64,000 nt of DNA from Enterococcus innesii (GTDB lineage Bacteria > Bacillota > Bacilli > Lactobacillales > Enterococcaceae), in the NCBI GenBank assembly GCA_018982785.1, contig JAHHEN010000002.1, forward strand, positions 129,001 to 193,000. The letters are read 5' to 3'. Both the position numbers and the translations under genes were made by a program. Shown one piece after another: positions 1 to 64,000 of this stretch (positions are counted from its first letter, which is position 1; each line of letters opens with the position of its first letter). The notes under the pieces were generated by a model that saw only the letters and a list, made by a program, of their open reading frames with translations, had not been told where the DNA came from and searched no databases.

Positions 1-19
1 GAGGAAAGATGGGAATAGC

Positions 20-1054
20 ATGGCATTAATCGAATTGTCGCATGTAAAAAAGTCATTCGGCAAAAAGCAAACGGCTGTCCACGCCGTCAATGATGTTTCA
101 CTGCAAGTGGAAAAAGGCGATATCTATGGAATCGTTGGCTACTCTGGTGCTGGGAAAAGTACATTAGTTCGTTTGTTGAACGGCTTAGAATTGCCGACAG
201 CAGGAGATGTAGTCATTAACGGTCAAAATATTTTGGCATTGAAAAACAAAGAATTGAGAAACTTCCGTAAAAAAATCGGCATGATTTTTCAGCACTTTAA
301 TCTATTATGGTCTCGAACGGTGGCGGAGAACATCGAATTGCCATTGGAGTTGGCTGGCGTTGAAAAAGCAAAACGCCGGCAACGAGCGCAAGAGCTGATC
401 AAGTTAGTTGGGTTGGAAGGACGGGAAACTGCCTATCCGGCACAATTGTCTGGCGGACAAAAGCAAAGAGTCGGGATTGCTCGTGCATTAGCGAATGAAC
501 CAGAAATTTTGCTGTGTGATGAAGCAACGAGTGCGTTAGATCCACAAACAACAGAAGAAGTGTTGGATCTCTTGCTTTCCATCAATAAAAAATTGCATTT
601 GACGATCGTGCTGATTACCCATGAAATGAACGTCATTCGCAAAATCTGCAACAAAGTCGCGGTGATGGAGCATGGGCAGATCGTTGAAGAAGGATCAGTA
701 CAATCGGTTTTCCGTAACCCACAGCAAGAAGTGACCAAACGTTTTGTTCAGCAAGATTTGGAACCAGAAGAAGATGTCGAAGAACTACGGCAAGCCTTCT
801 TACGAGAAAATCCGCAAGGGCATTTAGTGACCTTGACATTCACGCAAGATAACGCCAATGAACCAGTCATTTCACAAGCAATTCGCCGCTTCCAGATCGA
901 TGTCAATGTCGTTTATGGAAAGATCCAACAAACCAATGAAGGATCCTTTGGCGGCTTGACGGTCTTATTGACAGGTGAAGCAAATGAGATCGAAAAAGCG
1001 ATCACCTTTTTCAAAGAGCAGCAAGTAGGCGTGGAGGTGATTGAACGTGGATAA
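20..1054 (+). CDS. metN: Methionine ABC transporter ATP-binding protein MetN
   Basis: Cytoplasmic ATPase of the MetNIQ importer for D/L-methionine. In the 344-residue product the Walker A loop GYSGAGKST lies near residues 40-48, the ABC signature LSGGQKQR near 142 and Walker B ILLCDEATSALD near 161. The last ~80 residues form the NIL domain, which in this family binds methionine and causes trans-inhibition. The length is normal. The ATG follows a good ribosome binding site (gaggaaag). The stop overlaps the metI start, so the two are translationally coupled. Any methionine-responsive leader would lie upstream of the window and cannot be seen. Confidence 0.96.
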   Translation: MALIELSHVKKSFGKKQTAVHAVNDVSLQVEKGDIYGIVGYSGAGKSTLVRLLNGLELPTAGDVVINGQNILALKNKELRNFRKKIGMIFQHFNLLWSRTVAENIELPLELAGVEKAKRRQRAQELIKLVGLEGRETAYPAQLSGGQKQRVGIARALANEPEILLCDEATSALDPQTTEEVLDLLLSINKKLHLTIVLITHEMNVIRKICNKVAVMEHGQIVEEGSVQSVFRNPQQEVTKRFVQQDLEPEEDVEELRQAFLRENPQGHLVTLTFTQDNANEPVISQAIRRFQIDVNVVYGKIQQTNEGSFGGLTVLLTGEANEIEKAITFFKEQQVGVEVIERG

Positions 1055-1733
1055 GTCATTTGTAGAAACCTATTTTAATTTTGAAAAAGTCGATTGGGCC
1101 AACATGCAGCAAGCAACCCTAGACACCTTGTTTATGACTTTCTTCTCCATGGTTTTAGTGGTTGTGATCGGTTTGCTTCTAGGATTGGCGCTTTATTCAC
1201 TAGGGCGTAAACAAACGGCGGGAGCCAACATTTTCTACAATGTGGTTTCCATCATCAGTAACGCCTTTCGCTCAACACCATTCATGATTTTAATGGTTTT
1301 GATCATTCCCTTTACAACGTTATTAGTCGGTTCGTTCCTAGGGGCAAAAGCAGCGATCCCAGCATTAGTATTATCGGCAGCACCGTTTTATGCTCGGATG
1401 GTGGAAATTGCTTTTCGTGAAGTCAATCCCGGTGTGATTGAAGCAGCAGAAGCGATGGGCGCTAGTTACTGGGAGATCATTTATAAGATCGTGATCCCAG
1501 AAAGTGTTCCGGCATTGATTTCAGGACTGACAGTCACAACGATCTCAATGATTGGTTATACCGCCATGGCAGGCGCGATCGGTGCCGGTGGGCTAGGCGC
1601 TTTGGCTTGGCAAGAAGGATTTCAACGTGGAAATTACACTGTTACCCTTGTCGCAACAGTGATTATTTTAATTATCGTTTTCATTATCCAAGGGGTCGGC
1701 GATTTCCTTGCGAAGGCCACCGACAAACGGTAA
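1047..1733 (+). CDS. metI: Methionine ABC transporter permease MetI
   Basis: Membrane permease of the methionine importer, about 228 residues with five hydrophobic segments. The cytoplasmic coupling loop EAAEAMGAS, which contacts MetN, lies in the middle of the second half. A TTG at 1041 is also in frame, but the GGAGGTG at 1033-1039 is best spaced for GTG at 1047, so I chose that start. It overlaps the metN stop by 8 nt. The family is the MetI-type BPD_transp_1 permeases. Confidence 0.95.
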   Translation: MDKSFVETYFNFEKVDWANMQQATLDTLFMTFFSMVLVVVIGLLLGLALYSLGRKQTAGANIFYNVVSIISNAFRSTPFMILMVLIIPFTTLLVGSFLGAKAAIPALVLSAAPFYARMVEIAFREVNPGVIEAAEAMGASYWEIIYKIVIPESVPALISGLTVTTISMIGYTAMAGAIGAGGLGALAWQEGFQRGNYTVTLVATVIILIIVFIIQGVGDFLAKATDKR

Positions 1734-1777
1734 ATGAAACGAAGAACAAAAAGTGGAAAATATGGGAGGAAATGGAT

Positions 1778-2632
1778 ATGAAAAAGATTTTTGGTATTGC
1801 AACAACGTTATTATTAACTGCCGCTTTAGCTGCTTGCGGAACGGGCTCAAATTCAGGAAGCTCTGACTCATCTGCGGCTGAGGGAGAATCAACAAAATTA
1901 GTGATCGGTGCATCAGTTACCCCTCATGCGGAAATTTTAGAACAAGCCAAACCTTTACTAGCAGAAGAAGGCATTGACCTTGAAATCAAAACCTTCGATG
2001 ATTATGTGTTGCCAAACAAAGCATTGGAAAATGGTGATATCGATGCCAATTACTTCCAACACATTCCTTATCTAAACAAACAAATCGCAGACAATGGCTA
2101 TGACTTTGTCAATGCCGGTGCGATCCATATCGAGCCAATGGGTCTTTACTCAAAACGAATCTCTGATATTTCGGAACTAGAAGATGGTGCAACGGTTCTT
2201 ACCTCCACTTCTGAGTCTGACTGGGGTCGTATCCTAACGATTTTACAAGATGCTGACTTGATCACCTTAAAAGACGGCGTTGATACAGAAACGGCAACCT
2301 TTGATGATATTGCTGAAAATCCGAAAAACTTAGAATTTAAACATGACGTCGATCCATCTCTTTTGGCGACTGCTTATCAAAACGACGAAGCAGACCTAAT
2401 TGCCATCAATGCGAACTTCGCCTTCGGAATCGATTTGAATCCAGCGGATGATTCTGTTTTGTTAGAAGCGGATAATTCTCCTTATGTCAACGTGATCGCT
2501 GTCCGCAGTGGTGATGAAGATAGCGACAAAATCAAGAAATTGATCGAAGTGTTGCATTCAGACGAAATCAAAGACTTTGTTGAAAAACAATGGCAAGGTT
2601 CAGTGAAAATCGTTGATGCTGACGCACAATAA
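1778..2632 (+). CDS. metQ: Methionine-binding lipoprotein MetQ (NlpA family)
   Basis: Extracellular substrate-binding lipoprotein of MetNIQ, about 284 residues. The N-terminus is a lipoprotein signal (MKK, hydrophobic core, LAAC lipobox) followed by a Gly/Ser-rich linker. The NlpA fold follows; the segment DANYFQHIPYL is typical of the methionine-binding family. The frame opens much further upstream, but GGGAGGA at 1764-1770 fits ATG 1778 (7 nt) better than ATG 1772. It is the last gene of the metNIQ operon, with a terminator 25 nt downstream. Confidence 0.95.
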   Translation: MKKIFGIATTLLLTAALAACGTGSNSGSSDSSAAEGESTKLVIGASVTPHAEILEQAKPLLAEEGIDLEIKTFDDYVLPNKALENGDIDANYFQHIPYLNKQIADNGYDFVNAGAIHIEPMGLYSKRISDISELEDGATVLTSTSESDWGRILTILQDADLITLKDGVDTETATFDDIAENPKNLEFKHDVDPSLLATAYQNDEADLIAINANFAFGIDLNPADDSVLLEADNSPYVNVIAVRSGDEDSDKIKKLIEVLHSDEIKDFVEKQWQGSVKIVDADAQ

Positions 2633-2655
2633 TTTACTGACAGTAAAATGATTTT

Positions 2656-2694
2656 AAAAAGAGCGTACCGCTATTCAAGCGGGCGCTCTTTTTG
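2656..2694. terminator. Intrinsic terminator after metQ, shared with the convergent gene
   Basis: A GC-rich hairpin (GAGCG...CGCTC and CCGC...GCGG paired around CTATTCAA) is flanked by an A run before and a T run after, so it can work in both directions. Its right arm overlaps the last codons of the convergent Mga-like gene. Confidence 0.85.
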
Positions 2695-3723
2695 TTGGGG
2701 AAAGGCAATGATCGGTTGGAAAAAAGAGAGCTCTTGCCAAATGCATTCATAAAGCAAGGGAAGCTCAGGGTGCTTCTTTAAAAGTTTTTCGTAATGGGGA
2801 AGCTGTGTCAATAAAGCCTGGACCAAACGTCGGGAACGTTCAGATAAGCGAGGGTTTAGTGGCGGATAGACAAATAAATTGCCTTCCAACAATGCCCCCA
2901 GCAGATGGGTTTGAAAAATTTTCGGCAAAAGAACCTCTAACGGCTGTTGGAGCGGATGCTCCAACAAAATCGGCGTGATGATTCGTCGCAAAAGGAAGGC
3001 TTCTTCTGTTGGCACATAGAAAGGTTCCAGTGTTAGCAGCTGTTTCCATAAAAATAAGTAGCTGCGTTCACCAACTAAATAAAAACGTGGCACAAAACAT
3101 GTTGGATAAATTTGCTGAGTAAACGGGGCGGGGGTGCTAGGATAAAAAGCCTTTGCTCGTAACTGATGGATCTTCTTCAGTTCTTGAAACGCTTGTTTTG
3201 GGGAAAGCGTTGGGTTTGCTAAGAGGGTAAGGCGAAAAAGCAAATAGCGCAGTTGTCGTTCATTGCCAGTAATCAAAGGATAGCTGCGGCGATCGATAGC
3301 TAGTTGATAAGGTGCTAAAAAGCTGGAAAAGGCTGAAAAGCGCCGATGCAAACTGGATGGGCTAAGATAATAGCGTTTGTAGAGATCTGCAAAGGAAATA
3401 GTCGGCATTTTTAACAAGAGCAAGAGAAGCTGATAATTCACGCTTTTGTTGAACAGTGCAGCAATCATTTCTGTATGGGACAGGGAGTGGCCGGTTGAAG
3501 GCTGCTGCAAACAATGGTTTGCGCGAATATGTCCTTGTTCTACATCATAGTGGAAGGAAAGATCCTCGTTTAAATAGCTTGATAACAGTCGACGGATCGT
3601 TTTGACAGAGAGATTTTGGGCGGCAGCAGCTTTACTCAAGGGAAGGGGATTTTCGGTTAAGAGTGTTGTGGACAGTCGCAGCATTTGCATAATATCTTTT
3701 TCAAGAATATTTTTCAACATCAT
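2671..3723 (-). CDS. Mga-like helix-turn-helix transcriptional regulator
   Basis: Predicted DNA-binding regulator of about 350 residues. Residues ~15-70 look like a winged HTH (SKAAAAQNLSVKTIRRLLSS) and ~85-140 like the second HTH of the Mga helix-turn-helix family (FADLYKRYYLSPSSLHRR). The remainder is a helical region without recognisable catalytic residues. Mga/AtxA proteins are usually nearer 480-500 residues with PTS-regulation-like and EIIB-like C-termini, so this is a shorter member. The start is one of two tandem ATGs behind AGAGGTG. It is convergent with metQ and alone in its transcription unit. The target is unknown. Confidence 0.7.
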   Translation of the reverse strand: MMLKNILEKDIMQMLRLSTTLLTENPLPLSKAAAAQNLSVKTIRRLLSSYLNEDLSFHYDVEQGHIRANHCLQQPSTGHSLSHTEMIAALFNKSVNYQLLLLLLKMPTISFADLYKRYYLSPSSLHRRFSAFSSFLAPYQLAIDRRSYPLITGNERQLRYLLFRLTLLANPTLSPKQAFQELKKIHQLRAKAFYPSTPAPFTQQIYPTCFVPRFYLVGERSYLFLWKQLLTLEPFYVPTEEAFLLRRIITPILLEHPLQQPLEVLLPKIFQTHLLGALLEGNLFVYPPLNPRLSERSRRLVQALLTQLPHYEKLLKKHPELPLLYECIWQELSFFQPIIAFPQQKERPLE

Positions 3724-3887
3724 GCACCTCTTTCAGCTGAATTTTACAACTGTCCTTATTATAAGGGAAATTCATTCGTTATTTTAACGCACAAAAAATA
3801 GTCAATAAAACGTAATAAAAAACGAGGTTTTTGTCGAGCATTTATTTGAAATTGCTGCTAGATAAAATTAAATGAGAGGAGGGATGC

Positions 3888-3927
3888 AAAAAAAAACCAC
3901 CTTCTAAAACAAAAAGGGTGGTTTTTT
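3888..3927. terminator. Bidirectional intrinsic terminator
   Basis: A run of A, then ACCACC(C)TT, a loop, AAGGGTGGT and a T run form a symmetrical terminator hairpin. It lies downstream of the minus-strand DUF960 gene and behind the promoter region of the Mga-like gene. The rest of 3724-3965 holds that regulator's AT-rich promoter region and nothing else I recognise. Confidence 0.75.
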
Positions 3928-3965
3928 ATATAGGTATCGTTATAAAAAATCAATATGAATGGACG

Positions 3966-4283
3966 TTAACGGGTCTCACTAGGCAATAAAATCGTTTGCC
4001 GTTGCCCATCGTCATATACATAGACTTTTTGGGGATACAGGTCGGAATACCGGTACGGTAGATCAACACCAAGTTCGATTTGACTTTGGGCTTGAGAAAA
4101 AAGCAGGGTGACACGACCATGATTGTTTTGGACTTCAAAGGTGAGCAGATTTGTCAACGGAATAAACCCTTTTAAATCAAGATCAATGATTAACCATATA
4201 CTATCGATCAGTTCGCTAGGTAGTGTTTGAACAATACCGCCAGAAGCGTAACGACTGCGGTGATCATCAAATGTTTCAAACAT
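3966..4283 (-). CDS. DUF960 family protein
   Basis: Small acidic protein of about 105 residues. The start MFETFDDHRSRYASGG and the later segment VYDDGQRQTILLPSE are characteristic of the DUF960 family found in staphylococci and enterococci; its function is unknown. The frame extends upstream to a TTG, but GGAGGGG sits 6-7 nt before ATG 4283, which I take as the start. Single-gene unit between two terminators. Confidence 0.75.
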   Translation of the reverse strand: MFETFDDHRSRYASGGIVQTLPSELIDSIWLIIDLDLKGFIPLTNLLTFEVQNNHGRVTLLFSQAQSQIELGVDLPYRYSDLYPQKVYVYDDGQRQTILLPSETR

Positions 4284-4502
4284 AATAAACCCCTCCTTCA
4301 AGTAGGCTTGCCATTAACATCAAATTTGTCTATTTATCATAATGAAGAACCGTCAAAAATGCAACTACTTCTGCTTTTCTTTTTGGTCAGCGACGCATTT
4401 TAAATATTCTCTTAAAAATTTGTTGGGATGGTTGGACAAAGTTTTCCAATGACGCCTTTCAGCGGAAAATAGCCAGTTGCAGCGCACTAGCCCTTCGTAA
4501 GA

Positions 4503-4542
4503 ATGAAAAAGACTCTTAAAGGGAAAGCCCTTCAAGAGTCTT
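4503..4542 (-). terminator. Intrinsic terminator of rplY
   Basis: On the minus strand AAGACTCTT, GAAGGG, a short loop, CCCTTT and AAGAGTCTT make a long hairpin followed by TTTTTC. It ends the rplY transcript. Between it and the DUF960 gene (4284-4502) I see nothing convincing. Confidence 0.9.
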
Positions 4543-4600
4543 ACATTTCTTAGAACTGTCTGTTGATTGAAGACGCGATTATAAGAATGTCGGTCTATGA

Positions 4601-5215
4601 TTATTCTTCGTCTTCACCGATAACTGCTGGCTCAGCAGCTTCGCCGGCTTCTTCATCTTCAGAGATTTCTTGTGGTTCAGTAACCGCAACGATTTGTTCT
4701 TCTGGATCGGTCACGATCGTGTACTCGTCGTTCTTAGGCAGATCAGCCACTGTTAATGAATCACCGATCTCTAATGACGTTACATCGATCTCAACACGTT
4801 CCGGCAATTTGTCTGGTGTTGCTGATACAACGACTGTATACAAGTTTTGTGCTAGAACACCACCAGCTTTGACACCAGCAGATTCGCCAATCAAGGTTAC
4901 TTCTGCTTCTACTTCGGTTTCTTCATTCATATCGACAGATAGGAATTCAACGTGGGTTAAATTGCGTGTGAAGGTATCTGATTGATACTCTTTGATCAGT
5001 GTATTGACTTTTTTACCTTCTAAACTGATCGTAATAACGGTATTCAATCCATTTTCACGCAAGATCTTTTCTAATTCTGCTGCATTGACAGCAATCGGTG
5101 TGCTTTCTACTTTGTACCCATTGACAATTGCAGGTACTTTTCCTTCGTGACGCAACTTGTTCCGTAAAGAACGTGGGCGAACTTCTCTTTTCGTAACTTC
5201 TAATGATACTGACAT
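4601..5215 (-). CDS. rplY: 50S ribosomal protein L25 / general stress protein Ctc
   Basis: Binds 5S rRNA in the large subunit. The 204-residue product has the two-domain Ctc form: an N-terminal L25 domain (~1-90; REVRPRSLRNKLRHEGKVPA, then AAELEKILRENG) and a TL5-like beta C-terminal domain (~95-180), followed by a Glu/Asp-rich tail. The ATG follows TAGGAGGAATTGAGTT on the minus strand. A small palindrome (CTCGTTAATAACGAG, 5239-5253) lies in its leader and could be a regulatory hairpin; that is inference only. Confidence 0.93.
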   Translation of the reverse strand: MSVSLEVTKREVRPRSLRNKLRHEGKVPAIVNGYKVESTPIAVNAAELEKILRENGLNTVITISLEGKKVNTLIKEYQSDTFTRNLTHVEFLSVDMNEETEVEAEVTLIGESAGVKAGGVLAQNLYTVVVSATPDKLPERVEIDVTSLEIGDSLTVADLPKNDEYTIVTDPEEQIVAVTEPQEISEDEEAGEAAEPAVIGEDEE

Positions 5216-5238
5216 AACTCAATTCCTCCTAAAATTTT

Positions 5239-5253
5239 CTCGTTAATAACGAG
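5239..5253. promoter_or_regulatory. Palindrome in the rplY leader
   Basis: CTCGTTAATAACGAG, about 24 nt upstream of the rplY start codon. In the minus-strand transcript it would give a small hairpin followed by AAAATTTT. It could be an operator or a weak attenuator. No experimental family match is known to me. Confidence 0.3.
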
Positions 5254-5316
5254 ATTTTTTAAGCAAATTTTGTTAACTCTGCACATTAAGTGGTACGTGA
5301 GTGAAAACACGCAAAA

Positions 5317-5340
5317 GGGCAGTTGTGTACACAACTGCCC
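5317..5340. repeat. Perfect 24-nt palindrome between rplY and the RsuA-like gene
   Basis: Two 12-nt arms (GGGCAGTTGTGT / ACACAACTGCCC) with no spacer lie in the divergent intergenic region. The + strand has no T run after it; the minus strand has only TTTT. It is therefore a poor terminator and could be an operator for a dimeric protein. Confidence 0.6.
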
Positions 5341-5515
5341 CAGAAAGTTTTGGTTCAACTTTTCTCCACCAGGTCATAACGCTGTGTATGAGAAACTATA
5401 TTTACTTTACTCTTTAACCTTACGCAAAAAGACAAAGAAAGTCAAATCATATGAAATCCCAGCAGTTTCCTTTCGCTAGATCCTGAGCTATAATAGCCAC
5501 TATGGAGAAGAACTT

Positions 5516-6232
5516 ATGCGTTTAGATAAAGTGATCGAGCAACAATTGAATACTTCTCGGAAAGAGATGAAGCGGTTGTTCCAGCAAGGAAAGGTCCTTG
5601 TGGATCAAAGGATTGAGCGAAGACCCGAGCGCAATGTCGACAGTGCCTTGCATCAAGTCATGGTTGCGGGGCGGCAGCTGGAAACACAGGAACGCTATTA
5701 TATCGTCAATAAGCCCAATGGTGTCGTTACAGCCAATCTGGATCAACAGCACCAGACAGTGATCGATTTGATTGCACCAAAGGATCAACATCCGGATCTT
5801 TATGCCGTGGGGCGGCTGGATCGGGACACGGAAGGATTGGTATTGGTAACAACGAATGGTCAGTTAGGCTATGACTTGCTGCATCCATCCAAAAAAGTGA
5901 CCAAGCGGTATGAAGTGGTGGTCAATGACTTGGTGACCCCTGAGGATGTGGCGGCATTTGCCGCAGGGATCACCTTTCATGGCGGTGTCACCTGCAAACC
6001 AGCTGACTTAACGATCATCGATGCCCGAGCGGATCATTCCTTTGTTTCGTTAGAAATTGCTGAAGGCAAGTTCCATCAAGTGAAAAAGATGTTTTTAGCC
6101 CGAAGGAAAAAAGTCATTCAGCTGAAACGAACAGCGATGGGTTCGCTGGTTCTACCAGATGATTTAGCAGTGGGCAGTTATCGCTCGCTGACGCAAGAAG
6201 AATTAAAAGGACTGGCGGCGCATTTCCGCTGA
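5516..6232 (+). CDS. 16S rRNA pseudouridine synthase, RsuA/RluB family
   Basis: Predicted to isomerise a uridine in rRNA (RsuA acts at U516 of 16S rRNA). The 238-residue protein has an N-terminal S4 RNA-binding domain (~1-60) and a catalytic domain with the family motif GRLDRDTEGL near residues 99-108; the Asp of GRLD is the expected catalytic nucleophile. The start is ATG behind TATGGAGAAG. A -10 box TATAAT lies at 5489-5494 with only a weak -35. The HAD gene follows after 14 nt, suggesting an operon. Confidence 0.9.
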   Translation: MRLDKVIEQQLNTSRKEMKRLFQQGKVLVDQRIERRPERNVDSALHQVMVAGRQLETQERYYIVNKPNGVVTANLDQQHQTVIDLIAPKDQHPDLYAVGRLDRDTEGLVLVTTNGQLGYDLLHPSKKVTKRYEVVVNDLVTPEDVAAFAAGITFHGGVTCKPADLTIIDARADHSFVSLEIAEGKFHQVKKMFLARRKKVIQLKRTAMGSLVLPDDLAVGSYRSLTQEELKGLAAHFR

Positions 6233-6246
6233 GAAAGAGGGAGAAA

Positions 6247-6929
6247 ATGAAGTACAAAACATTATTATTTGATGTCGATGACACGATCCTCGACTTTCAA
6301 GATACCGAAGATCAAGCCTTAAAAGCACTGTTTGAAGCTCATGGCTTGAAAATGACTTCAGAGCGCAAACAAAGCTATCAAACCATCAATCATGATTTGT
6401 GGCAGCAGTTTGAGCAAGGAAAAATTACGAGAGACCAAGTCATCAATGAGCGTTTCGGTTTGTTTTTTGAAACGCAAGGCATTCAGGTCGATAGCCCAGC
6501 AGTTGAATTGGCCTATCGGGAATTTCTAAATGAAGGACATAAACTGTTAGACAACAGTGATGAGGTCTTAGCGGAGTTAGCGCAACATTTTGACCTATAC
6601 GTGGTGACGAACGGGGTTTCTGAAACCCAATATCGCCGCTTGGAAGATGCCAAATTAAAGCCCTATTTCCGTGATATCTTTGTTTCAGAAGATACGGGTT
6701 ATCAAAAACCAATGAAAGAATATTTTGACTACGTGTTTGCTCGCATACCAAACGTAAAAAAACAAGAAACAGTTATCATTGGCGATTCACTGACTTCAGA
6801 TATCTTAGGCGGACAATTGGCAGGGATCGACACGATTTGGTTCAATCCAAAGAAAAAAACAGTGGTGAGATTCAGCCTACTTATGAGATCGAACGTTTGC
6901 AGCAATTACTTCCTTTATTACAGCACTGA
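6247..6929 (+). CDS. HAD-superfamily phosphatase, YjjG/YfnB type (C-terminal frameshift as read)
   Basis: Predicted soluble nucleotide or phosphosugar phosphatase. Motif I is DVDDT near residues 9-13. The cap region carries the YjjG-type helices, and the C-terminal GDS motif (IIGDSLTSDILGG) is intact. As read, the frame runs on past an A7 run (6853-6859) into an unlikely tail ending at 6984. With one extra A the protein instead continues NSGEIQPTYEIERLQQLLPL and stops at 6929, a normal YjjG ending. I annotate the repaired end. The same one-base pattern recurs in other genes here, so a sequencing error is likely. Confidence 0.85.
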
Positions 6930-7012
6930 TTCTACAGAAACAGTAGTAATTTGCCGAATTTTCGCTATAATAGAACCAGTGTGAATTTTTTAAGATGAAA
7001 GAGGTTAATTGA

Positions 7013-7636
7013 ATGACGAATGGCAAGCCCATTATTATTGGTGTGACAGGTGGATCAGGTAGTGGAAAAACAAGCGTGAGTCGGGCGATCTTTAATCATT
7101 TCCCCAACCATTCTATTATGATGCTTGAACAAGACTCCTACTATAAAGACCAAAGTGATCTGAGCTTTGAAGAACGGTTGAACACCAACTATGACCATCC
7201 TTTTGCATTTGATACTGATTTGTTGATCGATCACTTGCAGCAGCTGCTTGCATATCAAACGATCGAAAAACCTGTCTATGATTATGTCGCTCATACTCGC
7301 AGCGAAGCAACGATCATTCAAGAACCCAAAGAAGTCATTATCTTGGAAGGGATCTTGATTTTAGAAGATGAGCGATTACGTAATTTAATGGATATTAAAC
7401 TTTATGTTGATACAGACGATGATATTCGGATTATTCGCCGAATCAAACGTGATATGGAAGAACGTGGCCGGACGTTGGATTCTGTGATCGAACAATACTT
7501 GACGGTCGTAAAACCAATGTATCATCAATTCATCGAACCGACAAAACGGTATGCTGATGTCATCGTACCAGAAGGCGGCGAAAACCACGTAGCCATCGAT
7601 TTGATTACGACCAAAGTAGCGACCTTCTTATCCTAA
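7013..7636 (+). CDS. udk: Uridine kinase
   Basis: Phosphorylates uridine and cytidine to UMP and CMP in pyrimidine salvage. The 207-residue length is standard. The P-loop [12 protein letters not shown] is at residues 10-21, followed by the Udk-specific [11 protein letters not shown], the NYDHPFAFD segment and the lid region [15 protein letters not shown] follows AAGAGGTTAATTGA. A TATAAT at 6966-6971 is the probable -10, in the end of the HAD gene's mis-framed tail. A terminator follows. Confidence 0.95.
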
Positions 7637-7692
7637 GTTTTTTTAACCGTCGATGGGAATGTTTCTATTGAAAAGTAACCATTGATTCATGA

Positions 7693-7746
7693 AAAACTGC
7701 TGATAGGCACTCTTTCTTGAGAAATGCGTATCAGCAGTTTTAATTT
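7693..7746 (+). terminator. Intrinsic terminator after udk
   Basis: AAAACTGCTGATA and TATCAGCAGTTTT pair over 13 bp around an internal loop, followed by TAATTTT. Confidence 0.75.
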
Positions 7747-7788
7747 TATAAAAAAACAGTAGTATTCCGACTAATTTTATGGTAAAGT

Positions 7789-7979
7789 AATCCTCATGCG
7801 ACGAGTCGAGAAGGTCTAGCATTAGCTGACCAGATTGATAGCAGAGGCACACCGCGTAAGCAACCTACCGGATTTGTAGGGTGTCGGAATATTCCTTTTG
7901 TGGAGATAGGGTATTCTACTAGCAATAGTACTGTGAGTGAAGAAAGCTGTGAACATTTTTGTTCACAGCTTTTTTTGTT
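7789..7979 (+). ncRNA. Probable small structured RNA, family unassigned
   Basis: This stretch has no plausible coding frame and ends in a very strong terminator. Internal hairpins are visible: GGTC-AGC-ATTA-GCT-GACC (7813-7831), CCTAC/GTAGG around CGGATTT (7864-7880), and a closing pair CTCATG with TGTGAG (7793-7798 with 7931-7936). A -10-like TAAAGT lies at 7783-7788. The next + strand gene is over 2.5 kb away, so it is not a leader. Size (~170-190 nt) and end-pairing would suit a 6S-like RNA, but I cannot confirm that from memory of the family. Confidence 0.5.
7943..7979 (+). terminator. Strong intrinsic terminator of the small RNA
   Basis: AAAGCTGTGAACA, a TTTTT-containing loop and TGTTCACAGCTTT pair over 13 bp, followed by a T run. 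It also sits just past the stop of the minus-strand GNAT gene. Confidence 0.9.
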
Positions 7980-7982
7980 TAT

Positions 7983-8456
7983 TTAAGTGAGGGAACAGCG
8001 ATAAATGGTGGAAGATTCTCCCCAAGGATGGTAACCAGTGCCAATCGGTTCAAAAGCAAACTTCTCATAAAAAGTAGAAAGATCCGTACATAGATACAGA
8101 GAATCAAAACCAGCTCCAGCAGCACGTTGCTTGGCTGTTTCGATCAAAAGGCGGGCACCGCCTTGGCCACGCCACAAAGGGTCCACATACAAGGCGCAAA
8201 GCCAAGGGGTCAAATCCATCCGACTGATGAAGTCGTTGGGGATCAAGCCGCCGCAGCCGATGATTTGATAACGTCCGTCTGCTGCGATTTCTTCGTTGAC
8301 CAGCAGCAGCCATTGCGGCAAAGGATTTGCTGAAAAACTATGGGTCAGGCTATCCTCATAAACCATGAGGGAGTTGGGGCTAGCCCACTGATTTTGGAAG
8401 TAACGAATGGCTTCTGCTAAGTATTCAGGTTGTTCTTTAAGGGTGATGACCTGCAT
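7983..8456 (-). CDS. GNAT family N-acetyltransferase
   Basis: Predicted acetyl-CoA-dependent acetyltransferase of 157 residues. Motif A, the acetyl-CoA binding loop, is seen as LCALYVDPLWRGQGGARLLIE near residues 84-105. The later AGFDSLYLCTDLSTFYEKFAF is the usual beta5-alpha4 region. The substrate cannot be told. Start ATG behind AAAGGAGAAAAACAA. It lies 13 nt downstream of ciaH and is probably co-transcribed with the two-component system. Confidence 0.85.
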   Translation of the reverse strand: MQVITLKEQPEYLAEAIRYFQNQWASPNSLMVYEDSLTHSFSANPLPQWLLLVNEEIAADGRYQIIGCGGLIPNDFISRMDLTPWLCALYVDPLWRGQGGARLLIETAKQRAAGAGFDSLYLCTDLSTFYEKFAFEPIGTGYHPWGESSTIYRCSLT

Positions 8457-8469
8457 TTGTTTTTCTCCT

Positions 8470-9786
8470 TTATCCTTCTTTAGGTAAGCGAATCTGAAAA
8501 ATAACCCCTCGTGGCTGCAAATCTTTGACCTGGATTTGTCCTTTGTGCTCTTCGACGATTTGCTTGGCGATTGCTAAGCCTAAACCATAGCCGCCGGTCT
8601 CCTTGGAGCGGGAACGATCCTCGCGGTAGAAGCGGTCAAAGATGCGAGCTTTCTCTTCATCGGAAATAGTTGGGCCAGTATTTTTGACCTCGAGCAGCCA
8701 TTGCTTGTTAGAAATCTCCGATAAGAGCGTAATTTTATCACCGCTGCTGGTATATTTTAAGGCATTATCTAGGAGAATCACGAGGACTTGATGAATTTTC
8801 TTTTGGTCAAAGCAAGCGGTCGTTTTGGCAAAATTTTCGACAATAAAATGTTTTTGATCCAATTCGGCAATTTCTTTGAAAGGTTTGACTAAGTCATCGA
8901 TAAACGGAGCTAATTCGACGGTTTCTTTCGTTAACAGCAGTTGATTGGAATCACTGCGGGCGATCGTCAGCAGGTCCGCCGTTAAACCAGTCAGCCGCCG
9001 GGTTTCCGCTAACGCTTGGGCAATGCTTTCAGATTCTTCAATGATCGTATGATTGGGCTTGGTAAACAGGCGCTCCAGACTGTTTTGAATGATCGTCAAT
9101 GGTGTGCGCAGCTCGTGAGAAGCATTTTCGACAAATTCTTGTTGTTTCTTCCACGAGGCTAAAATCGGGCGCATGTTCAAGCTGGAAAGCAAGTAGCTGA
9201 TCCCGATCGAGAGAATCCAGAAAAAAATCATCGATAAAATCAAGATGGTTTGGAAATTGTTCATGGCATTTTTGATTTGATTGGTGTTCGCTAAGACTTG
9301 GATATAGCCGACCCCGGCGTCATTGGTTGGGGCTTTAGTGGTGATTGAGCGAAACAAAAGGGTTTCTTCTTCCTCTGACAAGGACTGATCCACCACTGAA
9401 AAAGACGTGATACTGTCTAAGTGGCTCGTATCTAAAGATAGACTTGCCAATTGTGAAAAACGTCCGCCTAAGGTCTGTTTGTTTAAAATCTCGCCGTCCT
9501 CAGACCAGAGGATCAACTGGGTATTGAAGCGATTGGTCCCAGGGATCTTTGGCATGGCACTATCCGGCGGCAATACCTCTAGATTGGATTGCGAAGCGCT
9601 GATCTCTGCTTGGATCAAGCGGGTATCTTTGACTGCTTGTTCCAAAGAAATGTCGGTTTGTCGATAAGCCGATTGGTTGAATAATTGGAGGACGATGGTT
9701 CCTAAAAGTAAGAAAACCAAGGCAAAGGCACTGACATTTAGGAGAAAAGAGTGCAGTCGTTGTCTCTTAGTGCGTTCTTTGTTCAT
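8470..9786 (-). CDS. ciaH: Sensor histidine kinase, CiaH-like
   Basis: Membrane histidine kinase of 438 residues. It has one transmembrane helix near residues 14-36, an extracellular sensor region (~40-175), a second helix (~180-205), then the HisKA box ENASHELRTPLT with the phospho-accepting His. The HATPase_c domain shows DNALKYT (N box), FDRFYRED and GGYGLGLAIAK (G2). It pairs with the adjacent regulator, whose sequence closely resembles streptococcal CiaR, so I call it CiaH-like; in Enterococcus faecium the related system is known as ChtRS. The signal is unknown. Confidence 0.85.
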   Translation of the reverse strand: MNKERTKRQRLHSFLLNVSAFALVFLLLGTIVLQLFNQSAYRQTDISLEQAVKDTRLIQAEISASQSNLEVLPPDSAMPKIPGTNRFNTQLILWSEDGEILNKQTLGGRFSQLASLSLDTSHLDSITSFSVVDQSLSEEEETLLFRSITTKAPTNDAGVGYIQVLANTNQIKNAMNNFQTILILSMIFFWILSIGISYLLSSLNMRPILASWKKQQEFVENASHELRTPLTIIQNSLERLFTKPNHTIIEESESIAQALAETRRLTGLTADLLTIARSDSNQLLLTKETVELAPFIDDLVKPFKEIAELDQKHFIVENFAKTTACFDQKKIHQVLVILLDNALKYTSSGDKITLLSEISNKQWLLEVKNTGPTISDEEKARIFDRFYREDRSRSKETGGYGLGLAIAKQIVEEHKGQIQVKDLQPRGVIFQIRLPKEG

Positions 9787-9789
9787 AGA

Positions 9790-10463
9790 CTAGGCTCCTT
9801 GCATGATATAGCCGACATTTCGCAACGTGCGGATCTCTTTGTCGATTCCTGTCTGGCGCAAGTGTTTTCGCAGATTGCTCATGTAGACTTCGACGACAGT
9901 TAGGGTCGTTTCTGAATCAAATCCCCAGATGCGATCAAAAATCTGTTCCTTGGTCAAAATAATGTTTCTATTTTGTAGAAAATAAAGCAGTAGCTCAAAT
10001 TCTTTCCCTTGAATCGGTAAAAGCTCTCCTTGGTAGCTGACCTCGTTGGTGCCAAGGTTACAGAGCAATCCATTATATTCCAGTGTATTTTCATTGAACA
10101 AACCTAAGGAGCGTTTTAGTAACGCTTTGATCCGCATCAATAACTCTTCCCGATAAAAAGGCTTAGTCAAATAATCATCAGCCCCTTTTTGAAAGCCGGT
10201 TACTTTGTCTTCTAAGCCGTCTTTAGCGGTCAAAATCAGGACGGGTGTTTGGAGTCCTTTTTTCGCAATGCTGAAAGCACCTCATAGCCGTTCATCTCAG
10301 GCATCATCAAGTCAAGAATAATCAAGTCATAGATCCCCGTTTCTGCCTCGTACAAGCCTTCGCTGCCATCATATGCTTGAGTGACTTCACCGATTTCGCT
10401 GATGATTTCTTTCATATTTTCAGATAATGTTTTGTCATCTTCGATTACTAATAATTTAATCAT
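9790..10463 (-). CDS. ciaR: Response regulator, CiaR-like (OmpR family; frameshifted as read)
   Basis: Receiver plus OmpR-type winged-helix regulator. The receiver has acidic residues EDD, phospho-acceptor Asp in [10 protein letters not shown], and Lys in [13 protein letters not shown]. The DNA-binding domain includes [15 protein letters not shown] and the recognition region [13 protein letters not shown]. As read, a T6 run on the + strand (10258-10263) breaks the frame after ...LSALRKK. One extra base restores [18 protein letters not shown], the expected sequence. The two halves are otherwise intact. Wording is close to streptococcal CiaR throughout, and CiaR-type direct repeats lie upstream of two neighbouring operons. 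Confidence 0.88.
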
Positions 10464-10530
10464 GTTCCCACCTCTTTAAGGATAAGAATAGCACGAATAG
10501 CATAAAAAATGCTTAAAAAAACTGTTTTGT

Positions 10531-10563
10531 CTTAAGCTGCATTTAAGATAGCTGCCGTAAATT
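10531..10563 (+). promoter_or_regulatory. CiaR-type direct repeat and -10 before the VTC operon
   Basis: CTTAAG at 10531-10536 and TTTAAG at 10542-10547 are separated by 5 nt, followed after exactly 10 nt by TAAATT (10558-10563) as -10. The consensus known for CiaR in streptococci is TTTAAG-N5-TTTAAG, placed in the -35 position of activated promoters. There is no separate -35 box. Confidence 0.7.
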
Positions 10564-10594
10564 CAGTGCATGGATTTCAAGGGAGGAACATTTT

Positions 10595-11317
10595 ATGAAA
10601 TTAAAAAAAGTCTTTCAAAGAAAAGAGACGAAATATCTATTAACTAAGGAGCAATTTCCAGCATTTCTTGGCGAGTTGCAGCAAAAAATGGCGATCGATG
10701 AATATGGGCAACACACGATTATGTCCTTGTATTACGATACCCAGGATTACCGCTTTATTCGTCATTCGATGGACAAACCGAAATACAAAGAAAAATTTCG
10801 GGTCCGTAGCTATGGGGTACCGACAGAACAACAGTTGATTTTTTTAGAGATCAAAAAGAAAGTCAGTGGCGTGGTCTACAAACGCCGCGTTCCGATGCCC
10901 TATGCTGACTATTGCCGTTGGATGCAAACGGGGGTCTTGCCGTCAATGGAGGAAGCCCCGCAAATCGCCGCGGAGATCCACTGGTTATTTAAGAAAAACC
11001 CGGACCTACTGCCGAAAGTCTTGATTGCCTATGATCGCCTGTCGCTGTTTGTTGATGATGATAGTGAATTTCGCGTGACGTTCGATCAAAACATTCGCTT
11101 TCGCACCTGTGATCTCATGTTAGGTTCTGGCAGTGACGGTGCGCTAGTCGCACCGGAAGTCGGAGTGTTGATGGAAGTCAAAGCCCTCGGCTCTTATCCA
11201 ATATGGTTTGTGGAACTACTGAACAAATACAGTGTGCGCAAAGGCAGCTTTTCAAAGTATGCCCAAACCTATCAACGGCATTTATTCAAGAAGGAGGAAC
11301 GGTTACATGTTATCTAG
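10595..11317 (+). CDS. VTC-domain (polyphosphate polymerase-like) protein
   Basis: 240-residue cytoplasmic protein of the VTC domain family, whose yeast Vtc4 member polymerises polyphosphate from ATP inside a tunnel. The basic tunnel signatures are visible: RKETKYLL near 9-16, SLYYDT, EKFRVRSYG and LEIKKKVSGVVYKRR, with acidic metal-binding candidates such as LMEVKALGSYP near the end. In bacteria these proteins commonly sit next to DUF4956 membrane proteins, as here; the true product is not established. ATG behind GGGAGGAACATTTT. The end overlaps the next gene by 11 nt. Confidence 0.85.
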   Translation: MKLKKVFQRKETKYLLTKEQFPAFLGELQQKMAIDEYGQHTIMSLYYDTQDYRFIRHSMDKPKYKEKFRVRSYGVPTEQQLIFLEIKKKVSGVVYKRRVPMPYADYCRWMQTGVLPSMEEAPQIAAEIHWLFKKNPDLLPKVLIAYDRLSLFVDDDSEFRVTFDQNIRFRTCDLMLGSGSDGALVAPEVGVLMEVKALGSYPIWFVELLNKYSVRKGSFSKYAQTYQRHLFKKEERLHVI

Positions 11318-11984
11318 TCTATTTTCTGGCGATACGAGCACCCTTGAATGGAGTAGCTTATTGATCTGTATCGCCGCCTCATTGCTTTTAGGGTTATTAG
11401 TGGCAGCGATCCATATGATCCGCAATGTCTATACGAAAAACTTCGTCATTACCTTGGCAGTCTTACCGATTCTCGTTCAATCGGTGATCATGCTAGTCAA
11501 CGGCAATCTTGGCACAGGGGTGGCGATCTTAGGCGCTTTCAGTTTGATTCGTTTCCGCTCGGTTCCCGGGGGTTCTAGAGAGATCACCAGCGTCTTTTGG
11601 TCGATGGGGATCGGTCTGGCAACTGGGATGGGGTATGTCGGCTATGTGGTCATTTTTTCCATTATCGTGGCGCTTTTCTTGACCCTTTTATATACGGTGC
11701 CCTTTGGCGATCGACAAGCTACGAGTGAACGGGAACTGAAGGTCACGATTCCGGAAGATTTGGATTATCCGCAATTATTCGATGATCTCTTTGAAAAATA
11801 TACGCATTCTGCCAAACTGACATCGGTTCGAACGACGACGATGGGAAGCTTGTATGAATTGCGCTATCAGTTGCTGTTAAAAGACCAAGCGCAAGAAAAG
11901 CAAATCATTGATGAAGTTCGGGTTCGTAATGGCAATTTACCTGTTGTTTTAGGCAAGCTCACCGCTAACCGCGATGAGCTGTAG
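11307..11984 (+). CDS. DUF4956 membrane protein
   Basis: About 225 residues with four hydrophobic segments in the first ~145 residues and a soluble C-terminal domain. The segment GAFSLIRFRSVPGGSREI is the family signature. The frame opens upstream at 11232, but AAGGAGGAACGGTTAC places the start at ATG 11307. It overlaps the VTC gene and is followed by the lipoprotein gene after 15 nt. The conserved VTC-DUF4956 pairing suggests that the membrane protein works with the VTC enzyme, for example in export or anchoring of its product; this is inference. Confidence 0.85.
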   Translation: MLSSLFSGDTSTLEWSSLLICIAASLLLGLLVAAIHMIRNVYTKNFVITLAVLPILVQSVIMLVNGNLGTGVAILGAFSLIRFRSVPGGSREITSVFWSMGIGLATGMGYVGYVVIFSIIVALFLTLLYTVPFGDRQATSERELKVTIPEDLDYPQLFDDLFEKYTHSAKLTSVRTTTMGSLYELRYQLLLKDQAQEKQIIDEVRVRNGNLPVVLGKLTANRDEL

Positions 11985-11999
11985 AAGGAGGAACCTTTT

Positions 12000-13856
12000 A
12001 TGAAAAAACTCATTTATCCACTCTTGCTCTCATCACTGCTCTTAGGCGCTTGCGGGCAAACCGATAGTACTAGCACGAGCAGCAGTTCCAGTTCCGCAGC
12101 AGCTGTTTCTGGTTCGGCCGCAGTGACCAACGTTTCAACGACCCTTGATGATTCTGTGGACTATTACGGTAGTTACGAAGAAGAAGATGTTGATGCTTCC
12201 TACGATGAGGCAACTGCTACACAACTTGAATTGAATGGCAGCGACACGACGGCTGTTGATGGCGTTTCAGTGGAAGACCAAACCGTGACGATCACCCAAG
12301 CCGGCACCTATGTCGTCAGCGGGTCGTTAAGTAATGGGCAACTGGTTGTCAACGTCAACAAAGAAGAAAAAGTCCATCTGATCTTTGCAGGTGTCACGAT
12401 CACCAATGAAGACGGGGCGGCCGTCGTCATCGAACAAGCAGAAAAAGTCATCACGACCTTAGCCAGTGATACGACGAATACTCTGACGGATGGCAGCAGC
12501 TACACCTTGGCAGAAGGCGAGACAGAACCAGATGCTGCCTTTTATAGTAAAGAAGATTTGTCCATCAATGGCGATGGGACGCTGGTGATCACAGGAAATT
12601 ACAGCAACGGACTGCGCAGCAAAGATGATTTGGTTTTAGCAGGTGGTACGATTGAAATCACAGCGAAAAACAACGCCATCAAAGGAAAAGATTCCGTATC
12701 GATCTTGGCGGGGAACTACACACTGAACACCACTGAAGGAGATGGTATCCAAGCGAATAATACGGAAGATGCGGAAAAAGGCTACGTTGCGATCGATGGT
12801 GGTACTTTTTCGATCCAAAGTGGTCGTGACGGGATTCAAGCAGAAACAAATTTAAGCGTACAATCAGCTGATATTACGATCAAAACGGCTGATGGGGCAC
12901 AAAGTCAGTCGCTAGTGACGGATGAAAGTTACAAAGGATTGAAAGCTGGCGGTGTGATGACCATCACCAGTGGTACCTTTGCGATCGATAGTGCGGATGA
13001 TAGCTTGCATGCCAATGATACGATCAACATTGCAGGTGGTACGATCACTGCCAGCAGTGGCGATGATGGGATCCACGCCGACAATGAATTGACGATCTCC
13101 GACGGAACGATTTCTATCGAAGAATCCTATGAAGGACTAGAAGCAAGTGTAATCACGATTGCTGGTGGCACGACACACGTCGTGGCTAGCGATGACGGGA
13201 TCAATGCCGGTGGTGGCAGTGATACGGATGAAACAACGGGACAATTTGGTCAAGACAGTTTTGGTGGCGGCCCTGGCGGTGGCGATACCGCGGATGACAG
13301 TAAACAGATCACGATCACTGGTGGAACGTTGGTCATTGATGCCGAAGGGGATGGCCTGGATAGTAATGGCAATGTCACCATGAGTGATGGCGTCGTCATC
13401 GTAAATGGTCCAACGACCGGAGGTAATGGTGCTTTGGACTATAACGGCACATTTGAACTCACCGGCGGCGTCTTGTTAGCAGCAGGCACGACCGATATGG
13501 CCATGAATGTTAGCGGTGGTAGTCAACAGTCGATCGGAATCAGTTTCGATCAAACTCAATCAGCAGAGACCCTAGTGACCTTAAAGGATAGTCAAGGACA
13601 GACGATCTTGTCTTATGCACCAAGCAAAAGCTACCAACACGTGGTTCTTTCTAGCCCAGATTTGACCGATAGCAGCTATACATTGGTCAGTGGGGGAACA
13701 AATGATGCACAAGCAGTCTCCGGTTATTATGCTGGCGGAACCCTTAGTGATGGGACAGAATTAGGAACATTGTCCGTCACGGATACGATCGCTAACTTGA
13801 CCCAATCAGGTGCAACGGCGACAACCAATCAGATGGGCGGTGGTTTTGGTCGTTAG
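12000..13856 (+). CDS. Secreted beta-helix carbohydrate-binding lipoprotein (Cthe_2159-like)
   Basis: 618-residue predicted lipoprotein: signal with LLLGAC lipobox at ~12-18, then a Ser/Thr-rich linker (~20-45). The rest is dozens of short repeats of the form ITGGTxxIxAxxDGIxAxx, typical of a right-handed parallel beta-helix (Cthe_2159 family, which contains polysaccharide-binding members; such domains were once DUF4353). A Gly-rich loop (FGGGPGGGD) lies near residue 420. Third gene of the VTC-DUF4956 operon, so probably a surface protein linked to an exported polymer. ATG behind AAGGAGGAACCTTTT; a terminator follows. Confidence 0.82.
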   Translation: MKKLIYPLLLSSLLLGACGQTDSTSTSSSSSSAAAVSGSAAVTNVSTTLDDSVDYYGSYEEEDVDASYDEATATQLELNGSDTTAVDGVSVEDQTVTITQAGTYVVSGSLSNGQLVVNVNKEEKVHLIFAGVTITNEDGAAVVIEQAEKVITTLASDTTNTLTDGSSYTLAEGETEPDAAFYSKEDLSINGDGTLVITGNYSNGLRSKDDLVLAGGTIEITAKNNAIKGKDSVSILAGNYTLNTTEGDGIQANNTEDAEKGYVAIDGGTFSIQSGRDGIQAETNLSVQSADITIKTADGAQSQSLVTDESYKGLKAGGVMTITSGTFAIDSADDSLHANDTINIAGGTITASSGDDGIHADNELTISDGTISIEESYEGLEASVITIAGGTTHVVASDDGINAGGGSDTDETTGQFGQDSFGGGPGGGDTADDSKQITITGGTLVIDAEGDGLDSNGNVTMSDGVVIVNGPTTGGNGALDYNGTFELTGGVLLAAGTTDMAMNVSGGSQQSIGISFDQTQSAETLVTLKDSQGQTILSYAPSKSYQHVVLSSPDLTDSSYTLVSGGTNDAQAVSGYYAGGTLSDGTELGTLSVTDTIANLTQSGATATTNQMGGGFGR

Positions 13857-13899
13857 TTGAAGTTTCGCCAATCATCACCAAATGTTTATCCAAAAAATC

Positions 13900-13932
13900 A
13901 ACAGATCGCAGGAAGCAGCTGCGGTCTGTTTC
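13900..13932 (+). terminator. Terminator-like hairpin after the VTC operon
   Basis: AACAGATCGCAG and CTGCGGTCTGTT pair with a 7-nt loop, followed by TTTCT. The T tract is weak, so termination may be partial. Confidence 0.6.
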
Positions 13933-13957
13933 TACGATTCAAAAAATCAGGAGATGG

Positions 13958-13990
13958 TTTAAGTTCAATTTAAGCTAGGATCCTTATAGT
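13958..13990 (+). promoter_or_regulatory. Perfect CiaR-type direct repeat and -10 before the ABC exporter
   Basis: TTTAAG (13958-13963), 5 nt, TTTAAG (13969-13974), then exactly 10 nt to TATAGT (13985-13990). This matches the streptococcal CiaR consensus perfectly and repeats the geometry of the site at 10531. Confidence 0.8.
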
Positions 13991-14026
13991 CGAAAGACAA
14001 TAAATAGCTATTCAGGAGGAACAAAG

Positions 14027-15511
14027 ATGAATTTTTTGAAACGAGGTCTTCAAAGTTTATGGGCGAAAAAAGGCCGGAGCCTGTTGCTGATCGCTGTATT
14101 TTCTGCAATCTTGATTTTTGTATTAGCGGGTTTGACGATTCGCAGTGCGGCATTGGTAGCGACTGAAAATGCCCAGAAAAGTGTTGGGGCAACTGTGACG
14201 TTGCAAGCAAACCGCGAGCAGGCTTTTCAGCAAAGAAGTTCTTCTTCTGACAGCGATGACCAAAGCACCCGACCAGATCCAGGGAGTTTTCAATCGACGC
14301 CCGTAGCGATCACTGATGCCCAAGCGATCGCCGATCTAGACGGAGTCGCCTCATACAGTTTTGAAGTCAGCACCTCCGCTGATGCCGTCAGCGGGATCGA
14401 ACCGATCTCTAGCAGTGACTCCTCGACAGAGTCAGAAGCAACCGATAGCAGCGAGTCGGGGCAAATGGGCGGTATGCCAGGAGGTATGCCTGGTGGGAGT
14501 ATGAGTACAGGTGATTTCCAAATCACTGGCGTATCAACCAGTGCGGCGTATACGACTTTTTCGGAAGGAACAGCGACGATCACGGATGGGGAAGGCATTA
14601 CTTCTGAGGATGAAGGTACGAACCAAGTCCTGATCGAATCCTCACTAGCTGAAGCGAATGATTTGGCGGTCGGAGATACGTTTTCGATCACTGATGCAGA
14701 GGACAATGAAGTAGAAGTGACTATCAAAGGGATCTATGAAACGAGTGAAGTTGGCAACAGCATGAGCCAAATGTTTAACTTTCTCAACCCAGCCAACACG
14801 ATCTTTGCTTCTTATACCCTTGCCAATACGTTGAGCGGCAATGAGGACACCATTGATTCGGCAACTTATACCTTGAGTGATCCGTCTGAAATGACAGCAT
14901 TCGTGGAAGAAGCAGAAGGGTTGATCGATACAGAAACCTACAGCATCCAAACCAACGATCAAATGTATCAATCGATGCTGACACCGTTGAATAATGTCGC
15001 TAGCTTTGCAAAAAATATTATTGTCTTAGTTGCTGCTGCCGGTATCATTATTTTGACGTTGATCGTGATGATGTCGATTCGGGAACGTCGCTATGAGATT
15101 GGCGTATTGCTCTCTTTAGGTGAGTCACGGGCCAAAGTGATTCTACAATTTTTCACAGAGATTTTTGTCTGTATGGTGTTTGCTTTAGGGATTGCGGCCG
15201 CTAGCGGCAATCTTGTCGGTAATGCTGTCGGAGAGCAATTATTGGCGCAACAAACGGAGACGACGACTGACCAAGCAGCCACTGAAAACGCTGGTCCTGG
15301 AGGCGGGGAGATGCCGCAAATGGGCGGCAATCGTGGTGGTTCTTTCCCATCCTTCACCCAATCAGCAGAAGTGGAGTCCTTAGAAATCACCGTTTCCCCT
15401 CAACAAATTGGTCTATTGGCATTACTCGGTCTAGGGATCAGTTTTGGCTCGATCTTACTCTCTTCCGCGGGCATTTTGCGGTTGAATCCGAAAAAAATCT
15501 TGGTTTCTTAG
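14027..15511 (+). CDS. MacB/FtsX-like ABC transporter permease
   Basis: 494-residue permease of the MacB-PCD plus FtsX type. One transmembrane helix lies near residues 18-45, a large extracellular domain spans ~45-320, and three helices follow (~330-350, ~375-400, ~460-485). The extracellular part contains unusual low-complexity Gly/Met-rich loops (GQMGGMPGGMPGGSM and GPGGGEMPQMGGNRGG). Exporters of this class move peptides, lipids or drugs, or signal mechanically; the substrate is not visible. ATG behind CAGGAGGAACAAAG. The partner ATPase follows after 10 nt, and a CiaR-type promoter precedes it. Confidence 0.87.
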   Translation: MNFLKRGLQSLWAKKGRSLLLIAVFSAILIFVLAGLTIRSAALVATENAQKSVGATVTLQANREQAFQQRSSSSDSDDQSTRPDPGSFQSTPVAITDAQAIADLDGVASYSFEVSTSADAVSGIEPISSSDSSTESEATDSSESGQMGGMPGGMPGGSMSTGDFQITGVSTSAAYTTFSEGTATITDGEGITSEDEGTNQVLIESSLAEANDLAVGDTFSITDAEDNEVEVTIKGIYETSEVGNSMSQMFNFLNPANTIFASYTLANTLSGNEDTIDSATYTLSDPSEMTAFVEEAEGLIDTETYSIQTNDQMYQSMLTPLNNVASFAKNIIVLVAAAGIIILTLIVMMSIRERRYEIGVLLSLGESRAKVILQFFTEIFVCMVFALGIAAASGNLVGNAVGEQLLAQQTETTTDQAATENAGPGGGEMPQMGGNRGGSFPSFTQSAEVESLEITVSPQQIGLLALLGLGISFGSILLSSAGILRLNPKKILVS

Positions 15512-15521
15512 GAGGAACGAC

Positions 15522-16187
15522 ATGACATTACGAACAGAACAATTAGGCTATTGGTATCAAAGCGAAGCAGAAGCGCTGTTTCGTGGCGTTGATTTGACCT
15601 TTGAACCTGGCAAGATGTATGCGATCTTAGGTTCCAGCGGATCGGGGAAAACAACCTTCTTGTCGCTGATCACGGGCCTAGATACCCCGAAAGAAGGAAA
15701 GATCCTTTACAACGAAGAAACGTTAGCGAAAATCGGATTGCGGGAATATCGTCGCAAAGATGTTTCCATCGTGTTCCAAGCCTATAATCTACTGCCTTAT
15801 ATGTCGGCACTGGACAATGTGATCACAGCCATGGCGATCGCCAAGTCACAGCAAGCCGATAAAAAGGCCTATGCTTTAGCCAACTTAGCCAAAGTTGGCA
15901 TCACAGAAGAGCTGGCACTGAAAAAAGTGACCCAATTATCGGGTGGGCAACAGCAGCGGGTCGCTATCGTTCGCGCGTTGTGCTGTGAGCATGAGCTGAT
16001 CGTAGCCGATGAACCGACTGGAAACTTGGATGAAACGACCTCCAAAGAAATCGTTAAACTGTTTCAAGAAATTGCCCATGAGCAAAAAAAATGTATTATC
16101 TTAGTGACCCATGAACAAGAAGTAGCAAAGGCTTGCGATGTCGTTTATGAGCTGAAGGAACGAGCCTTTTCTAAAGTTGATAGGTGA
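15522..16187 (+). CDS. ABC transporter ATP-binding protein (MacB/LolD-type)
   Basis: 221-residue ATPase that powers the preceding permease. Walker A GSSGSGKTT near residues 35-43, Q loop FQAYNLLPYM, signature LSGGQQQRVAIVRAL near 139-153, Walker B LIVADEPTGNLDE and the His switch VTHE are all intact. The PTGNLD wording is typical of the MacB/LolD/FtsE branch. ATG behind TAGGAGGAACGAC. Last gene of the two-gene operon. Confidence 0.93.
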   Translation: MTLRTEQLGYWYQSEAEALFRGVDLTFEPGKMYAILGSSGSGKTTFLSLITGLDTPKEGKILYNEETLAKIGLREYRRKDVSIVFQAYNLLPYMSALDNVITAMAIAKSQQADKKAYALANLAKVGITEELALKKVTQLSGGQQQRVAIVRALCCEHELIVADEPTGNLDETTSKEIVKLFQEIAHEQKKCIILVTHEQEVAKACDVVYELKERAFSKVDR

Positions 16188-16272
16188 GCTTAACTGCTCG
16201 TTAGTGAAAGAAAGATCGTCATTCTAGTTCCCTCATTGAGCAAGACTGAAATGAAAATACCGCAAAGTCTGC

Positions 16273-16341
16273 TTGCATCTTCTAGGTGCTCCTCTTACAA
16301 TAGAAGTAATTGTAAACGAAGAAATTTGTGAGAGGAGCAAG
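16273..16341 (+). promoter_or_regulatory. Promoter with overlapping inverted repeat before yqxD-like gene
   Basis: TTGCAT (16273-16278), 17 nt, TACAAT (16296-16301) make a good sigma-A promoter. An inverted repeat has arms TGCTCCTCTTACAA (16288-16301, over the -10) and TTGTGAGAGGAGCA (16326-16339, over the ribosome binding site). The arms match at 13 of 14 positions, the exception being a G-U in RNA. Confidence 0.6.
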
Positions 16342-16344
16342 CAG

Positions 16345-16797
16345 ATGCGGCTTTTTATTGACGGCGACGGTTCGCCAGTGAAAAATGAAGTGATTGAACT
16401 GGCTCAGCAGTATCAGCTGCCGGTAGTGATCGTGACCAGTGTCGATCATTATACGACCAAAGATTATCCTGCCCACGTTCACTTTGTCTATGTCGACAAA
16501 GGCTCGGATCGCGCGGATTATGAAATCGTGAAGGAAATAGAACCCGGCGATTTTCTCGTCACCCAAGATTATGGCTTAGCCTCGTTGGTCTTGCCGAAAA
16601 AAGCGCGGGTTTTTCACCATAATGGCACAGAGTATTTGCCAGAAACGATCGATTTTTTACTCGGACAACGCTACTTAGGTGCGCAGATGCGTAAAGCAGG
16701 CAAGCGCACAAAAGGACCGAAGCCTTTTACGAAAGAGGATCGGGAAGCCTTCAAACGAATCTTTGAAAACGAATTGCGACAGACCCTTGCAAAATAA
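16345..16797 (+). CDS. YaiI/YqxD family (DUF188) protein
   Basis: 150-residue member of the YaiI/YqxD family, a PIN-like fold of unknown biochemical role. The family N-terminus MRLFIDGDGSPVKNEV and the motif GDFLVTQDYGLASLVL with conserved Asp are present. The open frame extends upstream, but GAGAGGAGC fixes the start at ATG 16345. Its ribosome binding site is one arm of the inverted repeat described just upstream. A shared terminator follows. Confidence 0.88.
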   Translation: MRLFIDGDGSPVKNEVIELAQQYQLPVVIVTSVDHYTTKDYPAHVHFVYVDKGSDRADYEIVKEIEPGDFLVTQDYGLASLVLPKKARVFHHNGTEYLPETIDFLLGQRYLGAQMRKAGKRTKGPKPFTKEDREAFKRIFENELRQTLAK

Positions 16798-16850
16798 GCA
16801 CCCTCAAGACCCAGCTTCTGCATGAAACACGGGAATTGAAGGTGCTTATT
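16793..16850. terminator. Bidirectional terminator between convergent genes
   Basis: AATAAGCACC and GGTGCTTATT pair (with partial CTCAA/TTGAA extension) around a ~30-nt loop, flanked by A-rich and T-rich sequence on both sides. It overlaps the stop codons of both genes. Confidence 0.75.
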
Positions 16851-18591
16851 TATTTCTTACGAAAACGATCATAGAAGTATTTACCAACTAAAGCCACAAT
16901 CGCGAAAAATGCCAAGGTATATCCGAAGATCCCCATCTGATGGACGAAAGCTCCTTGTTGCGGACTGGCCACCACCAATAAAGAAGAACCAAGGATGACC
17001 GCAGCTAGAATAATACCGATCACCAGTCGATTGACCATCTGATCAAAGCGGTCCAATAGCTGTTTTTGTTCGCGGATTTCTAGATTCAACCGGTGTTTAC
17101 CAGTCGCAAACGTGTCTAAGACAGCCAAGGTCCGATCAGGAAGATGGCTAAGTGCCCGCAAGCTTTTTGCGGTTGCCAAGGCGCTTTTTTCACCTCATCT
17201 TCAATACTCAGCTGCTGTAGGAAATATTTTTGTGCAAAGGGCTGAGTGACTTCCATCATTGACAATTCGGGGTCTAAAGCTTTGATTACACCTTCCAAGG
17301 TGCCAAAAGCCTTGATCAGCAAGGTGATGTCTCGATGCATCTGCAGTTGGTTATCATGGCAGATTGTGATGACTTCCGCCATCACTTTTTGCAAGTCGAT
17401 ATCCTTTAGCGGCATATTATAGTAATTTTCAACAAATTTTTGTAGGTCTTGGTAGAAGGCGACTTCGTCAAAGGAACTGCCGCTGCTGTTGCACAACCGC
17501 AAGACAGCTTTACCGACTTCTTGGGTGTCTTGGGTATAAAGAGCAATCAACGCATCGGCTAAACGGCTGCGTAAAGACTGATCCAAATGCCCCATCATCC
17601 CAAAGTCCAAGAAAATCACTTGGTAAGGCGGCATGACCGCTTCTTCTTGCCATTTCAACGAATAATCGACACCACCAAGGACACCGACGCGCTGCTTGAC
17701 CTGAAATGGTTTTGGTCGATTGGCTTGATCTGTGAAGACATGTAAAAAAAGATTGCCAGGATGCGGATCAGCGTGAAAGAAGCCATCTTCAAAGACTTGC
17801 TTCATAAAGTTTTCGACTAATAGCGTGCCCACTTGTTTTTTCACGGCTTTCACGGACTGATTGTCATAAACGATGTCTTGATTGTTGCGGGTCAGCAAGC
17901 AATTCAAGCTTTCACCGGCCATGTAATCCATGACTAATACTTTTTGAGTACACCATTCGGGATAAACTTTAGGCAATGCCAACTGCGGGTCTTGGTGATT
18001 GTTGCGGTAGAATTCCTGTGCATTTTTCATCTCTTGCAAAAAATTCGTTTCATTTGCAAGGGATCGTCGGACTTCGCTTAGCACGCTTTTTAAATCCACT
18101 ACATTGGCTTCTGGAATTGCGCGAACCAACGGCAGGGCTTTTTCAAAAAGATCGAGATCCACTTGGATCGCCGCAATGATCCCCGGATGCTGTACTTTGA
18201 CGATCACTTCTTTGCCGCTGAGCAAGTTTGCTCGATGGGCTTGTCCGATGGAAGCTGAGGCGACTGGAATTTCATCAAAAGCGGAAAAAACTTCCGTTAG
18301 CGGCTGCTGCAGTTCTGCTTCCAGCAGTGCTTTGACCTTGGGAAATGGATCACTTTTGACATTGTCCTGTAGCTGCTTGAAGGCATCAACGAAGGTGTTG
18401 GAAAGCAGATCATTGCGGACCGAAAGCATCTGCCCGATCTTGATAAATGTTGGTCCTAATTCTTCAAACGCTTGACGCACCATTTCGGGGTGCTGCTGTT
18501 TGCTGATATTTTGAACGACTTTGTATTTCAAAAAGACTTGAACGATTTGTTTTAATCGTCCTTTTCTAGAAGGAGCGGTTTGTTCTGTCAT
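16850..18591 (-). CDS. AarF/UbiB (ABC1) family kinase-like protein (frameshifted as read)
   Basis: About 580 residues after repair. An ABC1 kinase-like domain spans ~60-450: EELGPTFIKIGQ, the Ala-rich loop ASASIGQAHRA, the Lys motif VIVKVQHPG, the catalytic loop DGFFHADPHPGNLF and metal-binding FLDFGMMG. Two transmembrane helices lie at the C-terminus. UbiB proteins affect quinone or lipid homeostasis; the role in enterococci is not settled. As read, a T6 run (17185-17190) shifts the frame after ...DEVKK. One more base gives DEVKKSALATAKSLRALSHL and joins the two halves. Start ATG 18591 behind AAAGAGGTGGG. Confidence 0.85.
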
Positions 18592-18773
18592 AAGTCCCAC
18601 CTCTTTAAACGTGCCGTGATATATTCATAGTACTGACAAAATGAAAAACATTCAACTAACGACTGTGTAAGCTTAAAGAAATTTCTGCAAGATTTAATGC
18701 CGGTTGGTCGATTTTGTGCTAAAATGTGGAAGACTTAGTTTGGTAGAATCAATGAATACAGGAGGAAATTCTT

Positions 18774-19868
18774 TTGAAAATCATTTTATTATACGGGGGA
18801 CGCAGTGCAGAGCATGAGGTATCACTGTTATCCGCTTTTTCAGTTGTTAATGCTGTATATTATAATTACTACCAAGTTCAATTAGTAATGATCACCAAAG
18901 AAGGACGCTGGTTAAAAGGCCCATTATTGTCTGAGGCGCCAACGTCACCAGATACTTTGGCATTGACCAACGAAGAGACCAAAGGGGAAGAAATTTCACC
19001 TGGGGAAATCTATGAAGAAGACGCGATCGTCTTTCCATTGCTCCATGGACCAAACGGCGAAGACGGCACGATCCAAGGGTTTTTAGAAACCATCGGAATG
19101 CCTTATGTCGGAGCCGGTGTCTTGACTAGTGCCTGCGGGATGGACAAAATCATGACCAAGTACATCTTGCAAGCTGCGGGAATTCCGCAAGTTCCGTATG
19201 TACCAGTCTTGAAAAATGCGTGGAAAGAAAATCCGAAAAAGATTTTTGATCAATGCGAAGGCAGTCTCCTTTATCCGATGTTTGTCAAACCAGCCAACAT
19301 GGGCTCAAGTGTCGGTATCTCGAAAGCCGAGAACCGCGAAGAACTGCAAAATGCGTTGCAAGAAGCGTATCGCTACGATACCCGAGCGATCGTTGAACAA
19401 GGAATCGAAGCTCGTGAGATCGAAGTCGCTGTTCTTGGAAACGAAGACGTGCGGACCACCATGCCGGGAGAAATCGTGAAAGATGTTGCCTTTTATGATT
19501 ACAATTCCAAATACATTGACAACCGAATCGAGATGCAGATTCCTGCACAAATTCCCGAAGAAACACAAGCCAAAGCCCAAGAGTTTGCGAAAAAAGCCTA
19601 TACAATGCTAGGCGGCAGCGGATTGAGCCGTTGTGATTTCTTTTTGACCAATAAAAATGAGCTCTTTTTAAATGAGCTGAACACGATGCCAGGGTTCACT
19701 GAATTTAGCATGTACCCACTGTTATGGGAGAAGACCGGCTTGCCTTATGGGGATTTGATTGAAGAATTGATCCAATTAGGGATGAATCGTTTCAACCAAA
19801 GACGTTCGTTCTTGACCAACGTAGAAGCAACCGAAACGGAAGCAGAAAACGAAAACGAAGCAGAATAA
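18774..19868 (+). CDS. ddl: D-alanine--D-alanine ligase
   Basis: Makes the D-Ala-D-Ala dipeptide for peptidoglycan, using ATP. The 364-residue protein shows YGGRSAEHEVSLLSA at the N-terminus, ATP-grasp elements (YPMFVKPANMGSSVGISK, RAIVEQGIEAREIEVAVLG) and the C-terminal metal site FLNELNTMPGFTEFSMYP. The omega loop reads AFYDYNSKY; its Tyr is the residue expected for D-Ala rather than D-Ser (VanC) or D-Lac (VanA) specificity. Start TTG 18774 behind CAGGAGGAAATTC. The acidic tail (ETEAENENEAE) is unusual. murF follows. Confidence 0.95.
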   Translation: MKIILLYGGRSAEHEVSLLSAFSVVNAVYYNYYQVQLVMITKEGRWLKGPLLSEAPTSPDTLALTNEETKGEEISPGEIYEEDAIVFPLLHGPNGEDGTIQGFLETIGMPYVGAGVLTSACGMDKIMTKYILQAAGIPQVPYVPVLKNAWKENPKKIFDQCEGSLLYPMFVKPANMGSSVGISKAENREELQNALQEAYRYDTRAIVEQGIEAREIEVAVLGNEDVRTTMPGEIVKDVAFYDYNSKYIDNRIEMQIPAQIPEETQAKAQEFAKKAYTMLGGSGLSRCDFFLTNKNELFLNELNTMPGFTEFSMYPLLWEKTGLPYGDLIEELIQLGMNRFNQRRSFLTNVEATETEAENENEAE

Positions 19869-19954
19869 ATAGCAGGAAGAAAGCCAACTCAACTCAAGGA
19901 AAATACTTGAAGCGATCTTGTGCTTTCTTTTTTTGTAAAAAAGGAGCGAACCTG

Positions 19955-21304
19955 ATGAATTTTACTGTAAAAGAAGCCGCTGCCGTATTTGGTCAGCAAA
20001 TTGAAAATGAAACGCCACTTGCCTCTGTGGAATTCGACAGCCGTCTGATCAAAGAAAACAGTCTTTTTGTTCCCTTAGCGGGGACCCGTGATGGACATGA
20101 ATTTGCCCAGCAAGCCAAAGACAATGGTGCGATCGCCACACTGTGGAGCCACCCTGCGATCGAACCACCGCAAGACATCCTTGTGATTCCTGTCACGGAT
20201 ACCGTCAAAGCGTTTCAACAATTGGCACGAGCGTATAAAGAAAAGCTTGCACCGAAAATCATCGGTATTACTGGAAGTAACGGGAAAACGACCACCAAAG
20301 ATATGGTTGAAGCGGTCATGGCCCAAAAGTACCAGACCTATAAAACCCAAGGCAACCACAACAATGAATTAGGCGTGCCTTTGACTATCTTGCATGCACC
20401 AGAAGATACCCAAGTGTTGATTTTAGAAATGGGAATGGATCATGCAGGAGAAATCGAAGTCCTTTCGCGCTTAGCAGAACCTGATGCAGCAGCGATCACT
20501 TTGATTGGGGAAGCCCACATTGAAAATTTAGGATCCAGAGAAGGGATCGCCAAAGCCAAAATGGAGATCACCGCAGGATTGAAAAAAGACGGCTTCTTTA
20601 TGATGCCGGCAGATGAACCATTGTTAGAGCCCTTTGTTCCTAATTTGACGCAAACCATTGAAACTTTTGGCTTAACTGAGGGAGACCTGCAAGGAGACAT
20701 CGTAGAGGAATCGCAAGACCATACGATTTTTACGGTTGCAGGTACCACCTTTACCCTGCCGGTATTAGGCGGCTATAATGTCAAAAATGCCTTGATCGCG
20801 ATTGGGTTAGGACGTCATTTTGGTGTAGCAGATGAAGCCATCAAGGAAGGCTTGGCGCATTTTCAATTAACGAAAAATCGGACCCAATGGGTGACTGCCG
20901 ATAATGGGGCAGCGATTTTGAGTGATATTTACAATGCCAATCCGACAGCCATGGGTCTCGTATTGGATAGTTTCCGCAAATTGCCATTAGCAGGACGACG
21001 GATCGCCGTATTAGCAGATATGCTTGAATTAGGACCAGATTCTGCACAAATGCACGAGCAGATGGCCGCACACTTAGACGACTCGTTCCAACTAGTTTTT
21101 CTTTATGGCAAAGAAATGCAAGCATTGCAAAAACGACTAGCTCAGTCACCACTTGCTGACAAGGTGCGCTATTTTGCGATCGATGAAAAACCGCAACTGA
21201 TCGCCTCCTTAAAGGAAACTTTAGAACCTTCCGACAGCTTGGTAATCAAAGGGAGCAATGGCATGGGCTTGAGCGAAGTCGTTGATGCACTAAAAGGAAT
21301 GTAA
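19955..21304 (+). CDS. murF: UDP-N-acetylmuramoyl-tripeptide--D-alanyl-D-alanine ligase
   Basis: Adds D-Ala-D-Ala to the UDP-MurNAc tripeptide, the step after Ddl. About 449 residues in three Mur ligase domains. The ATP loop IIGITGSNGKTTTKD lies near residues 100-115, the central motif GNHNNELGVPLT follows, and the C-terminal domain begins near DNGAAILSDIYNANPTAM. A TTG opens the frame at 19907, but AAGGAGCGAACCTG points to ATG 19955. It is 86 nt after ddl, probably the same operon; the two genes supply consecutive steps of the same pathway. Confidence 0.95.
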   Translation: MNFTVKEAAAVFGQQIENETPLASVEFDSRLIKENSLFVPLAGTRDGHEFAQQAKDNGAIATLWSHPAIEPPQDILVIPVTDTVKAFQQLARAYKEKLAPKIIGITGSNGKTTTKDMVEAVMAQKYQTYKTQGNHNNELGVPLTILHAPEDTQVLILEMGMDHAGEIEVLSRLAEPDAAAITLIGEAHIENLGSREGIAKAKMEITAGLKKDGFFMMPADEPLLEPFVPNLTQTIETFGLTEGDLQGDIVEESQDHTIFTVAGTTFTLPVLGGYNVKNALIAIGLGRHFGVADEAIKEGLAHFQLTKNRTQWVTADNGAAILSDIYNANPTAMGLVLDSFRKLPLAGRRIAVLADMLELGPDSAQMHEQMAAHLDDSFQLVFLYGKEMQALQKRLAQSPLADKVRYFAIDEKPQLIASLKETLEPSDSLVIKGSNGMGLSEVVDALKGM

Positions 21305-21319
21305 AGGGGAGTTGAAATC

Positions 21320-21594
21320 TTGCTGAAACTTTCAAAACGTGTTATACTTATCTAACGCCGAAAGATGAAGCACAGAATGATTACTGTAAAAAACATTGAC
21401 GTTTTGAGATAAAATGATGGCTGAGACAAACAACTCTTGTTTTAGCCTTTTATAATGCCTTCGTGAAGCGGTTTTTCGGTACCAAGAGAAAGATAAGAGT
21501 AAATGGGACTACTCTTGTGTTTCTGAAGAACTAACCTACGCTTCGATGATAGAAAAACAGGCATCGAAAAGATGACCAGCCTAGGAGGATCCAT
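21320..21594 (+). promoter_or_regulatory. Promoter and long 5' leader of cshA
   Basis: TTGCTG (21320-21325), 17 nt, TATACT (21343-21348) form a clear promoter. The transcript would start near 21355 and run about 240 nt before the TTG start of cshA. Long structured leaders are usual for cold-induced DEAD-box helicase genes. I do not recognise a defined riboswitch in it. Confidence 0.65.
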
Positions 21595-23121
21595 TTGAAA
21601 TTTAAAGATCTAGAATTATCCAACGAATTATTGACTTCTGTTGAGCGTGCCGGCTTTGAAGAAGCAACACCCATCCAAGAAGCAACGATTCCATTAGCCT
21701 TAGCAGGCAAAGACGTGATCGGTCAAGCACAGACCGGTACTGGTAAAACCGCCGCATTTGGTTTGCCAATGTTAGAAAAAATTGACCCAACGAACCATCA
21801 ACTACAAGGATTAGTGATTGCCCCAACCCGTGAATTAGCGATCCAAACCCAAGAAGAATTGTATCGTCTTGGTAAAGACAAAAAAATTCGCGTACAAGCA
21901 GTTTACGGTGGAGCCGATATCGGCCGTCAAATCCGTCAACTAAAAGATCGTCCCCACATCGTAGTTGGTACACCAGGTCGTATGTTAGACCATATCAACC
22001 GCCACACCTTGAAATTAGGCACCGTTGAAACGCTTGTATTAGATGAAGCGGATGAAATGTTGAACATGGGCTTCTTGGAAGATATTGAAAAAATCATCAG
22101 CCAAGTTCCAGATGTTCGTCAAACGTTGCTATTTTCAGCAACAATGCCGCCAGCAATCAAAAATATCGGCGTGAAATTCATGAAAGAGCCTGAACATGTA
22201 CAGATCAAAGCCAAAGAAATGACCGCTGATTTGATCGATCAATACTATGTTCGTTCAAAAGACTACGAAAAATTTGATATCATGACTCGCTTATTGGATG
22301 TGCAAACGCCAGAATTGACCATCGTTTTTGGTCGTACGAAACGTCGTGTCGATGAATTGGCGCGCGGCTTAGAAGCCCGTGGCTATAAAGCAGAAGGCAT
22401 TCATGGAGACCTTTCTCAACAAAAACGGATGAGCGTTTTGCGTTCATTCAAGAGTGGTCAACTAGATATCTTAGTTGCCACAGACGTTGCAGCTCGTGGA
22501 TTGGATATCTCTGGCGTGACACACGTATATAACTACGATATTCCTCAAGATCCTGAAAGCTATGTTCACCGGATCGGACGTACTGGCCGTGCTGGAAAAG
22601 GCGGAATGTCTGTGACTTTCGTTACACCAAACGAAATGAGCTATCTGCACGTCATTGAAAACTTAACGAAAAAACGGATGACACCAATGCGCCCACCGAC
22701 CGAAAAAGAAGCATTCAAAGGTCAACTAGGTGCCGCAATCGAATCTGTTGAAACCAAATTGGATGAAAATGGTTTGGATAAATACTTGCAAGCAGCCGAC
22801 GATCTATTAGAACGTTATTCTGCACAAGATTTAGCAGCATTGCTTCTAAAAACCATGGCGAAAGATCCTGCTGATTTAGCACCAGTCAAGATCACACCAG
22901 AGCGTCCATTGCCTCAAGGGAAAAAATCATTCAACAAAAATGGTCGTCGCAGCAATAACAGCAATGGCGGCAATCGTAACCGCAAAGAAAACGGTGGGAA
23001 CCGTGGCGGCGGCAACGGCAATAAAGCCCGCGGCAACTATTCAAAAGATGGTGCCCGTAAAAACAACCGCCGCAGCAACGACAAAAAACGCGGTTTTGTT
23101 ATCAGAAATAACCAAGACTAA
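21595..23121 (+). CDS. cshA: DEAD-box RNA helicase CshA
   Basis: ATP-dependent RNA helicase of the RNA degradosome and cold adaptation. The 508-residue protein has Q motif ([13 protein letters not shown]), motif I AQTGTGKT near 42-49, PTRELA, DEAD in VLDEADEML near 152, SAT, and the C-terminal helicase motifs [11 protein letters not shown] and [11 protein letters not shown] basic, Asn/Gly/Arg-rich tail from about residue 440 likely binds RNA. Length and tail match CshA rather than CshB. Start TTG behind TAGGAGGATCCAT. Confidence 0.95.
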
Positions 23122-23132
23122 TTAAGTTTGTG

Positions 23133-23165
23133 GACCTTGTAAGGAAACTTGCAAGGTCTTTTTTT
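23133..23165 (+). terminator. Intrinsic terminator of cshA
   Basis: GACCTTG and CAAGGTC pair around TAAGGAAACTTG, followed by eight T. Confidence 0.9.
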
Positions 23166-23324
23166 ATATAAAAAACAAATGCCAGTGATTGAAAATCTTA
23201 ATCTCCGTATAAACTCGTCAGATTTGAATGGTAATTCGCCATTTTTTTGGTAGAATGGTAACTAGCTAAACAAGGGCCAATTCCAATTTGGAAACCCCTA
23301 TCTTAAGTAAAGGTAGCGAGAAGA

Positions 23325-23688
23325 ATGATCAAAGGAATCGGGATCGATGCAGTCGAGCTGCCTCGAATGAAAGAATTAATTGAAAAAAAACCGCAGTTTA
23401 TAACGCGTATTTTAACAGAGAAGGAAGCAAAATTATTTGCCCGTTTGCCCCTGAAACGTCAAGTTGAGTTCCTCGGGGGCGCTATGCCTGCAAAGAAGCG
23501 TTCTCGAAAGCTTGGGGGACAGGGATCGGCAAGTTTCTTTTCACGATATTGAAGTCTTGACCAATGAATTCGGTGCACCGATCGTCACTAAAGCACCGCA
23601 CCCTTTAGAAAAAATTTTTGTCAGTATCACTCATACAAACGATACTGCCTTTGCACAAATTATCTTAGAAGTATCGGATAGCGAGTAA
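23325..23688 (+). CDS. acpS: Holo-[acyl-carrier-protein] synthase AcpS (two frameshifts as read)
   Basis: Transfers 4'-phosphopantetheine from CoA to acyl carrier protein, normally essential for fatty acid synthesis. The N-terminal MIKGIGIDAVELPRM carries the catalytic Asp. As read, the gene is in three frames. The first break is at a G5 run (23475-23479): one more G gives FLGGRYACKEAFSKAWGTG, the conserved AcpS core. The second is at 23533, where one more G gives GIGKVSFHDIEV. Repaired, it is ~121 residues, the normal AcpS length, ending FVSITHTNDTAFAQIILE. The intact reading in three frames argues for two base-calling errors, not decay. Confidence 0.88.
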
Positions 23689-23810
23689 CCTGAGTGGAAG
23701 TCGTCACTTGGTGAAGAAATTTACGATACTTTATGGACGAACAGACGACTACATAAAACCAACTTAATTTGTTTGTCTGATCAAGCACTAGTAGAAAGAA
23801 GGAACTGGAA

Positions 23811-24932
23811 ATGGTGGTTGCTTACCATAGACCAACGAAAGCGATTATTGATACAACAGCGATTACCGAAAACATCAAAAACGAGATTGCTCACTTACCA
23901 AGTGAGACGTTTCTTTTTGCGGTAGTCAAAGCCAATGGGTACGGGCACGGAGCGGTACAAACGGCTCAAGCAGCCAAAGAAGGCGGTGCAGCCGGTTTTT
24001 GCGTTGCGACGATCGATGAGGCGATCGAATTGCGAGAAGCAGGGATCAATGAGCCGCTACTGATTTTAGGAGTTGTGAACGTGCATGACATTCCCTTACT
24101 TGCGGAATACGATTTTTCTTTTCCAGTCGCTTCGATGGACTGGTTGGTAGAAGCTGATACTTATTTAAAGGAAAATCCTTTAAAGACATCCCTTAAAGTA
24201 CATGTCAAAGTGGATACCGGCATGGGGAGAATCGGCTTTTTGACCCCAGAAGAAGTGCGTCAAGCCGTTCTTTGGTTGGAAGATCATCCCTCTTTTGATT
24301 GGGAAGGAATCTTTACCCATTTCTCTACAGCCGATCAAGCTGATACGACTTATTGGGAAACCCAGCACCAGCGATTTAAAGAAGTCTTAACTGTTTTGCC
24401 TTATTTGCCGACATATATACATACAGGCAATAGTGCGACCTCCTTGTGGCACAAAGAGGCTGTTGGGAATATGGTCCGTTTTGGGATCGCGATGTATGGA
24501 TTGAATCCGTCAGGTCATACATTGAAGGAACCATTCTCCTTAAAACCAGCCCTTTCACTTGTTTCTGAACTGATCCAAGTGAAATTACTTGAAAAAGGAG
24601 CGGGGATTGGCTATGGTGAGACATATATCACGCCCCGTCAGGAATGGATCGGCACCGTGCCTATCGGTTATGCGGATGGCTGGTTACGAAAAATGCAAGG
24701 ATTCTCGATCTTAGTAGAAGGCGAACCTTGTGAAATCGTCGGTCGGGTGTGTATGGATCAACTGATGATTCGTTTGCCACGAGCTTTTGCTGTCGGTACA
24801 ACGGTCACGTTGATTGGTGAGAATCATGGGAAACGAATTACGATGCAGGATGTTGCAGACCAGTTAGAAACGATTCACTATGAAGTAGCGTGCACCCTCT
24901 CAGCAAGGGTTCCGCGAGAATATAAAAGTTAG
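23811..24932 (+). CDS. alr: Alanine racemase
   Basis: PLP enzyme that converts L-Ala to D-Ala for Ddl. 373 residues. The PLP Lys is in FAVVKANGYGHGA (Lys ~40), the N-terminal barrel carries VHVKVDTGMGRIGF, and the C-terminal domain has the catalytic Tyr region GAGIGYGETY and RVCMDQLMI. ATG 23811 behind AAGAAGGAACTGGAA. The acpS-alr-mazF order is common in Bacillales and enterococci. Confidence 0.96.
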   Translation: MVVAYHRPTKAIIDTTAITENIKNEIAHLPSETFLFAVVKANGYGHGAVQTAQAAKEGGAAGFCVATIDEAIELREAGINEPLLILGVVNVHDIPLLAEYDFSFPVASMDWLVEADTYLKENPLKTSLKVHVKVDTGMGRIGFLTPEEVRQAVLWLEDHPSFDWEGIFTHFSTADQADTTYWETQHQRFKEVLTVLPYLPTYIHTGNSATSLWHKEAVGNMVRFGIAMYGLNPSGHTLKEPFSLKPALSLVSELIQVKLLEKGAGIGYGETYITPRQEWIGTVPIGYADGWLRKMQGFSILVEGEPCEIVGRVCMDQLMIRLPRAFAVGTTVTLIGENHGKRITMQDVADQLETIHYEVACTLSARVPREYKS

Positions 24933-24941
24933 GGTGGTCCT

Positions 24942-25313
24942 ATGGTAAAAAGGGGAGATATTTATTTTGCCGATCTTTCACCAGTCGTTGGATCGGAGCA
25001 AGGCGGAATACGGCCGGTCTTGATCATTCAAAATGACTTGGGCAATCACTTCAGTCCCACCGTGATCATTGCGGCGATCACGGCAAAAATGGCGAAGCCG
25101 AAATTACCAACCCACATTGGGATTTCCGCTTCTTGCACAGGCATTGGCAAAGACTCCGTCATTTTGATGGAACAGATCCGCACGATCGACAAAAGTCGGT
25201 TGAAAGAAAAGGTTTGTCATTTAGACGATAAAGTGATGTGTGAAGTCGATACTGCTTTGATGATCAGTATTGGTGTGGAGCCGACCTTTGCCACATCAAC
25301 GATCGAGGTGTAA
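24942..25313 (+). CDS. mazF: MazF/PemK (NdoA-type) mRNA endoribonuclease toxin
   Basis: Sequence-specific mRNA interferase of 123 residues. Typical MazF sequence: [21 protein letters not shown] with the catalytic Arg in [12 protein letters not shown], then the conserved Thr/Ser in AAITAKMAK and [13 protein letters not shown]. Only 9 nt separate it from alr, so no mazE-like antitoxin lies upstream, and the next gene downstream encodes a membrane protein. In Bacillus the antitoxin sits between alr and the toxin. It is either silenced by a distant antitoxin or not toxic. Confidence 0.92.
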
Positions 25314-25320
25314 AACAGCA

Positions 25321-25617
25321 ATGGGGTATTTATTTTTAATAGCAGTTGTCATTTTATTGATTCTCTTTACTTATAAACATATTCGCCGTTTTCTTTCAGA
25401 AACCAAAAAGCGCAACGAAACCATGGAACAAGGGTATTACCTTGTGAGTCATACATATGAAGAGAAACGGGAACAGACCTATTATTATGGCGTTTTTCAA
25501 CAAGGAGACAAAGAACTAATATTAGAAATGTCACTCCAGCTTTATTTACAGCTACAGCCACCGCAACGGGGGATGTTGACCGCAAAAGAAGGCCGAGTCC
25601 TTTCTTTTGAAGGGTGA
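25321..25617 (+). CDS. Small membrane protein, DUF2500-like
   Basis: 98 residues: one N-terminal transmembrane helix (~3-20, YLFLIAVVILLILFTYKHI) and a soluble beta-rich domain. The ending QRGMLTAKEGRVLSFEG resembles the end of DUF2500 proteins such as YhhM, and the overall plan (anchor plus ~75-residue domain) agrees. Function unknown. ATG 25321 lies 7 nt after mazF. A terminator follows, so it closes the alr-mazF operon. Confidence 0.6.
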   Translation: MGYLFLIAVVILLILFTYKHIRRFLSETKKRNETMEQGYYLVSHTYEEKREQTYYYGVFQQGDKELILEMSLQLYLQLQPPQRGMLTAKEGRVLSFEG

Positions 25618-25689
25618 TCTTGTCAATAAAGCAACGCTCATGGGGAAAGAGCCGAAATAAGTAGGAAAGAACCGCTCTATTTTGTTCAT

Positions 25690-25718
25690 AGGAGTAGGTT
25701 CGACTCCTGCTTTTTTTT
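25690..25718 (+). terminator. Intrinsic terminator after the alr operon
   Basis: AGGAGT and ACTCCT pair around a 7-nt loop, then GC and eight T. 25618-25689 holds nothing else I recognise. Confidence 0.75.
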
Positions 25719-25907
25719 GTGCATGTCTTTGTGAGAGTGTTTCTATGGATAAATGAACCGTTAAACGGAATAAAGGAGACCTTTAAAAAAAGAGCAATGC
25801 AACAAAAAATTGCTGCTGAAAGACTGAGAGGAAGGGACAAGGCACGGTTGCTTTTCACAAAGAATTCAGTTATAGTATGTAGCGACTAGTTTGAAAAGAG
25901 GGAAAAA

Positions 25908-26975
25908 GTGAACCCATCGATTTATGGACTTACCAAATCAGATTTATCTTTGTGGATAATTGAACAAAATGAAAAGAAATTCCGGGCCAACCAAGTGTGG
26001 GAGTGGCTCTATGAAAAACGAGTAACTACCTTTGAAGAAATGACCAATCTACCGAAGCCTTTGATTGAGAAACTGTCGGCAGCCTTTGTGATCAATCCCC
26101 TGAAACAGATGGTGGTACAAGAAGCCAGTGACGGGACCGTCAAATATTTATTCCAATTGCCAGACAATCACATGATTGAAACGGTCTTGATGCGTCAAGA
26201 ATATGGCATGTCCGTTTGTGTGACGACCCAAGTCGGCTGCAACATCGGCTGTACCTTTTGTGCTAGTGGGTTATTAAAGAAACAACGAGACTTAACGGCA
26301 GGCGAGATCGTGGCTCAAATCATGTTAGTGCAACACTATTTTGATGAACGCAACGAGGGAGAACGAGTCTCTCACGTAGTCGTCATGGGGATCGGCGAAC
26401 CTTTTGATAACTATGACAATGTGATGCATTTCTTACAGATTATCAACGACCCGAAAGGCTTAGCGATCGGCGCGCGGCATATTACCGTGTCAACCAGCGG
26501 CTTAGCGCATAAAATCAGAGAGTTTGCGGAGAACGGCTTGCAAGTGAACTTGGCCATTTCGCTGCATGCCCCAAATAACGAAGTCAGAACCTCTATGATG
26601 CGGATCAATCGGAGCTTCCCAATTGAAAAACTGATGGCAGCGGTCGATTATTATTTAGAAAAAACCAATCGCCGCATCACGTTTGAGTATATCATGCTGG
26701 ATCATGTCAACGACCGACCGGAACATGCCCGTCAGTTGGCAGCATTATTGAAGGATAAAAAGAAATTGTCTTACGTCAACTTGATTCCTTATAACCCAGT
26801 GAGTGAGCATGACCAATATGCTCGAAGTAAAAAAGCCGATGTGTTAGCTTTTTATGACATTTTAAAGAAAAACGGCATCAACTGTGTGATTCGTAAAGAA
26901 CATGGGACAGATATCGACGCAGCTTGCGGACAGCTGCGAAGCAAACAAATGAAAAAAGAAGCCTCTGCTTCTTAA
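25908..26975 (+). CDS. rlmN: 23S rRNA (adenine(2503)-C2)-methyltransferase RlmN
   Basis: Radical-SAM enzyme that methylates A2503 of 23S rRNA (and A37 of some tRNAs). 355 residues. The cluster motif is CNIGCTFC near residues 110-117; the [10 protein letters not shown] segment and the C-terminal resolving Cys in AACGQL are present. The sequence is of RlmN rather than the Cfr resistance enzyme: the N-terminal domain is full length, with the RlmN-like [13 protein letters not shown]. Start GTG 25908 behind AGAGGGAAAAA. Single-gene unit with its own terminator. Confidence 0.95.
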
Positions 26976-26986
26976 ACACGTAAAAT

Positions 26987-27026
26987 AAAAGAAGGACTGC
27001 ACAAGCGCAGTTCTTCTTTTTGTTTT
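26987..27026 (+). terminator. Intrinsic terminator of rlmN
   Basis: GAAGGACTGC and GCAGTTCTTC pair around a 6-nt loop (one G-U), followed by TTTTTG. Confidence 0.88.
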
Positions 27027-27093
27027 TTATTATCTAAACATTTAAAAAACGCCTTGAAGAAAGCGTATTCCCGCAAAGAAAATTCATAAAATA

Positions 27094-27123
27094 TTGTTTT
27101 ACAAGAAAAAAATAGATTATACT
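27094..27123 (+). promoter_or_regulatory. Promoter of the DUF969-DUF979-pcp operon
   Basis: TTGTTT (27094-27099), 18 nt, TATACT (27118-27123), about 48 nt before the first start codon. Confidence 0.55.
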
Positions 27124-27170
27124 AAAGGCTGGTATTCATTAAAAATAATTTATCGTGAAAGGATGATTTG

Positions 27171-27854
27171 ATGGAATGGATTAAATTGATTGGTATTCTA
27201 GTTATTTTAGTCGGCTTTTTGCTGAAGCTAGATACTATTGCTGTCGTAATCGTTGCTGGTTTTGTCACCGCGCTTGTGTCGGGGATTTCTGTTGTTGATT
27301 TTTTAACAATGTTAGGAGAAGCGTTTGTCAATAATCGACTCGTGACACTGTTCTTGCTGACGCTACCAATGGTCGGCTTGTCGGAACGTTTTGGCTTGAA
27401 ACAGCAGGCCGTCATATTGATTGAAAAAATCAAAGGCTTGACACCAGGGAAGTTTTTGAGTTTGTACTTATTTATTCGAGAACTTGCTGGCTTTTTCTCT
27501 ATTCGGATCCAAGGACATACGCAATTTATTCGCCCAATCGTCAACCCGATGGCGCAAGCTGCTGGGGAAAATAAATTTGGGGAACTAGATGAAAAAGATC
27601 AGGAAAAAATCAAAGCCCGAGCTGCCGCCAACGAAAACTTTGGGAATTTCTTTGCGCAAAATACCTTCGTGGCTGCTTCTGGTGTGCTGTTGATCGTAGG
27701 AACGTTGCAATCACTTGGATATGATGTGGCAGCTAGTTCAATCGCGCAAGCCTCATTGCCGATCGCATTGATCGTCTTAGTTATTGCCACGTTATCGAAC
27801 TTGCTCTTTGATCGCAAATTAGCAAAAAAATATGGCAAGAAGGAGGAGAAATAG
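27171..27854 (+). CDS. DUF969 family membrane protein
   Basis: About 227 residues with five or so hydrophobic segments; the wording of the middle (IKGLTPGKFLSLYLFIRELAG, then RIQGHTQFIRP) is that of the DUF969 family. Function is not established; it is almost always paired with DUF979, as here, so the two probably form one membrane transporter. ATG 27171 behind GAAAGGATG. The next gene starts 1 nt after its stop. Confidence 0.85.
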   Translation: MEWIKLIGILVILVGFLLKLDTIAVVIVAGFVTALVSGISVVDFLTMLGEAFVNNRLVTLFLLTLPMVGLSERFGLKQQAVILIEKIKGLTPGKFLSLYLFIRELAGFFSIRIQGHTQFIRPIVNPMAQAAGENKFGELDEKDQEKIKARAAANENFGNFFAQNTFVAASGVLLIVGTLQSLGYDVAASSIAQASLPIALIVLVIATLSNLLFDRKLAKKYGKKEEK

Positions 27855-28775
27855 ATGGAAGGAATCGTTAACGGATTATTGGAATTCTTTTATATCTTGA
27901 TCGGATTGCTGTCGATCATGACGGCTGTACGGGTTTTTCGTGAAGCGGATCATCCCACCCGATTAGGCACCTCTGCCTTTTGGTTACTGCTAGGGATCGT
28001 CTTTGCTTTCGGAAATTTCTTGCCGTATCTTGTGGACGGGATTTTGATCGTTTTGATGGGCTGTTTGACCTTCTTCAAACAAGTGCAGATTGGTAAAATC
28101 GTGGACGTTGATGATGAAAAAGCCGAAGCGTCAGCAAAACGGATCGGTAGTACGATCTTCGTACCATGTATCAGCTTGGCATTGATCGCTGTGGTGATTT
28201 CTTATACGCCATTAGGGGGCCAAGTGGGGATCGGGATCGCATCGATCTTAGCACTCTTGTTGGCAGTCGTGTTGACTTCCGCTAAACCCAAAACAGTGCT
28301 GGACGATTCTGATCGGATGCTTCGTCAAGTCGGAACTGCCGGTATCTTGCCGCAGTTATTAGCAGCACTAGGTGTCATTTTTAACGCTGCTGGTGTCGGT
28401 GATGTGATTTCTCAAGGAATCTCTGGTGTCGTGCCAGAAGGCAATCGTTTTATCGGTGTCGTGGCTTACTGTTTAGGAATGATGATCTTTACTATGATCA
28501 TGGGAAATGGCTTTGCGGCATTTACTGTTATTACCGCCGGCATTGGTGTACCTTTCGTAATGGCGCAAGGTGGCGACCCCGTCGTTGCTGGTGCGTTGGC
28601 AATGACCGCTGGTTTTTGTGGCACATTGCTGACTCCGATGGCAGCCAATTTCAACGCATTGCCAGTGGCCTTGTTAGAGATGAAAGACCCCAATGGTGTC
28701 ATTAAAGCACAAGCCCCAATTGCTTTAATATTGTTAGTGATTCACATCGCTTTAATGTACTTTTGGGCATTTTAG
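27855..28775 (+). CDS. DUF979 family membrane protein
   Basis: 306 residues with about nine hydrophobic segments, the partner of DUF969. A conserved-looking loop MGNGFAAFTVITAGIG lies near 215-230. The operon with a pyroglutamyl peptidase suggests transport of 5-oxoproline or pyroglutamyl peptides; that is inference from context only. ATG directly follows the DUF969 stop, with AAGGAGGAGAAATAG as ribosome binding site inside the preceding gene. Confidence 0.85.
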   Translation: MEGIVNGLLEFFYILIGLLSIMTAVRVFREADHPTRLGTSAFWLLLGIVFAFGNFLPYLVDGILIVLMGCLTFFKQVQIGKIVDVDDEKAEASAKRIGSTIFVPCISLALIAVVISYTPLGGQVGIGIASILALLLAVVLTSAKPKTVLDDSDRMLRQVGTAGILPQLLAALGVIFNAAGVGDVISQGISGVVPEGNRFIGVVAYCLGMMIFTMIMGNGFAAFTVITAGIGVPFVMAQGGDPVVAGALAMTAGFCGTLLTPMAANFNALPVALLEMKDPNGVIKAQAPIALILLVIHIALMYFWAF

Positions 28776-28805
28776 TGGTAAAACAGAGATGGAAGGATGA
28801 TGGAA

Positions 28806-29453
28806 ATGAAATTATTAATTACCGGATTTGATCCATTTGGCGGAGAAGCAATCAATCCTGCCTTAGAAGCAGTGAAATTACTGCCAGATACAATTCATGG
28901 TGCACAGATCGTGAAAGCAGAGATCCCCACTGTATTTGGGAAATCAGCGGCGATCGTCGAAGAGAAAATTGAAGAGATCCACCCAGATGTCGTCTTAAAC
29001 ATCGGTCAAGCGGGCGGCCGTTTTGCCATCTCACCAGAACGAGTGGCAATCAATGTGGATGATGCCCGGATTCCTGATAATGAAGGCAATCAACCCGTCG
29101 ATGAAGTGATCCAAACAGAAGGAAAGCCTGCCTACTTCACACAACTGCCGATCAAAGCAATGGTAGAAAATATGAAAAAAGCCGGAATACCTGCAGCCGT
29201 TTCTAATACTGCTGGAACCTTTGTCTGCAACCACATCATGTATCAAGTACAATACATGATCGATACAAAATACCCGGAAATGAAAGGCGGTTTTATCCAC
29301 GTGCCGTTTATTCCTCAGCAAGTCGTCGATAAAGCAGGACAGCCTGCAATGAGCATCGAAGACATTGCCAAAGGATTAACCGCAGCAGTGGAAGCCATCG
29401 TTGATTATGCCGACAAAGAAGATTTAAAAGCGATTGGCGGCGCGATCCATTAA
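28806..29453 (+). CDS. pcp: Pyrrolidone-carboxylate (pyroglutamyl) peptidase
   Basis: Cysteine peptidase (family C15) that removes N-terminal pyroglutamate from peptides. 215 residues, the normal length. Motifs: [21 protein letters not shown], the catalytic Glu region [22 protein letters not shown], catalytic Cys in [14 protein letters not shown] and His in [12 protein letters not shown]. Three ATGs lie close together; GGAAGG at 28791-28796 fits ATG 28806, and the family N-terminus agrees. Confidence 0.95.
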
Positions 29454-29503
29454 TCATTGAAGGGCATCCTTTCGGGGAGGCAACAAGTGTCCTTGAAGCG
29501 AGA

Positions 29504-29536
29504 AGACCTGATCCTATGGGATCAGGTCTTTTTTTT
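29504..29536 (+). terminator. Intrinsic terminator of the pcp operon
   Basis: AGACCTGATCC and GGATCAGGTCT pair perfectly around a 4-nt loop, followed by eight T. Confidence 0.93.
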
Positions 29537-29798
29537 GGACTGTTTTGAGAAAATTCATTGGTGATTGCTGTATATTTACACTTCTATCAGGGGTTTCTCA
29601 TTTTGACGGATCAAATGAAAAAGAAAGACAGAAAACGAATGTAAGTTACATTTAACCATGTTTTTTTATTATTATTTTTTTCTTTATTTCTTATAAATAA
29701 AGAAAGGAAAAATAGCATTTAACGAGTGTTTGATGAGAGTAAGGTAAGTAAATACCAAGAAAACTTTCTTCCAAAGGTGTTTTTTATCGAAAAAAGGA

Positions 29799-29827
29799 TT
29801 GCTTTTTTAATAATTATTAATTAAAAT
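29799..29827 (+). promoter_or_regulatory. oppA promoter containing the putative TldR target
   Basis: TTGCTT (29799-29804), 17 nt, TAAAAT (29822-29827), about 65 nt before the oppA start. Inside the spacer lies TTTAA (29806-29810), followed by TAATTATTAATTAAAA (29811-29826). The first seven bases after TTTAA equal the first seven of the presumed guide at 37175, and 8 of the first 9 agree. The remaining 29537-29798 is AT-rich noncoding sequence with no gene. Confidence 0.6.
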
Positions 29828-29891
29828 CTTATCTAACTTCAGAAATCGCATGATTATTCTGAAAATTAATTCAATTAAGGGGTAGGACAGG

Positions 29892-31553
29892 ATGAAAAAT
29901 AAATGGGCCTATGGTTTAGTAGCTGTGTGTGGCGTGGTGTTAGCCGGCTGTACAACAGGCGGAACAAATAGTTCAAGCAATGACACAGCAACTAGCGGCG
30001 ATAGCAACGCAGAACAAGTATTTAACGTAGTGGTTTCACAAGAAATGCCAAGTGCGGATCTCTCATTAGCAACCGATACGATCAGCTTCAGTGCATTGAA
30101 CAATGTATATGAAGGACTGTATCGTTTGGATGCTGACAGCACACCACAACCTGCTGGTGCAGCTGAAGCAGCTGAAGTCAGCGAGGATGGACTAACTTAC
30201 AAGATCAAATTGCGTGAAGATGCGAAATGGTCAAATGGTGACCCTGTTACAGCAGCGGATTATGTCTATGGCTGGCAACGGACGGTCAAACCTGAAACTG
30301 CATCAGAATATGCGTATCTATTTTCACCAGTCAAAAATGCGGATGCCATCACAGCTGGCGATACCGATCCATCAGAGCTAGGCATCAAAGCAGTGGGGGA
30401 TTACGAATTAGAAATCACCCTAGAAAAAGCAACACCTTACTTTGATTACTTATTAGCATTTCCATCCTTCTTCCCACAAAATCAAAAAGTAGTGGAAGAA
30501 AATGGTGATCAATATGCATCAACCAGCGACAATGCCGTTTATAATGGACCATTTGTCTTGACTGGTTTTGATGGACCAGGAACGGATACAGAATGGGCTT
30601 ATGAAAAGAACGATCAGTATTGGGACAAAGACACTGTTAAATTACAAACGATCAACGTAAGCGTCGTGAAAGAATCCTCAACTGCCTTGAATCTTTTCCA
30701 AGATGGTCAAGCAGATGATGTCATCTTAACAGGTGAACTGGCGCAACAGATGGCTAACGACGAAGCATTTATTTCTCAACCAGAAGCATCTACGTACTAT
30801 TTAGAAATGAATCAGCGTGATGAAGATTCACCTTTCCGTAACGAAAACTTGCGTAAAGCGATCTCTTATGCGATCGACCGTGATGCCTTAGTAACATCGA
30901 TCTTAGGTGATGGTTCAATTGCTTCAAGTGGTTTGGTGCCAGAAGGCATGACCTTCAGCCCTGGCGATCATACAGACTTCACAGAAGCAGCTGGCAGCGT
31001 CATTAGCTACGATCAAGAGAAAGCAAAAGAATATTGGGAAAAAGCCAAAGAAGAATTAGGAATCGATTCATTAGAATTTGATATCTTAGCTTCTGATACA
31101 GACTCAACCAAGAAAATCATTGAGTACTTGCAAGACACGATCGAAAAAACATTGGACGGCGTAAAAGTAACCTTAAGTCCTGTGCCTTTATCAGTTCGAT
31201 TGGATCGTTCAAATGCGGGTGATTTTGATGCTGTTATGGCTGGTTGGGGCGCTGACTATGCCGATGCAAGTAGCTTTACTGACTTGTTTACGACAGGCAA
31301 CTCTTACAACCGCGGTCAATGGAGTAACGAAGAATACGATGCAGCTGTAAAAGCAGCAGGTACGACCAATGCCAATGACCCTGACAAACGTTGGGAAGAT
31401 TTAGTCAATGCAGAAAAAATCATTATGAATGAACAAGGTGTCATTCCAGTTTATCAAAAAGCGGAAGCACACTTACGCGCACCGAAAGTCAAAGGTGTTG
31501 TTGCTCACGCAGCAGGCGCACAATACGACTACAAGTGGACATCAATCGAATAA
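29892..31553 (+). CDS. oppA: Oligopeptide ABC transporter substrate-binding lipoprotein OppA
   Basis: Extracellular peptide receptor of family SBP_bac_5, 553 residues. Lipoprotein signal with VLAGC near residues 16-20 and a Ser/Thr linker. Typical OppA sequence: VYEGLYRLDADSTPQPAGA, the family signature region LREDAKWSNGDPVTAADYVYGW, and the C-terminal FDAVMAGWGADYADASSF. ATG behind AAGGGGTAGGACAGG. A terminator separates it from oppBCDF; this lets the receptor be made in excess. Confidence 0.94.
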   Translation: MKNKWAYGLVAVCGVVLAGCTTGGTNSSSNDTATSGDSNAEQVFNVVVSQEMPSADLSLATDTISFSALNNVYEGLYRLDADSTPQPAGAAEAAEVSEDGLTYKIKLREDAKWSNGDPVTAADYVYGWQRTVKPETASEYAYLFSPVKNADAITAGDTDPSELGIKAVGDYELEITLEKATPYFDYLLAFPSFFPQNQKVVEENGDQYASTSDNAVYNGPFVLTGFDGPGTDTEWAYEKNDQYWDKDTVKLQTINVSVVKESSTALNLFQDGQADDVILTGELAQQMANDEAFISQPEASTYYLEMNQRDEDSPFRNENLRKAISYAIDRDALVTSILGDGSIASSGLVPEGMTFSPGDHTDFTEAAGSVISYDQEKAKEYWEKAKEELGIDSLEFDILASDTDSTKKIIEYLQDTIEKTLDGVKVTLSPVPLSVRLDRSNAGDFDAVMAGWGADYADASSFTDLFTTGNSYNRGQWSNEEYDAAVKAAGTTNANDPDKRWEDLVNAEKIIMNEQGVIPVYQKAEAHLRAPKVKGVVAHAAGAQYDYKWTSIE

Positions 31554-31582
31554 TCACGAGTAGTTGACTTGAAATGCCGAAG

Positions 31583-31616
31583 AAAAGGCTGGGACAATTT
31601 CTTGTCTCAGCCTTTT
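31583..31616 (+). terminator. Intrinsic terminator after oppA
   Basis: AAAAGGCTGGGACAA and TTGTCTCAGCCTTTT pair around a 4-nt loop with a short T tract. Partial readthrough into oppB is possible but would cross an opposing gene. Confidence 0.8.
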
Positions 31617-31653
31617 GCTTCTCATTACAACGAGTAAAACTATAAGAATGAAA

Positions 31654-31989
31654 TTAACTAGTAGCAATCATTAAAAAGAGCAATGAAAGGAATAACAAGA
31701 AGACACCAGGCCATAACCAAAAGGCGTAACTCTGTTTGCCAACTTGGGATAATTTCAGATAATCTGTTTTATTTTTGGAAAAAGCTTTCTTCATGGAATA
31801 TTGAAAATGGTCAAAGAAACCAGAAGCAAATACCCATAAAAAACCGCCAATGATCAAAAAGAACAGCGCCCACAAGAAAAGGGCATCTGAAAGAGCTGCT
31901 ATGGAAAATTCATTTTTTATGGCTAACCATCCGCCAGAAATTGCGAGGCATAGGAGGGGTATGAGCCCACTACTTTTTTTTATTTTCAT
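31654..31989 (-). CDS. DUF3899-like small membrane protein
   Basis: 111 residues with three hydrophobic segments (~10-26, ~36-58, ~88-108). The stretch FLIIGGFLWVFASGFFDHFQYSMKK is typical of the DUF3899 family, whose function is unknown. It is inserted on the opposite strand between oppA and oppB. Start ATG behind AAAAAGGAGTCAGATC. Confidence 0.68.
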   Translation of the reverse strand: MKIKKSSGLIPLLCLAISGGWLAIKNEFSIAALSDALFLWALFFLIIGGFLWVFASGFFDHFQYSMKKAFSKNKTDYLKLSQVGKQSYAFWLWPGVFLLFLSLLFLMIATS

Positions 31990-32072
31990 GATCTGACTCC
32001 TTTTTAATGATTCGTACTATGTTAATTTACATAATTATTGAATAGAAGTCAAAATACTTAAGGGGAAACTGC

Positions 32073-33014
32073 GTGAACAGCTTTTTGAAATATTTATTGA
32101 AACGAGTGTTCTACATGGTCTTAACATTATGGCTGATTGCCACGATCACCTTTTTCTTGATGCAATTTTTGCCAGGAACACCATATACGAATGCTGAAAA
32201 ATTAAGTCCAGAACAAATTGCCTTGCTAAATGAGCAAGCAGGATTGGACAAACCGATCATTACCCAATATTGGCTTTATTTGACCAATTTACTAAAAGGT
32301 GACTTTGGGATCTCTTTCCAATTTAAAAACCAGCCGGTAGCGAATTTACTATCAGGAAGAATCGGACCTTCACTGCAACTAGGGCTACAAGCGATCATCT
32401 TTGGTACGTTCTTTGGGATCATTTTAGGAACGATCTCTGCGATGAAACAAAATACTTGGATCGATACAACGTCTACCTTAGTGGCGATCTTAGGGCGTTC
32501 GATCCCTAACTTTGTCTTTGCCGTTTTGCTGCAATACATTTTTGCCATCAAACTAGGGATCTTGCCGATTGCTAAGTGGGAGACCTTTGCTAGCACGATC
32601 CTACCGACCGTCGCCTTAGCGATGTCGCCGTTAGCGGATTCCGCCAGGTTTATTCGAACCGAGATGGTGGAAGTGCTGCATAGTGATTATGTCGAGTTGG
32701 CACGAGCAAAAGGGTTGAGCCGCTGGGAAATTGCCTTCAAGCACGGTTTGCGGAATAGTTTGATTCCGTTATTGACGTTGTTAGGACCGCTAGCTGTCGG
32801 TTTGATGACTGGTTCCCTTGTCGTAGAAAATATTTTTGCGATCCCGGGTATCGGTGAACAGTTCGTAAAATCAATCATGACCAATGACTATCCAACGATC
32901 ATGGCGGTAACAATTCTTTATTCCGCGATGTTGGTCTTTGTGATTCTTGTTGTTGATATTTTATATGGAATCGTTGATCCGCGGATCCGAGTTTCAGAAG
33001 GGAGTCGTGGCTAA
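32073..33014 (+). CDS. oppB: Oligopeptide ABC transporter permease OppB
   Basis: 313-residue permease with six predicted helices. N-terminal KYLLKRVFYMVLTLWLIAT is typical of OppB/DppB, and the coupling loop DYVELARAKGLSRWEIAFKH lies near residues 205-224. Start GTG 32073 behind AAGGGGAAACTGC. Stop overlaps oppC start (TAATG). Upstream 31990-32072 is AT-rich and contains no strong promoter that I can define. Confidence 0.94.
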   Translation: MNSFLKYLLKRVFYMVLTLWLIATITFFLMQFLPGTPYTNAEKLSPEQIALLNEQAGLDKPIITQYWLYLTNLLKGDFGISFQFKNQPVANLLSGRIGPSLQLGLQAIIFGTFFGIILGTISAMKQNTWIDTTSTLVAILGRSIPNFVFAVLLQYIFAIKLGILPIAKWETFASTILPTVALAMSPLADSARFIRTEMVEVLHSDYVELARAKGLSRWEIAFKHGLRNSLIPLLTLLGPLAVGLMTGSLVVENIFAIPGIGEQFVKSIMTNDYPTIMAVTILYSAMLVFVILVVDILYGIVDPRIRVSEGSRG

Positions 33015-34057
33015 TGGCAGAGAAACCTTACACAGCAAATGATGTTGCTGCCATCGATGCAGCCAAATTTCAACCGTTACAAAAAAATACCAATGAAGAG
33101 CGTGAAGCGATCGCAACCCCTTCATTAACCTTTTTCCAAGATTCATGGCGTCGTTTGAAAAAGAACAAAGCCGCGGTTTTCTCAATCATTTTGTTGCTGA
33201 TCATTATTGCGATCTCAATCATTACGATTTTTGTCTCGCCACATGATCCAACTGCGCAAAATGTGACCTTTACAAATCTGCCGCCGAAAATTCCTGGTAT
33301 CAACATCAATGGCTTAAACGGCTATGCGATGGTGGGGGGCGAGCTAGTAGATAAGTATGCAGCTGCCAATGTTCCTGACGGGACGTATTTCCTTTTAGGA
33401 ACGGATGGATTAGGTCGTGACTTATTGAGTCGTTTATTTGTAGGAACACGTATCTCCTTATTGATTGCGTTTATCGCAGCGATGCTAGATATCATCTTTG
33501 GTGTAACCTATGGCTTGATCTCTGGTCTTTTAGGTGGACGGATCGATAATGTGATGCAACGTTTCTTAGAGATCTTATCTGGTATTCCCAACTTAGTGGT
33601 AATGATCTTGATGCTGGTAGTTTTCGAACCAGGGATCTTCTCGATCGTGGCAGCAATGGCGATCACTAACTGGATTCCAATGGCGCGGATCGTACGGGCC
33701 CAAACAATGAAACTAAAAGATCAGGAATTCGTTTTAGCCGCAACGACACTGGGGGAAAGTCGTCTCAAGATTGCGATGAAACACGTATTACCAAATATTT
33801 CCAGCGTGATCATCGTACAAATGATGTTCAGTATTCCCTCGGCGATTTTCTTCGAGGCCTTCCTAAGCTTTATCGGGCTAGGACTAAAACCACCTTCAGC
33901 ATCTTTAGGGATGTTACTAAGCGATGGCTACAAAACCTTCTTGTTCCTGCCTTACCAAATGTGGGTGCCGGCTGTGACCTTGTCTGTGATTATGATTGGG
34001 TTCAACTTGCTGGCAGACGGTTTGCGTGATGCCTTTGATCCGAAAATGAAAGAGTGA
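33014..34057 (+). CDS. oppC: Oligopeptide ABC transporter permease OppC
   Basis: 347-residue permease. Cytoplasmic N-terminus (~1-45), then OppC-type helices. The extracellular segment GTYFLLGTDGLGRDLLSRLFVG is the OppC_N signature, and the coupling loop QEFVLAATTLGESRLKIAMKH is near 235. Overlaps oppB by one base and is followed directly by oppD. Confidence 0.94.
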   Translation: MAEKPYTANDVAAIDAAKFQPLQKNTNEEREAIATPSLTFFQDSWRRLKKNKAAVFSIILLLIIIAISIITIFVSPHDPTAQNVTFTNLPPKIPGININGLNGYAMVGGELVDKYAAANVPDGTYFLLGTDGLGRDLLSRLFVGTRISLLIAFIAAMLDIIFGVTYGLISGLLGGRIDNVMQRFLEILSGIPNLVVMILMLVVFEPGIFSIVAAMAITNWIPMARIVRAQTMKLKDQEFVLAATTLGESRLKIAMKHVLPNISSVIIVQMMFSIPSAIFFEAFLSFIGLGLKPPSASLGMLLSDGYKTFLFLPYQMWVPAVTLSVIMIGFNLLADGLRDAFDPKMKE

Positions 34058-34062
34058 TCGCG

Positions 34063-35109
34063 ATGAAAAAAGTCTTAGAAGTGAAAAACTTAGAAATTTC
34101 TTTTGACACCTTTGCTGGGAAAGTCCAAGCGATCCGTGATGTCAGTTTCGATCTATACAAAGGAGAAACCTTGGCGATCGTGGGCGAATCCGGGAGCGGC
34201 AAGTCCGTGACAACCCGTAGTATCATGGGGTTGTTAGCCAGCAATGCCAATGTCGATAATGGCCAGATCCTCTTCAATGGGACGGACATTTTGAAAAAAT
34301 CCGAAAAAGAACTGCAAAAAATCCGTGGCAAGGAAATCGCCATGATTTTCCAAGATCCAATGACTTCACTAGACCCAACGATGCCGATTGGTAAGCAAGT
34401 GGCAGAGTCATTGATGAAGCACAACAAAATCAGTAAAAAAGAAGGCTTGCGACAAGCGTTGGAATTACTGAACCTTGTCGGTATCCCGAATGCTGAGAAA
34501 CGCTTGAAAAATTATCCGCATCAATTTTCCGGTGGTCAGCGGCAGCGGATCGTTATTGCGATCGCGTTGATCTGCTACCCACAGATCTTGATTGCAGATG
34601 AACCGACGACTGCATTGGATGTAACGATCCAAGCACAGATCTTAGAGTTATTAAAAGATATTCAGAAGAAAATCAATTCGTCCATCGTCTTTATTACCCA
34701 TGACTTAGGTGTCGTTGCCAATGTGGCTGACCGAGTAGCCGTGATGTATGGTGGGAAAATCGTCGAAGTGGGGACCGCAGAAGAAATCTTCTACAACCCG
34801 CAACATCCGTATACTTGGGGCTTGTTAGGCTCGATGCCGACGTTAGAAGGGACAGGCGATCGGTTGTACGCGATTCCTGGTTCACCACCGGATCTGTTGG
34901 ACCCGCCAACAGGGGACGCTTTTTATCCACGAAACGAATTTGCTTTGCAGATCGATGCAGAACAGCAACCACCGTTCTTTGATGTTTCACCGACTCACAA
35001 AGCAGCAACGTGGCTGTTAGCGCCGCAAGCACCGAAGGTAACTCCGCCGGATGAGATCTTGATTCGCTGGAAAAAATTCCAAGAAAAAAATACTCAGGCA
35101 TCTGTCTAA
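34063..35109 (+). CDS. oppD: Oligopeptide ABC transporter ATPase OppD
   Basis: About 348 residues. Walker A GESGSGKSVT, signature FSGGQRQRIVIAIAL, Walker B ILIADEPTTALD and H-loop FITHDLGVVA are intact. The C-terminal oligo_HPY region (NPQHPYTWGLLGSMP) marks the peptide branch; several such proteins carry Fe-S Cys residues there, which I do not see. A GTG at 34054 is also in frame; ATG 34063 gives the family start. Confidence 0.94.
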   Translation: MKKVLEVKNLEISFDTFAGKVQAIRDVSFDLYKGETLAIVGESGSGKSVTTRSIMGLLASNANVDNGQILFNGTDILKKSEKELQKIRGKEIAMIFQDPMTSLDPTMPIGKQVAESLMKHNKISKKEGLRQALELLNLVGIPNAEKRLKNYPHQFSGGQRQRIVIAIALICYPQILIADEPTTALDVTIQAQILELLKDIQKKINSSIVFITHDLGVVANVADRVAVMYGGKIVEVGTAEEIFYNPQHPYTWGLLGSMPTLEGTGDRLYAIPGSPPDLLDPPTGDAFYPRNEFALQIDAEQQPPFFDVSPTHKAATWLLAPQAPKVTPPDEILIRWKKFQEKNTQASV

Positions 35110-35123
35110 AGGAGGAGAAACGG

Positions 35124-36095
35124 TTGGAAAAAGTTTTACTTGAAGTAAAGAATCTTAAACAATATTTTAACGTTGGCCGCAAAGACGAAGTCAAAGCCGT
35201 CGATGATATCTCCTTCCAAATCTATGAAGGAGAAACCTTTGGTCTAGTAGGCGAATCCGGAAGTGGAAAATCGACCACTGGACGGACGGTGATTCGTTTG
35301 AATAACCCTACCGGAGGCGAAGTTCTTTTTGATGGACAAGATGTTATGAAAATCAAAGGCAAGAAACCGCTGGCTGATTTTCGCCGGGAAGTCCAAATGG
35401 TCTTCCAAGATCCTTATGCCTCCTTGAATCCCCGGATGAAAGTTCGGGACATTATTGCTGAAGGGATCGATATCAACGGATTAGCCAAAAATGAAAAAGA
35501 ACGCAATGATCGGGTGGATGAACTTTTGCGAACGGTCGGACTCAACCCAAGTCACGGGACCCGTTATCCCCATGAATTTTCAGGGGGACAACGTCAACGG
35601 ATCGGGATCGCCCGCGCGTTAGCCGTCGATCCAAAATTCATTATCTGTGATGAACCGATCTCGGCATTGGATGTTTCGATCCAAGCCCAAGTCGTTAACT
35701 TGTTGCAAGATCTGCAAGAAGAGCATAAATTGACCTACTTGTTTATCGCTCATGACTTATCGATGGTCAAACACATCAGCGATCGGATCGGCGTGATGCA
35801 CAACGGCAAACTGCTAGAAGTGGGAACTAGTGATGAAATCTATCATTACGGGGTCCATCCGTATACTGAAAGTCTTTTATCAGCGATTCCACTGCCAGAT
35901 CCTGACCATGAGCGTCAACGCAAACGGATCAAATACGTCAGTGAACCAAACGATAACCAAGAACGAGCAATGGAAGAAATCGCACCAGGACATTTCGTTT
36001 ATGCCACGAAACAAGAAGCCAAGATCTACCAAGAAAAGTTAGCACAAAAAAGGGGAACTAGCGTCAAAGGTATAGGGAGTGTTAGGAGGAGATGA
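35124..36095 (+). CDS. oppF: Oligopeptide ABC transporter ATPase OppF
   Basis: 323 residues; partner of OppD. Walker A GESGSGKSTTGR, signature FSGGQRQRIGIARALAVDP, Walker B FIICDEPISALDVS, H-loop IAHDLSMVKH, and the C-terminal HPYTESLLSAIPLPDP. Start TTG 35124 behind AAAGGAGGAGAAACGG. Its last codons carry the ribosome binding site of the TnpB-like gene, and the stop TGA overlaps that gene's ATG. Confidence 0.95.
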   Translation: MEKVLLEVKNLKQYFNVGRKDEVKAVDDISFQIYEGETFGLVGESGSGKSTTGRTVIRLNNPTGGEVLFDGQDVMKIKGKKPLADFRREVQMVFQDPYASLNPRMKVRDIIAEGIDINGLAKNEKERNDRVDELLRTVGLNPSHGTRYPHEFSGGQRQRIGIARALAVDPKFIICDEPISALDVSIQAQVVNLLQDLQEEHKLTYLFIAHDLSMVKHISDRIGVMHNGKLLEVGTSDEIYHYGVHPYTESLLSAIPLPDPDHERQRKRIKYVSEPNDNQERAMEEIAPGHFVYATKQEAKIYQEKLAQKRGTSVKGIGSVRRR

Positions 36096-37089
36096 AACTG
36101 GGTGTTTTAAAAGCATACAAATTTCGGATCTATCCTAATGGACAGCAAAAACAGTTTTTCATCGAAACCTTCGGCTGTGTACGGTTTACGTACAATCAAC
36201 TGCTGGAGGCGAAGATGGAAGAGCTGGCCAACAATGAAGCAAAGCAAGGGTTGACGCCAGCCAAACTAAAAAAGGAGTATCCTTTTTTGAAGGAGACCGA
36301 TAGTTTGGCATTGGCGAATGCACAACGGAATCTGGACCGAGCGTTTCGAAATTACTTTCAAAAGCGGGCTGGCTTTCCAAAAATGAAAACCAAAAAAAGT
36401 ATCTGGCAATCGTATACCACCAATAATCAGCAGCACACCATTTATTTTGAAGAGGATCAAATCAAGCTGCCAAAGCTCAAAACACTGGTTCCCGTAAAAA
36501 AGCATCGGGAGATCAAAGGGAAAATCAAATCGGCAACGATCTCAGCAAAAAATAACGAAGAGTTTTACATCTCGATCCTTTGTTTGGAAGAGATCACGCC
36601 ACTCCCGAAACAGCAAGCGTCTATCGCGGTTGTTTATGATCCACAGCAGTTGGTCAAAGCCAACCAGCCGGTACCCATCACCTGTGAACATGCCATCCAA
36701 ACGAAGCAAAAGCTGACACGAGCAGAACGCAAACTTCAGGTGAAAGCTACGGCGGTCAAACGGAAAAAATCCTTTTGACTCAGGCACGAAATTATCAGAA
36801 GCTAAAAGGAAAGGTCGCTCGCCTTTATCGTTTTCACTGCTGTCAAAAGCGGGAATTCATCGATCAAGTCAGCTACCATCTCGTAAAACAGTATGATACG
36901 ATCTATTTGGAACAAATCGCAGAAGATACGGTTTTAAAAGCTGGTCATTACAGCATCAGTGATTGGCATCAATTCGTTCGCAAAATCCAGTACAAAGCGC
37001 AGTGGTACGGTAAAGAACTGCGTTTTGTCACGTTGGATACGCAGGACCAACAGAAGCTAGAACGGCTCTCAGGCGAAATGAGTAGCTGA
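36092..37089 (+). CDS. tldR: oppF-associated TldR: TnpB-like nuclease-dead repressor (frameshifted as read)
   Basis: TnpB homologue of ~332 residues after repair. TnpB features: AYKFRIYPNGQQKQFF and FGCVRFTYNQLLE near 8-39, then DSLALANAQRNLDRAFRNYF, RAGFPKMKTKK and QSYTT to ~110. The RuvC-I site, normally IDLG, reads AVVYDPQQ near 179-186, so the catalytic Asp is Val. The RuvC-II Glu remains (IYLEQIAED, ~274). The protein ends before the zinc ribbon and last Asp, so DNA cleavage is not expected. As read, an A6 run (36764-36769) breaks the frame; one extra A gives KRKKILLTQARNYQKLKG. Coupled to oppF (ATGA). No TnpA or transposon ends. TldR proteins of this oppF type are known from enterococci and act as RNA-guided repressors. 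Confidence 0.85.
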
Positions 37090-37190
37090 GCCACTTGAAC
37101 TGGAAGGAACGCCAGGGATCGCCTAGGGTATAGAAAAAATCTTTAAGATTTTTGTTTCTAGGAACCACGTTCACTAATTATGATTAACCA
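37060..37190 (+). ncRNA. Putative TldR guide RNA (omega-RNA-like scaffold plus short guide)
   Basis: Structured sequence overlapping the end of tldR, as for TnpB omega-RNAs. Hairpins: GGCTC...GAGCC (37065-37094 region), CTGG/CCAG, CCTAG...CTAGG enclosing TAGA-AAAAATC/GATTTTT-TCTA (37122-37162), and a small GAAC-CAC-GTTC just before AC at 37174. The presumed guide starts at 37175 with TAATTATGATTAACC, followed directly by a terminator. The boundary at 37174/37175 is my inference from the GTTCAC end and the match at the oppA promoter. Confidence 0.6.
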
Positions 37191-37192
37191 GC

Positions 37193-37236
37193 AACCCCCT
37201 GTCAAACTAAGGTCTGACAGGGGGTTGTATTTTTTT
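37193..37236 (+). terminator. Intrinsic terminator of the opp-tldR-guide transcript
   Basis: AACCCCCTGTCA and TGACAGGGGGTT pair over 12 bp, followed by GTATTTTTTT. It also overlaps the stop of the minus-strand Nudix gene. Confidence 0.93.
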
Positions 37237-38065
37237 ACATTTTATCACCTAAAAATGCGTCATTTAAGCGATAGATCTTTGAGGGACGCCCGATGCCGAC
37301 GGGCTTTTCGCCGACTTCCGTAAAATATTGGAGCATGGATTTTTTGAAGTTGGAATGATCGATCATTTTAAAATCGATTCCTAAAAACTTGGCGAATACT
37401 TTACGGGCTTCCGTGATCGTAAAGTCTTTGCCTAACACAAGAAGCACTTGCGGCTCGTGCTCCATCTTATTGGCAACCCGTTTGAAGGCTTTGAGAATGA
37501 TCGCGCTGTGGTCAAAAGCCAACGTATCTTTTCCAACAGAGGCGCCAGTCACCAGGTCAAGAATGATCTCGATCTCACCGCTGGTCAAATAGATTTGATT
37601 GGCTTTTCTTTCCAGAGAGAACCAGCGCACTTGATTCGCATCGTCCCCAGCACTCAAGGGCTCTTCACCAATAAATGCCAAATAGCTGACGGTGATGACC
37701 CACCCACGTGGATCACGACCAGGGGTGCTGAAGGTATGCAGCTGTTCGATGTTTTGTTTGGAGATGGTGACCCCAATCTCTTCTTGGGTCTCACGGATCA
37801 CACTTTGGCCTGTCGATTCATTGGGATTGACGAAGCCCCCTGGCAATGCCCAAGAATTACGGAAAGGATGCCCTTTTCTTTGGATCAGCGCAATTTTGAG
37901 TTGTTCTTCTTCTTTGTTGTAACACATCAACACCATATCGACGGTTACGGAGGGTTTCTCGTATTTTGGCTGATCTTGTGCCTGATACCACGTAAGAAAG
38001 TCTGCTTCAGAAGCTTCTTTTTCATAGTAGTGCTTTTCAGCTGATTTTGAGGTAAATTCTTTCAT
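37235..38065 (-). CDS. Nudix domain protein with C-terminal winged helix (NrtR-like)
   Basis: 276 residues. The N-terminal Nudix domain has a complete Nudix box (GFVNPNESTGQSVIRETQEEIGV, G-x5-E-x7-RE-x2-EE-x-G). The last ~80 residues (GIGRPSKIYRLNDAFLGDKM) form the winged helix typical of NrtR regulators, which sense ADP-ribose or NAD metabolites. NrtR members usually have a degenerate box; an intact box suggests possible hydrolase activity, so enzyme, regulator or both remain open. ATG behind GGCAGGAGAAACCA. Confidence 0.8.
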   Translation of the reverse strand: MKEFTSKSAEKHYYEKEASEADFLTWYQAQDQPKYEKPSVTVDMVLMCYNKEEEQLKIALIQRKGHPFRNSWALPGGFVNPNESTGQSVIRETQEEIGVTISKQNIEQLHTFSTPGRDPRGWVITVSYLAFIGEEPLSAGDDANQVRWFSLERKANQIYLTSGEIEIILDLVTGASVGKDTLAFDHSAIILKAFKRVANKMEHEPQVLLVLGKDFTITEARKVFAKFLGIDFKMIDHSNFKKSMLQYFTEVGEKPVGIGRPSKIYRLNDAFLGDKM

Positions 38066-38115
38066 TGGTTTCTCCTGCCTTAGATAAAGTAAGTAACTGA
38101 GCGCGATGGTTTTCC

Positions 38116-38391
38116 TTAACGGAAAAAATAAGGAACGATCAAATTAATGAAAAACAATGCGAGATAAAGCCAAGAAGACCGAGGGTGTTCTTTGAGCGCT
38201 GAATAACCCCAAAGAGCGATCCAGAGCAGAAAAGCTACCCGTAGGATTGCCAGCGCTGTCGCAAAAAGCGCCGCGTAATCATGGCTGTTGAAGTAAGCAA
38301 ACAAAAAGGGGTAACCTGTGGTTGAAAAGAGCAAGTGCCCCACAGAAAGCACGGTTAAAAGCAAAAAATGCTGTTTGTTTTTTCGGGTCAT
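38116..38391 (-). CDS. Small hypothetical membrane protein
   Basis: About 91 residues with three hydrophobic segments (~10-30, ~38-58, ~70-88) and a basic N-terminus. No family recognised. The frame extends upstream to 38424, but AGAAAGGAACGCT favours ATG 38391. Located behind the Nudix gene's promoter side, alone. Confidence 0.6.
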   Translation of the reverse strand: MTRKNKQHFLLLTVLSVGHLLFSTTGYPFLFAYFNSHDYAALFATALAILRVAFLLWIALWGYSALKEHPRSSWLYLALFFINLIVPYFFR

Positions 38392-38424
38392 AGCGTTCCT
38401 TTCTATAAGTGAAGTCTTCCTCAT

Positions 38425-40754
<2,330 letters not shown>

Positions 40755-40796
40755 TTTTTAGGAGAAATCCTTTGTTGAATTTCAGCGAAAATAAAA

Positions 40797-40825
40797 TTGC
40801 CAGACCCGAAAAGTTTTTGTATAAT
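40797..40825 (+). promoter_or_regulatory. Promoter of the riboswitch-P-type ATPase transcript
   Basis: TTGCCA (40797-40802), exactly 17 nt, TATAAT (40820-40825). A near-consensus sigma-A promoter just after metG. Confidence 0.85.
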
Positions 40826-40837
40826 GTAGGTTATTGA

Positions 40838-40935
40838 TATGAACATGAGGGAGTAATTGGCGGATTTTATCTGCGGCAGTATCACCATCCTGAAAGAAAT
40901 TTCTGGTGCTGTCTTAAACAGTGAGACTTATGTAT
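40838..40935 (+). promoter_or_regulatory. yybP-ykoY (Mn2+) riboswitch aptamer
   Basis: CATGAGGGAGTAA at the 5' side and AGTGAGACTTATG at the 3' side resemble the GGGGAGUA and AGAC elements of the yybP-ykoY family, with P1 formed by CATGA/TTATG. Internal helices include GCGG-type and ATCACCA/TGGTGCT pairs. The family binds Mn2+ and often controls P-type ATPases like the gene that follows. The 3' side of P1 is also the 5' arm of the terminator, so binding would prevent termination. Confidence 0.8.
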
Positions 40936-40968
40936 GCTTAGACAGTGCATACATAAGTCTATTTTTTT
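40922..40968 (+). terminator. Expression-platform terminator of the riboswitch
   Basis: AGACTTATGTATGC and GCATACATAAGTCT are perfectly complementary around TTAGACAGT, followed by ATTTTTTTT. It competes with the riboswitch P1 helix for AGACTTATG. Confidence 0.9.
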
Positions 40969-41016
40969 TCATATCATGTACAATAAAGGAAGAGTAACTA
41001 TAAAAGGAGGAGAAAC

Positions 41017-43695
41017 ATGTCAGAAGAAAACAAAAAGGAACAGCTTTCGCAGGCGTTTTATGCGCAAGAAGCGCAGCATGTTCTGGAAGAAATGCAAACA
41101 GATGCCAATGGATTAACGAACGATGAAGCACAAAAACGCTTATCTGAGTATGGTCCCAACGAATTAGAAGAAGGCAAAAAGAAATCGATGGCACAAAAAT
41201 TCTTTGAGCAATTCAAAGATTTGATGATCATCGTTTTGCTAGCGGCGGCGATTATCTCAGCAGTCGTTTCCCATGAAGTCGTGGACTCAATTATTATTTT
41301 AGCAGTTGTCATTATCAACGCGATCATGGGTGTTGTTCAAGAGGCAAAGGCAGAGCAGGCCATCGAAGCGCTAAGGGAAATGTCCACCCCAAATGCCAAC
41401 GTCTTGCGTAATGGTCATACCGTCACCATCAAGAGCGATGAATTGGTTCCGGGGGATATTGTCCTATTAGAAGCTGGCGATGTCGTACCGGCGGATTTAC
41501 GCCTCTTAGAAGCAAGTTCGTTAAAAATTGAAGAAGCCGCTTTGACCGGTGAATCCGTACCAGTCGAAAAAGAATTGACTGTCATCGACGGGACGGATGT
41601 CGGGATCGGCGATCGCGTCAATATGGCTTATTCAAACAGTAATGTGACCTATGGCCGCGGAAAAGGGGTCGTGGTCAATACAGGGATGGGAACTGAAGTT
41701 GGGAAAATCGCTGGCATGCTGGCTAGCGCCCAAGAAACCGAAACACCGTTGAAGCGTAACTTAAATGAACTAGGAAAATTCCTGACGATCGCCATCATTA
41801 TCATTGCAGTGATCATGTTCTTTGTTGGAACGATCTTTAACAATACGTCATGGGTCGACATGCTATTGACTTCGATCTCATTAGCAGTAGCGGCGATCCC
41901 AGAAGGGCTGCCAGCGATCGTAACGATCATCTTAGCCTTAGGTACGCAAGTCATGGCGAAACGAAATGCAGTGATCCGTAAATTGCCTGCGGTTGAAACC
42001 CTTGGGGCAACGGACATTATCGCTTCTGATAAAACCGGTACTTTGACGTTGAATCAAATGACCGTGGAAAAATTGTATGTCAACAACAAACAACATGCTG
42101 CTTCAGAAGATATTCCGTTAGACAACATGGCATTAAAAGTCATGAACTTTGCCAATGATACAAAATTTGGTGAAGAAGGCAACTTGATCGGTGATCCGAC
42201 CGAAACTGCCTTGGTACAATTTGGGATGGATCAAGGGTTCCATGTTCGAGATTTAGTCAATCAAGAACCACGGATAGCGGATCTGCCATTTGATTCTGAC
42301 CGAAAACTAATGAGTACGATCCACCAACAAGAAGACGGCCGCTATTTAGTTGCTGTCAAAGGTGCACCGGATGTCTTGTTAGGCAGAACCTCAAAAGTGC
42401 TATTGGATGGCCAAGAGCTGCCAATGACCGATGAGGAAAAAGAAAAAATCTTATTTAACAATACCGATCTGGCAAAACAAGCGTTACGGGTATTGGGGAT
42501 GGCCTACAAATACGTAGACCAAGTACCAGAAAACTTAGAATCAGAAATTGTCGAAAATGATCTCGTCTTTGCTGGCTTAGTCGGAATGATCGATCCAGAA
42601 CGGGCAGAAGCAGCCGATGCGGTACGTTTAGCCAAAGAAGCTGGAATTCGTCCAATCATGATCACCGGAGACCACCGCGATACGGCAGAAGCCATTGCGG
42701 GACGTTTAGGGATTATCAAACCGGGCGATGATGATGCTGTCTTGACTGGTGCTGAACTCAATAAAATGAGCGATGAAGAGTTCGCTCAAAAAGTAGCCCA
42801 CTATTCAGTCTATGCGCGGGTATCACCGGAACATAAAGTCCGCATCGTCAAAGCTTGGCAACAAGAAGGCAAAGTCGTTGCCATGACCGGTGACGGGGTC
42901 AACGATGCACCATCACTGAAGCAAGCCGATATTGGTGTCGGCATGGGGATCACAGGTACCGAAGTTTCTAAAGGTGCTTCTGATATGGTCCTAGCCGATG
43001 ACAACTTTGCTACGATCGTCGTAGCAGTGGAAGAAGGACGAAAAGTCTTCTCCAATATTCAAAAAGCGATTCAATACTTGCTAGCCGCTAACCTAGGGGA
43101 AGTTTTGACCTTGTTCTTAGCAACCTTGTGGGGTTGGGACTCGCTATTGCCGATCCACTTGCTTTGGATCAACCTAGTAACGGATACCTTCCCAGCAATT
43201 GCCCTAGGAATGGAGCCTGCTGAAAAAGATTTAATGAAACATGCACCGCGGGGACGCAGTTCCAACTTCTTTTCTGGTGGTGTGATGAGTAGTATCATCT
43301 ACCAAGGGATCTTAGAAGCGGCAACCGTGCTGTTCGTTTATTGGTCAGCGATCCAATGGCCCGTTCACAATACGTACGATGCGATCCATGCCGATGCCTT
43401 AACGATGGCTTTTGCCACGTTAGGATTGATGCAGTTGTTCCATGCCTTCAACGTCAAATCGATCCATCAGTCGCTCTTTAAAGTAGGGGCATTTAGAAAC
43501 AAAGCCTTCAACTGGGCGATCCTGTTGTCCTTTGCGTTGATGCTAGTGATCTTCATCGTGCCAGGATTAAATGATATCTTCCGTGTTGCACACCTTGACT
43601 TGTATCAATGGGGCATCGTTTTAGGCGCCTCCTTTGCGATTATTCCAGTCGTTGAGATCGTCAAAGCGATCCAACGAGCAATGGGACGCAAATAA
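41017..43695 (+). CDS. P2-type cation-transporting P-type ATPase (Ca2+/Mn2+ exporter)
   Basis: 892-residue membrane ATPase. N-terminal cation ATPase domain, phosphorylation motif SDKTGTLTLNQM near residue 335, actuator loop LTGESVPVEKE, hinge MTGDGVNDAPSLKQADIGVGMG, and ten or so helices. The PEGLP motif (VAAIPEGLPA, ~296) in M4 and the SERCA/PMR1-like length point to Ca2+ or Mn2+ transport. Control by a Mn2+ riboswitch favours Mn2+ efflux, as for Lactococcus YoaB. ATG behind AAAAGGAGGAGAAAC. Confidence 0.92.
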   Translation: MSEENKKEQLSQAFYAQEAQHVLEEMQTDANGLTNDEAQKRLSEYGPNELEEGKKKSMAQKFFEQFKDLMIIVLLAAAIISAVVSHEVVDSIIILAVVIINAIMGVVQEAKAEQAIEALREMSTPNANVLRNGHTVTIKSDELVPGDIVLLEAGDVVPADLRLLEASSLKIEEAALTGESVPVEKELTVIDGTDVGIGDRVNMAYSNSNVTYGRGKGVVVNTGMGTEVGKIAGMLASAQETETPLKRNLNELGKFLTIAIIIIAVIMFFVGTIFNNTSWVDMLLTSISLAVAAIPEGLPAIVTIILALGTQVMAKRNAVIRKLPAVETLGATDIIASDKTGTLTLNQMTVEKLYVNNKQHAASEDIPLDNMALKVMNFANDTKFGEEGNLIGDPTETALVQFGMDQGFHVRDLVNQEPRIADLPFDSDRKLMSTIHQQEDGRYLVAVKGAPDVLLGRTSKVLLDGQELPMTDEEKEKILFNNTDLAKQALRVLGMAYKYVDQVPENLESEIVENDLVFAGLVGMIDPERAEAADAVRLAKEAGIRPIMITGDHRDTAEAIAGRLGIIKPGDDDAVLTGAELNKMSDEEFAQKVAHYSVYARVSPEHKVRIVKAWQQEGKVVAMTGDGVNDAPSLKQADIGVGMGITGTEVSKGASDMVLADDNFATIVVAVEEGRKVFSNIQKAIQYLLAANLGEVLTLFLATLWGWDSLLPIHLLWINLVTDTFPAIALGMEPAEKDLMKHAPRGRSSNFFSGGVMSSIIYQGILEAATVLFVYWSAIQWPVHNTYDAIHADALTMAFATLGLMQLFHAFNVKSIHQSLFKVGAFRNKAFNWAILLSFALMLVIFIVPGLNDIFRVAHLDLYQWGIVLGASFAIIPVVEIVKAIQRAMGRK

Positions 43696-43722
43696 GCCAA
43701 AATAAACGAAAAAACAATCAAT

Positions 43723-43757
43723 GGTCTGCTGTCCTTCTCCATGGGCAGCAGGCCTTT
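43723..43757 (+). terminator. Intrinsic terminator of the P-type ATPase gene
   Basis: GGTCTGCTGTCC and GGGCAGCAGGCC pair (with G-U pairs) around TTCTCCAT, followed by TTTTTT. Confidence 0.88.
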
Positions 43758-43864
43758 TTTGCTGGCTTATTTTCGATAAACCCTGTGTCTGTTTCTTGAC
43801 CTTTTCATTTGCAGTAAGAAACGGTAAAATAGAAGATAATAACAAAGAAAGTAGGGAACCCACT

Positions 43865-44293
43865 GTGCGACCAAACTTAGGTTTTTATGTACAAACAATC
43901 AACGATCTTGTCAAAGAAACAGAAGCAATCGGGGAGAAAATGAATCCCAATTATGAAGAGATCCGCAAAGCGATTGACGAGAAAAAAGAAGCCGAGGTAA
44001 CACCTGAGCGGCTAGCTGAGATTACCAGAATTTTTAAAGAAGGCACGGACAAATACCGCTTGATGCTGGAAAAAATCAGCAAATTGCGTCCACCAGCGAA
44101 TGTGATGGGGATCCATAAAAAATTCGAGCGGGCGTATATGAAATATGTTGCCGGCTGTGATGAGATGATTTTGAGTCTGGATAACAAAATCGACCAAGAA
44201 GCCTTTGATGCGGCAGAAGCTAAGCAAGATGAAGCAACGGATGAAATTTCTTTTGCTATCCAACGGATGACCGCTTTATTGTTAAAAAAATGA
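43865..44293 (+). CDS. Conserved hypothetical helical protein
   Basis: About 142 residues, nearly all helical and highly charged, without signal or membrane segments. The frame is open upstream, but that part is Cys-rich and overlaps the terminator, so I place the start at GTG 43865 (RPNLGFYVQTINDLVKE). No family recognised. A conserved-looking centre is ISKLRPPANVMGIHKKFERAY. Single gene between terminators. Confidence 0.65.
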   Translation: MRPNLGFYVQTINDLVKETEAIGEKMNPNYEEIRKAIDEKKEAEVTPERLAEITRIFKEGTDKYRLMLEKISKLRPPANVMGIHKKFERAYMKYVAGCDEMILSLDNKIDQEAFDAAEAKQDEATDEISFAIQRMTALLLKK

Positions 44294-44294
44294 T

Positions 44295-44340
44295 AAACAT
44301 AACAGTTAAACAAGAGTTATTTAATTTAACTGTTATGTTT
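44295..44340 (+). terminator. Palindromic terminator-like hairpin
   Basis: AAACATAACAGTTAAA and TTTAACTGTTATGTTT are perfect 16-nt arms around a 14-nt loop, ending in T. AT-rich but long; probably ends the hypothetical gene. Confidence 0.65.
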
Positions 44341-44420
44341 TTCACATGTAAAATTTTTTTATCGGAGGTATAATGAATTCACAACCAACAACCTTTTTAT
44401 TTTTCATTTTACTCCTTTTG

Positions 44421-44452
44421 CCATCAGGACTAACCAACCTGATGGTTTTTTT
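44421..44452 (+). terminator. Second intrinsic terminator
   Basis: CCATCAGG and CCTGATGG pair around a 9-nt loop, followed by seven T. Nothing recognisable lies between it and the hairpin at 44340. Confidence 0.8.
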
Positions 44453-44545
44453 GTTTTTCAAGTGTTTTTTAATGAAACGTTTCCAGCGATAACGGGTTTA
44501 GTTTGTGAATAAAATAGAAAGATAAAGCAGCAGTGAGTACCGAAC

Positions 44546-44575
44546 TTGCGCTTTTTTGTCGATCAATGCTATACT
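44546..44575 (+). promoter_or_regulatory. Promoter of the ABC-F leader
   Basis: TTGCGC (44546-44551), 18 nt, TATACT (44570-44575). Transcription would begin near 44582, just before the leader ORF. Confidence 0.7.
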
Positions 44576-44594
44576 TAGGGTACTATTAAACGAA

Positions 44595-44715
44595 ATGAGG
44601 GATCCTCCATTGAAAAATTAACCAATTTGTTGAAAGCTGCATGAAACTGTTCCTCCAAGGGGATAGTCTGCAGATTTTCAGGATTGGTTGACTTTTTCAA
44701 TGGGGGATCTTTTTG
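44595..44715 (+). promoter_or_regulatory. Ribosome-controlled attenuator upstream of the ABC-F gene
   Basis: A very short leader ORF (TTG AAA AAT TAA, 44610-44621, SD GAGGG at 44597-44601) lies in the 5' arm of a long terminator. The arm from GATCCTCCATTG to ACCAAT (44601-44626) pairs with ATTGGTT...CAATGGGGGATC (44683-44709), followed by TTTTTG. An inner hairpin (GCTGCA/TGCAG) lies between. A ribosome stalled on the leader ORF would block the 5' arm and let transcription continue, the mode known for vmlR/lsa-type genes. Confidence 0.75.
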
Positions 44716-44788
44716 TGTACCTCTAAAAACTGATTCTGAAAATAGCTTTAGGTCTACTCTATTCCGTGAATAGAGACGAGGTATATTT

Positions 44789-46291
44789 ATGTCGAATATC
44801 AGTATTAATCATTTAACTTTTGGCTTTGATAGCCAGGAACGGTTGCTTTTTGAGGATGCCAACTTGAACCTTGATACACAATGGAAATTAGGGTTGATTG
44901 GCAGAAATGGTCGCGGCAAAACGACCTTGCTGCGTCTGCTGCTCAATGAATTGCCTTATAGCGGCTCGATCACCCATGAGCAACAATTCGTTTATTTTCC
45001 CTTAACCGTCGCTGATGATCAGCAATTGACGCTTTTTGTTTTACAGGAATCTGGCGAATTTGAGCAGTGGCGTTTGGAGCGGGAATTGAACCTGCTGCAA
45101 CTTGATCCAGAAGTGCTTTTGCGTCCCTTTGCGACTTTATCTGGCGGCGAGCAAACGAAAGTCCTATTGGCGCGGTTGTTCGTTGATGAAGAGAATTTTC
45201 CTTTGATCGATGAACCGACCAACCATTTGGATGTGACCGCTCGCCAACATGTTGCCCGCTATTTGCAGCAAAAAACCGGGTTTATCGTTGTGAGCCATGA
45301 TCGACAGTTTGTCGATGAAGTCGTCGATCATGTATTGGCGATCGAAAAAAGCCGCTTGGTGTTGTACAAAGGGAATTATTCAGTCTATGAGCTGCAAAAG
45401 CAGCAAAAAGATGCCTATGAGCAAGAACAAAACAGCAAGTTGAAAAAAGAAATCGGGCGTTTGAAGCAGACAGCAGCCGAAAAAGCGGAGTGGTCTAGGG
45501 GGCGTGAACGGGACAAATTAGGGTCGCCGACCAAAAAAGGCAGCGGGGCAATCTATGATACGGGGGCGATCGGTGCCCGAGCGGCACGGACCATGAAGCG
45601 CTCGAAAGCGATCGTTAAACGGATGGAAGATCAAATTCAAGACAAGTCTGCGTTGTTAAAAGACATTGAGTGGATCGATCCTCTGAAAATGACCCCACTG
45701 GTTAGCCATCATGACGTGTTGCTGGAAGCAGAGCATTTTCAGCTCGGCTATGAGCAGCCTTTGTTTAAACCGCTGACGTTTGCGATCCGTCAAAAAGAGC
45801 GCTTGGGGATTCAAGGGGCCAACGGATCTGGCAAGTCCAGTTTGATTGCGAGTATTCTAGGTACTTTCGATGGACAGCAGACAGGGACAATCAAAACAGC
45901 CCACGGGATCACTATTAGTTACGTCCGGCAAAATTATGAGGACAACCGTGGGATGCTGACAGAGTTTGCCCAAGAGCATGGCTTGAATTATCAAGATCTG
46001 CTAAATAATTTAAAAAAACTTGGCTTGGAAAGAACTGTCTTTCAAACCCCGATCCAGCAAATGAGTATGGGGCAACGTAAACGCGTGGAGCTAGCCAAAT
46101 CATTAGCAACACCAGCGGAATTGTTTATCTGGGATGAACCGCTGAATTATTTGGACGTCTTCAATCAGAAGCAATTAGAGGAAGTGATCCATTTGGTGGA
46201 GCCTTCTATGCTGATCATTGAACACGACCGTTATTTTCTTGAGCAAGTCTCAACGAAATTGCTGACGTTGACGATCGATGAAAAAGAATGA
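44789..46291 (+). CDS. ABC-F ribosomal protection protein, Lsa family
   Basis: 500-residue twin-ATPase without membrane segments. Two Walker A sites (GRNGRGKTT ~38 and GANGSGKSS ~345), signatures LSGGEQTKVLLARL and MSMGQRKRVELAKSL, and Walker B regions PLIDEPTNHLD and FIWDEPLNYLD. Wording is close to Lsa(A): the linker GSGAIYDTGAIGARAARTMKRS is nearly the same. Lsa proteins displace lincosamides, streptogramin A and pleuromutilins from the ribosome. The specific allele cannot be named. Preceded by an antibiotic-type attenuator. Confidence 0.9.
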   Translation: MSNISINHLTFGFDSQERLLFEDANLNLDTQWKLGLIGRNGRGKTTLLRLLLNELPYSGSITHEQQFVYFPLTVADDQQLTLFVLQESGEFEQWRLERELNLLQLDPEVLLRPFATLSGGEQTKVLLARLFVDEENFPLIDEPTNHLDVTARQHVARYLQQKTGFIVVSHDRQFVDEVVDHVLAIEKSRLVLYKGNYSVYELQKQQKDAYEQEQNSKLKKEIGRLKQTAAEKAEWSRGRERDKLGSPTKKGSGAIYDTGAIGARAARTMKRSKAIVKRMEDQIQDKSALLKDIEWIDPLKMTPLVSHHDVLLEAEHFQLGYEQPLFKPLTFAIRQKERLGIQGANGSGKSSLIASILGTFDGQQTGTIKTAHGITISYVRQNYEDNRGMLTEFAQEHGLNYQDLLNNLKKLGLERTVFQTPIQQMSMGQRKRVELAKSLATPAELFIWDEPLNYLDVFNQKQLEEVIHLVEPSMLIIEHDRYFLEQVSTKLLTLTIDEKE

Positions 46292-46300
46292 ATAAAGAGA

Positions 46301-46341
46301 AAAAAGGACGATTGTTTTCTTAAATAAATCGTTCTTTTTTT
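46301..46341 (+). terminator. Intrinsic terminator of the ABC-F gene
   Basis: AAAAAGGACGATT and AATCGTTCTTTTTT pair around a 13-nt loop. Confidence 0.8.
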
Positions 46342-46760
46342 GTTATTTTAAACGGGAATTTACTGACAGGTTTAGTAAATAAATACTAAGGGTGCTTTTG
46401 ATAAAAAAGAAGTGTAAAAATAGTGTTATTATACACAGCTGCATATATTTGATAAAATTCATTCATTTTTTCATGAAAATTTTCGAAAAATGACGAAATG
46501 TTCGTGTTTAGTGGGTGCAATCCCCTTTGGACTACTCATCGTTTTCTCATTATTAGGTAAATTAATTAAAAATTCTTTCATAATTCCCAATGATTTTTAC
46601 AAAACATTTACAATAATAGTATCGAATAAAAACATTCGTTTGTTATGATTAAAATCGAATTTCTTTGAGCGTTTGACCGAAACATCAAGAGTTCGTTTTT
46701 TTTGTGACTTGAAATGCCAGTCAACTATTCGGAGGAAAAAGAGAAAATGGAGGGGCAGTT
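46342..46760 (+). promoter_or_regulatory. AT-rich region upstream of the Ugp-type operon
   Basis: No gene is visible. A likely -10 TATGAT (46644-46649) has no good -35 at 17-18 nt, suggesting an activated promoter. Direct/inverted AT-rich words (TTTTCGAAAA near 46490) occur, but no clear cre site. A ten-base match to the TldR guide region (TTATGATTAA) spans this -10; see rejected items. Confidence 0.35.
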
Positions 46761-47834
46761 TTGATAGAAGTAGTCGGGTTGAAGAAGGTTTTCGATAATA
46801 AGTTTGAAGCCTTGAAAGCAGTAGATTTTACAATAGAAAAAGGCGATTTGGTTTGTTTGTTGGGACCTAGTGGTTGCGGGAAATCGACGATATTGAATTT
46901 GATCGCGGGGTTGTTAAGTCCCACCGACGGAGATATCCGCTTTAATGGTACTTCCGTTGTTAAGACAGAGCCGAAAGACCGCAATATCGGGTTTGTTTTT
47001 CAGAATTATGCCCTTTATCCCCATATGACTGTGTTAGAAAATGTCATGTTTCCCTTGACAGTCGGAGAGAAAAAAATCAAGAAAAATGAAGCACAAAAAA
47101 TTGCTGAGAAGTTCATGAAACTGACCAATATTGAAGAATTAAGTCAGAAAAAACCTGGAACCCTTTCCGGTGGACAGCAGCAACGGGTCGCTATTACTCG
47201 TGCTTTGGTGCAAAGTCCAGAAGTCTTACTGCTGGATGAACCATTGAGTAACTTAGATGCCCGTTTGCGCTTGAAGATCCGTGAAGAGATCCGTCGGTTA
47301 GTCAAAGAAGTAGGTATCACCACGATCTTCGTGACTCATGACCAGGAAGAAGCTCTTTCTATCAGTGATAAGATCATTTTGATGAACGAAGGGATCATTC
47401 AGCAAAATGATGATCCGCAAAACCTTTACTTAGAACCAAACAATCTTTTCGTAGCGAAATTTATTGGTAATCCAATCATCAACATCTTGCCAGTAGAAGT
47501 CAAAGATGGCCAAATGATCCATCCAGCGTTTACGATCCCAGTTGACCGCTTTACCGACATTCGCTTCAAAAAACCATTGACAGACGGCCAATATACGTTA
47601 GGTATTCGTCCAGAAGATGTGCTGACCACTTTACAAGCAGGTTTGTTCCAAACAGAAATCAAGAGTGTAGAGCTGATCGGACGAGAACGAATCTTGAACT
47701 TTGATCTGGCTGAAAAACATATGAAATCGATCGTTAGTATTGAAGAGATCATTGAAGAAGGCGCGCAAGTGTCATTTGATTTTCATTACAAAAAAGCCTT
47801 TATCTTTGATGAAAAAGGAGAGCGGGTCTACTAA
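46761..47834 (+). CDS. Sugar/glycerol-3-phosphate-type ABC transporter ATPase (UgpC/MsmK-like)
   Basis: 357 residues. Walker A GPSGCGKST near 36-44, signature LSGGQQQRVAITRAL, Walker B VLLLDEPLSNLDARLR and H-loop VTHDQEEA. The C-terminal TOBE/regulatory domain (~240-357; GIRPEDV) is typical of the CUT1 family. Start TTG 46761 behind ATGGAGGGGCAG. First gene of the importer operon, overlapping the first permease by one base (TAATG). Confidence 0.9.
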   Translation: MIEVVGLKKVFDNKFEALKAVDFTIEKGDLVCLLGPSGCGKSTILNLIAGLLSPTDGDIRFNGTSVVKTEPKDRNIGFVFQNYALYPHMTVLENVMFPLTVGEKKIKKNEAQKIAEKFMKLTNIEELSQKKPGTLSGGQQQRVAITRALVQSPEVLLLDEPLSNLDARLRLKIREEIRRLVKEVGITTIFVTHDQEEALSISDKIILMNEGIIQQNDDPQNLYLEPNNLFVAKFIGNPIINILPVEVKDGQMIHPAFTIPVDRFTDIRFKKPLTDGQYTLGIRPEDVLTTLQAGLFQTEIKSVELIGRERILNFDLAEKHMKSIVSIEEIIEEGAQVSFDFHYKKAFIFDEKGERVY

Positions 47835-48714
47835 TGTTCAAAAAAAATATAACCCTGAGAATCAACCAAAGGCGTGGCTGTTTTTACTGCCTTCATTGGT
47901 CATTATTTTCTTATTCAGTGTGTATCCGCTGTTTCGTTCCTTCATCATGAGTTTCCAAAAAGGAACCTTGATTAACCAACAGTATGCTGGGCTTGAGAAC
48001 TATCAAAGGGTTTTAACGGACCCCGTATTCTTTCGAGCACTGCAAAACACAGCACTGTTTGCTTTTGCGGTCGTGCCGATCTCGCTGATTCTCTCATTAG
48101 CGATTGCTTGGATCATTTTTGAAAAAGTCAAATACAAAAGTTTTTTTGAAACGATCTTCTTTATGCCCTATGTCACAAGTACGATTGCGATCGGGATCGT
48201 GTTTCGTTACTTTTTCAATGGCTCTTACGGGATCATTAATTATCTGCTAGGTCTTGTCGGCATTGCGCCAGTCAACTGGCTAGATAACGTCAACATGAGT
48301 ATGACGACTTTGATCATCTTCGGCGTTTGGACGAGCCTCGCCTTCAACATTATTATCTTGTTGGCAGGAATGCGCAACATCGACAAAGAACACTATAAAA
48401 TCGCAAAAATGTTTGGCGCTACCGATGGCGAAATTTTTCGGAAAATCACCTTTCCGCAGTTGATCCCGACCTTTGCTTTCTTGTTGACGGTCAATCTGAT
48501 CAGTGCCTTTAAAGTTTATACTCAAGTATATGCTTTGTTTGGCGGCCAGCCAGGGATCGCTCGTAGTGCCACGACAGCAGTCTTTTATATTTATGACAAA
48601 TTCCATATTGCCGGACGTCCGGGGATTGCAATGGCGGCAACCGTGATCTTGTTCATCATTATTTTGCTCGTCACCTTTATCCAAAATAAACTTTTGAAGA
48701 AAGTGGGCGAATAA
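47834..48714 (+). CDS. ABC transporter permease, UgpA/MalF-like (start frameshifted as read)
   Basis: CUT1 permease of about 293 residues with six helices; coupling loop EHYKIAKMFGATDGEIFRKI near 200-220. As read, the frame has no good start near the ATPase stop. ATG 47834 overlaps that stop and, if the A8 run 47840-47847 had nine A, would read MFKKKYNPENQPKAWLFLLP, a normal N-terminus. I place the start there. Otherwise the frame would begin at a TTG at 47740, inside the ATPase gene. Confidence 0.83.
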
Positions 48715-48718
48715 ACGA

Positions 48719-49537
48719 ATGAAAAAAATTGTGACGATTGTTTCGATGTTGTTTTTAGCAATTTTAGCAGTGATCACGCTGTTTCCCTTTGTCTATATGA
48801 TCTTGGCTGGGCTAATGACCTACAGTGAAGCAACCAGTATTCCCCCAACGATCATGCCGGAGTCCTTTCAATGGAGCAATTACGGGGAAGTCTTTACCCG
48901 AGCACCGTTTTTACGCTACTTCTTTAATACGGTCTTCGTTTCTGCGGTGACGACTATCGCGACGCTGATCACGGCGATTCTAGCTGCCTTTGCATTAACA
49001 AGTCTTGAATTCAAATACAAACGTCTCGTGATTGGCTTGATGATCTCGTTATTGATGGTTCCTTATGAATCGATCATTTTCACCAATTACAATACGATTG
49101 CGCGAATGGGCTTATTGAATACGTATAGTGCCTTGATCATTCCCTTTTTGACCAGTATTTTTTACATCTATTATTTAAACGGTTATTTACAAAGTATTTC
49201 TAATACCTTTTATAAGGCAGCCAAAATTGACGGTGCCAGCGACTTAGCTTATATCCGCCGGATTTTGATCCCCATGTCAAAACCAGCCTTAGTGACAGTC
49301 GGGATTCTGACGTTCATCTCTAGCTGGAATTCCTTCTTATGGCCGTTGTTAGTGACCAATGAGAAAAAATACCGCCTCTTAAATAATGGGTTGGCTGCCT
49401 TTACCACAGAAAGCGGCAGTGACGTTCATTTACAAATGGCGGCAGCGACCTTGACCGTCATTCCAATTCTGATCATTTACTTGATCTTTAGAAAAGAAAT
49501 TATCAAAGGAGTGGCTAAAGATGGCATCAAAGGATAA
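48719..49537 (+). CDS. ABC transporter permease, UgpE/MalG-like
   Basis: 272-residue CUT1 permease with six helices; coupling loop NTFYKAAKIDGASDLAYIRRI near 165-185. Starts 4 nt after the first permease and overlaps the metallo-hydrolase gene by 17 nt, so all are one operon. Substrate class (sugar, glycerol phosphate or phosphodiester) cannot be told from the permease alone. Confidence 0.92.
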   Translation: MKKIVTIVSMLFLAILAVITLFPFVYMILAGLMTYSEATSIPPTIMPESFQWSNYGEVFTRAPFLRYFFNTVFVSAVTTIATLITAILAAFALTSLEFKYKRLVIGLMISLLMVPYESIIFTNYNTIARMGLLNTYSALIIPFLTSIFYIYYLNGYLQSISNTFYKAAKIDGASDLAYIRRILIPMSKPALVTVGILTFISSWNSFLWPLLVTNEKKYRLLNNGLAAFTTESGSDVHLQMAAATLTVIPILIIYLIFRKEIIKGVAKDGIKG

Positions 49538-50813
49538 AACAACGATCACCTTCCATAGCGGGATCTTAACGATTGGAGGGACCGTCATCGAAGTTGCGTA
49601 CAAAGATGCCCATATCTTTTTTGACTTCGGTTCGGAATACCACCCAGAAACACCTTTACCAGATGAAGAAATACAAACTCTAGTCTCCCACCGTTGGATA
49701 CCAGAACTGAAAAATGTCTACGATCCACGCTTAGACTACACGTATCAAGGCAGTGAAACGAAAGAATACCAAGAAACAGCAGTCTTCCTTTCCCATGCCC
49801 ATCTGGATCACTCAAAAATGATCAACTTTTTAGACCCGAGCATTCCTATGTATACCTTGAAGGAAACCAAAGCGATCCTCGAAGTGTTGAATCAAAAAGG
49901 GGACTTCTTGTTGCCCGTTCCTCATGAGGAAAAAAGCTTTGTCCGTGAATTGATCGGCTTAGAACCCCATGATGTGATTCGGATCGGGGAAATCGAAGTC
50001 GAGATCATTCCAGTCGATCATGATGCGTACGGTGCGGCGGCCTTGTTAATTCGCACGCCGGATCATTTTATTGCTTATACCGGTGATTTACGTTTGCATG
50101 GCTATCATCCAGAGCGTACCAAAGAATTCTGTCAATTAGCCAAACACACGGATCTATTGATGATGGAAGGGGTCAGCATCAGCTTCCCAGAAAGAGAACC
50201 GGATCCCAATGCGATCACGGTGGAAAGTGAAACAGAATTGATCGAGACGTTTGTGCGTTTGGTCAAAGAAAATCCCCAACGACAAATTACCTTCAATGGC
50301 TATCCAGCCAATGTCGAGCGCTTTATGGCGCTTGTCGAAGCCGCACCACGGACGGTTGTTCTAGAGGCGACCCAAGCCGCATTGCTGAAAGAAATTTTCG
50401 ATAAAGATGTACCGTTCTATACGATCGATGATCAAGTACCAGCGACCCTCGATCCAGCCTTTGCTATTTCATATCAGGCATTATGTGACGACACGAGCCA
50501 GTACCTTTGGCAAGCAGTCGCGCATTTTGAAAACTTGCAAACAGGTGGATTGTATATCCACAGTGATGCACAGCCGTTAGGCGATTTTGATCCAGCTTAT
50601 CAAGTCTTTTTGGATCAACTGGCAGCACTGGAGATCGAATTTGTCCGTTTGCCAAACTCGGGACATGCAAAACCAGCTGATTTAGATCAGATCATTGCCT
50701 GGATCGAGCCCCAACGATTGGTTCCAATCCATACGCTGAAACCAGAAAATCTGGTGAATCCGTACGGTGAAAGAATATTGCCGCAACGCGGTGAAAAAAT
50801 TATTTTAGAGTGA
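49521..50813 (+). CDS. Metallo-beta-lactamase fold hydrolase (RNase J / beta-CASP-like)
   Basis: 430 residues. The metal site is HAHLDH near residues 92-97, with further ligands in VDHDAYGA and YTGDLRLHG; the late LPNSGHAKPAD and VPIHTLKPE match the beta-CASP ordering of RNase J-like enzymes. It has no signal peptide. It sits between the permeases and the binding protein of an importer, overlapping ugpE, which suggests that it acts on the imported compound (for example as a phosphodiesterase) rather than on RNA. That role is inference. Confidence 0.82.
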   Translation: MASKDKTTITFHSGILTIGGTVIEVAYKDAHIFFDFGSEYHPETPLPDEEIQTLVSHRWIPELKNVYDPRLDYTYQGSETKEYQETAVFLSHAHLDHSKMINFLDPSIPMYTLKETKAILEVLNQKGDFLLPVPHEEKSFVRELIGLEPHDVIRIGEIEVEIIPVDHDAYGAAALLIRTPDHFIAYTGDLRLHGYHPERTKEFCQLAKHTDLLMMEGVSISFPEREPDPNAITVESETELIETFVRLVKENPQRQITFNGYPANVERFMALVEAAPRTVVLEATQAALLKEIFDKDVPFYTIDDQVPATLDPAFAISYQALCDDTSQYLWQAVAHFENLQTGGLYIHSDAQPLGDFDPAYQVFLDQLAALEIEFVRLPNSGHAKPADLDQIIAWIEPQRLVPIHTLKPENLVNPYGERILPQRGEKIILE

Positions 50814-50829
50814 TAGAGGAGAGGAAAAA

Positions 50830-52113
50830 ATGAAAACAAAGAAACTTGCATTTGCAGCAGCTGCAGCCGCGACATTGGTATTAGGGGCTTGTGGAAACAA
50901 CAACGATTCATCTGGTTCTACGGAAAGTGATGAAATCGTTACAGAACTAAGCGAAGATACGACTGTCACCTTTTGGCATGCAATGAATGGTGCGCAAGAA
51001 GAATCATTGACGAAATTGACGGAGCAATTCATGGATGAAAATCCAAACATCAAGATCGAATTGCAAAACCAATCCAGCTACTCTGATCTACAAGCAAAGG
51101 TGAATTCAACCTTGCCTTCACCAAAAGATCTACCAACTATCACCCAAGCATATCCTGGTTGGTTATGGAATGCTGCCCAAGATGACATGTTGGTTGACCT
51201 TGGCGAATACATCAACGATGATACTATCGGTTGGGGTGACCAAGAAGAGATCCGCAGTGCCCTTTTAGAAGGCGCGCAGATCGACGGCGTGCAATACGGA
51301 ATTCCATTCAACAAATCAACAGAAATGCTGTTTTACAATGCAGATATGTTAGACGAGTATGGTATTGACGTACCAACAAACCTTGAAGAATTAAAAGAAG
51401 CTTCTCAAGAAATCTATGAAAAATCAAACGGTGAAGTAGTCGGTGCTGGTTTTGACTCATTAAACAACTACTACGCCATCGCAATGAAAAACCAAGGCGT
51501 TGATTTTGACAAAGACTTGCAACTAGACAGTGACGAATCAAAAGAAGTCATCAACTACTACCTAGATGGTGTCAAAGACGGCTACTTCCGAATCGCTGGT
51601 TCTGATCAATACTTGTCTGGACCATTTGCTAACAAGCAAGTCGCAATGTATGTCGGCTCCATAGCAGGGGAAGGCTTTGTTAAGAAAGATACTGAAGGCA
51701 AATTCGAATATGACGTAGCAGCTCGTCCAGAAGCCATCAACTTGCAACAAGGAACTGACTTGTACATGTTCAACAGCGCAACACCAGAGCAACGTACTGC
51801 TGCTTTTGAATACATGAAATTCTTGACTTCTCCAGAAGCGCAAAAAATATGGGCAATCGATACCGGCTACATGCCAGTTGTTGAATCTGTTTTGGAAAGC
51901 GATGAATACAAAAACAATCCTGAAACAAAAGTAGCTGCCAAATTAGAAGACGCAACCAAAGAATTGTTCTCGATCCCAGTGATTGAAAATGCTGATCCTG
52001 CTTACAATGAAATGCGTTCAATCATGGAAAACATTTTGTCTAATACAGATCAAGATGTCGATCAATTGATTGAAAATGCAAAACCACAATTAGAAGATGC
52101 TTGGAACCAATAA
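50830..52113 (+). CDS. ABC transporter substrate-binding lipoprotein (UgpB-like, SBP_bac_1)
   Basis: 427 residues. Lipoprotein signal with VLGAC near residues 17-21, followed by an acidic Ser/Asp linker. The mature part opens VTFWHAMNGAQEESLTKLTEQF, typical of the UgpB branch, and has the late AAFEYMKFLTSPEAQKIWA. ATG behind AGAGGAGAGGAAAAA. Probably high-affinity glycerol-phosphate or phosphodiester uptake given the Ugp-like wording and the neighbouring phosphatase-type enzymes; a sugar substrate is possible. Confidence 0.9.
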   Translation: MKTKKLAFAAAAAATLVLGACGNNNDSSGSTESDEIVTELSEDTTVTFWHAMNGAQEESLTKLTEQFMDENPNIKIELQNQSSYSDLQAKVNSTLPSPKDLPTITQAYPGWLWNAAQDDMLVDLGEYINDDTIGWGDQEEIRSALLEGAQIDGVQYGIPFNKSTEMLFYNADMLDEYGIDVPTNLEELKEASQEIYEKSNGEVVGAGFDSLNNYYAIAMKNQGVDFDKDLQLDSDESKEVINYYLDGVKDGYFRIAGSDQYLSGPFANKQVAMYVGSIAGEGFVKKDTEGKFEYDVAARPEAINLQQGTDLYMFNSATPEQRTAAFEYMKFLTSPEAQKIWAIDTGYMPVVESVLESDEYKNNPETKVAAKLEDATKELFSIPVIENADPAYNEMRSIMENILSNTDQDVDQLIENAKPQLEDAWNQ

Positions 52114-52289
52114 TTCTGAATTTCTTCGTCAAAATAGGGTATAATCAGGGAAACACCTGAGAATGAAACACCAAAGGGTTTGTGCCATAAGGTTTGAAGA
52201 CACAAGGAAGCAGAAAATGCTGGCTTTCGAGGGTTTTCGACTTATGCGCATGCCCTTTTGGTCTATTGAGGGGAAAAGGAGTCTTTTGA

Positions 52290-53837
52290 ATGAAAATCAC
52301 GTTTTTAGAAACGAGCGATATGCATGGCTATGTCTATCCAACCAATTTTGCCGATGATACGGAACAAGGATTCGGCGTGGCAAAAGTTGCCACCAAAATG
52401 AAAGAGCTACGTCAAGCAGCCTCCGGGCCGGTCGTAACGATCGAAAATGGCGACTTTATCCAAGGCTCGCCCTTAAGCTATTACATCGCCAAGAGCCAGC
52501 ATTCCGTTGCCGCATTGACCGCTGTCGTCAACCACCTAGACGTTGATGTTCATGTCTTAGGCAATCATGAGTTCAACTACGGTCTGCCTTATTTGCAAGA
52601 AGCGATCGCCAGCTACCAAACACCAGTACTGGCAGCGAATATTTTAAATGAAGCGGGAGAACCATTTTTTGGACAAGCCTACACCATCATTGAAAAAGAA
52701 GGGGTCAAGATCGCGATCTTAGGAATGGTGACGCCGTATATTCCTCACTGGGAACAGCCTGCGACGATTCGCGGGATGCAGTTTGTCAGCATCGTTGAGA
52801 CAGCGAAAAACTATGTACCTTACTTACGAGAACAAGCCGATATTGTTGTTGTCAGTTATCATGGCGGCTTCGAGCGTGATTTAGTCACTGGGGAACCGAC
52901 TGAATTATTGACCGGCGAAAATGAGGGCTATCAATTATTGCAGGAAGTCTCAGGAATCGATGCCTTCTTCACAGGACACCAGCATCGTGAGATCGCCACA
53001 AAAATCAATGGTGTTCCCGTTGTACAGCCCGGTTATCGTGGAAGCTTTATCGGCGCCATCGAATTGACGGTTGAAAAAAATCACACAGGGGTTCATGTCA
53101 CAAACAGTACGGCTGCGTTGATCCCTGTTGCGGATGCTCTCCCAGATCAAGAGACGTTGGCTTTGTTAGCACCTATCGAAGAAGAATTACAAACATGGCT
53201 AGATCAGCCGTTAGGCAAAGTCAGTGGGGATATGCGAATCATCGATCCGATGGGGGCACGCTTGAAAGAGCATCCTTATATTGAATTTATCAATCGTGTT
53301 CAGATGGCTGCCAGCGGCGCCAAAATTTCTGGCACTGCTCTTTTCAACAATGAAGGCAAGGGCTTTGGCTCAACCATCACGATGCGGGATGTGATCACCA
53401 ATTATATTTACCCAAATACGTTAGCTGTAGTCAAAGTAACAGGTGCTGAATTAAAAGCCGCTTTAGAACAAACGGCGGATTATTTAGCCGTTGTTGACGG
53501 TCAGATCGTGTTCAATCCTGCTTTTATTGAGCCAAAACCGCAATATTATAATTACGATATGTATGAAGGCATCGAGTATACGATCGATCTTAGCCAACCC
53601 GTCGGTCAACGAATCACCCGCTTGGATTTTGAAGAAAAAGCCATTGCGATGGACCAAGAATTAGAGATCGTCATCAACCAATACCGTGCCGTGGGCGGTG
53701 GCAACTACGCCATGTTTTCTGCCGAAAAAATCGTTCGTGAGATTCAAGTCGATATGACGGAACTGATTGCTGACTATTTGAAACAGCATCCTCAGATCGA
53801 AGCTACGACGAATCAAAACTTTCTAGTGACGTTATAA
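52290..53837 (+). CDS. Bifunctional 5'-nucleotidase / UDP-sugar hydrolase-type metallophosphoesterase
   Basis: 515 residues. N-terminal calcineurin-like phosphoesterase: TSDMHGY (~8-14), ENGDFIQGS, GNHEFNYG (~90-97), GHQHRE. The C-terminal 5'-nucleotidase domain is seen in GSTITMRDVITNYIYPNTLAVVKVTG. No signal peptide, so unlike UshA this form is cytoplasmic. It follows the binding protein after 176 nt without a visible terminator and may act on the imported substrate. Confidence 0.9.
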   Translation: MKITFLETSDMHGYVYPTNFADDTEQGFGVAKVATKMKELRQAASGPVVTIENGDFIQGSPLSYYIAKSQHSVAALTAVVNHLDVDVHVLGNHEFNYGLPYLQEAIASYQTPVLAANILNEAGEPFFGQAYTIIEKEGVKIAILGMVTPYIPHWEQPATIRGMQFVSIVETAKNYVPYLREQADIVVVSYHGGFERDLVTGEPTELLTGENEGYQLLQEVSGIDAFFTGHQHREIATKINGVPVVQPGYRGSFIGAIELTVEKNHTGVHVTNSTAALIPVADALPDQETLALLAPIEEELQTWLDQPLGKVSGDMRIIDPMGARLKEHPYIEFINRVQMAASGAKISGTALFNNEGKGFGSTITMRDVITNYIYPNTLAVVKVTGAELKAALEQTADYLAVVDGQIVFNPAFIEPKPQYYNYDMYEGIEYTIDLSQPVGQRITRLDFEEKAIAMDQELEIVINQYRAVGGGNYAMFSAEKIVREIQVDMTELIADYLKQHPQIEATTNQNFLVTL

Positions 53838-53842
53838 TAGCA

Positions 53843-53879
53843 AAACAGCCTGCGATGATTCCTTCATCGCAGGCTGTTT
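53843..53879 (+). terminator. Intrinsic terminator between convergent genes
   Basis: AAACAGCCTGCGATGA and TCATCGCAGGCTGTTT are perfect 16-nt arms around a 5-nt loop. A- and T-rich flanks allow use from both sides. Confidence 0.9.
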
Positions 53880-53880
53880 C

Positions 53881-54042
53881 TTAATTTTCTACATTACGTA
53901 CATAATCATCAAAGTATTTTACCAAATCCGCTTTGACTTGTTGATAGTCTTCTTCGGAATAGTCTTTGTCTTCTAGTTTTGCTTCGAAAAATGGCATCGC
54001 CAATTCTTCTCGTAAACGATCCAACACTTGTTCTTGGTTCAT
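53881..54042 (-). CDS. Small hypothetical protein (53 residues)
   Basis: A short, acidic, helical ORF: begins MNQEQVLDRLREELAMPFF and ends with DDYVRNVEN. Start ATG behind AAAAAGGTGACGTT on the minus strand. Codon use and ribosome binding site look genuine, and it is followed by the terminator at 53843. No family recognised. Probably in one transcription unit with the two genes upstream (lactonase and the 116-residue protein). Confidence 0.7.
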   Translation of the reverse strand: MNQEQVLDRLREELAMPFFEAKLEDKDYSEEDYQQVKADLVKYFDDYVRNVEN

Positions 54043-54075
54043 AACGTCACCTTTTTCACTTTTGATTTGATTTCA

Positions 54076-54426
54076 TCATAACAAATGAAATGAGGCTGTC
54101 AATGCTTCGTAAGTGTCTTTCATTTTTTCTAAACGATTTTTTAAAGAAACAAAGTCATCGTCATCATGAAAAAGGACTTGTTTTAATTCAAAATAATAGA
54201 TCTCAAAAGCATCAAAGAAAGCAATGACTTCCGCTGTTTGCAGCTCTTTGGCAGTATCGCAGCGAATATAGGCTTTTTCAGCGATCGCATACGTTTCCGC
54301 AGTCGTTAATAGGACCAATGATTCATTGTATTTGCGGCTCGTCACTAGTTCAAAGGTTGACTGACATTTATTGTAGATATTAGAAAAATCTTTGAGCACA
54401 AGTTCCTTTGGTGTTTTATCAAACAT
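54076..54426 (-). CDS. Conserved hypothetical protein (116 residues)
   Basis: All-helical, charged, soluble product beginning MFDKTPKELVLKDFSN. I do not recognise a family. The frame is open upstream into the lactonase gene, but TTGGAGGATTCCCCC supports ATG 54426. It overlaps no other gene after this trimming (20 nt after the lactonase stop) and so belongs to the lactonase operon. Confidence 0.65.
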   Translation of the reverse strand: MFDKTPKELVLKDFSNIYNKCQSTFELVTSRKYNESLVLLTTAETYAIAEKAYIRCDTAKELQTAEVIAFFDAFEIYYFELKQVLFHDDDDFVSLKNRLEKMKDTYEALTASFHLL

Positions 54427-54445
54427 GGGGGAATCCTCCAAAACT

Positions 54446-55468
54446 TTATTTTTTGAATAAGACGCAGACACATTCTGGTGCGTAGATGTCTTTTTCTAAG
54501 ACAGTCAATTTGCCAGTGGCTTCATAGCGTTTGTATAACGTTAGGTTATCAGAATTTTGGTTGGCACAAACCAGATAATCGTTTGTCGGGTCCAAATCGA
54601 AGTCGCGAGGGAAGTCGCCTTCTGTTGAGATTGATTGAACAAAAGCCAGGCCAGCGCCTTCATCGGTTACTTCAAAAACAGCGATTGAATTATGGCCGCG
54701 ATTTGAGCTGTAAACAAAACGTCCATCGTTCGAGATACGTACCGCAGCGCCACTGTTGAAATCCGTAAAGTCCGCAGGGATCGTTGGCACTTTTTGGATT
54801 TTCTCAAAACTGCCATCTGCTTGATTGTAGCGTAAAACAGTCAATGAGCTGTCTAATTCGCCCACTAAGTAAGCGTATTGGTTATTTGGATGGAAGACCA
54901 AGTGACGTGGACCAGTTCCGTCTTCTGCCACATAAACGGCAACTTCTGTCAGTTTGCCATCTTCTGAAATATCATAAGTATAGACCCGGTCCGTTCCAAG
55001 GTCACAAACTGCTAAACGTTGGTCTGGTGTTAAGTCAGTATAATGGACATGAGGTTTGTCTTGGTTTTCATGAGAGCCGACGGGTTCATCATGGTAGATG
55101 CTGTCCGTTGCTTCGATGCTGCCATCTTCTAGAATTTTATAAACATTCACTTCACCTTTGTGGTAGTTGGCACCATATAAAAGCTGACGTTTTTCATCAA
55201 CTGCTACATAGCAAAGGGGTGCGCCTTCTTCCGTTGCGGTATTCAGCAAGGTAAAGTCTGGAGTATAAGCAGCGGCGCCGCCGTTGCCAGCTACTTCTGT
55301 GACGCTGTAAACTGCTTCTTTTTTACTGCGGGCAAGATAAGTCGGACTTTTTTCTTCCGCACATAAGGTCAAATCGGTCAGTGTTCCTTTTTCCGTATCT
55401 AAAGCGATCGAATAGATCCCTTTACTTTCGCGACGAGTGTACGTACCTAAATAAATCGTTTGCAACAT
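54446..55468 (-). CDS. Lactonase family seven-bladed beta-propeller (6-phosphogluconolactonase-like)
   Basis: About 340 residues of the Pgl/YkgB lactonase family, predicted to hydrolyse 6-phosphogluconolactone in the pentose phosphate pathway. Repeated blades with the motif xVYSSNRGHNSIAVF; conserved DKPHVHYTDLTPDQ and GPRHLVFHPN carry the typical His/Arg residues. The frame opens at 55492, but TAGGAGGTTTTTT sets ATG 55468. Promoter region faces the divergent EIIA-like gene. Confidence 0.85.
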   Translation of the reverse strand: MLQTIYLGTYTRRESKGIYSIALDTEKGTLTDLTLCAEEKSPTYLARSKKEAVYSVTEVAGNGGAAAYTPDFTLLNTATEEGAPLCYVAVDEKRQLLYGANYHKGEVNVYKILEDGSIEATDSIYHDEPVGSHENQDKPHVHYTDLTPDQRLAVCDLGTDRVYTYDISEDGKLTEVAVYVAEDGTGPRHLVFHPNNQYAYLVGELDSSLTVLRYNQADGSFEKIQKVPTIPADFTDFNSGAAVRISNDGRFVYSSNRGHNSIAVFEVTDEGAGLAFVQSISTEGDFPRDFDLDPTNDYLVCANQNSDNLTLYKRYEATGKLTVLEKDIYAPECVCVLFKK

Positions 55469-55587
55469 AAAAAAACCTCCTAATAGTTTCATTCCTCTTT
55501 AATTCTACCATAGAATGCGGTTTTGGGCCGGGTAGAAAAACTCTTTATGTTATAATAAACGAGAAGATAGAAAGGGGAGTTTGTCAT

Positions 55588-55941
55588 ATGAAAAAAGGGA
55601 CGATCAAAGAAATTGGTCCACAAGCGATCGATTCACAAGAAAGAATGATCATCTTCTTTGGGGAAGAAGCGACCGACACACTGCGAGAATATTCAGTCAT
55701 TCAAACGATTCCTGATTCGCAAGCGTTAGTCGTCAAAAAAGGGGATCAGATCACTTTTGGTGATCAGACCTATCAAGTCCAATATGTAGGAACGGTGGCT
55801 AACCAAATCCTGCAAACGATCCAGCATGTGACCTTTGTCTTTGACGAAGAGCCGGCGGAAGATCCGCTTTCAAGTGCGATTTATTTAACGCCAACTGTTT
55901 TGCCGAACCTCGAAGTCGGCATGCAAGTGACGTACAACTAG
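55588..55941 (+). CDS. PTS glucitol/sorbitol EIIA-like protein lacking the active-site His
   Basis: 117 residues with the GutA/SrlB fold: KKGTIKEIGPQAID, then IIFFGEEATDTLREYSVIQ, then GDQTYQVQYVGTVANQILQ and HVTFVFD. In true EIIA-Gut the segment after the -REY- motif carries the phosphorylated His (IHCH in E. coli); here it reads VIQTIPD, with no His. So it probably does not pass phosphate to a sugar and may be regulatory. No EIIBC genes are near. The next gene follows after 15 nt. Confidence 0.78.
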   Translation: MKKGTIKEIGPQAIDSQERMIIFFGEEATDTLREYSVIQTIPDSQALVVKKGDQITFGDQTYQVQYVGTVANQILQTIQHVTFVFDEEPAEDPLSSAIYLTPTVLPNLEVGMQVTYN

Positions 55942-55956
55942 GAGGCAAAGAATGTC

Positions 55957-57138
55957 ATGAAAGAAACGCAGAAAAAGCCGCATTCCTGGTTTTGGAAATG
56001 GTTTTTAAACAATCAAGCAGTGACCAGCTTGCTGGTCATTTTATTGATTCTCTTGATTTTGCTGCTCTTTACGAAAGTGTCGTATTTGTTTGAACCTGTC
56101 TGGCAATTTTTAGCTATCGTCGGATTGCCAATCATTTTGGCGGGCATTTTATATTACTTGATGAATCCAACTGTTGACTACTTAGAACGCAAAGGGATCA
56201 AGCGAATCTACAGTATTTTCGGTCTCTTTATTTTAGTGGTTGGTCTGATCGTCTGGGGTGTGGTGGTGATCATCCCTAAGATTCAAGAGCAATCCATGAG
56301 TTTTGCGGATAATTTGCCAGGCTACTTGACGATTATTGAGAATAAGGTAAATGAAATCTTGTCTGATCCAATCTTCTCGCAAGTCCAAGAGCAGATCGAA
56401 GCTTCCAATGAGAAGCTGATTTCTTCTCTGACGGATATCGTCCAAAACCTTTCCCGCAGCACGATTCAAAATCTAGGCAGTTTCTTCGGGGCCGTTGCGA
56501 CGATCGTTTTAGCGGTCATTACCATGCCGTTTATTTTGTTCTACCTACTGAAAGATGGCCGCAAACTAGCCCCTTATTTTGTCAAATTTTTACCAACCAA
56601 AATGCGCCAGCCGTCACTGATCGTTTTAAAAGAAATGAATGACCAGGTATCCTCCTATATTCGGGGACAGCTGACAGTGGCGTTTGCGGTCGCAGTGATG
56701 TTTATGATCGGCTTTAGTATTATTGGCTTAGATTATGCCATCACACTAGGCATTGCAGCTGGCTTTTTAAATTTGATCCCTTATTTAGGATCTTTTTTGG
56801 CCATGATTCCAGCGGTCTTTTTAGGAATTGTTGGTGGGCCGGTATTGCTGATCCAAGTCCTGATCGTCTTTGTCATTGAGCAGACCATTGAAGGACGCTT
56901 GATCTCACCGTTAGTTTTAGGAAACGAATTGTCGATCCATCCTGTCACGATTCTTTTAGTCCTCTTGACTTCAGGAAAACTATTTGGCCTTGTTGGGGTC
57001 ATTTTAGGGATTCCTGTCTATGCAGCTGCCAAGGTGATCATTACCCATGTATTTGAATGGTATACGCGGGTTTCCTCCTTGTATGAAGACGAAGAACCGA
57101 TCCCCGAAGCACCATCAGAGGAGACACCCGAAGTCTAG
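55957..57138 (+). CDS. AI-2E family (PerM) transporter
   Basis: 393 residues with about eight helices and the AI-2E/PerM pattern: N-terminal helices, a soluble helical segment (~110-165), then conserved RGQLTVAFAVAVMF, LGIAAGFLNLIPYLGSFLA and a late GRLISPLVLG. The family includes proteins that export autoinducer-2 or ions; the substrate here is unknown. ATG 55957 behind TAGGAGGCAAAGAATGTC. Co-transcribed with the EIIA-like gene. Confidence 0.88.
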   Translation: MKETQKKPHSWFWKWFLNNQAVTSLLVILLILLILLLFTKVSYLFEPVWQFLAIVGLPIILAGILYYLMNPTVDYLERKGIKRIYSIFGLFILVVGLIVWGVVVIIPKIQEQSMSFADNLPGYLTIIENKVNEILSDPIFSQVQEQIEASNEKLISSLTDIVQNLSRSTIQNLGSFFGAVATIVLAVITMPFILFYLLKDGRKLAPYFVKFLPTKMRQPSLIVLKEMNDQVSSYIRGQLTVAFAVAVMFMIGFSIIGLDYAITLGIAAGFLNLIPYLGSFLAMIPAVFLGIVGGPVLLIQVLIVFVIEQTIEGRLISPLVLGNELSIHPVTILLVLLTSGKLFGLVGVILGIPVYAAAKVIITHVFEWYTRVSSLYEDEEPIPEAPSEETPEV

Positions 57139-57178
57139 CAACTTCGAATGTAAAAGAGTCCATACGTATTATCAACGG

Positions 57179-57210
57179 TACAGCCTTTTTCTGTGGGCTG
57201 TATCTTTTTT
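57179..57210 (+). terminator. Intrinsic terminator of the AI-2E operon
   Basis: TACAGCC and GGCTGTA pair around a 10-nt loop, followed by TCTTTTTT. Confidence 0.75.
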
Positions 57211-57374
57211 GTGCGGATAAAACAACCAGTATCGTTATAAACTGAATAGCGTATAAATTTGAGTAGACTATGAGAGGTGGGGCTGACAGAAACGCTGCCC
57301 ACTTATTTCCAGAAAGAGGATCGAAAGGTGTCTCGAAACGGATTGACTTCTAAGGATCAAATAAATATAATTGA

Positions 57375-57397
57375 GTTATATAAATTGTTTATATAAC
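57375..57397. promoter_or_regulatory. Perfect inverted repeat, probable operator of the TetR regulator
   Basis: GTTATATAAA (57375-57384), TTG, TTTATATAAC (57388-57397): 10-nt perfect arms, 22 nt before the TetR gene. Position and symmetry suit autoregulation by a TetR dimer. Confidence 0.75.
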
Positions 57398-57418
57398 TAA
57401 GGTATAGGAGTATGATGG

Positions 57419-57988
57419 ATGCCAAAACAACGAATAACAAAGGAAATGGTGGTTGATGCTGCTTTTGAGATTGCACGAAAAGGCGGTATGGAGCAAGTGA
57501 TTGTCAAGAACATTGCTGAGACGTTAGGCTGTTCAGTCCAACCCATTTATAGTTACTGCACCAATATGGAGGGGCTGCGGACCGAGGTAGAACAGAGAGC
57601 ACGGCAATTTTTACAAGAGTATTTAGCAGCCCATATTGACAAGCGTGATTTGTTTCGTAGTACCGGACATGCGTATGTGCAACTGGCGAAAGAAGAACCC
57701 CATATTTTGAGAATTTTTGTCTTACAAAAAAGAGCGAATGTTTCTTCATTAGAAGAGCTGTATCAGTTGGAAACGAATCCTCAAGTAGCAAAAAGGATTG
57801 CCGCCGATTTGAACATTAGCATAGAAACCGCCAAACAGCTACACTTGCATATGCTGATTTACACCATCGGAATCGGCACGATTTTCTCAGTAACGACACC
57901 CGGTATTCCACTAGATGAAATCTATGCACAACAGGAAAAAGCGTACGAAATGTTTTTGAAACAGGCAATAGATTCCACAGAAAAATAA
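57419..57988 (+). CDS. TetR/AcrR family transcriptional regulator
   Basis: 189 residues. N-terminal TetR HTH (~8-55): MVVDAAFEIARKGGMEQVIVKNIAETLGCSVQPIYSYC. The C-terminal ligand-binding part is helical, with no recognisable ligand motif. ATG 57419 is best spaced behind AGGAG (57406-57410). The flavodoxin gene follows after 33 nt in the same direction, so it likely controls itself and the flavodoxin through the upstream operator. Confidence 0.87.
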   Translation: MPKQRITKEMVVDAAFEIARKGGMEQVIVKNIAETLGCSVQPIYSYCTNMEGLRTEVEQRARQFLQEYLAAHIDKRDLFRSTGHAYVQLAKEEPHILRIFVLQKRANVSSLEELYQLETNPQVAKRIAADLNISIETAKQLHLHMLIYTIGIGTIFSVTTPGIPLDEIYAQQEKAYEMFLKQAIDSTEK

Positions 57989-58021
57989 GTCGCAGTCCTA
58001 ACTGCAGGGAGGAGTTCCCCA

Positions 58022-58558
58022 ATGAAAAACGGCATTATTGTTTACCAATCGAAATACGGCGCTGTCAAAAAGTATGTTCACTGGCTTCAAGAAGCAACAG
58101 GTTTTTCTAGCGTAGAAACTCCAAAAGCGAAAATAGCTGAAGTAATGGATTATGACACAATTATCTTCTGTGGGGGAATCTATGCTTCCGGCATTGCTGG
58201 ACTGTCCTTTTTAAAAAAGAATAGCAACCAGCTAAAAGACAAAGAGATACTTATCTTTTGTGCGGGAGCCTCTGCTTCTGAAGAAGATGTGGTGAAAAAA
58301 CTCAGAGAACAGAATCTCACGGGTCCGCTAAAGGACATTCCCCTTTTTTACGGAAGAGGGCAATGGCAGGAAAGCAAAATGACCTTTTTTGATCGAACCT
58401 TAGTGAAAATGTTAAGAAAAGCGTCCGCTAAAAAAGAGCCACACACCTATGACCCACAGACGAAGGCGCTCATGGAAGCCAATGGACAGGATTGTGATTG
58501 GACGGATAAAAAGTACTTGGTTCCGTTGGTGAATTATTTGGAACAGGAACTGTTTTGA
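58022..58558 (+). CDS. Flavodoxin domain protein (HemG-like)
   Basis: 178 residues. The FMN phosphate loop is YQSKYGAVKKY (~8-18), with IIFCGGIYASGIAG and FCAGASASEED as the further FMN-binding loops. The length and form resemble the flavodoxin_5 (protoporphyrinogen oxidase HemG-like) group. Predicted soluble electron carrier or oxidoreductase; the partner is unknown. ATG behind GGGAGGAGTTCCCCA. Pairs with the TetR regulator. Confidence 0.85.
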   Translation: MKNGIIVYQSKYGAVKKYVHWLQEATGFSSVETPKAKIAEVMDYDTIIFCGGIYASGIAGLSFLKKNSNQLKDKEILIFCAGASASEEDVVKKLREQNLTGPLKDIPLFYGRGQWQESKMTFFDRTLVKMLRKASAKKEPHTYDPQTKALMEANGQDCDWTDKKYLVPLVNYLEQELF

Positions 58559-58730
58559 AAGAGCAAACATGTTTTTTGAGGTTTTATGAATCAAAGGAAC
58601 AATGATAAGTCAGAGAAAAAAATGAAGTGTTCTTACTACGCATTTATGTTCTGTTTGCTACCAAGAATTTGCCAATATATTCTTAGAAAGTTTTCAATCT
58701 ATTTCTAAAAATCAATGATTAAATTGAATA

Positions 58731-58775
58731 CCGATCACGCATGGGCTGATGCCTTATGTGTGATCGCTTTTTTTG
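58731..58775 (+). terminator. Intrinsic terminator of the TetR-flavodoxin unit
   Basis: GATCACGCAT and ATGTGTGATC pair (one G-U) around a 13-nt loop, followed by GCTTTTTTTT. Confidence 0.8.
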
Positions 58776-59121
58776 TTTTTACCCACATCGCTTATCCCAT
58801 TAGAAAAAGAGATGCAACGGCTTCCTTTTTTAGTTTCTCAGTTAACTACATCCAATGAGGTCGTTTTTTTGCTTTGAATGAGGCAAATTTTTGTGAAGTT
58901 GAGGGGGACATCAGCTCTTTCAAGTGCTAGAAAAATAAGTTACAAAGCTATCGCTGGCTTCTTAATGGTCCACTTTTTAAATGCCAAAAATCTTCTATTT
59001 CGCGCTTTTTCAATGCTTTAAAGGATTTGACACATTGCTGCAAGAAATACATATGGTCGAGAAAAACATCGGTTGCGTATACTGAATCTAAGACAAAAGA
59101 AAACCTTGTGAGGTCAACAAA
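58776..59121. other. Noncoding stretch upstream of the ROK gene
   Basis: No gene supported on either strand. A TTGACA at 59027-59032 has only a weak -10 (ACATAT, 59049-59054). TATACT at 59078-59083 is a second -10 candidate. The start codon of the ROK gene follows. The piece near 58800-58960 may be a remnant, but I recognise no family. Confidence 0.5.
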
Positions 59122-60012
59122 ATGTGGATTTTAGCAATTGATATTGGCGGTACTGCTATTAAATGTGGGTTAGTGAATAGTCAGGGGGAACGTAAACAAT
59201 TGACTCAATTTCCCATGAACAAGGAATATTCCACAGTCACGCAACGTATATGTCGACAGATCGATGCATGTTATGCAGCAGCATTTGATGGCATTGCTAT
59301 TAGCTCAACGGGACTTGTTGATCCCCGAAGCCAAGAAATCGGCATGACATCCCCTTTATATGAAGGATTTGGTAAAAGACTGGTTAAGCATTTGCGCAGT
59401 ACATACCAATGTCCAGTGGCTGCCGAAAATGATGGCAACTGTGCGTTATTGGCAGAAAAGTGGTTGGGTCACGCTCAAAATTGTGCGTCCTTTGCGACAA
59501 TTGTTCTAGGTACATCCGTTGGCGGTGGCTTGATGATCGATCATCAACTGGTTCGCGGCAAACACTTACTAGCAGGAGAGTTTGGGTATATGCTTTTTCC
59601 GACCGAAAGGAAGGATTGGGAACTTTGGAGCATCGCAGGGTCAACCAGAACCTTAGTAGAGAAAACAGCAAAACGCATCGGAGACCCAACAATCAATGGT
59701 CAGCGTATTGATACACTGGTTCAAGAACAAGATCCGCGATGTCTGCCAGTAGTAGCTGATTTTGTCGATAAGCTGGCGGCAGCTTGCTATAGCCTGCAAT
59801 ATATGATTGATCCGGAAATCATCTTGATTGGCGGTGGAATCAGTGCGAGCCGTTTCTTGATCCCACATGTAAACGCACGATTAGCTATGATTGCTGAGCA
59901 GATTCCCAGTACGGTTATCGTGCCAAAAATTTGTGCCTGTCGTTTCGGCAATGAATCTAATTTGTTGGGGGCTTGTTATAACTGGTTAAGAATATACAAG
60001 CCTGATAGCTGA
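59122..60012 (+). CDS. ROK family sugar kinase / regulator-like protein
   Basis: 296 residues. ATP loop AIDIGGTAIKCGLVN (~4-18), catalytic Asp in AENDGNCALLAE, GTSVGGGLMID, and a C-terminal IILIGGGISAS. The zinc-binding CxCGxxGC usual in many ROK glucokinases is absent, as in BglK-type kinases. No HTH at the N-terminus, so kinase rather than NagC-type repressor. Together with the next genes it suggests phosphorylation of an amino sugar or disaccharide. ATG behind TTGTGAGGTCAACAAA. Confidence 0.85.
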   Translation: MWILAIDIGGTAIKCGLVNSQGERKQLTQFPMNKEYSTVTQRICRQIDACYAAAFDGIAISSTGLVDPRSQEIGMTSPLYEGFGKRLVKHLRSTYQCPVAAENDGNCALLAEKWLGHAQNCASFATIVLGTSVGGGLMIDHQLVRGKHLLAGEFGYMLFPTERKDWELWSIAGSTRTLVEKTAKRIGDPTINGQRIDTLVQEQDPRCLPVVADFVDKLAAACYSLQYMIDPEIILIGGGISASRFLIPHVNARLAMIAEQIPSTVIVPKICACRFGNESNLLGACYNWLRIYKPDS

Positions 60013-60149
60013 CTTGTAAAAAAGCATTGTTTTTTTTATTGAAATAAAGCGTATTTTATTAGAGTATCATACATTCTTTTCTCCTAAATAAGTACCGATA
60101 AATGAAAGCGTTTTTGAGCTTTCGAAATAACAGAGAATAGGTGATGCAA

Positions 60150-62411
60150 ATGGGAAAGTACACGGAACTGAATCGTCAAAAACTATTTAGGGGAATCATT
60201 CGTGCCATCAGCTCTTATTTAATCGTGTTTTTAGTGCCTTTTTTAGCCGTGTCATGGATTTGGTATGATACCTCTGTCAAAAGTATCAATGAACAGGTGA
60301 TGCTGACCGCTAGAAACCAATTGATTCAGTTGAAATATTCTTTAGAAAATACGTTTATTCAATTGAATTATCTGACCCAAAAAATGACCAATGATCATGT
60401 TGTCTCATTGACATATTTGCAGCATCCTTACTTGACCAAAGAAGCAAGAGAGGCCATGCAAACATACAAAATCACCAACGACTTAGTCGAAGAAGTCTAT
60501 TTATATTATAAAGAGTCCCCAGCAACCTTGTATTCAACCGTCGGATCATTCTCTTTTGACACATTTTTGAAAAAAGTACTGCCGAAAAATGAAATGGGCC
60601 AGGAACAGTTAGCCGCACAATTGGATTCCTCAGCGCCTACATTGTTGACATTAGAAGGCGCCGGTGAGGAGCAGCGTTATTCCCGCTTCTTTTATATCGT
60701 TCCCATTCAAAGTGAAGAGATGACTGTCTATGGCTCAGCGATCTATGAAATCAAAGAGAACAATTTGAAGAGAATTCTTGATCTCAGCAATAACGATGGG
60801 ATCAGTAACACCTATATTATCAATGATGAGTACCAGTTATTAGCCAGTACCACCAATGATGAGTTAGCGCGCTTTTTGAATCATCCCGATCGCATGAAAA
60901 AAGGCATTCAAACAGGACGAATGCGGTTTGAACAATCGACGTATTTTGTTCAAGCAATTGCCAATAAAGAATTGAATATTTCAGTGGTAGCCGTTGCTAA
61001 TCCGAATCAAGCGCTGGCATCGGTTAACCGTGTACAAGAGCAGTTCGTCCTAGTGTTTATCGCCATATTGTTTACGGGGATCACCGCAGTCGTGATACTT
61101 GGTTTACGAAGTTATCGGCCGATTCGCAAAATAGAGAATCTAGTTCAGGAGTTTCATCGGGACCCCAAAATGACCCTTCATTCGATGGATGATGTCCATA
61201 ATACCTTGGCGGCATTTTTGGTTGAGCACCAAGAACTGCATCAGGAAGTCCGCCTGCAAACACCTCATGCCAGAGAGCAAGTGTTGCGCAAATTAATGAG
61301 CGGACGTTTTCGGTCCGAGCAAGAATTGGGTCTGCTTTTGGAAGCAGTTCATGTCTGCTTTCCTAAGTCAAACTACTTTGTGATCGCCATTGATACGAAA
61401 ACTGTGGATTCCAAAGCCAAGCAAGGAGATAAAAAATTTCTGATCGATTATATCGAGGAAATCAAAGAGGCAGATTATACGGCATATGCGACGGAAATTT
61501 TGTCCAAAGAAATGCTAGCGTTGACCGTAGGGTTTGTTGATGGCAAAGAACAAAAAGAAATTGTGGATGCCATTGCGGAAAAAATTACCCATGCGATCTC
61601 TCTAACACCCGCAATGGGTGTCGGGATGACGGTCGATCAACTAACGGCTATTAATGAATCGTATATCGAAGGATTGGCGGCACTGGAAAATCAAGGAAGT
61701 CAAGGGAAGCAAATCAGCTACTATGCGGAACTTTCCCAAGAGACCAATCATTTGCCAATCAATTATCCAGACAATCAAAAATTAAAATTGATCCAAGCCT
61801 TGAATCAAGGAAATATTGAGATTGCCAGTGAAACGATCCAGCGGTTGATCGAAGAAGGCGAGAGTAAACAGACTTCGCCGCGTGTCCAAAAAATGTATGG
61901 CTACTACTTGTTGAATACGATCGCACAAGTCGGCGGTGAATTGGTGGGGGCAGAAGTACTGCATACCGCTTCTGAAAGTGCTGATTTCAACAGCTTGAAT
62001 CAATTGCAAACGGCCTTGTTAACGATTGCCCAGCAGATTTGCACGAAAGTGCAGAAACAACCGCTGGATGATGAGTCGGAAATGAATGAGAAAATCTTCA
62101 GTTTTATCCAAGAAAATTACCATTCCTCTCAGCTATCGCTAGAATCGGTGGCAGAAGAAGTGGGTGTATCTGTCTCTTATGTCAGCCGTTTTGTAAAAAA
62201 AGAAAGCGGCAAAACCTTCTCCAAATATATTCAAGAACTACGGCTGAAAAAAATCAAAGAGGAACTGATTGAGACAGATTTGCCGATCAAAGAAATTATT
62301 CGCAACAATGGGTATTATGATGTTTCCAATTATACGAGAAAGTTCCGAAAAATAGTGGGTGTGACACCAGGGCAATACCGTGAAATGAACCAAAAAATGA
62401 GAAATTATTGA
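60150..62411 (+). CDS. Membrane-anchored AraC-family regulator
   Basis: About 753 residues. First helix ~22-42 (SSYLIVFLVPFLAVSWIWY), extracellular dCache-like sensor ~45-290, second helix ~300-322, then a cytoplasmic linker and C-terminal AraC HTH (~650-745: LSLESVAEEVGVSVSYVSRFVKKESG, then IKEIIRNNGYYDVSNYTRKFRKIVGVTPGQYR). This plan matches regulators that sense extracellular sugars and switch on adjacent importers. ATG 60144 is possible; 60150 has the better spacing behind AGGTGA. The GH20 gene follows after 19 nt. Confidence 0.87.
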   Translation: MGKYTELNRQKLFRGIIRAISSYLIVFLVPFLAVSWIWYDTSVKSINEQVMLTARNQLIQLKYSLENTFIQLNYLTQKMTNDHVVSLTYLQHPYLTKEAREAMQTYKITNDLVEEVYLYYKESPATLYSTVGSFSFDTFLKKVLPKNEMGQEQLAAQLDSSAPTLLTLEGAGEEQRYSRFFYIVPIQSEEMTVYGSAIYEIKENNLKRILDLSNNDGISNTYIINDEYQLLASTTNDELARFLNHPDRMKKGIQTGRMRFEQSTYFVQAIANKELNISVVAVANPNQALASVNRVQEQFVLVFIAILFTGITAVVILGLRSYRPIRKIENLVQEFHRDPKMTLHSMDDVHNTLAAFLVEHQELHQEVRLQTPHAREQVLRKLMSGRFRSEQELGLLLEAVHVCFPKSNYFVIAIDTKTVDSKAKQGDKKFLIDYIEEIKEADYTAYATEILSKEMLALTVGFVDGKEQKEIVDAIAEKITHAISLTPAMGVGMTVDQLTAINESYIEGLAALENQGSQGKQISYYAELSQETNHLPINYPDNQKLKLIQALNQGNIEIASETIQRLIEEGESKQTSPRVQKMYGYYLLNTIAQVGGELVGAEVLHTASESADFNSLNQLQTALLTIAQQICTKVQKQPLDDESEMNEKIFSFIQENYHSSQLSLESVAEEVGVSVSYVSRFVKKESGKTFSKYIQELRLKKIKEELIETDLPIKEIIRNNGYYDVSNYTRKFRKIVGVTPGQYREMNQKMRNY

Positions 62412-62430
62412 AAGTATGAGGGAAAATGAG

Positions 62431-63732
62431 ATGAACAAACAAGTTGATTTGACAGAAGCTCAGCAACGAGCAGCCGTCTTTTTTGAGGAAATAGGTTGGC
62501 AGTCGGCGAAAGATCCGTTACCGAAAATAGTGGTCGATCCGCAGCTGGATGCTGATTTTCGATTTGAAAACCAAACAATCAGTGTGTCCTCGCCAGAACA
62601 TGCCTTTTACGCGTTAACCAAATATGGCCGAGATCAGGCGACGGATCAATTAGCACAGAAAAGCTATCTAGCAGCGCTTAAAGAACGCTGTCTGATGATC
62701 GATATCGGGCGCAAATTCTATTCGCTAGCTGATTTGAAAGCAATCATCCGCAGCATGGCTTGCTTCCAATTCACGCATCTGCAACTTCATTTTTCGGAAA
62801 ACGAAGGCTTTCGGATTGAATCCCAGCAATTTCCAGAAATTGTTTCGGAAGAATATTTGACCAAGCAGGAGATTCGTGAATTGATTGCGTATGCCCAAAA
62901 CCATGAAATTGCCATCATCCCTGATTTTGATTCTCCTGGTCATTTGCGACAAGTGTTGGCTCAAAAACCTCAGTGGCAATTGCCGACAGCAGCTGGCACG
63001 CGTGATGATCGAGCACTAAACATTTTGGATTCAGAAGCGGTAGCCTTTATTCAGGAAGTTTATCGGGAATATGCGCAACTGTTTGAAGACAGCACTTATT
63101 TTCACATCGGGGCCGATGAGTTTATTGATTTTGACCAGTTAGAAAACTTTCCACAAATGATCGAAGCAGCCCGCGAGCGCTATGGGGAAAAAGCCAGCGG
63201 AATCGAAGTCTTTATTGATTATGTCAATGAGCTGGCGGTCTTTGTTGAAAGTCTCGGCTTTGTTGTGCGGGTCTGGAATGATGGTTTTTACCGCTTGAAT
63301 CGCCAAGAGCAGACAACGTTGACGGAGAATTGCCAAATCTCCTATTGGACCCGTTGGAACCAAAATATGGCGCCGGCGGAAGTCTTTTTTGAAAAGGGCT
63401 ATACCATGATCAATCACAATGATAATTTTTTCTATTATGTCTTAGGAGAAGCGGCAGGGTATACCTATCCAACTTACGAAAAAATCAGCAATGAATTCCA
63501 GTTGACGACGTTTGCCAATGGACAACAAGTTGGACAGGAACAGCTTGCCCAAACACAGGCGATCGCTTTATCCGTCTGGGCGGATGTACCTGAGGCTCAG
63601 ACTAGCCGTGAAGTGATCCAAGCGATTTTTTGGCTCCAAGCGGCCATTAGCCAAAAAGTTTATAATGAGCCAAACCGACCAAAAGAGACATTTCAAAAGC
63701 TTTATGATGGGTGGGAAGCGACATTCAGCTGA
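62431..63732 (+). CDS. GH20 beta-N-acetylhexosaminidase (cytoplasmic)
   Basis: 433 residues. GH20 catalytic pair Asp-Glu in YFHIGADEFIDF (near residue 222-225). The N-terminal part (~10-85) is the GH20b-like domain, then the barrel: ERCLMIDIGRKFYSLADLK, IAIIPDFDSPGHL, VVRVWNDGFY, YWTRWNQN. No signal peptide, so it acts on imported beta-GlcNAc oligosaccharides. ATG 62431 behind GAGGGAAAATGAG. In the same direction as the ROK and AraC genes; all three suit an amino-sugar utilisation locus. Confidence 0.9.
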   Translation: MNKQVDLTEAQQRAAVFFEEIGWQSAKDPLPKIVVDPQLDADFRFENQTISVSSPEHAFYALTKYGRDQATDQLAQKSYLAALKERCLMIDIGRKFYSLADLKAIIRSMACFQFTHLQLHFSENEGFRIESQQFPEIVSEEYLTKQEIRELIAYAQNHEIAIIPDFDSPGHLRQVLAQKPQWQLPTAAGTRDDRALNILDSEAVAFIQEVYREYAQLFEDSTYFHIGADEFIDFDQLENFPQMIEAARERYGEKASGIEVFIDYVNELAVFVESLGFVVRVWNDGFYRLNRQEQTTLTENCQISYWTRWNQNMAPAEVFFEKGYTMINHNDNFFYYVLGEAAGYTYPTYEKISNEFQLTTFANGQQVGQEQLAQTQAIALSVWADVPEAQTSREVIQAIFWLQAAISQKVYNEPNRPKETFQKLYDGWEATFS

Positions 63733-63884
63733 TTGTTAGAGGAATTGGGTGAAAGGGCGCATCGCTAACAATCCCTGTTGCTTTCTTTATGCTGAATAAG
63801 TATAGCGACAAGTGAAACAACAGCCAATAGTATTTTTGATAAAATGAACGTAACTCCGAGTGAGGGGAGAAATGGAGCAAATAA

Positions 63885-64000
63885 GTGATCATAGATATTC
63901 AACCGTTGAAGAGAAAAGATATTCTTGAAATGGATCAAATGTTTTTAAAGCAAGGGTGGCCTTCTCGCCAGCAGCTCTTGATGGAGTATTTAAATGAGCA
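63885..64000 (+). CDS. Partial GNAT-like acetyltransferase (cut by the window end)
   Basis: Only ~38 residues are visible (VIIDIQPLKRKDILEMDQMF, then GWPSRQQLLMEYLNE). Start GTG 63885 behind GGAG. The pattern resembles the N-terminal part of a GNAT protein, but too little is present to be sure. Confidence 0.45.
   Translation, partial: MIIDIQPLKRKDILEMDQMFLKQGWPSRQQLLMEYLNE

Follow-up and report, generated by a model that had tools for sequence, protein, structure and literature searches.

An opp operon ending in tldR and a guide RNA

The window, meaning the whole 64,000-nucleotide stretch of DNA analysed here, encodes a peptide-transport operon in the order oppA, oppB, oppC, oppD, oppF, tldR, guide RNA and a hairpin with a T-run. 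The sequence is E. casseliflavus-like, with 7203 of 7503 aligned opp–tldR positions agreeing with E. casseliflavus NBRC 100478, and the operon is flanked by a pyroglutamyl peptidase gene (28797–29453) and a convergent gene for a Nudix/NrtR-type regulator (37235–38065). The operon and its promoter comprise the following features:

29799–29804, + strand: −35 hexamer of oppA, TTGCTT (read from the sequence; TTG at the same offset in 44 of 44 readable loci)
29806–29810, + strand: TAM TTTAA (read from the sequence; also precedes 16 of 17 sister TnpB left ends)
29811–29817, + strand: putative seed target TAATTAT of the TldR guide (bases 1–6 invariant in 45 of 45 loci, base 7 is T in 33 of 45)
29822–29827, + strand: −10 hexamer of oppA, TAAAAT (TAAAAT, TAAACT or TACAAT in 45 of 45 loci)
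29853–29867, + strand: CodY-box-like ATTATTCTGAAAATT in the oppA leader (read from the sequence)
29892–31553, + strand: oppA, peptide-binding protein (SBP_bac_5)
32073–33014, + strand: oppB (open reading frame; synteny in related loci)
33014–34057, + strand: oppC (open reading frame; synteny in related loci)
34054–35109, + strand: oppD (open reading frame; synteny in related loci)
35124–36095, + strand: oppF, ABC ATPase
36092–36778, + strand: N-terminal part of tldR (HTH_OrfB_IS605), stopping at a frameshift
36775–37089, + strand: C-terminal part of tldR in another frame, RuvC-III/Zn region missing
37094–37174, + strand: guide RNA scaffold (weak Rfam Ref70 match)
37175–37186, + strand: guide TAATTATGATTA, seed being the first 6–7 bases (boundary from sister TnpB ends and Ref70)
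37191–37234, + strand: strong hairpin and T-run, a likely terminator behind the guide (from folding)

The tldR reading frame is not intact in the window, where it falls into two overlapping open reading frames (36092–36778 and 36775–37089) because an A-run there has one base fewer than its NBRC 100478 counterpart. Full-length tldR frames of 331–345 codons are present in the other five genomes of the same genus (g1, six genomes including the window's own, G000), and the homopolymer difference in the window may be an assembly error or may be bypassed by slippage. For the window's genome only, we give somewhat less than even odds to the explanation that the oppA site is a relic, tldR a pseudogene and opp freed. 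The split frame, set against the five full-length ones, favours such decay, whereas the undamaged site, scaffold and guide, together with the two other ways of accounting for the A-run, argue against it; decay in this one genome is in any case compatible with TldR acting at oppA in the family at large.

We compared TldR proteins with sister elements encoding TnpB relatives with intact motifs, which occur in several copies in neighbouring genera. Alignment to four TnpBs with GIDLG and HDRDIN motifs reveals loss of the first RuvC aspartate (GIDLG) in all 15 TldR rows and in the window, and an absent or replaced RuvC-III/Zn region in 15 of 15, with the RuvC-II glutamate retained in some. The RuvC triad, zinc finger and mobile copies of an active IS605 TnpB were not found for tldR, which has a single match in G000. 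A TnpA query from the sister elements found no match in 76 of 78 TldR loci, whereas 17 of 18 TnpB loci match; the two TldR loci with weak matches (25–26% identity) have them 0.6 kb behind tldR (L040) and about 9 kb away (L144). The position behind oppF is stable: in each of the 65 loci that have oppA, the oppF match ends 0–656 bp ahead of tldR, and in 56 of them the distance is within 400 bp. Judged by its sequence, TldR appears to be a domesticated, nuclease-dead relative of TnpB.

The guide boundary and the oppA site across Enterococcaceae

To place the guide and its target motif we relied on other elements and not on the match between guide and oppA itself. The conserved 3′ end of the sister TnpB loci stops at TTCAC, with differing DNA beyond, in 17 of 18 cases (the exception, L330, is a more distant element with another end), and since these scaffolds end at TTCAC the guide start in the window is set at 37175, directly after the scaffold end at 37174, where the sequence reads TAATTATGATTAACC. 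The TldR RNAs read CAC followed by TAATTA in 75 of 78 loci (74 and the window; missing in L061, L072 and L087). At the left ends of the sister TnpB elements, TTTAA precedes the element in 16 of 17 cases with differing DNA ahead of it (exception L326), and the insertion habit of IS605 elements places TTTAA outside the element, as the target motif. Six loci (L041, L048, L060, L067, L080 and L082) hold extra TldR genes without adjoining opp that retain the guide start TAATTAT.

The Rfam family Ref70 (RF02841) reaches its gathering score at one of six loci scanned, L089, with 119.9 bits against 115 and a full-length match ending at guide base 12, and Ref70 is probably the TldR guide RNA of its species. 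The match in the window is weak (37094–37186, 35.6 bits, E 1e-4, gathering score 115). RNA and hairpin in the window fold better than 200 of 200 shuffles (z −4.9), and a consensus terminator scan did not list the hairpin at 37191–37234. Within the guide, base 8 (37182) is G or A in all 54 loci that are not from g13 or g2 and mismatches the oppA target base, which is T in 45 of 45 forward-site loci, and bases 12–15 (AACC, 37186–37189) are conserved with no block match in the oppA target.

The original prediction held that a guide starting near 37175 matches a TTTAA-flanked site between the −35 and −10 elements of oppA. Re-reading the sequence bore out the coordinates 29799–29827 and the TAATTAT after 37174, as well as the agreement of eight of the first nine bases (bases 1–7 and 9), and the sister elements support both the guide start and TTTAA as TAM. 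The oppA −35/−10 spacer is 17 bases long and contains TTTAA and TAATTAT. Alone, TAATTAT occurs at its expected frequency (9 in the window, 10.25 expected from shuffles). For the 12-mer TTTAATAATTAT, 60 simulated sequences give an expectation of about 0.03 copies per 64 kb; the window has one exact copy and the 3.69-Mb genome three. Chance, which the prediction had left open, is a poor account of a match this rare that recurs in 65 of 65 opp-linked loci against 0 of 13 others. A simple promoter scan of the window did not list the oppA promoter, so its assignment rests on conservation. A further TAATTAT at 32032, upstream of oppB, is not supported as a second target: it is kept in six of six g1 loci and never stands behind TTTAA, as the prediction had described for the window. 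Five g5 genomes (L073, position 7855; G045, G048, G049 and G050) have an exact 12-mer on the opposite strand between oppA and oppB. The leader box at 29853 is called CodY-like by comparison with the CodY-box motif, which we take to be AATTTTCWGAAAATT; such boxes are common to many related oppA leaders and also occur upstream of dtpT.

We searched 105 Enterococcaceae genomes and read 78 TldR loci, comprising all 58 matches better than E 1e-70, 19 of 21 g13 matches (leaving out G080 and G089) and G006. Sixty-five of these loci have oppA upstream, and in all 65 TTTAATAATTA lies within 130 bp of an oppA start, with both strands and every oppA copy at a locus taken into account. The placement predicted for the window, on the coding strand between −35 and −10, holds in 45 loci, where 11 bases are invariant, TTG stands 7 bases before the site in 44 of 44 readable forward-site loci, and a −10 hexamer follows at fixed spacing in 45 of 45 (TAAAAT in 26, TAAACT in 11, TACAAT in 8). 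It does not hold in the other 20 loci (19 in g13, 1 in g2), where the oppA leader carries the site on the opposite strand. For g13 we discarded a different TAM, ATAAA, suggested by the forward leader (ATAAA followed by TAATTATTA), as the opposite strand reads TTTAA followed by TAATTATT. The g13 leader site also lies near a divergent gene for a FUSC_2-family membrane protein (L390, L391, L394, L405, L408, L409 and L410), which accounts for 7 neighbours in the Pfam tally given below. Beyond TTTAA, each target matches the guide of its locus without interruption over 6 bases (12 loci), 7 (33 loci), 8 (19 loci) or 9 (1 locus), and this six-base minimum agrees with the fliC-associated TldR, for which a guide of 6 nt suffices (PMC13418256).

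Genomes lacking an opp-linked TldR provide the control. The site is absent at oppA in 13 of 13 such genomes (oppA 63–72% identity) and in 0 of 4 further oppA copies is it present, one of these being in a TldR-bearing genome (G012). Three of the genomes classed as without TldR have TnpB-like matches (G008, G029 and G057, 35–39%), as do five g3 controls (G011, G015, G017, G019 and G023, 38–50%). In G029, a g4 genome without opp-linked TldR, TTGCTT and TAAACT are kept with TTTTTAGAAATATTTAT between them where TldR-bearing g4 genomes read TTTAATAATTATTCAT: the promoter is kept, and the TAM and seed have decayed. Within g3, G012 has TldR and the site and the seven TldR-lacking genomes read have none, and the same contrast separates G056 from G057 in g7 and the 19 g13 loci from G072. 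The expectation that guide and oppA promoter would change together is thus borne out as presence (65 of 65) and absence (13 of 13) but not as covariation; the seed is invariant, so the evidence consists of co-presence and loss and not of compensatory change.

Candidate sites at other uptake genes

oppA as a target is supported, and it is one of several likely targets. The two remaining exact copies of TTTAATAATTAT in the window's genome both lie at transporter genes, one 218 bp upstream of dtpT, encoding a di/tripeptide transporter of the POT family, and one inside livH of a branched-chain amino-acid transporter:

L131 region 2128–2139, equal to G000 C7:46128–46139: dtpT site
L096 1501–1512, equal to G000 C10:344313–344324: livH site

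Among the 18616 distinct 12-mers in the dtpT upstream regions of 68 genomes, TTTAATAATTAT comes third whether genera or genomes are counted, outranked only by two CodY-box words, and the 11-mer ranks tenth by genera and fifth by genomes. The 12-mer is present in 20 of 34 genomes of g1, g4, g5 and g6 and the 11-mer in 22 of 34, compared with means of 0.13 (maximum 2) and 0.52 (maximum 4) genomes in shuffles of the same upstream regions, these four genera having been chosen for the first word count and shuffles after sites were seen there. By genus, the 11-mer occurs in four of six g1 genomes (G002 is without it and G004 is cut by a contig end), in 12 of 13 g4 genomes with TldR and 0 of 2 without, in two of nine g5 genomes and in four of four g6 genomes; G041 has the site with a mismatch. 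Position and strand differ by lineage. In g1 the site is on the + strand near −220, and two g5 genomes have it on that strand at −116 and −128; in g4 it is on the opposite strand near −156, as it is near −234 in three of four g6 genomes. None of 34 upstream regions outside these genera, many of them from TldR-bearing genomes, has the 11-mer. The g4 site overlaps a TATAAT-like sequence, and a promoter scan at dtpT gave nothing useful.

In livH, the codons ATT TTA ATA ATT AT(A/T) are unchanged in all six g1 and all four g6 genomes while neighbouring codons vary synonymously, and they occur in none of 10 genomes that lack an opp-linked TldR and in none of 8 further genomes with TldR, a count that omits G056 and G057 as out of register. 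Part of this freeze may reflect common ancestry of g1 and g6.

Other lineages place sites at other transporters. Eight g13 genomes have 28 sites, which include oppA in eight of eight, a LivJ-like binding protein in seven, an oppD-like operon in five and another oppA paralogue in one, with target identities taken from Pfam for one of each. An oppD-like operon is likewise preceded by a site in three of three g8 genomes (Pfam for G060), and in four of four dpp-like operons that have a TldR of their own, the 11-mer stands ahead of the binding-protein gene on the opposite strand. Three g5 genomes with TldR and no opp have 17 11-mer sites, among them one before a peptide-binding protein gene in all three. 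Two glutamine-type ABC transporters also have sites, at most about 0.6 kb upstream, in three of three and two of three genomes (Pfam for G044); in G042 an IS-like open reading frame now separates the site from the gene for one of these transporters. Two of six g1 genomes have a site upstream of a 205–212-aa protein (L262, L249), with no Pfam match for L262.

When 14 genomes from two genera are pooled, amino-acid or peptide transporters are touched by 37 of 51 sites (16 of 23 from the six g1 genomes, 21 of 28 from the eight g13 genomes) compared with 1 of 30 reversed-pattern sites (the 30 with a locus among 39 control sites), using a transporter reference list drawn from genes already seen beside sites and counting orthologous sites in related genomes that are not independent. 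By the same reference list, 0 of 19 sites in g3 genomes without TldR touch such transporters; by Pfam two of the 19 count loosely, one lying before an amino-acid permease gene (L113) and the other before a gene of a dicarboxylate symporter family (L109). When neighbours are tallied by Pfam with no such list, the result is, among the families listed, SBP_bac_5 15, BPD_transp_2 12, Peripla_BP_6 7, oligo_HPY 5 and PTR2 4 of 66 neighbours, and the control tally gives, again among the families listed, a single BPD_transp_2 in 38 neighbours. Counted in full, sites outnumber those of the reversed pattern in g1 (23 to 5) and in the 13 g4 genomes with TldR (51 to 34). There is no such excess in g5 (42 to 46), among the eight g13 genomes (28 to 34) or among 19 g3 genomes that lack TldR (71 to 66), and with totals this close to the reversed pattern much of the background in AT-rich genomes is chance.

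These counts bear on a narrower explanation, that TldR acts on its own opp operon only and that TTTAATAATTAT elsewhere reflects AT-rich coincidence or plain promoter sequence. It would account for an oppA site that is universal (65 of 65) beside others that are lineage-specific, for the confinement of dtpT sites to four genera, for the TATAAT-like overlap in g4 and for the unremarkable totals in g5 and g13. We nevertheless regard it as improbable, given the 37 of 51 against 1 of 30 in the same genomes, the transporter-rich neighbours in the tally made without a reference list and the livH codons frozen in 10 of 10 g1 and g6 genomes. The pooled counts instead make TldR look like a short-seed regulator of amino-nitrogen uptake.

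A proposed short-seed regulator and its relation to known systems

We put at roughly four in five the probability that the oppA site is a target of the TldR encoded at the end of the same opp operon and that the same guide reaches other uptake genes, a reading built from sequence comparison. Several observations count against it: the mismatch at guide base 8 in all 45 forward-site loci, the conserved AACC with no matching block at oppA, the lack of dtpT sites in 34 upstream regions of other genera and in most of g5, the site totals in g5 and g13 that do not surpass the reversed pattern, and the broken tldR of the window. By contrast, it is very improbable that TTTAATAATTAT is the operator of an unrelated DNA-binding protein with an accidental or derived resemblance to the guide: the window target overlaps the palindrome TAATAATTATTA, as for a dimeric repressor, with a CodY-like box nearby, but that palindrome is not conserved (TAATTAATAATT in g17, TAATTACTAATT or TAATTACTGATT in g7 and g8) while the TAM and six bases are invariant, none of the 13 genomes lacking an opp-linked TldR has the site, and both the guide start and the TAM come from other elements.

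In the TldR model, the RNA just downstream of tldR would carry a guide starting TAATTAT, and TldR with this RNA would recognise TTTAA followed by TAATTA(T) between the −35 and −10 of oppA. Bound there, TldR would block RNA polymerase and lower opp transcription. We propose that, with tldR inside the opp operon, lower opp transcription would also lower tldR transcription, a negative feedback loop that may be broken in the window's genome, where tldR is frameshifted as assembled. The site, guide boundary, TAM, RuvC residue loss, co-presence and recurrence of sites that feed this model are features of the sequences themselves; for binding, repression, feedback and physiological sense it draws on analogy with published TldRs.

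The same short guide may act in trans on dtpT, liv, second opp or dpp-like and glutamine-type ABC operons, differing by lineage. With TAM and seed amounting to only 11–12 bp, target sites in such a regulon would arise and decay by point mutation, and this turnover would leave lineages differing in strand, position and transporter (opp, dtpT, liv, dpp-like, glutamine-type), with sites even within coding sequence. The CodY-like boxes next to the sites at oppA and dtpT hint that CodY shares in the control, and TldR would then be a short-seed regulator of amino-nitrogen uptake beside CodY. We consider it fairly probable that one domesticated TnpB, whose guide requires no more than 6–7 bases, regulates amino-acid and peptide uptake across the genome in Enterococcaceae and so forms an RNA-guided counterpart to CodY. 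If true, a regulon built on a 6–7-nt seed would bear on how an RNA-guided protein becomes a wide regulator, how little specificity this needs and how sites turn over, and it yields testable predictions for enterococcal nitrogen metabolism next to CodY.

To our knowledge, few RNA-guided transcription factors have been described, and for each the kinds of target number one or a few. Wiegand et al., in Nature in 2024, reportedly described an oppF-associated enterococcal TldR, a nuclease-dead TnpB relative encoded after oppF, with its guide RNA downstream of tldR and its target said to lie upstream of oppA. The oppF–TldR link to oppA is thus reportedly already published, and the wider regulon may perhaps be new. 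To this the present analysis adds the family-wide test (65 of 65 against 0 of 13), the 6–9-nt uninterrupted match, the opposite-strand leader site in g13 and g2, the frameshifted copy in the window, and further likely targets at dtpT, liv, opp2 or dpp-like and glutamine-type ABC genes. A multi-transporter TldR regulon was not found in the literature searched, which is weak evidence of absence. The same search found no paper linking TldR to Ref70, the Rfam Enterococcus sRNA that is like the TldR guide RNA at L089 and only weakly matched in the window, and the passages of enterococcal RNA papers searched yielded nothing on Ref70 and opp.

The IS605-type TnpBs of the same genomes (L314–L329 and L331) share 47–50% identity with TldR over the N-terminal part, and resemble it in a scaffold ending TTCAC (CAC in TldR RNAs) and in TTTAA at the left end. 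Unlike TldR, they keep GIDLG and HDRDIN (four rows), have TnpA beside 17 of 18 and occur in several copies per genome. The fliC-associated TldR of Enterobacter prophages performs RNA-guided repression at a promoter (PMC13418256). The fliC TldR is phage-borne with a flagellin target, whereas the opp TldR is chromosomal and linked to peptide transport, with several sites per genome.
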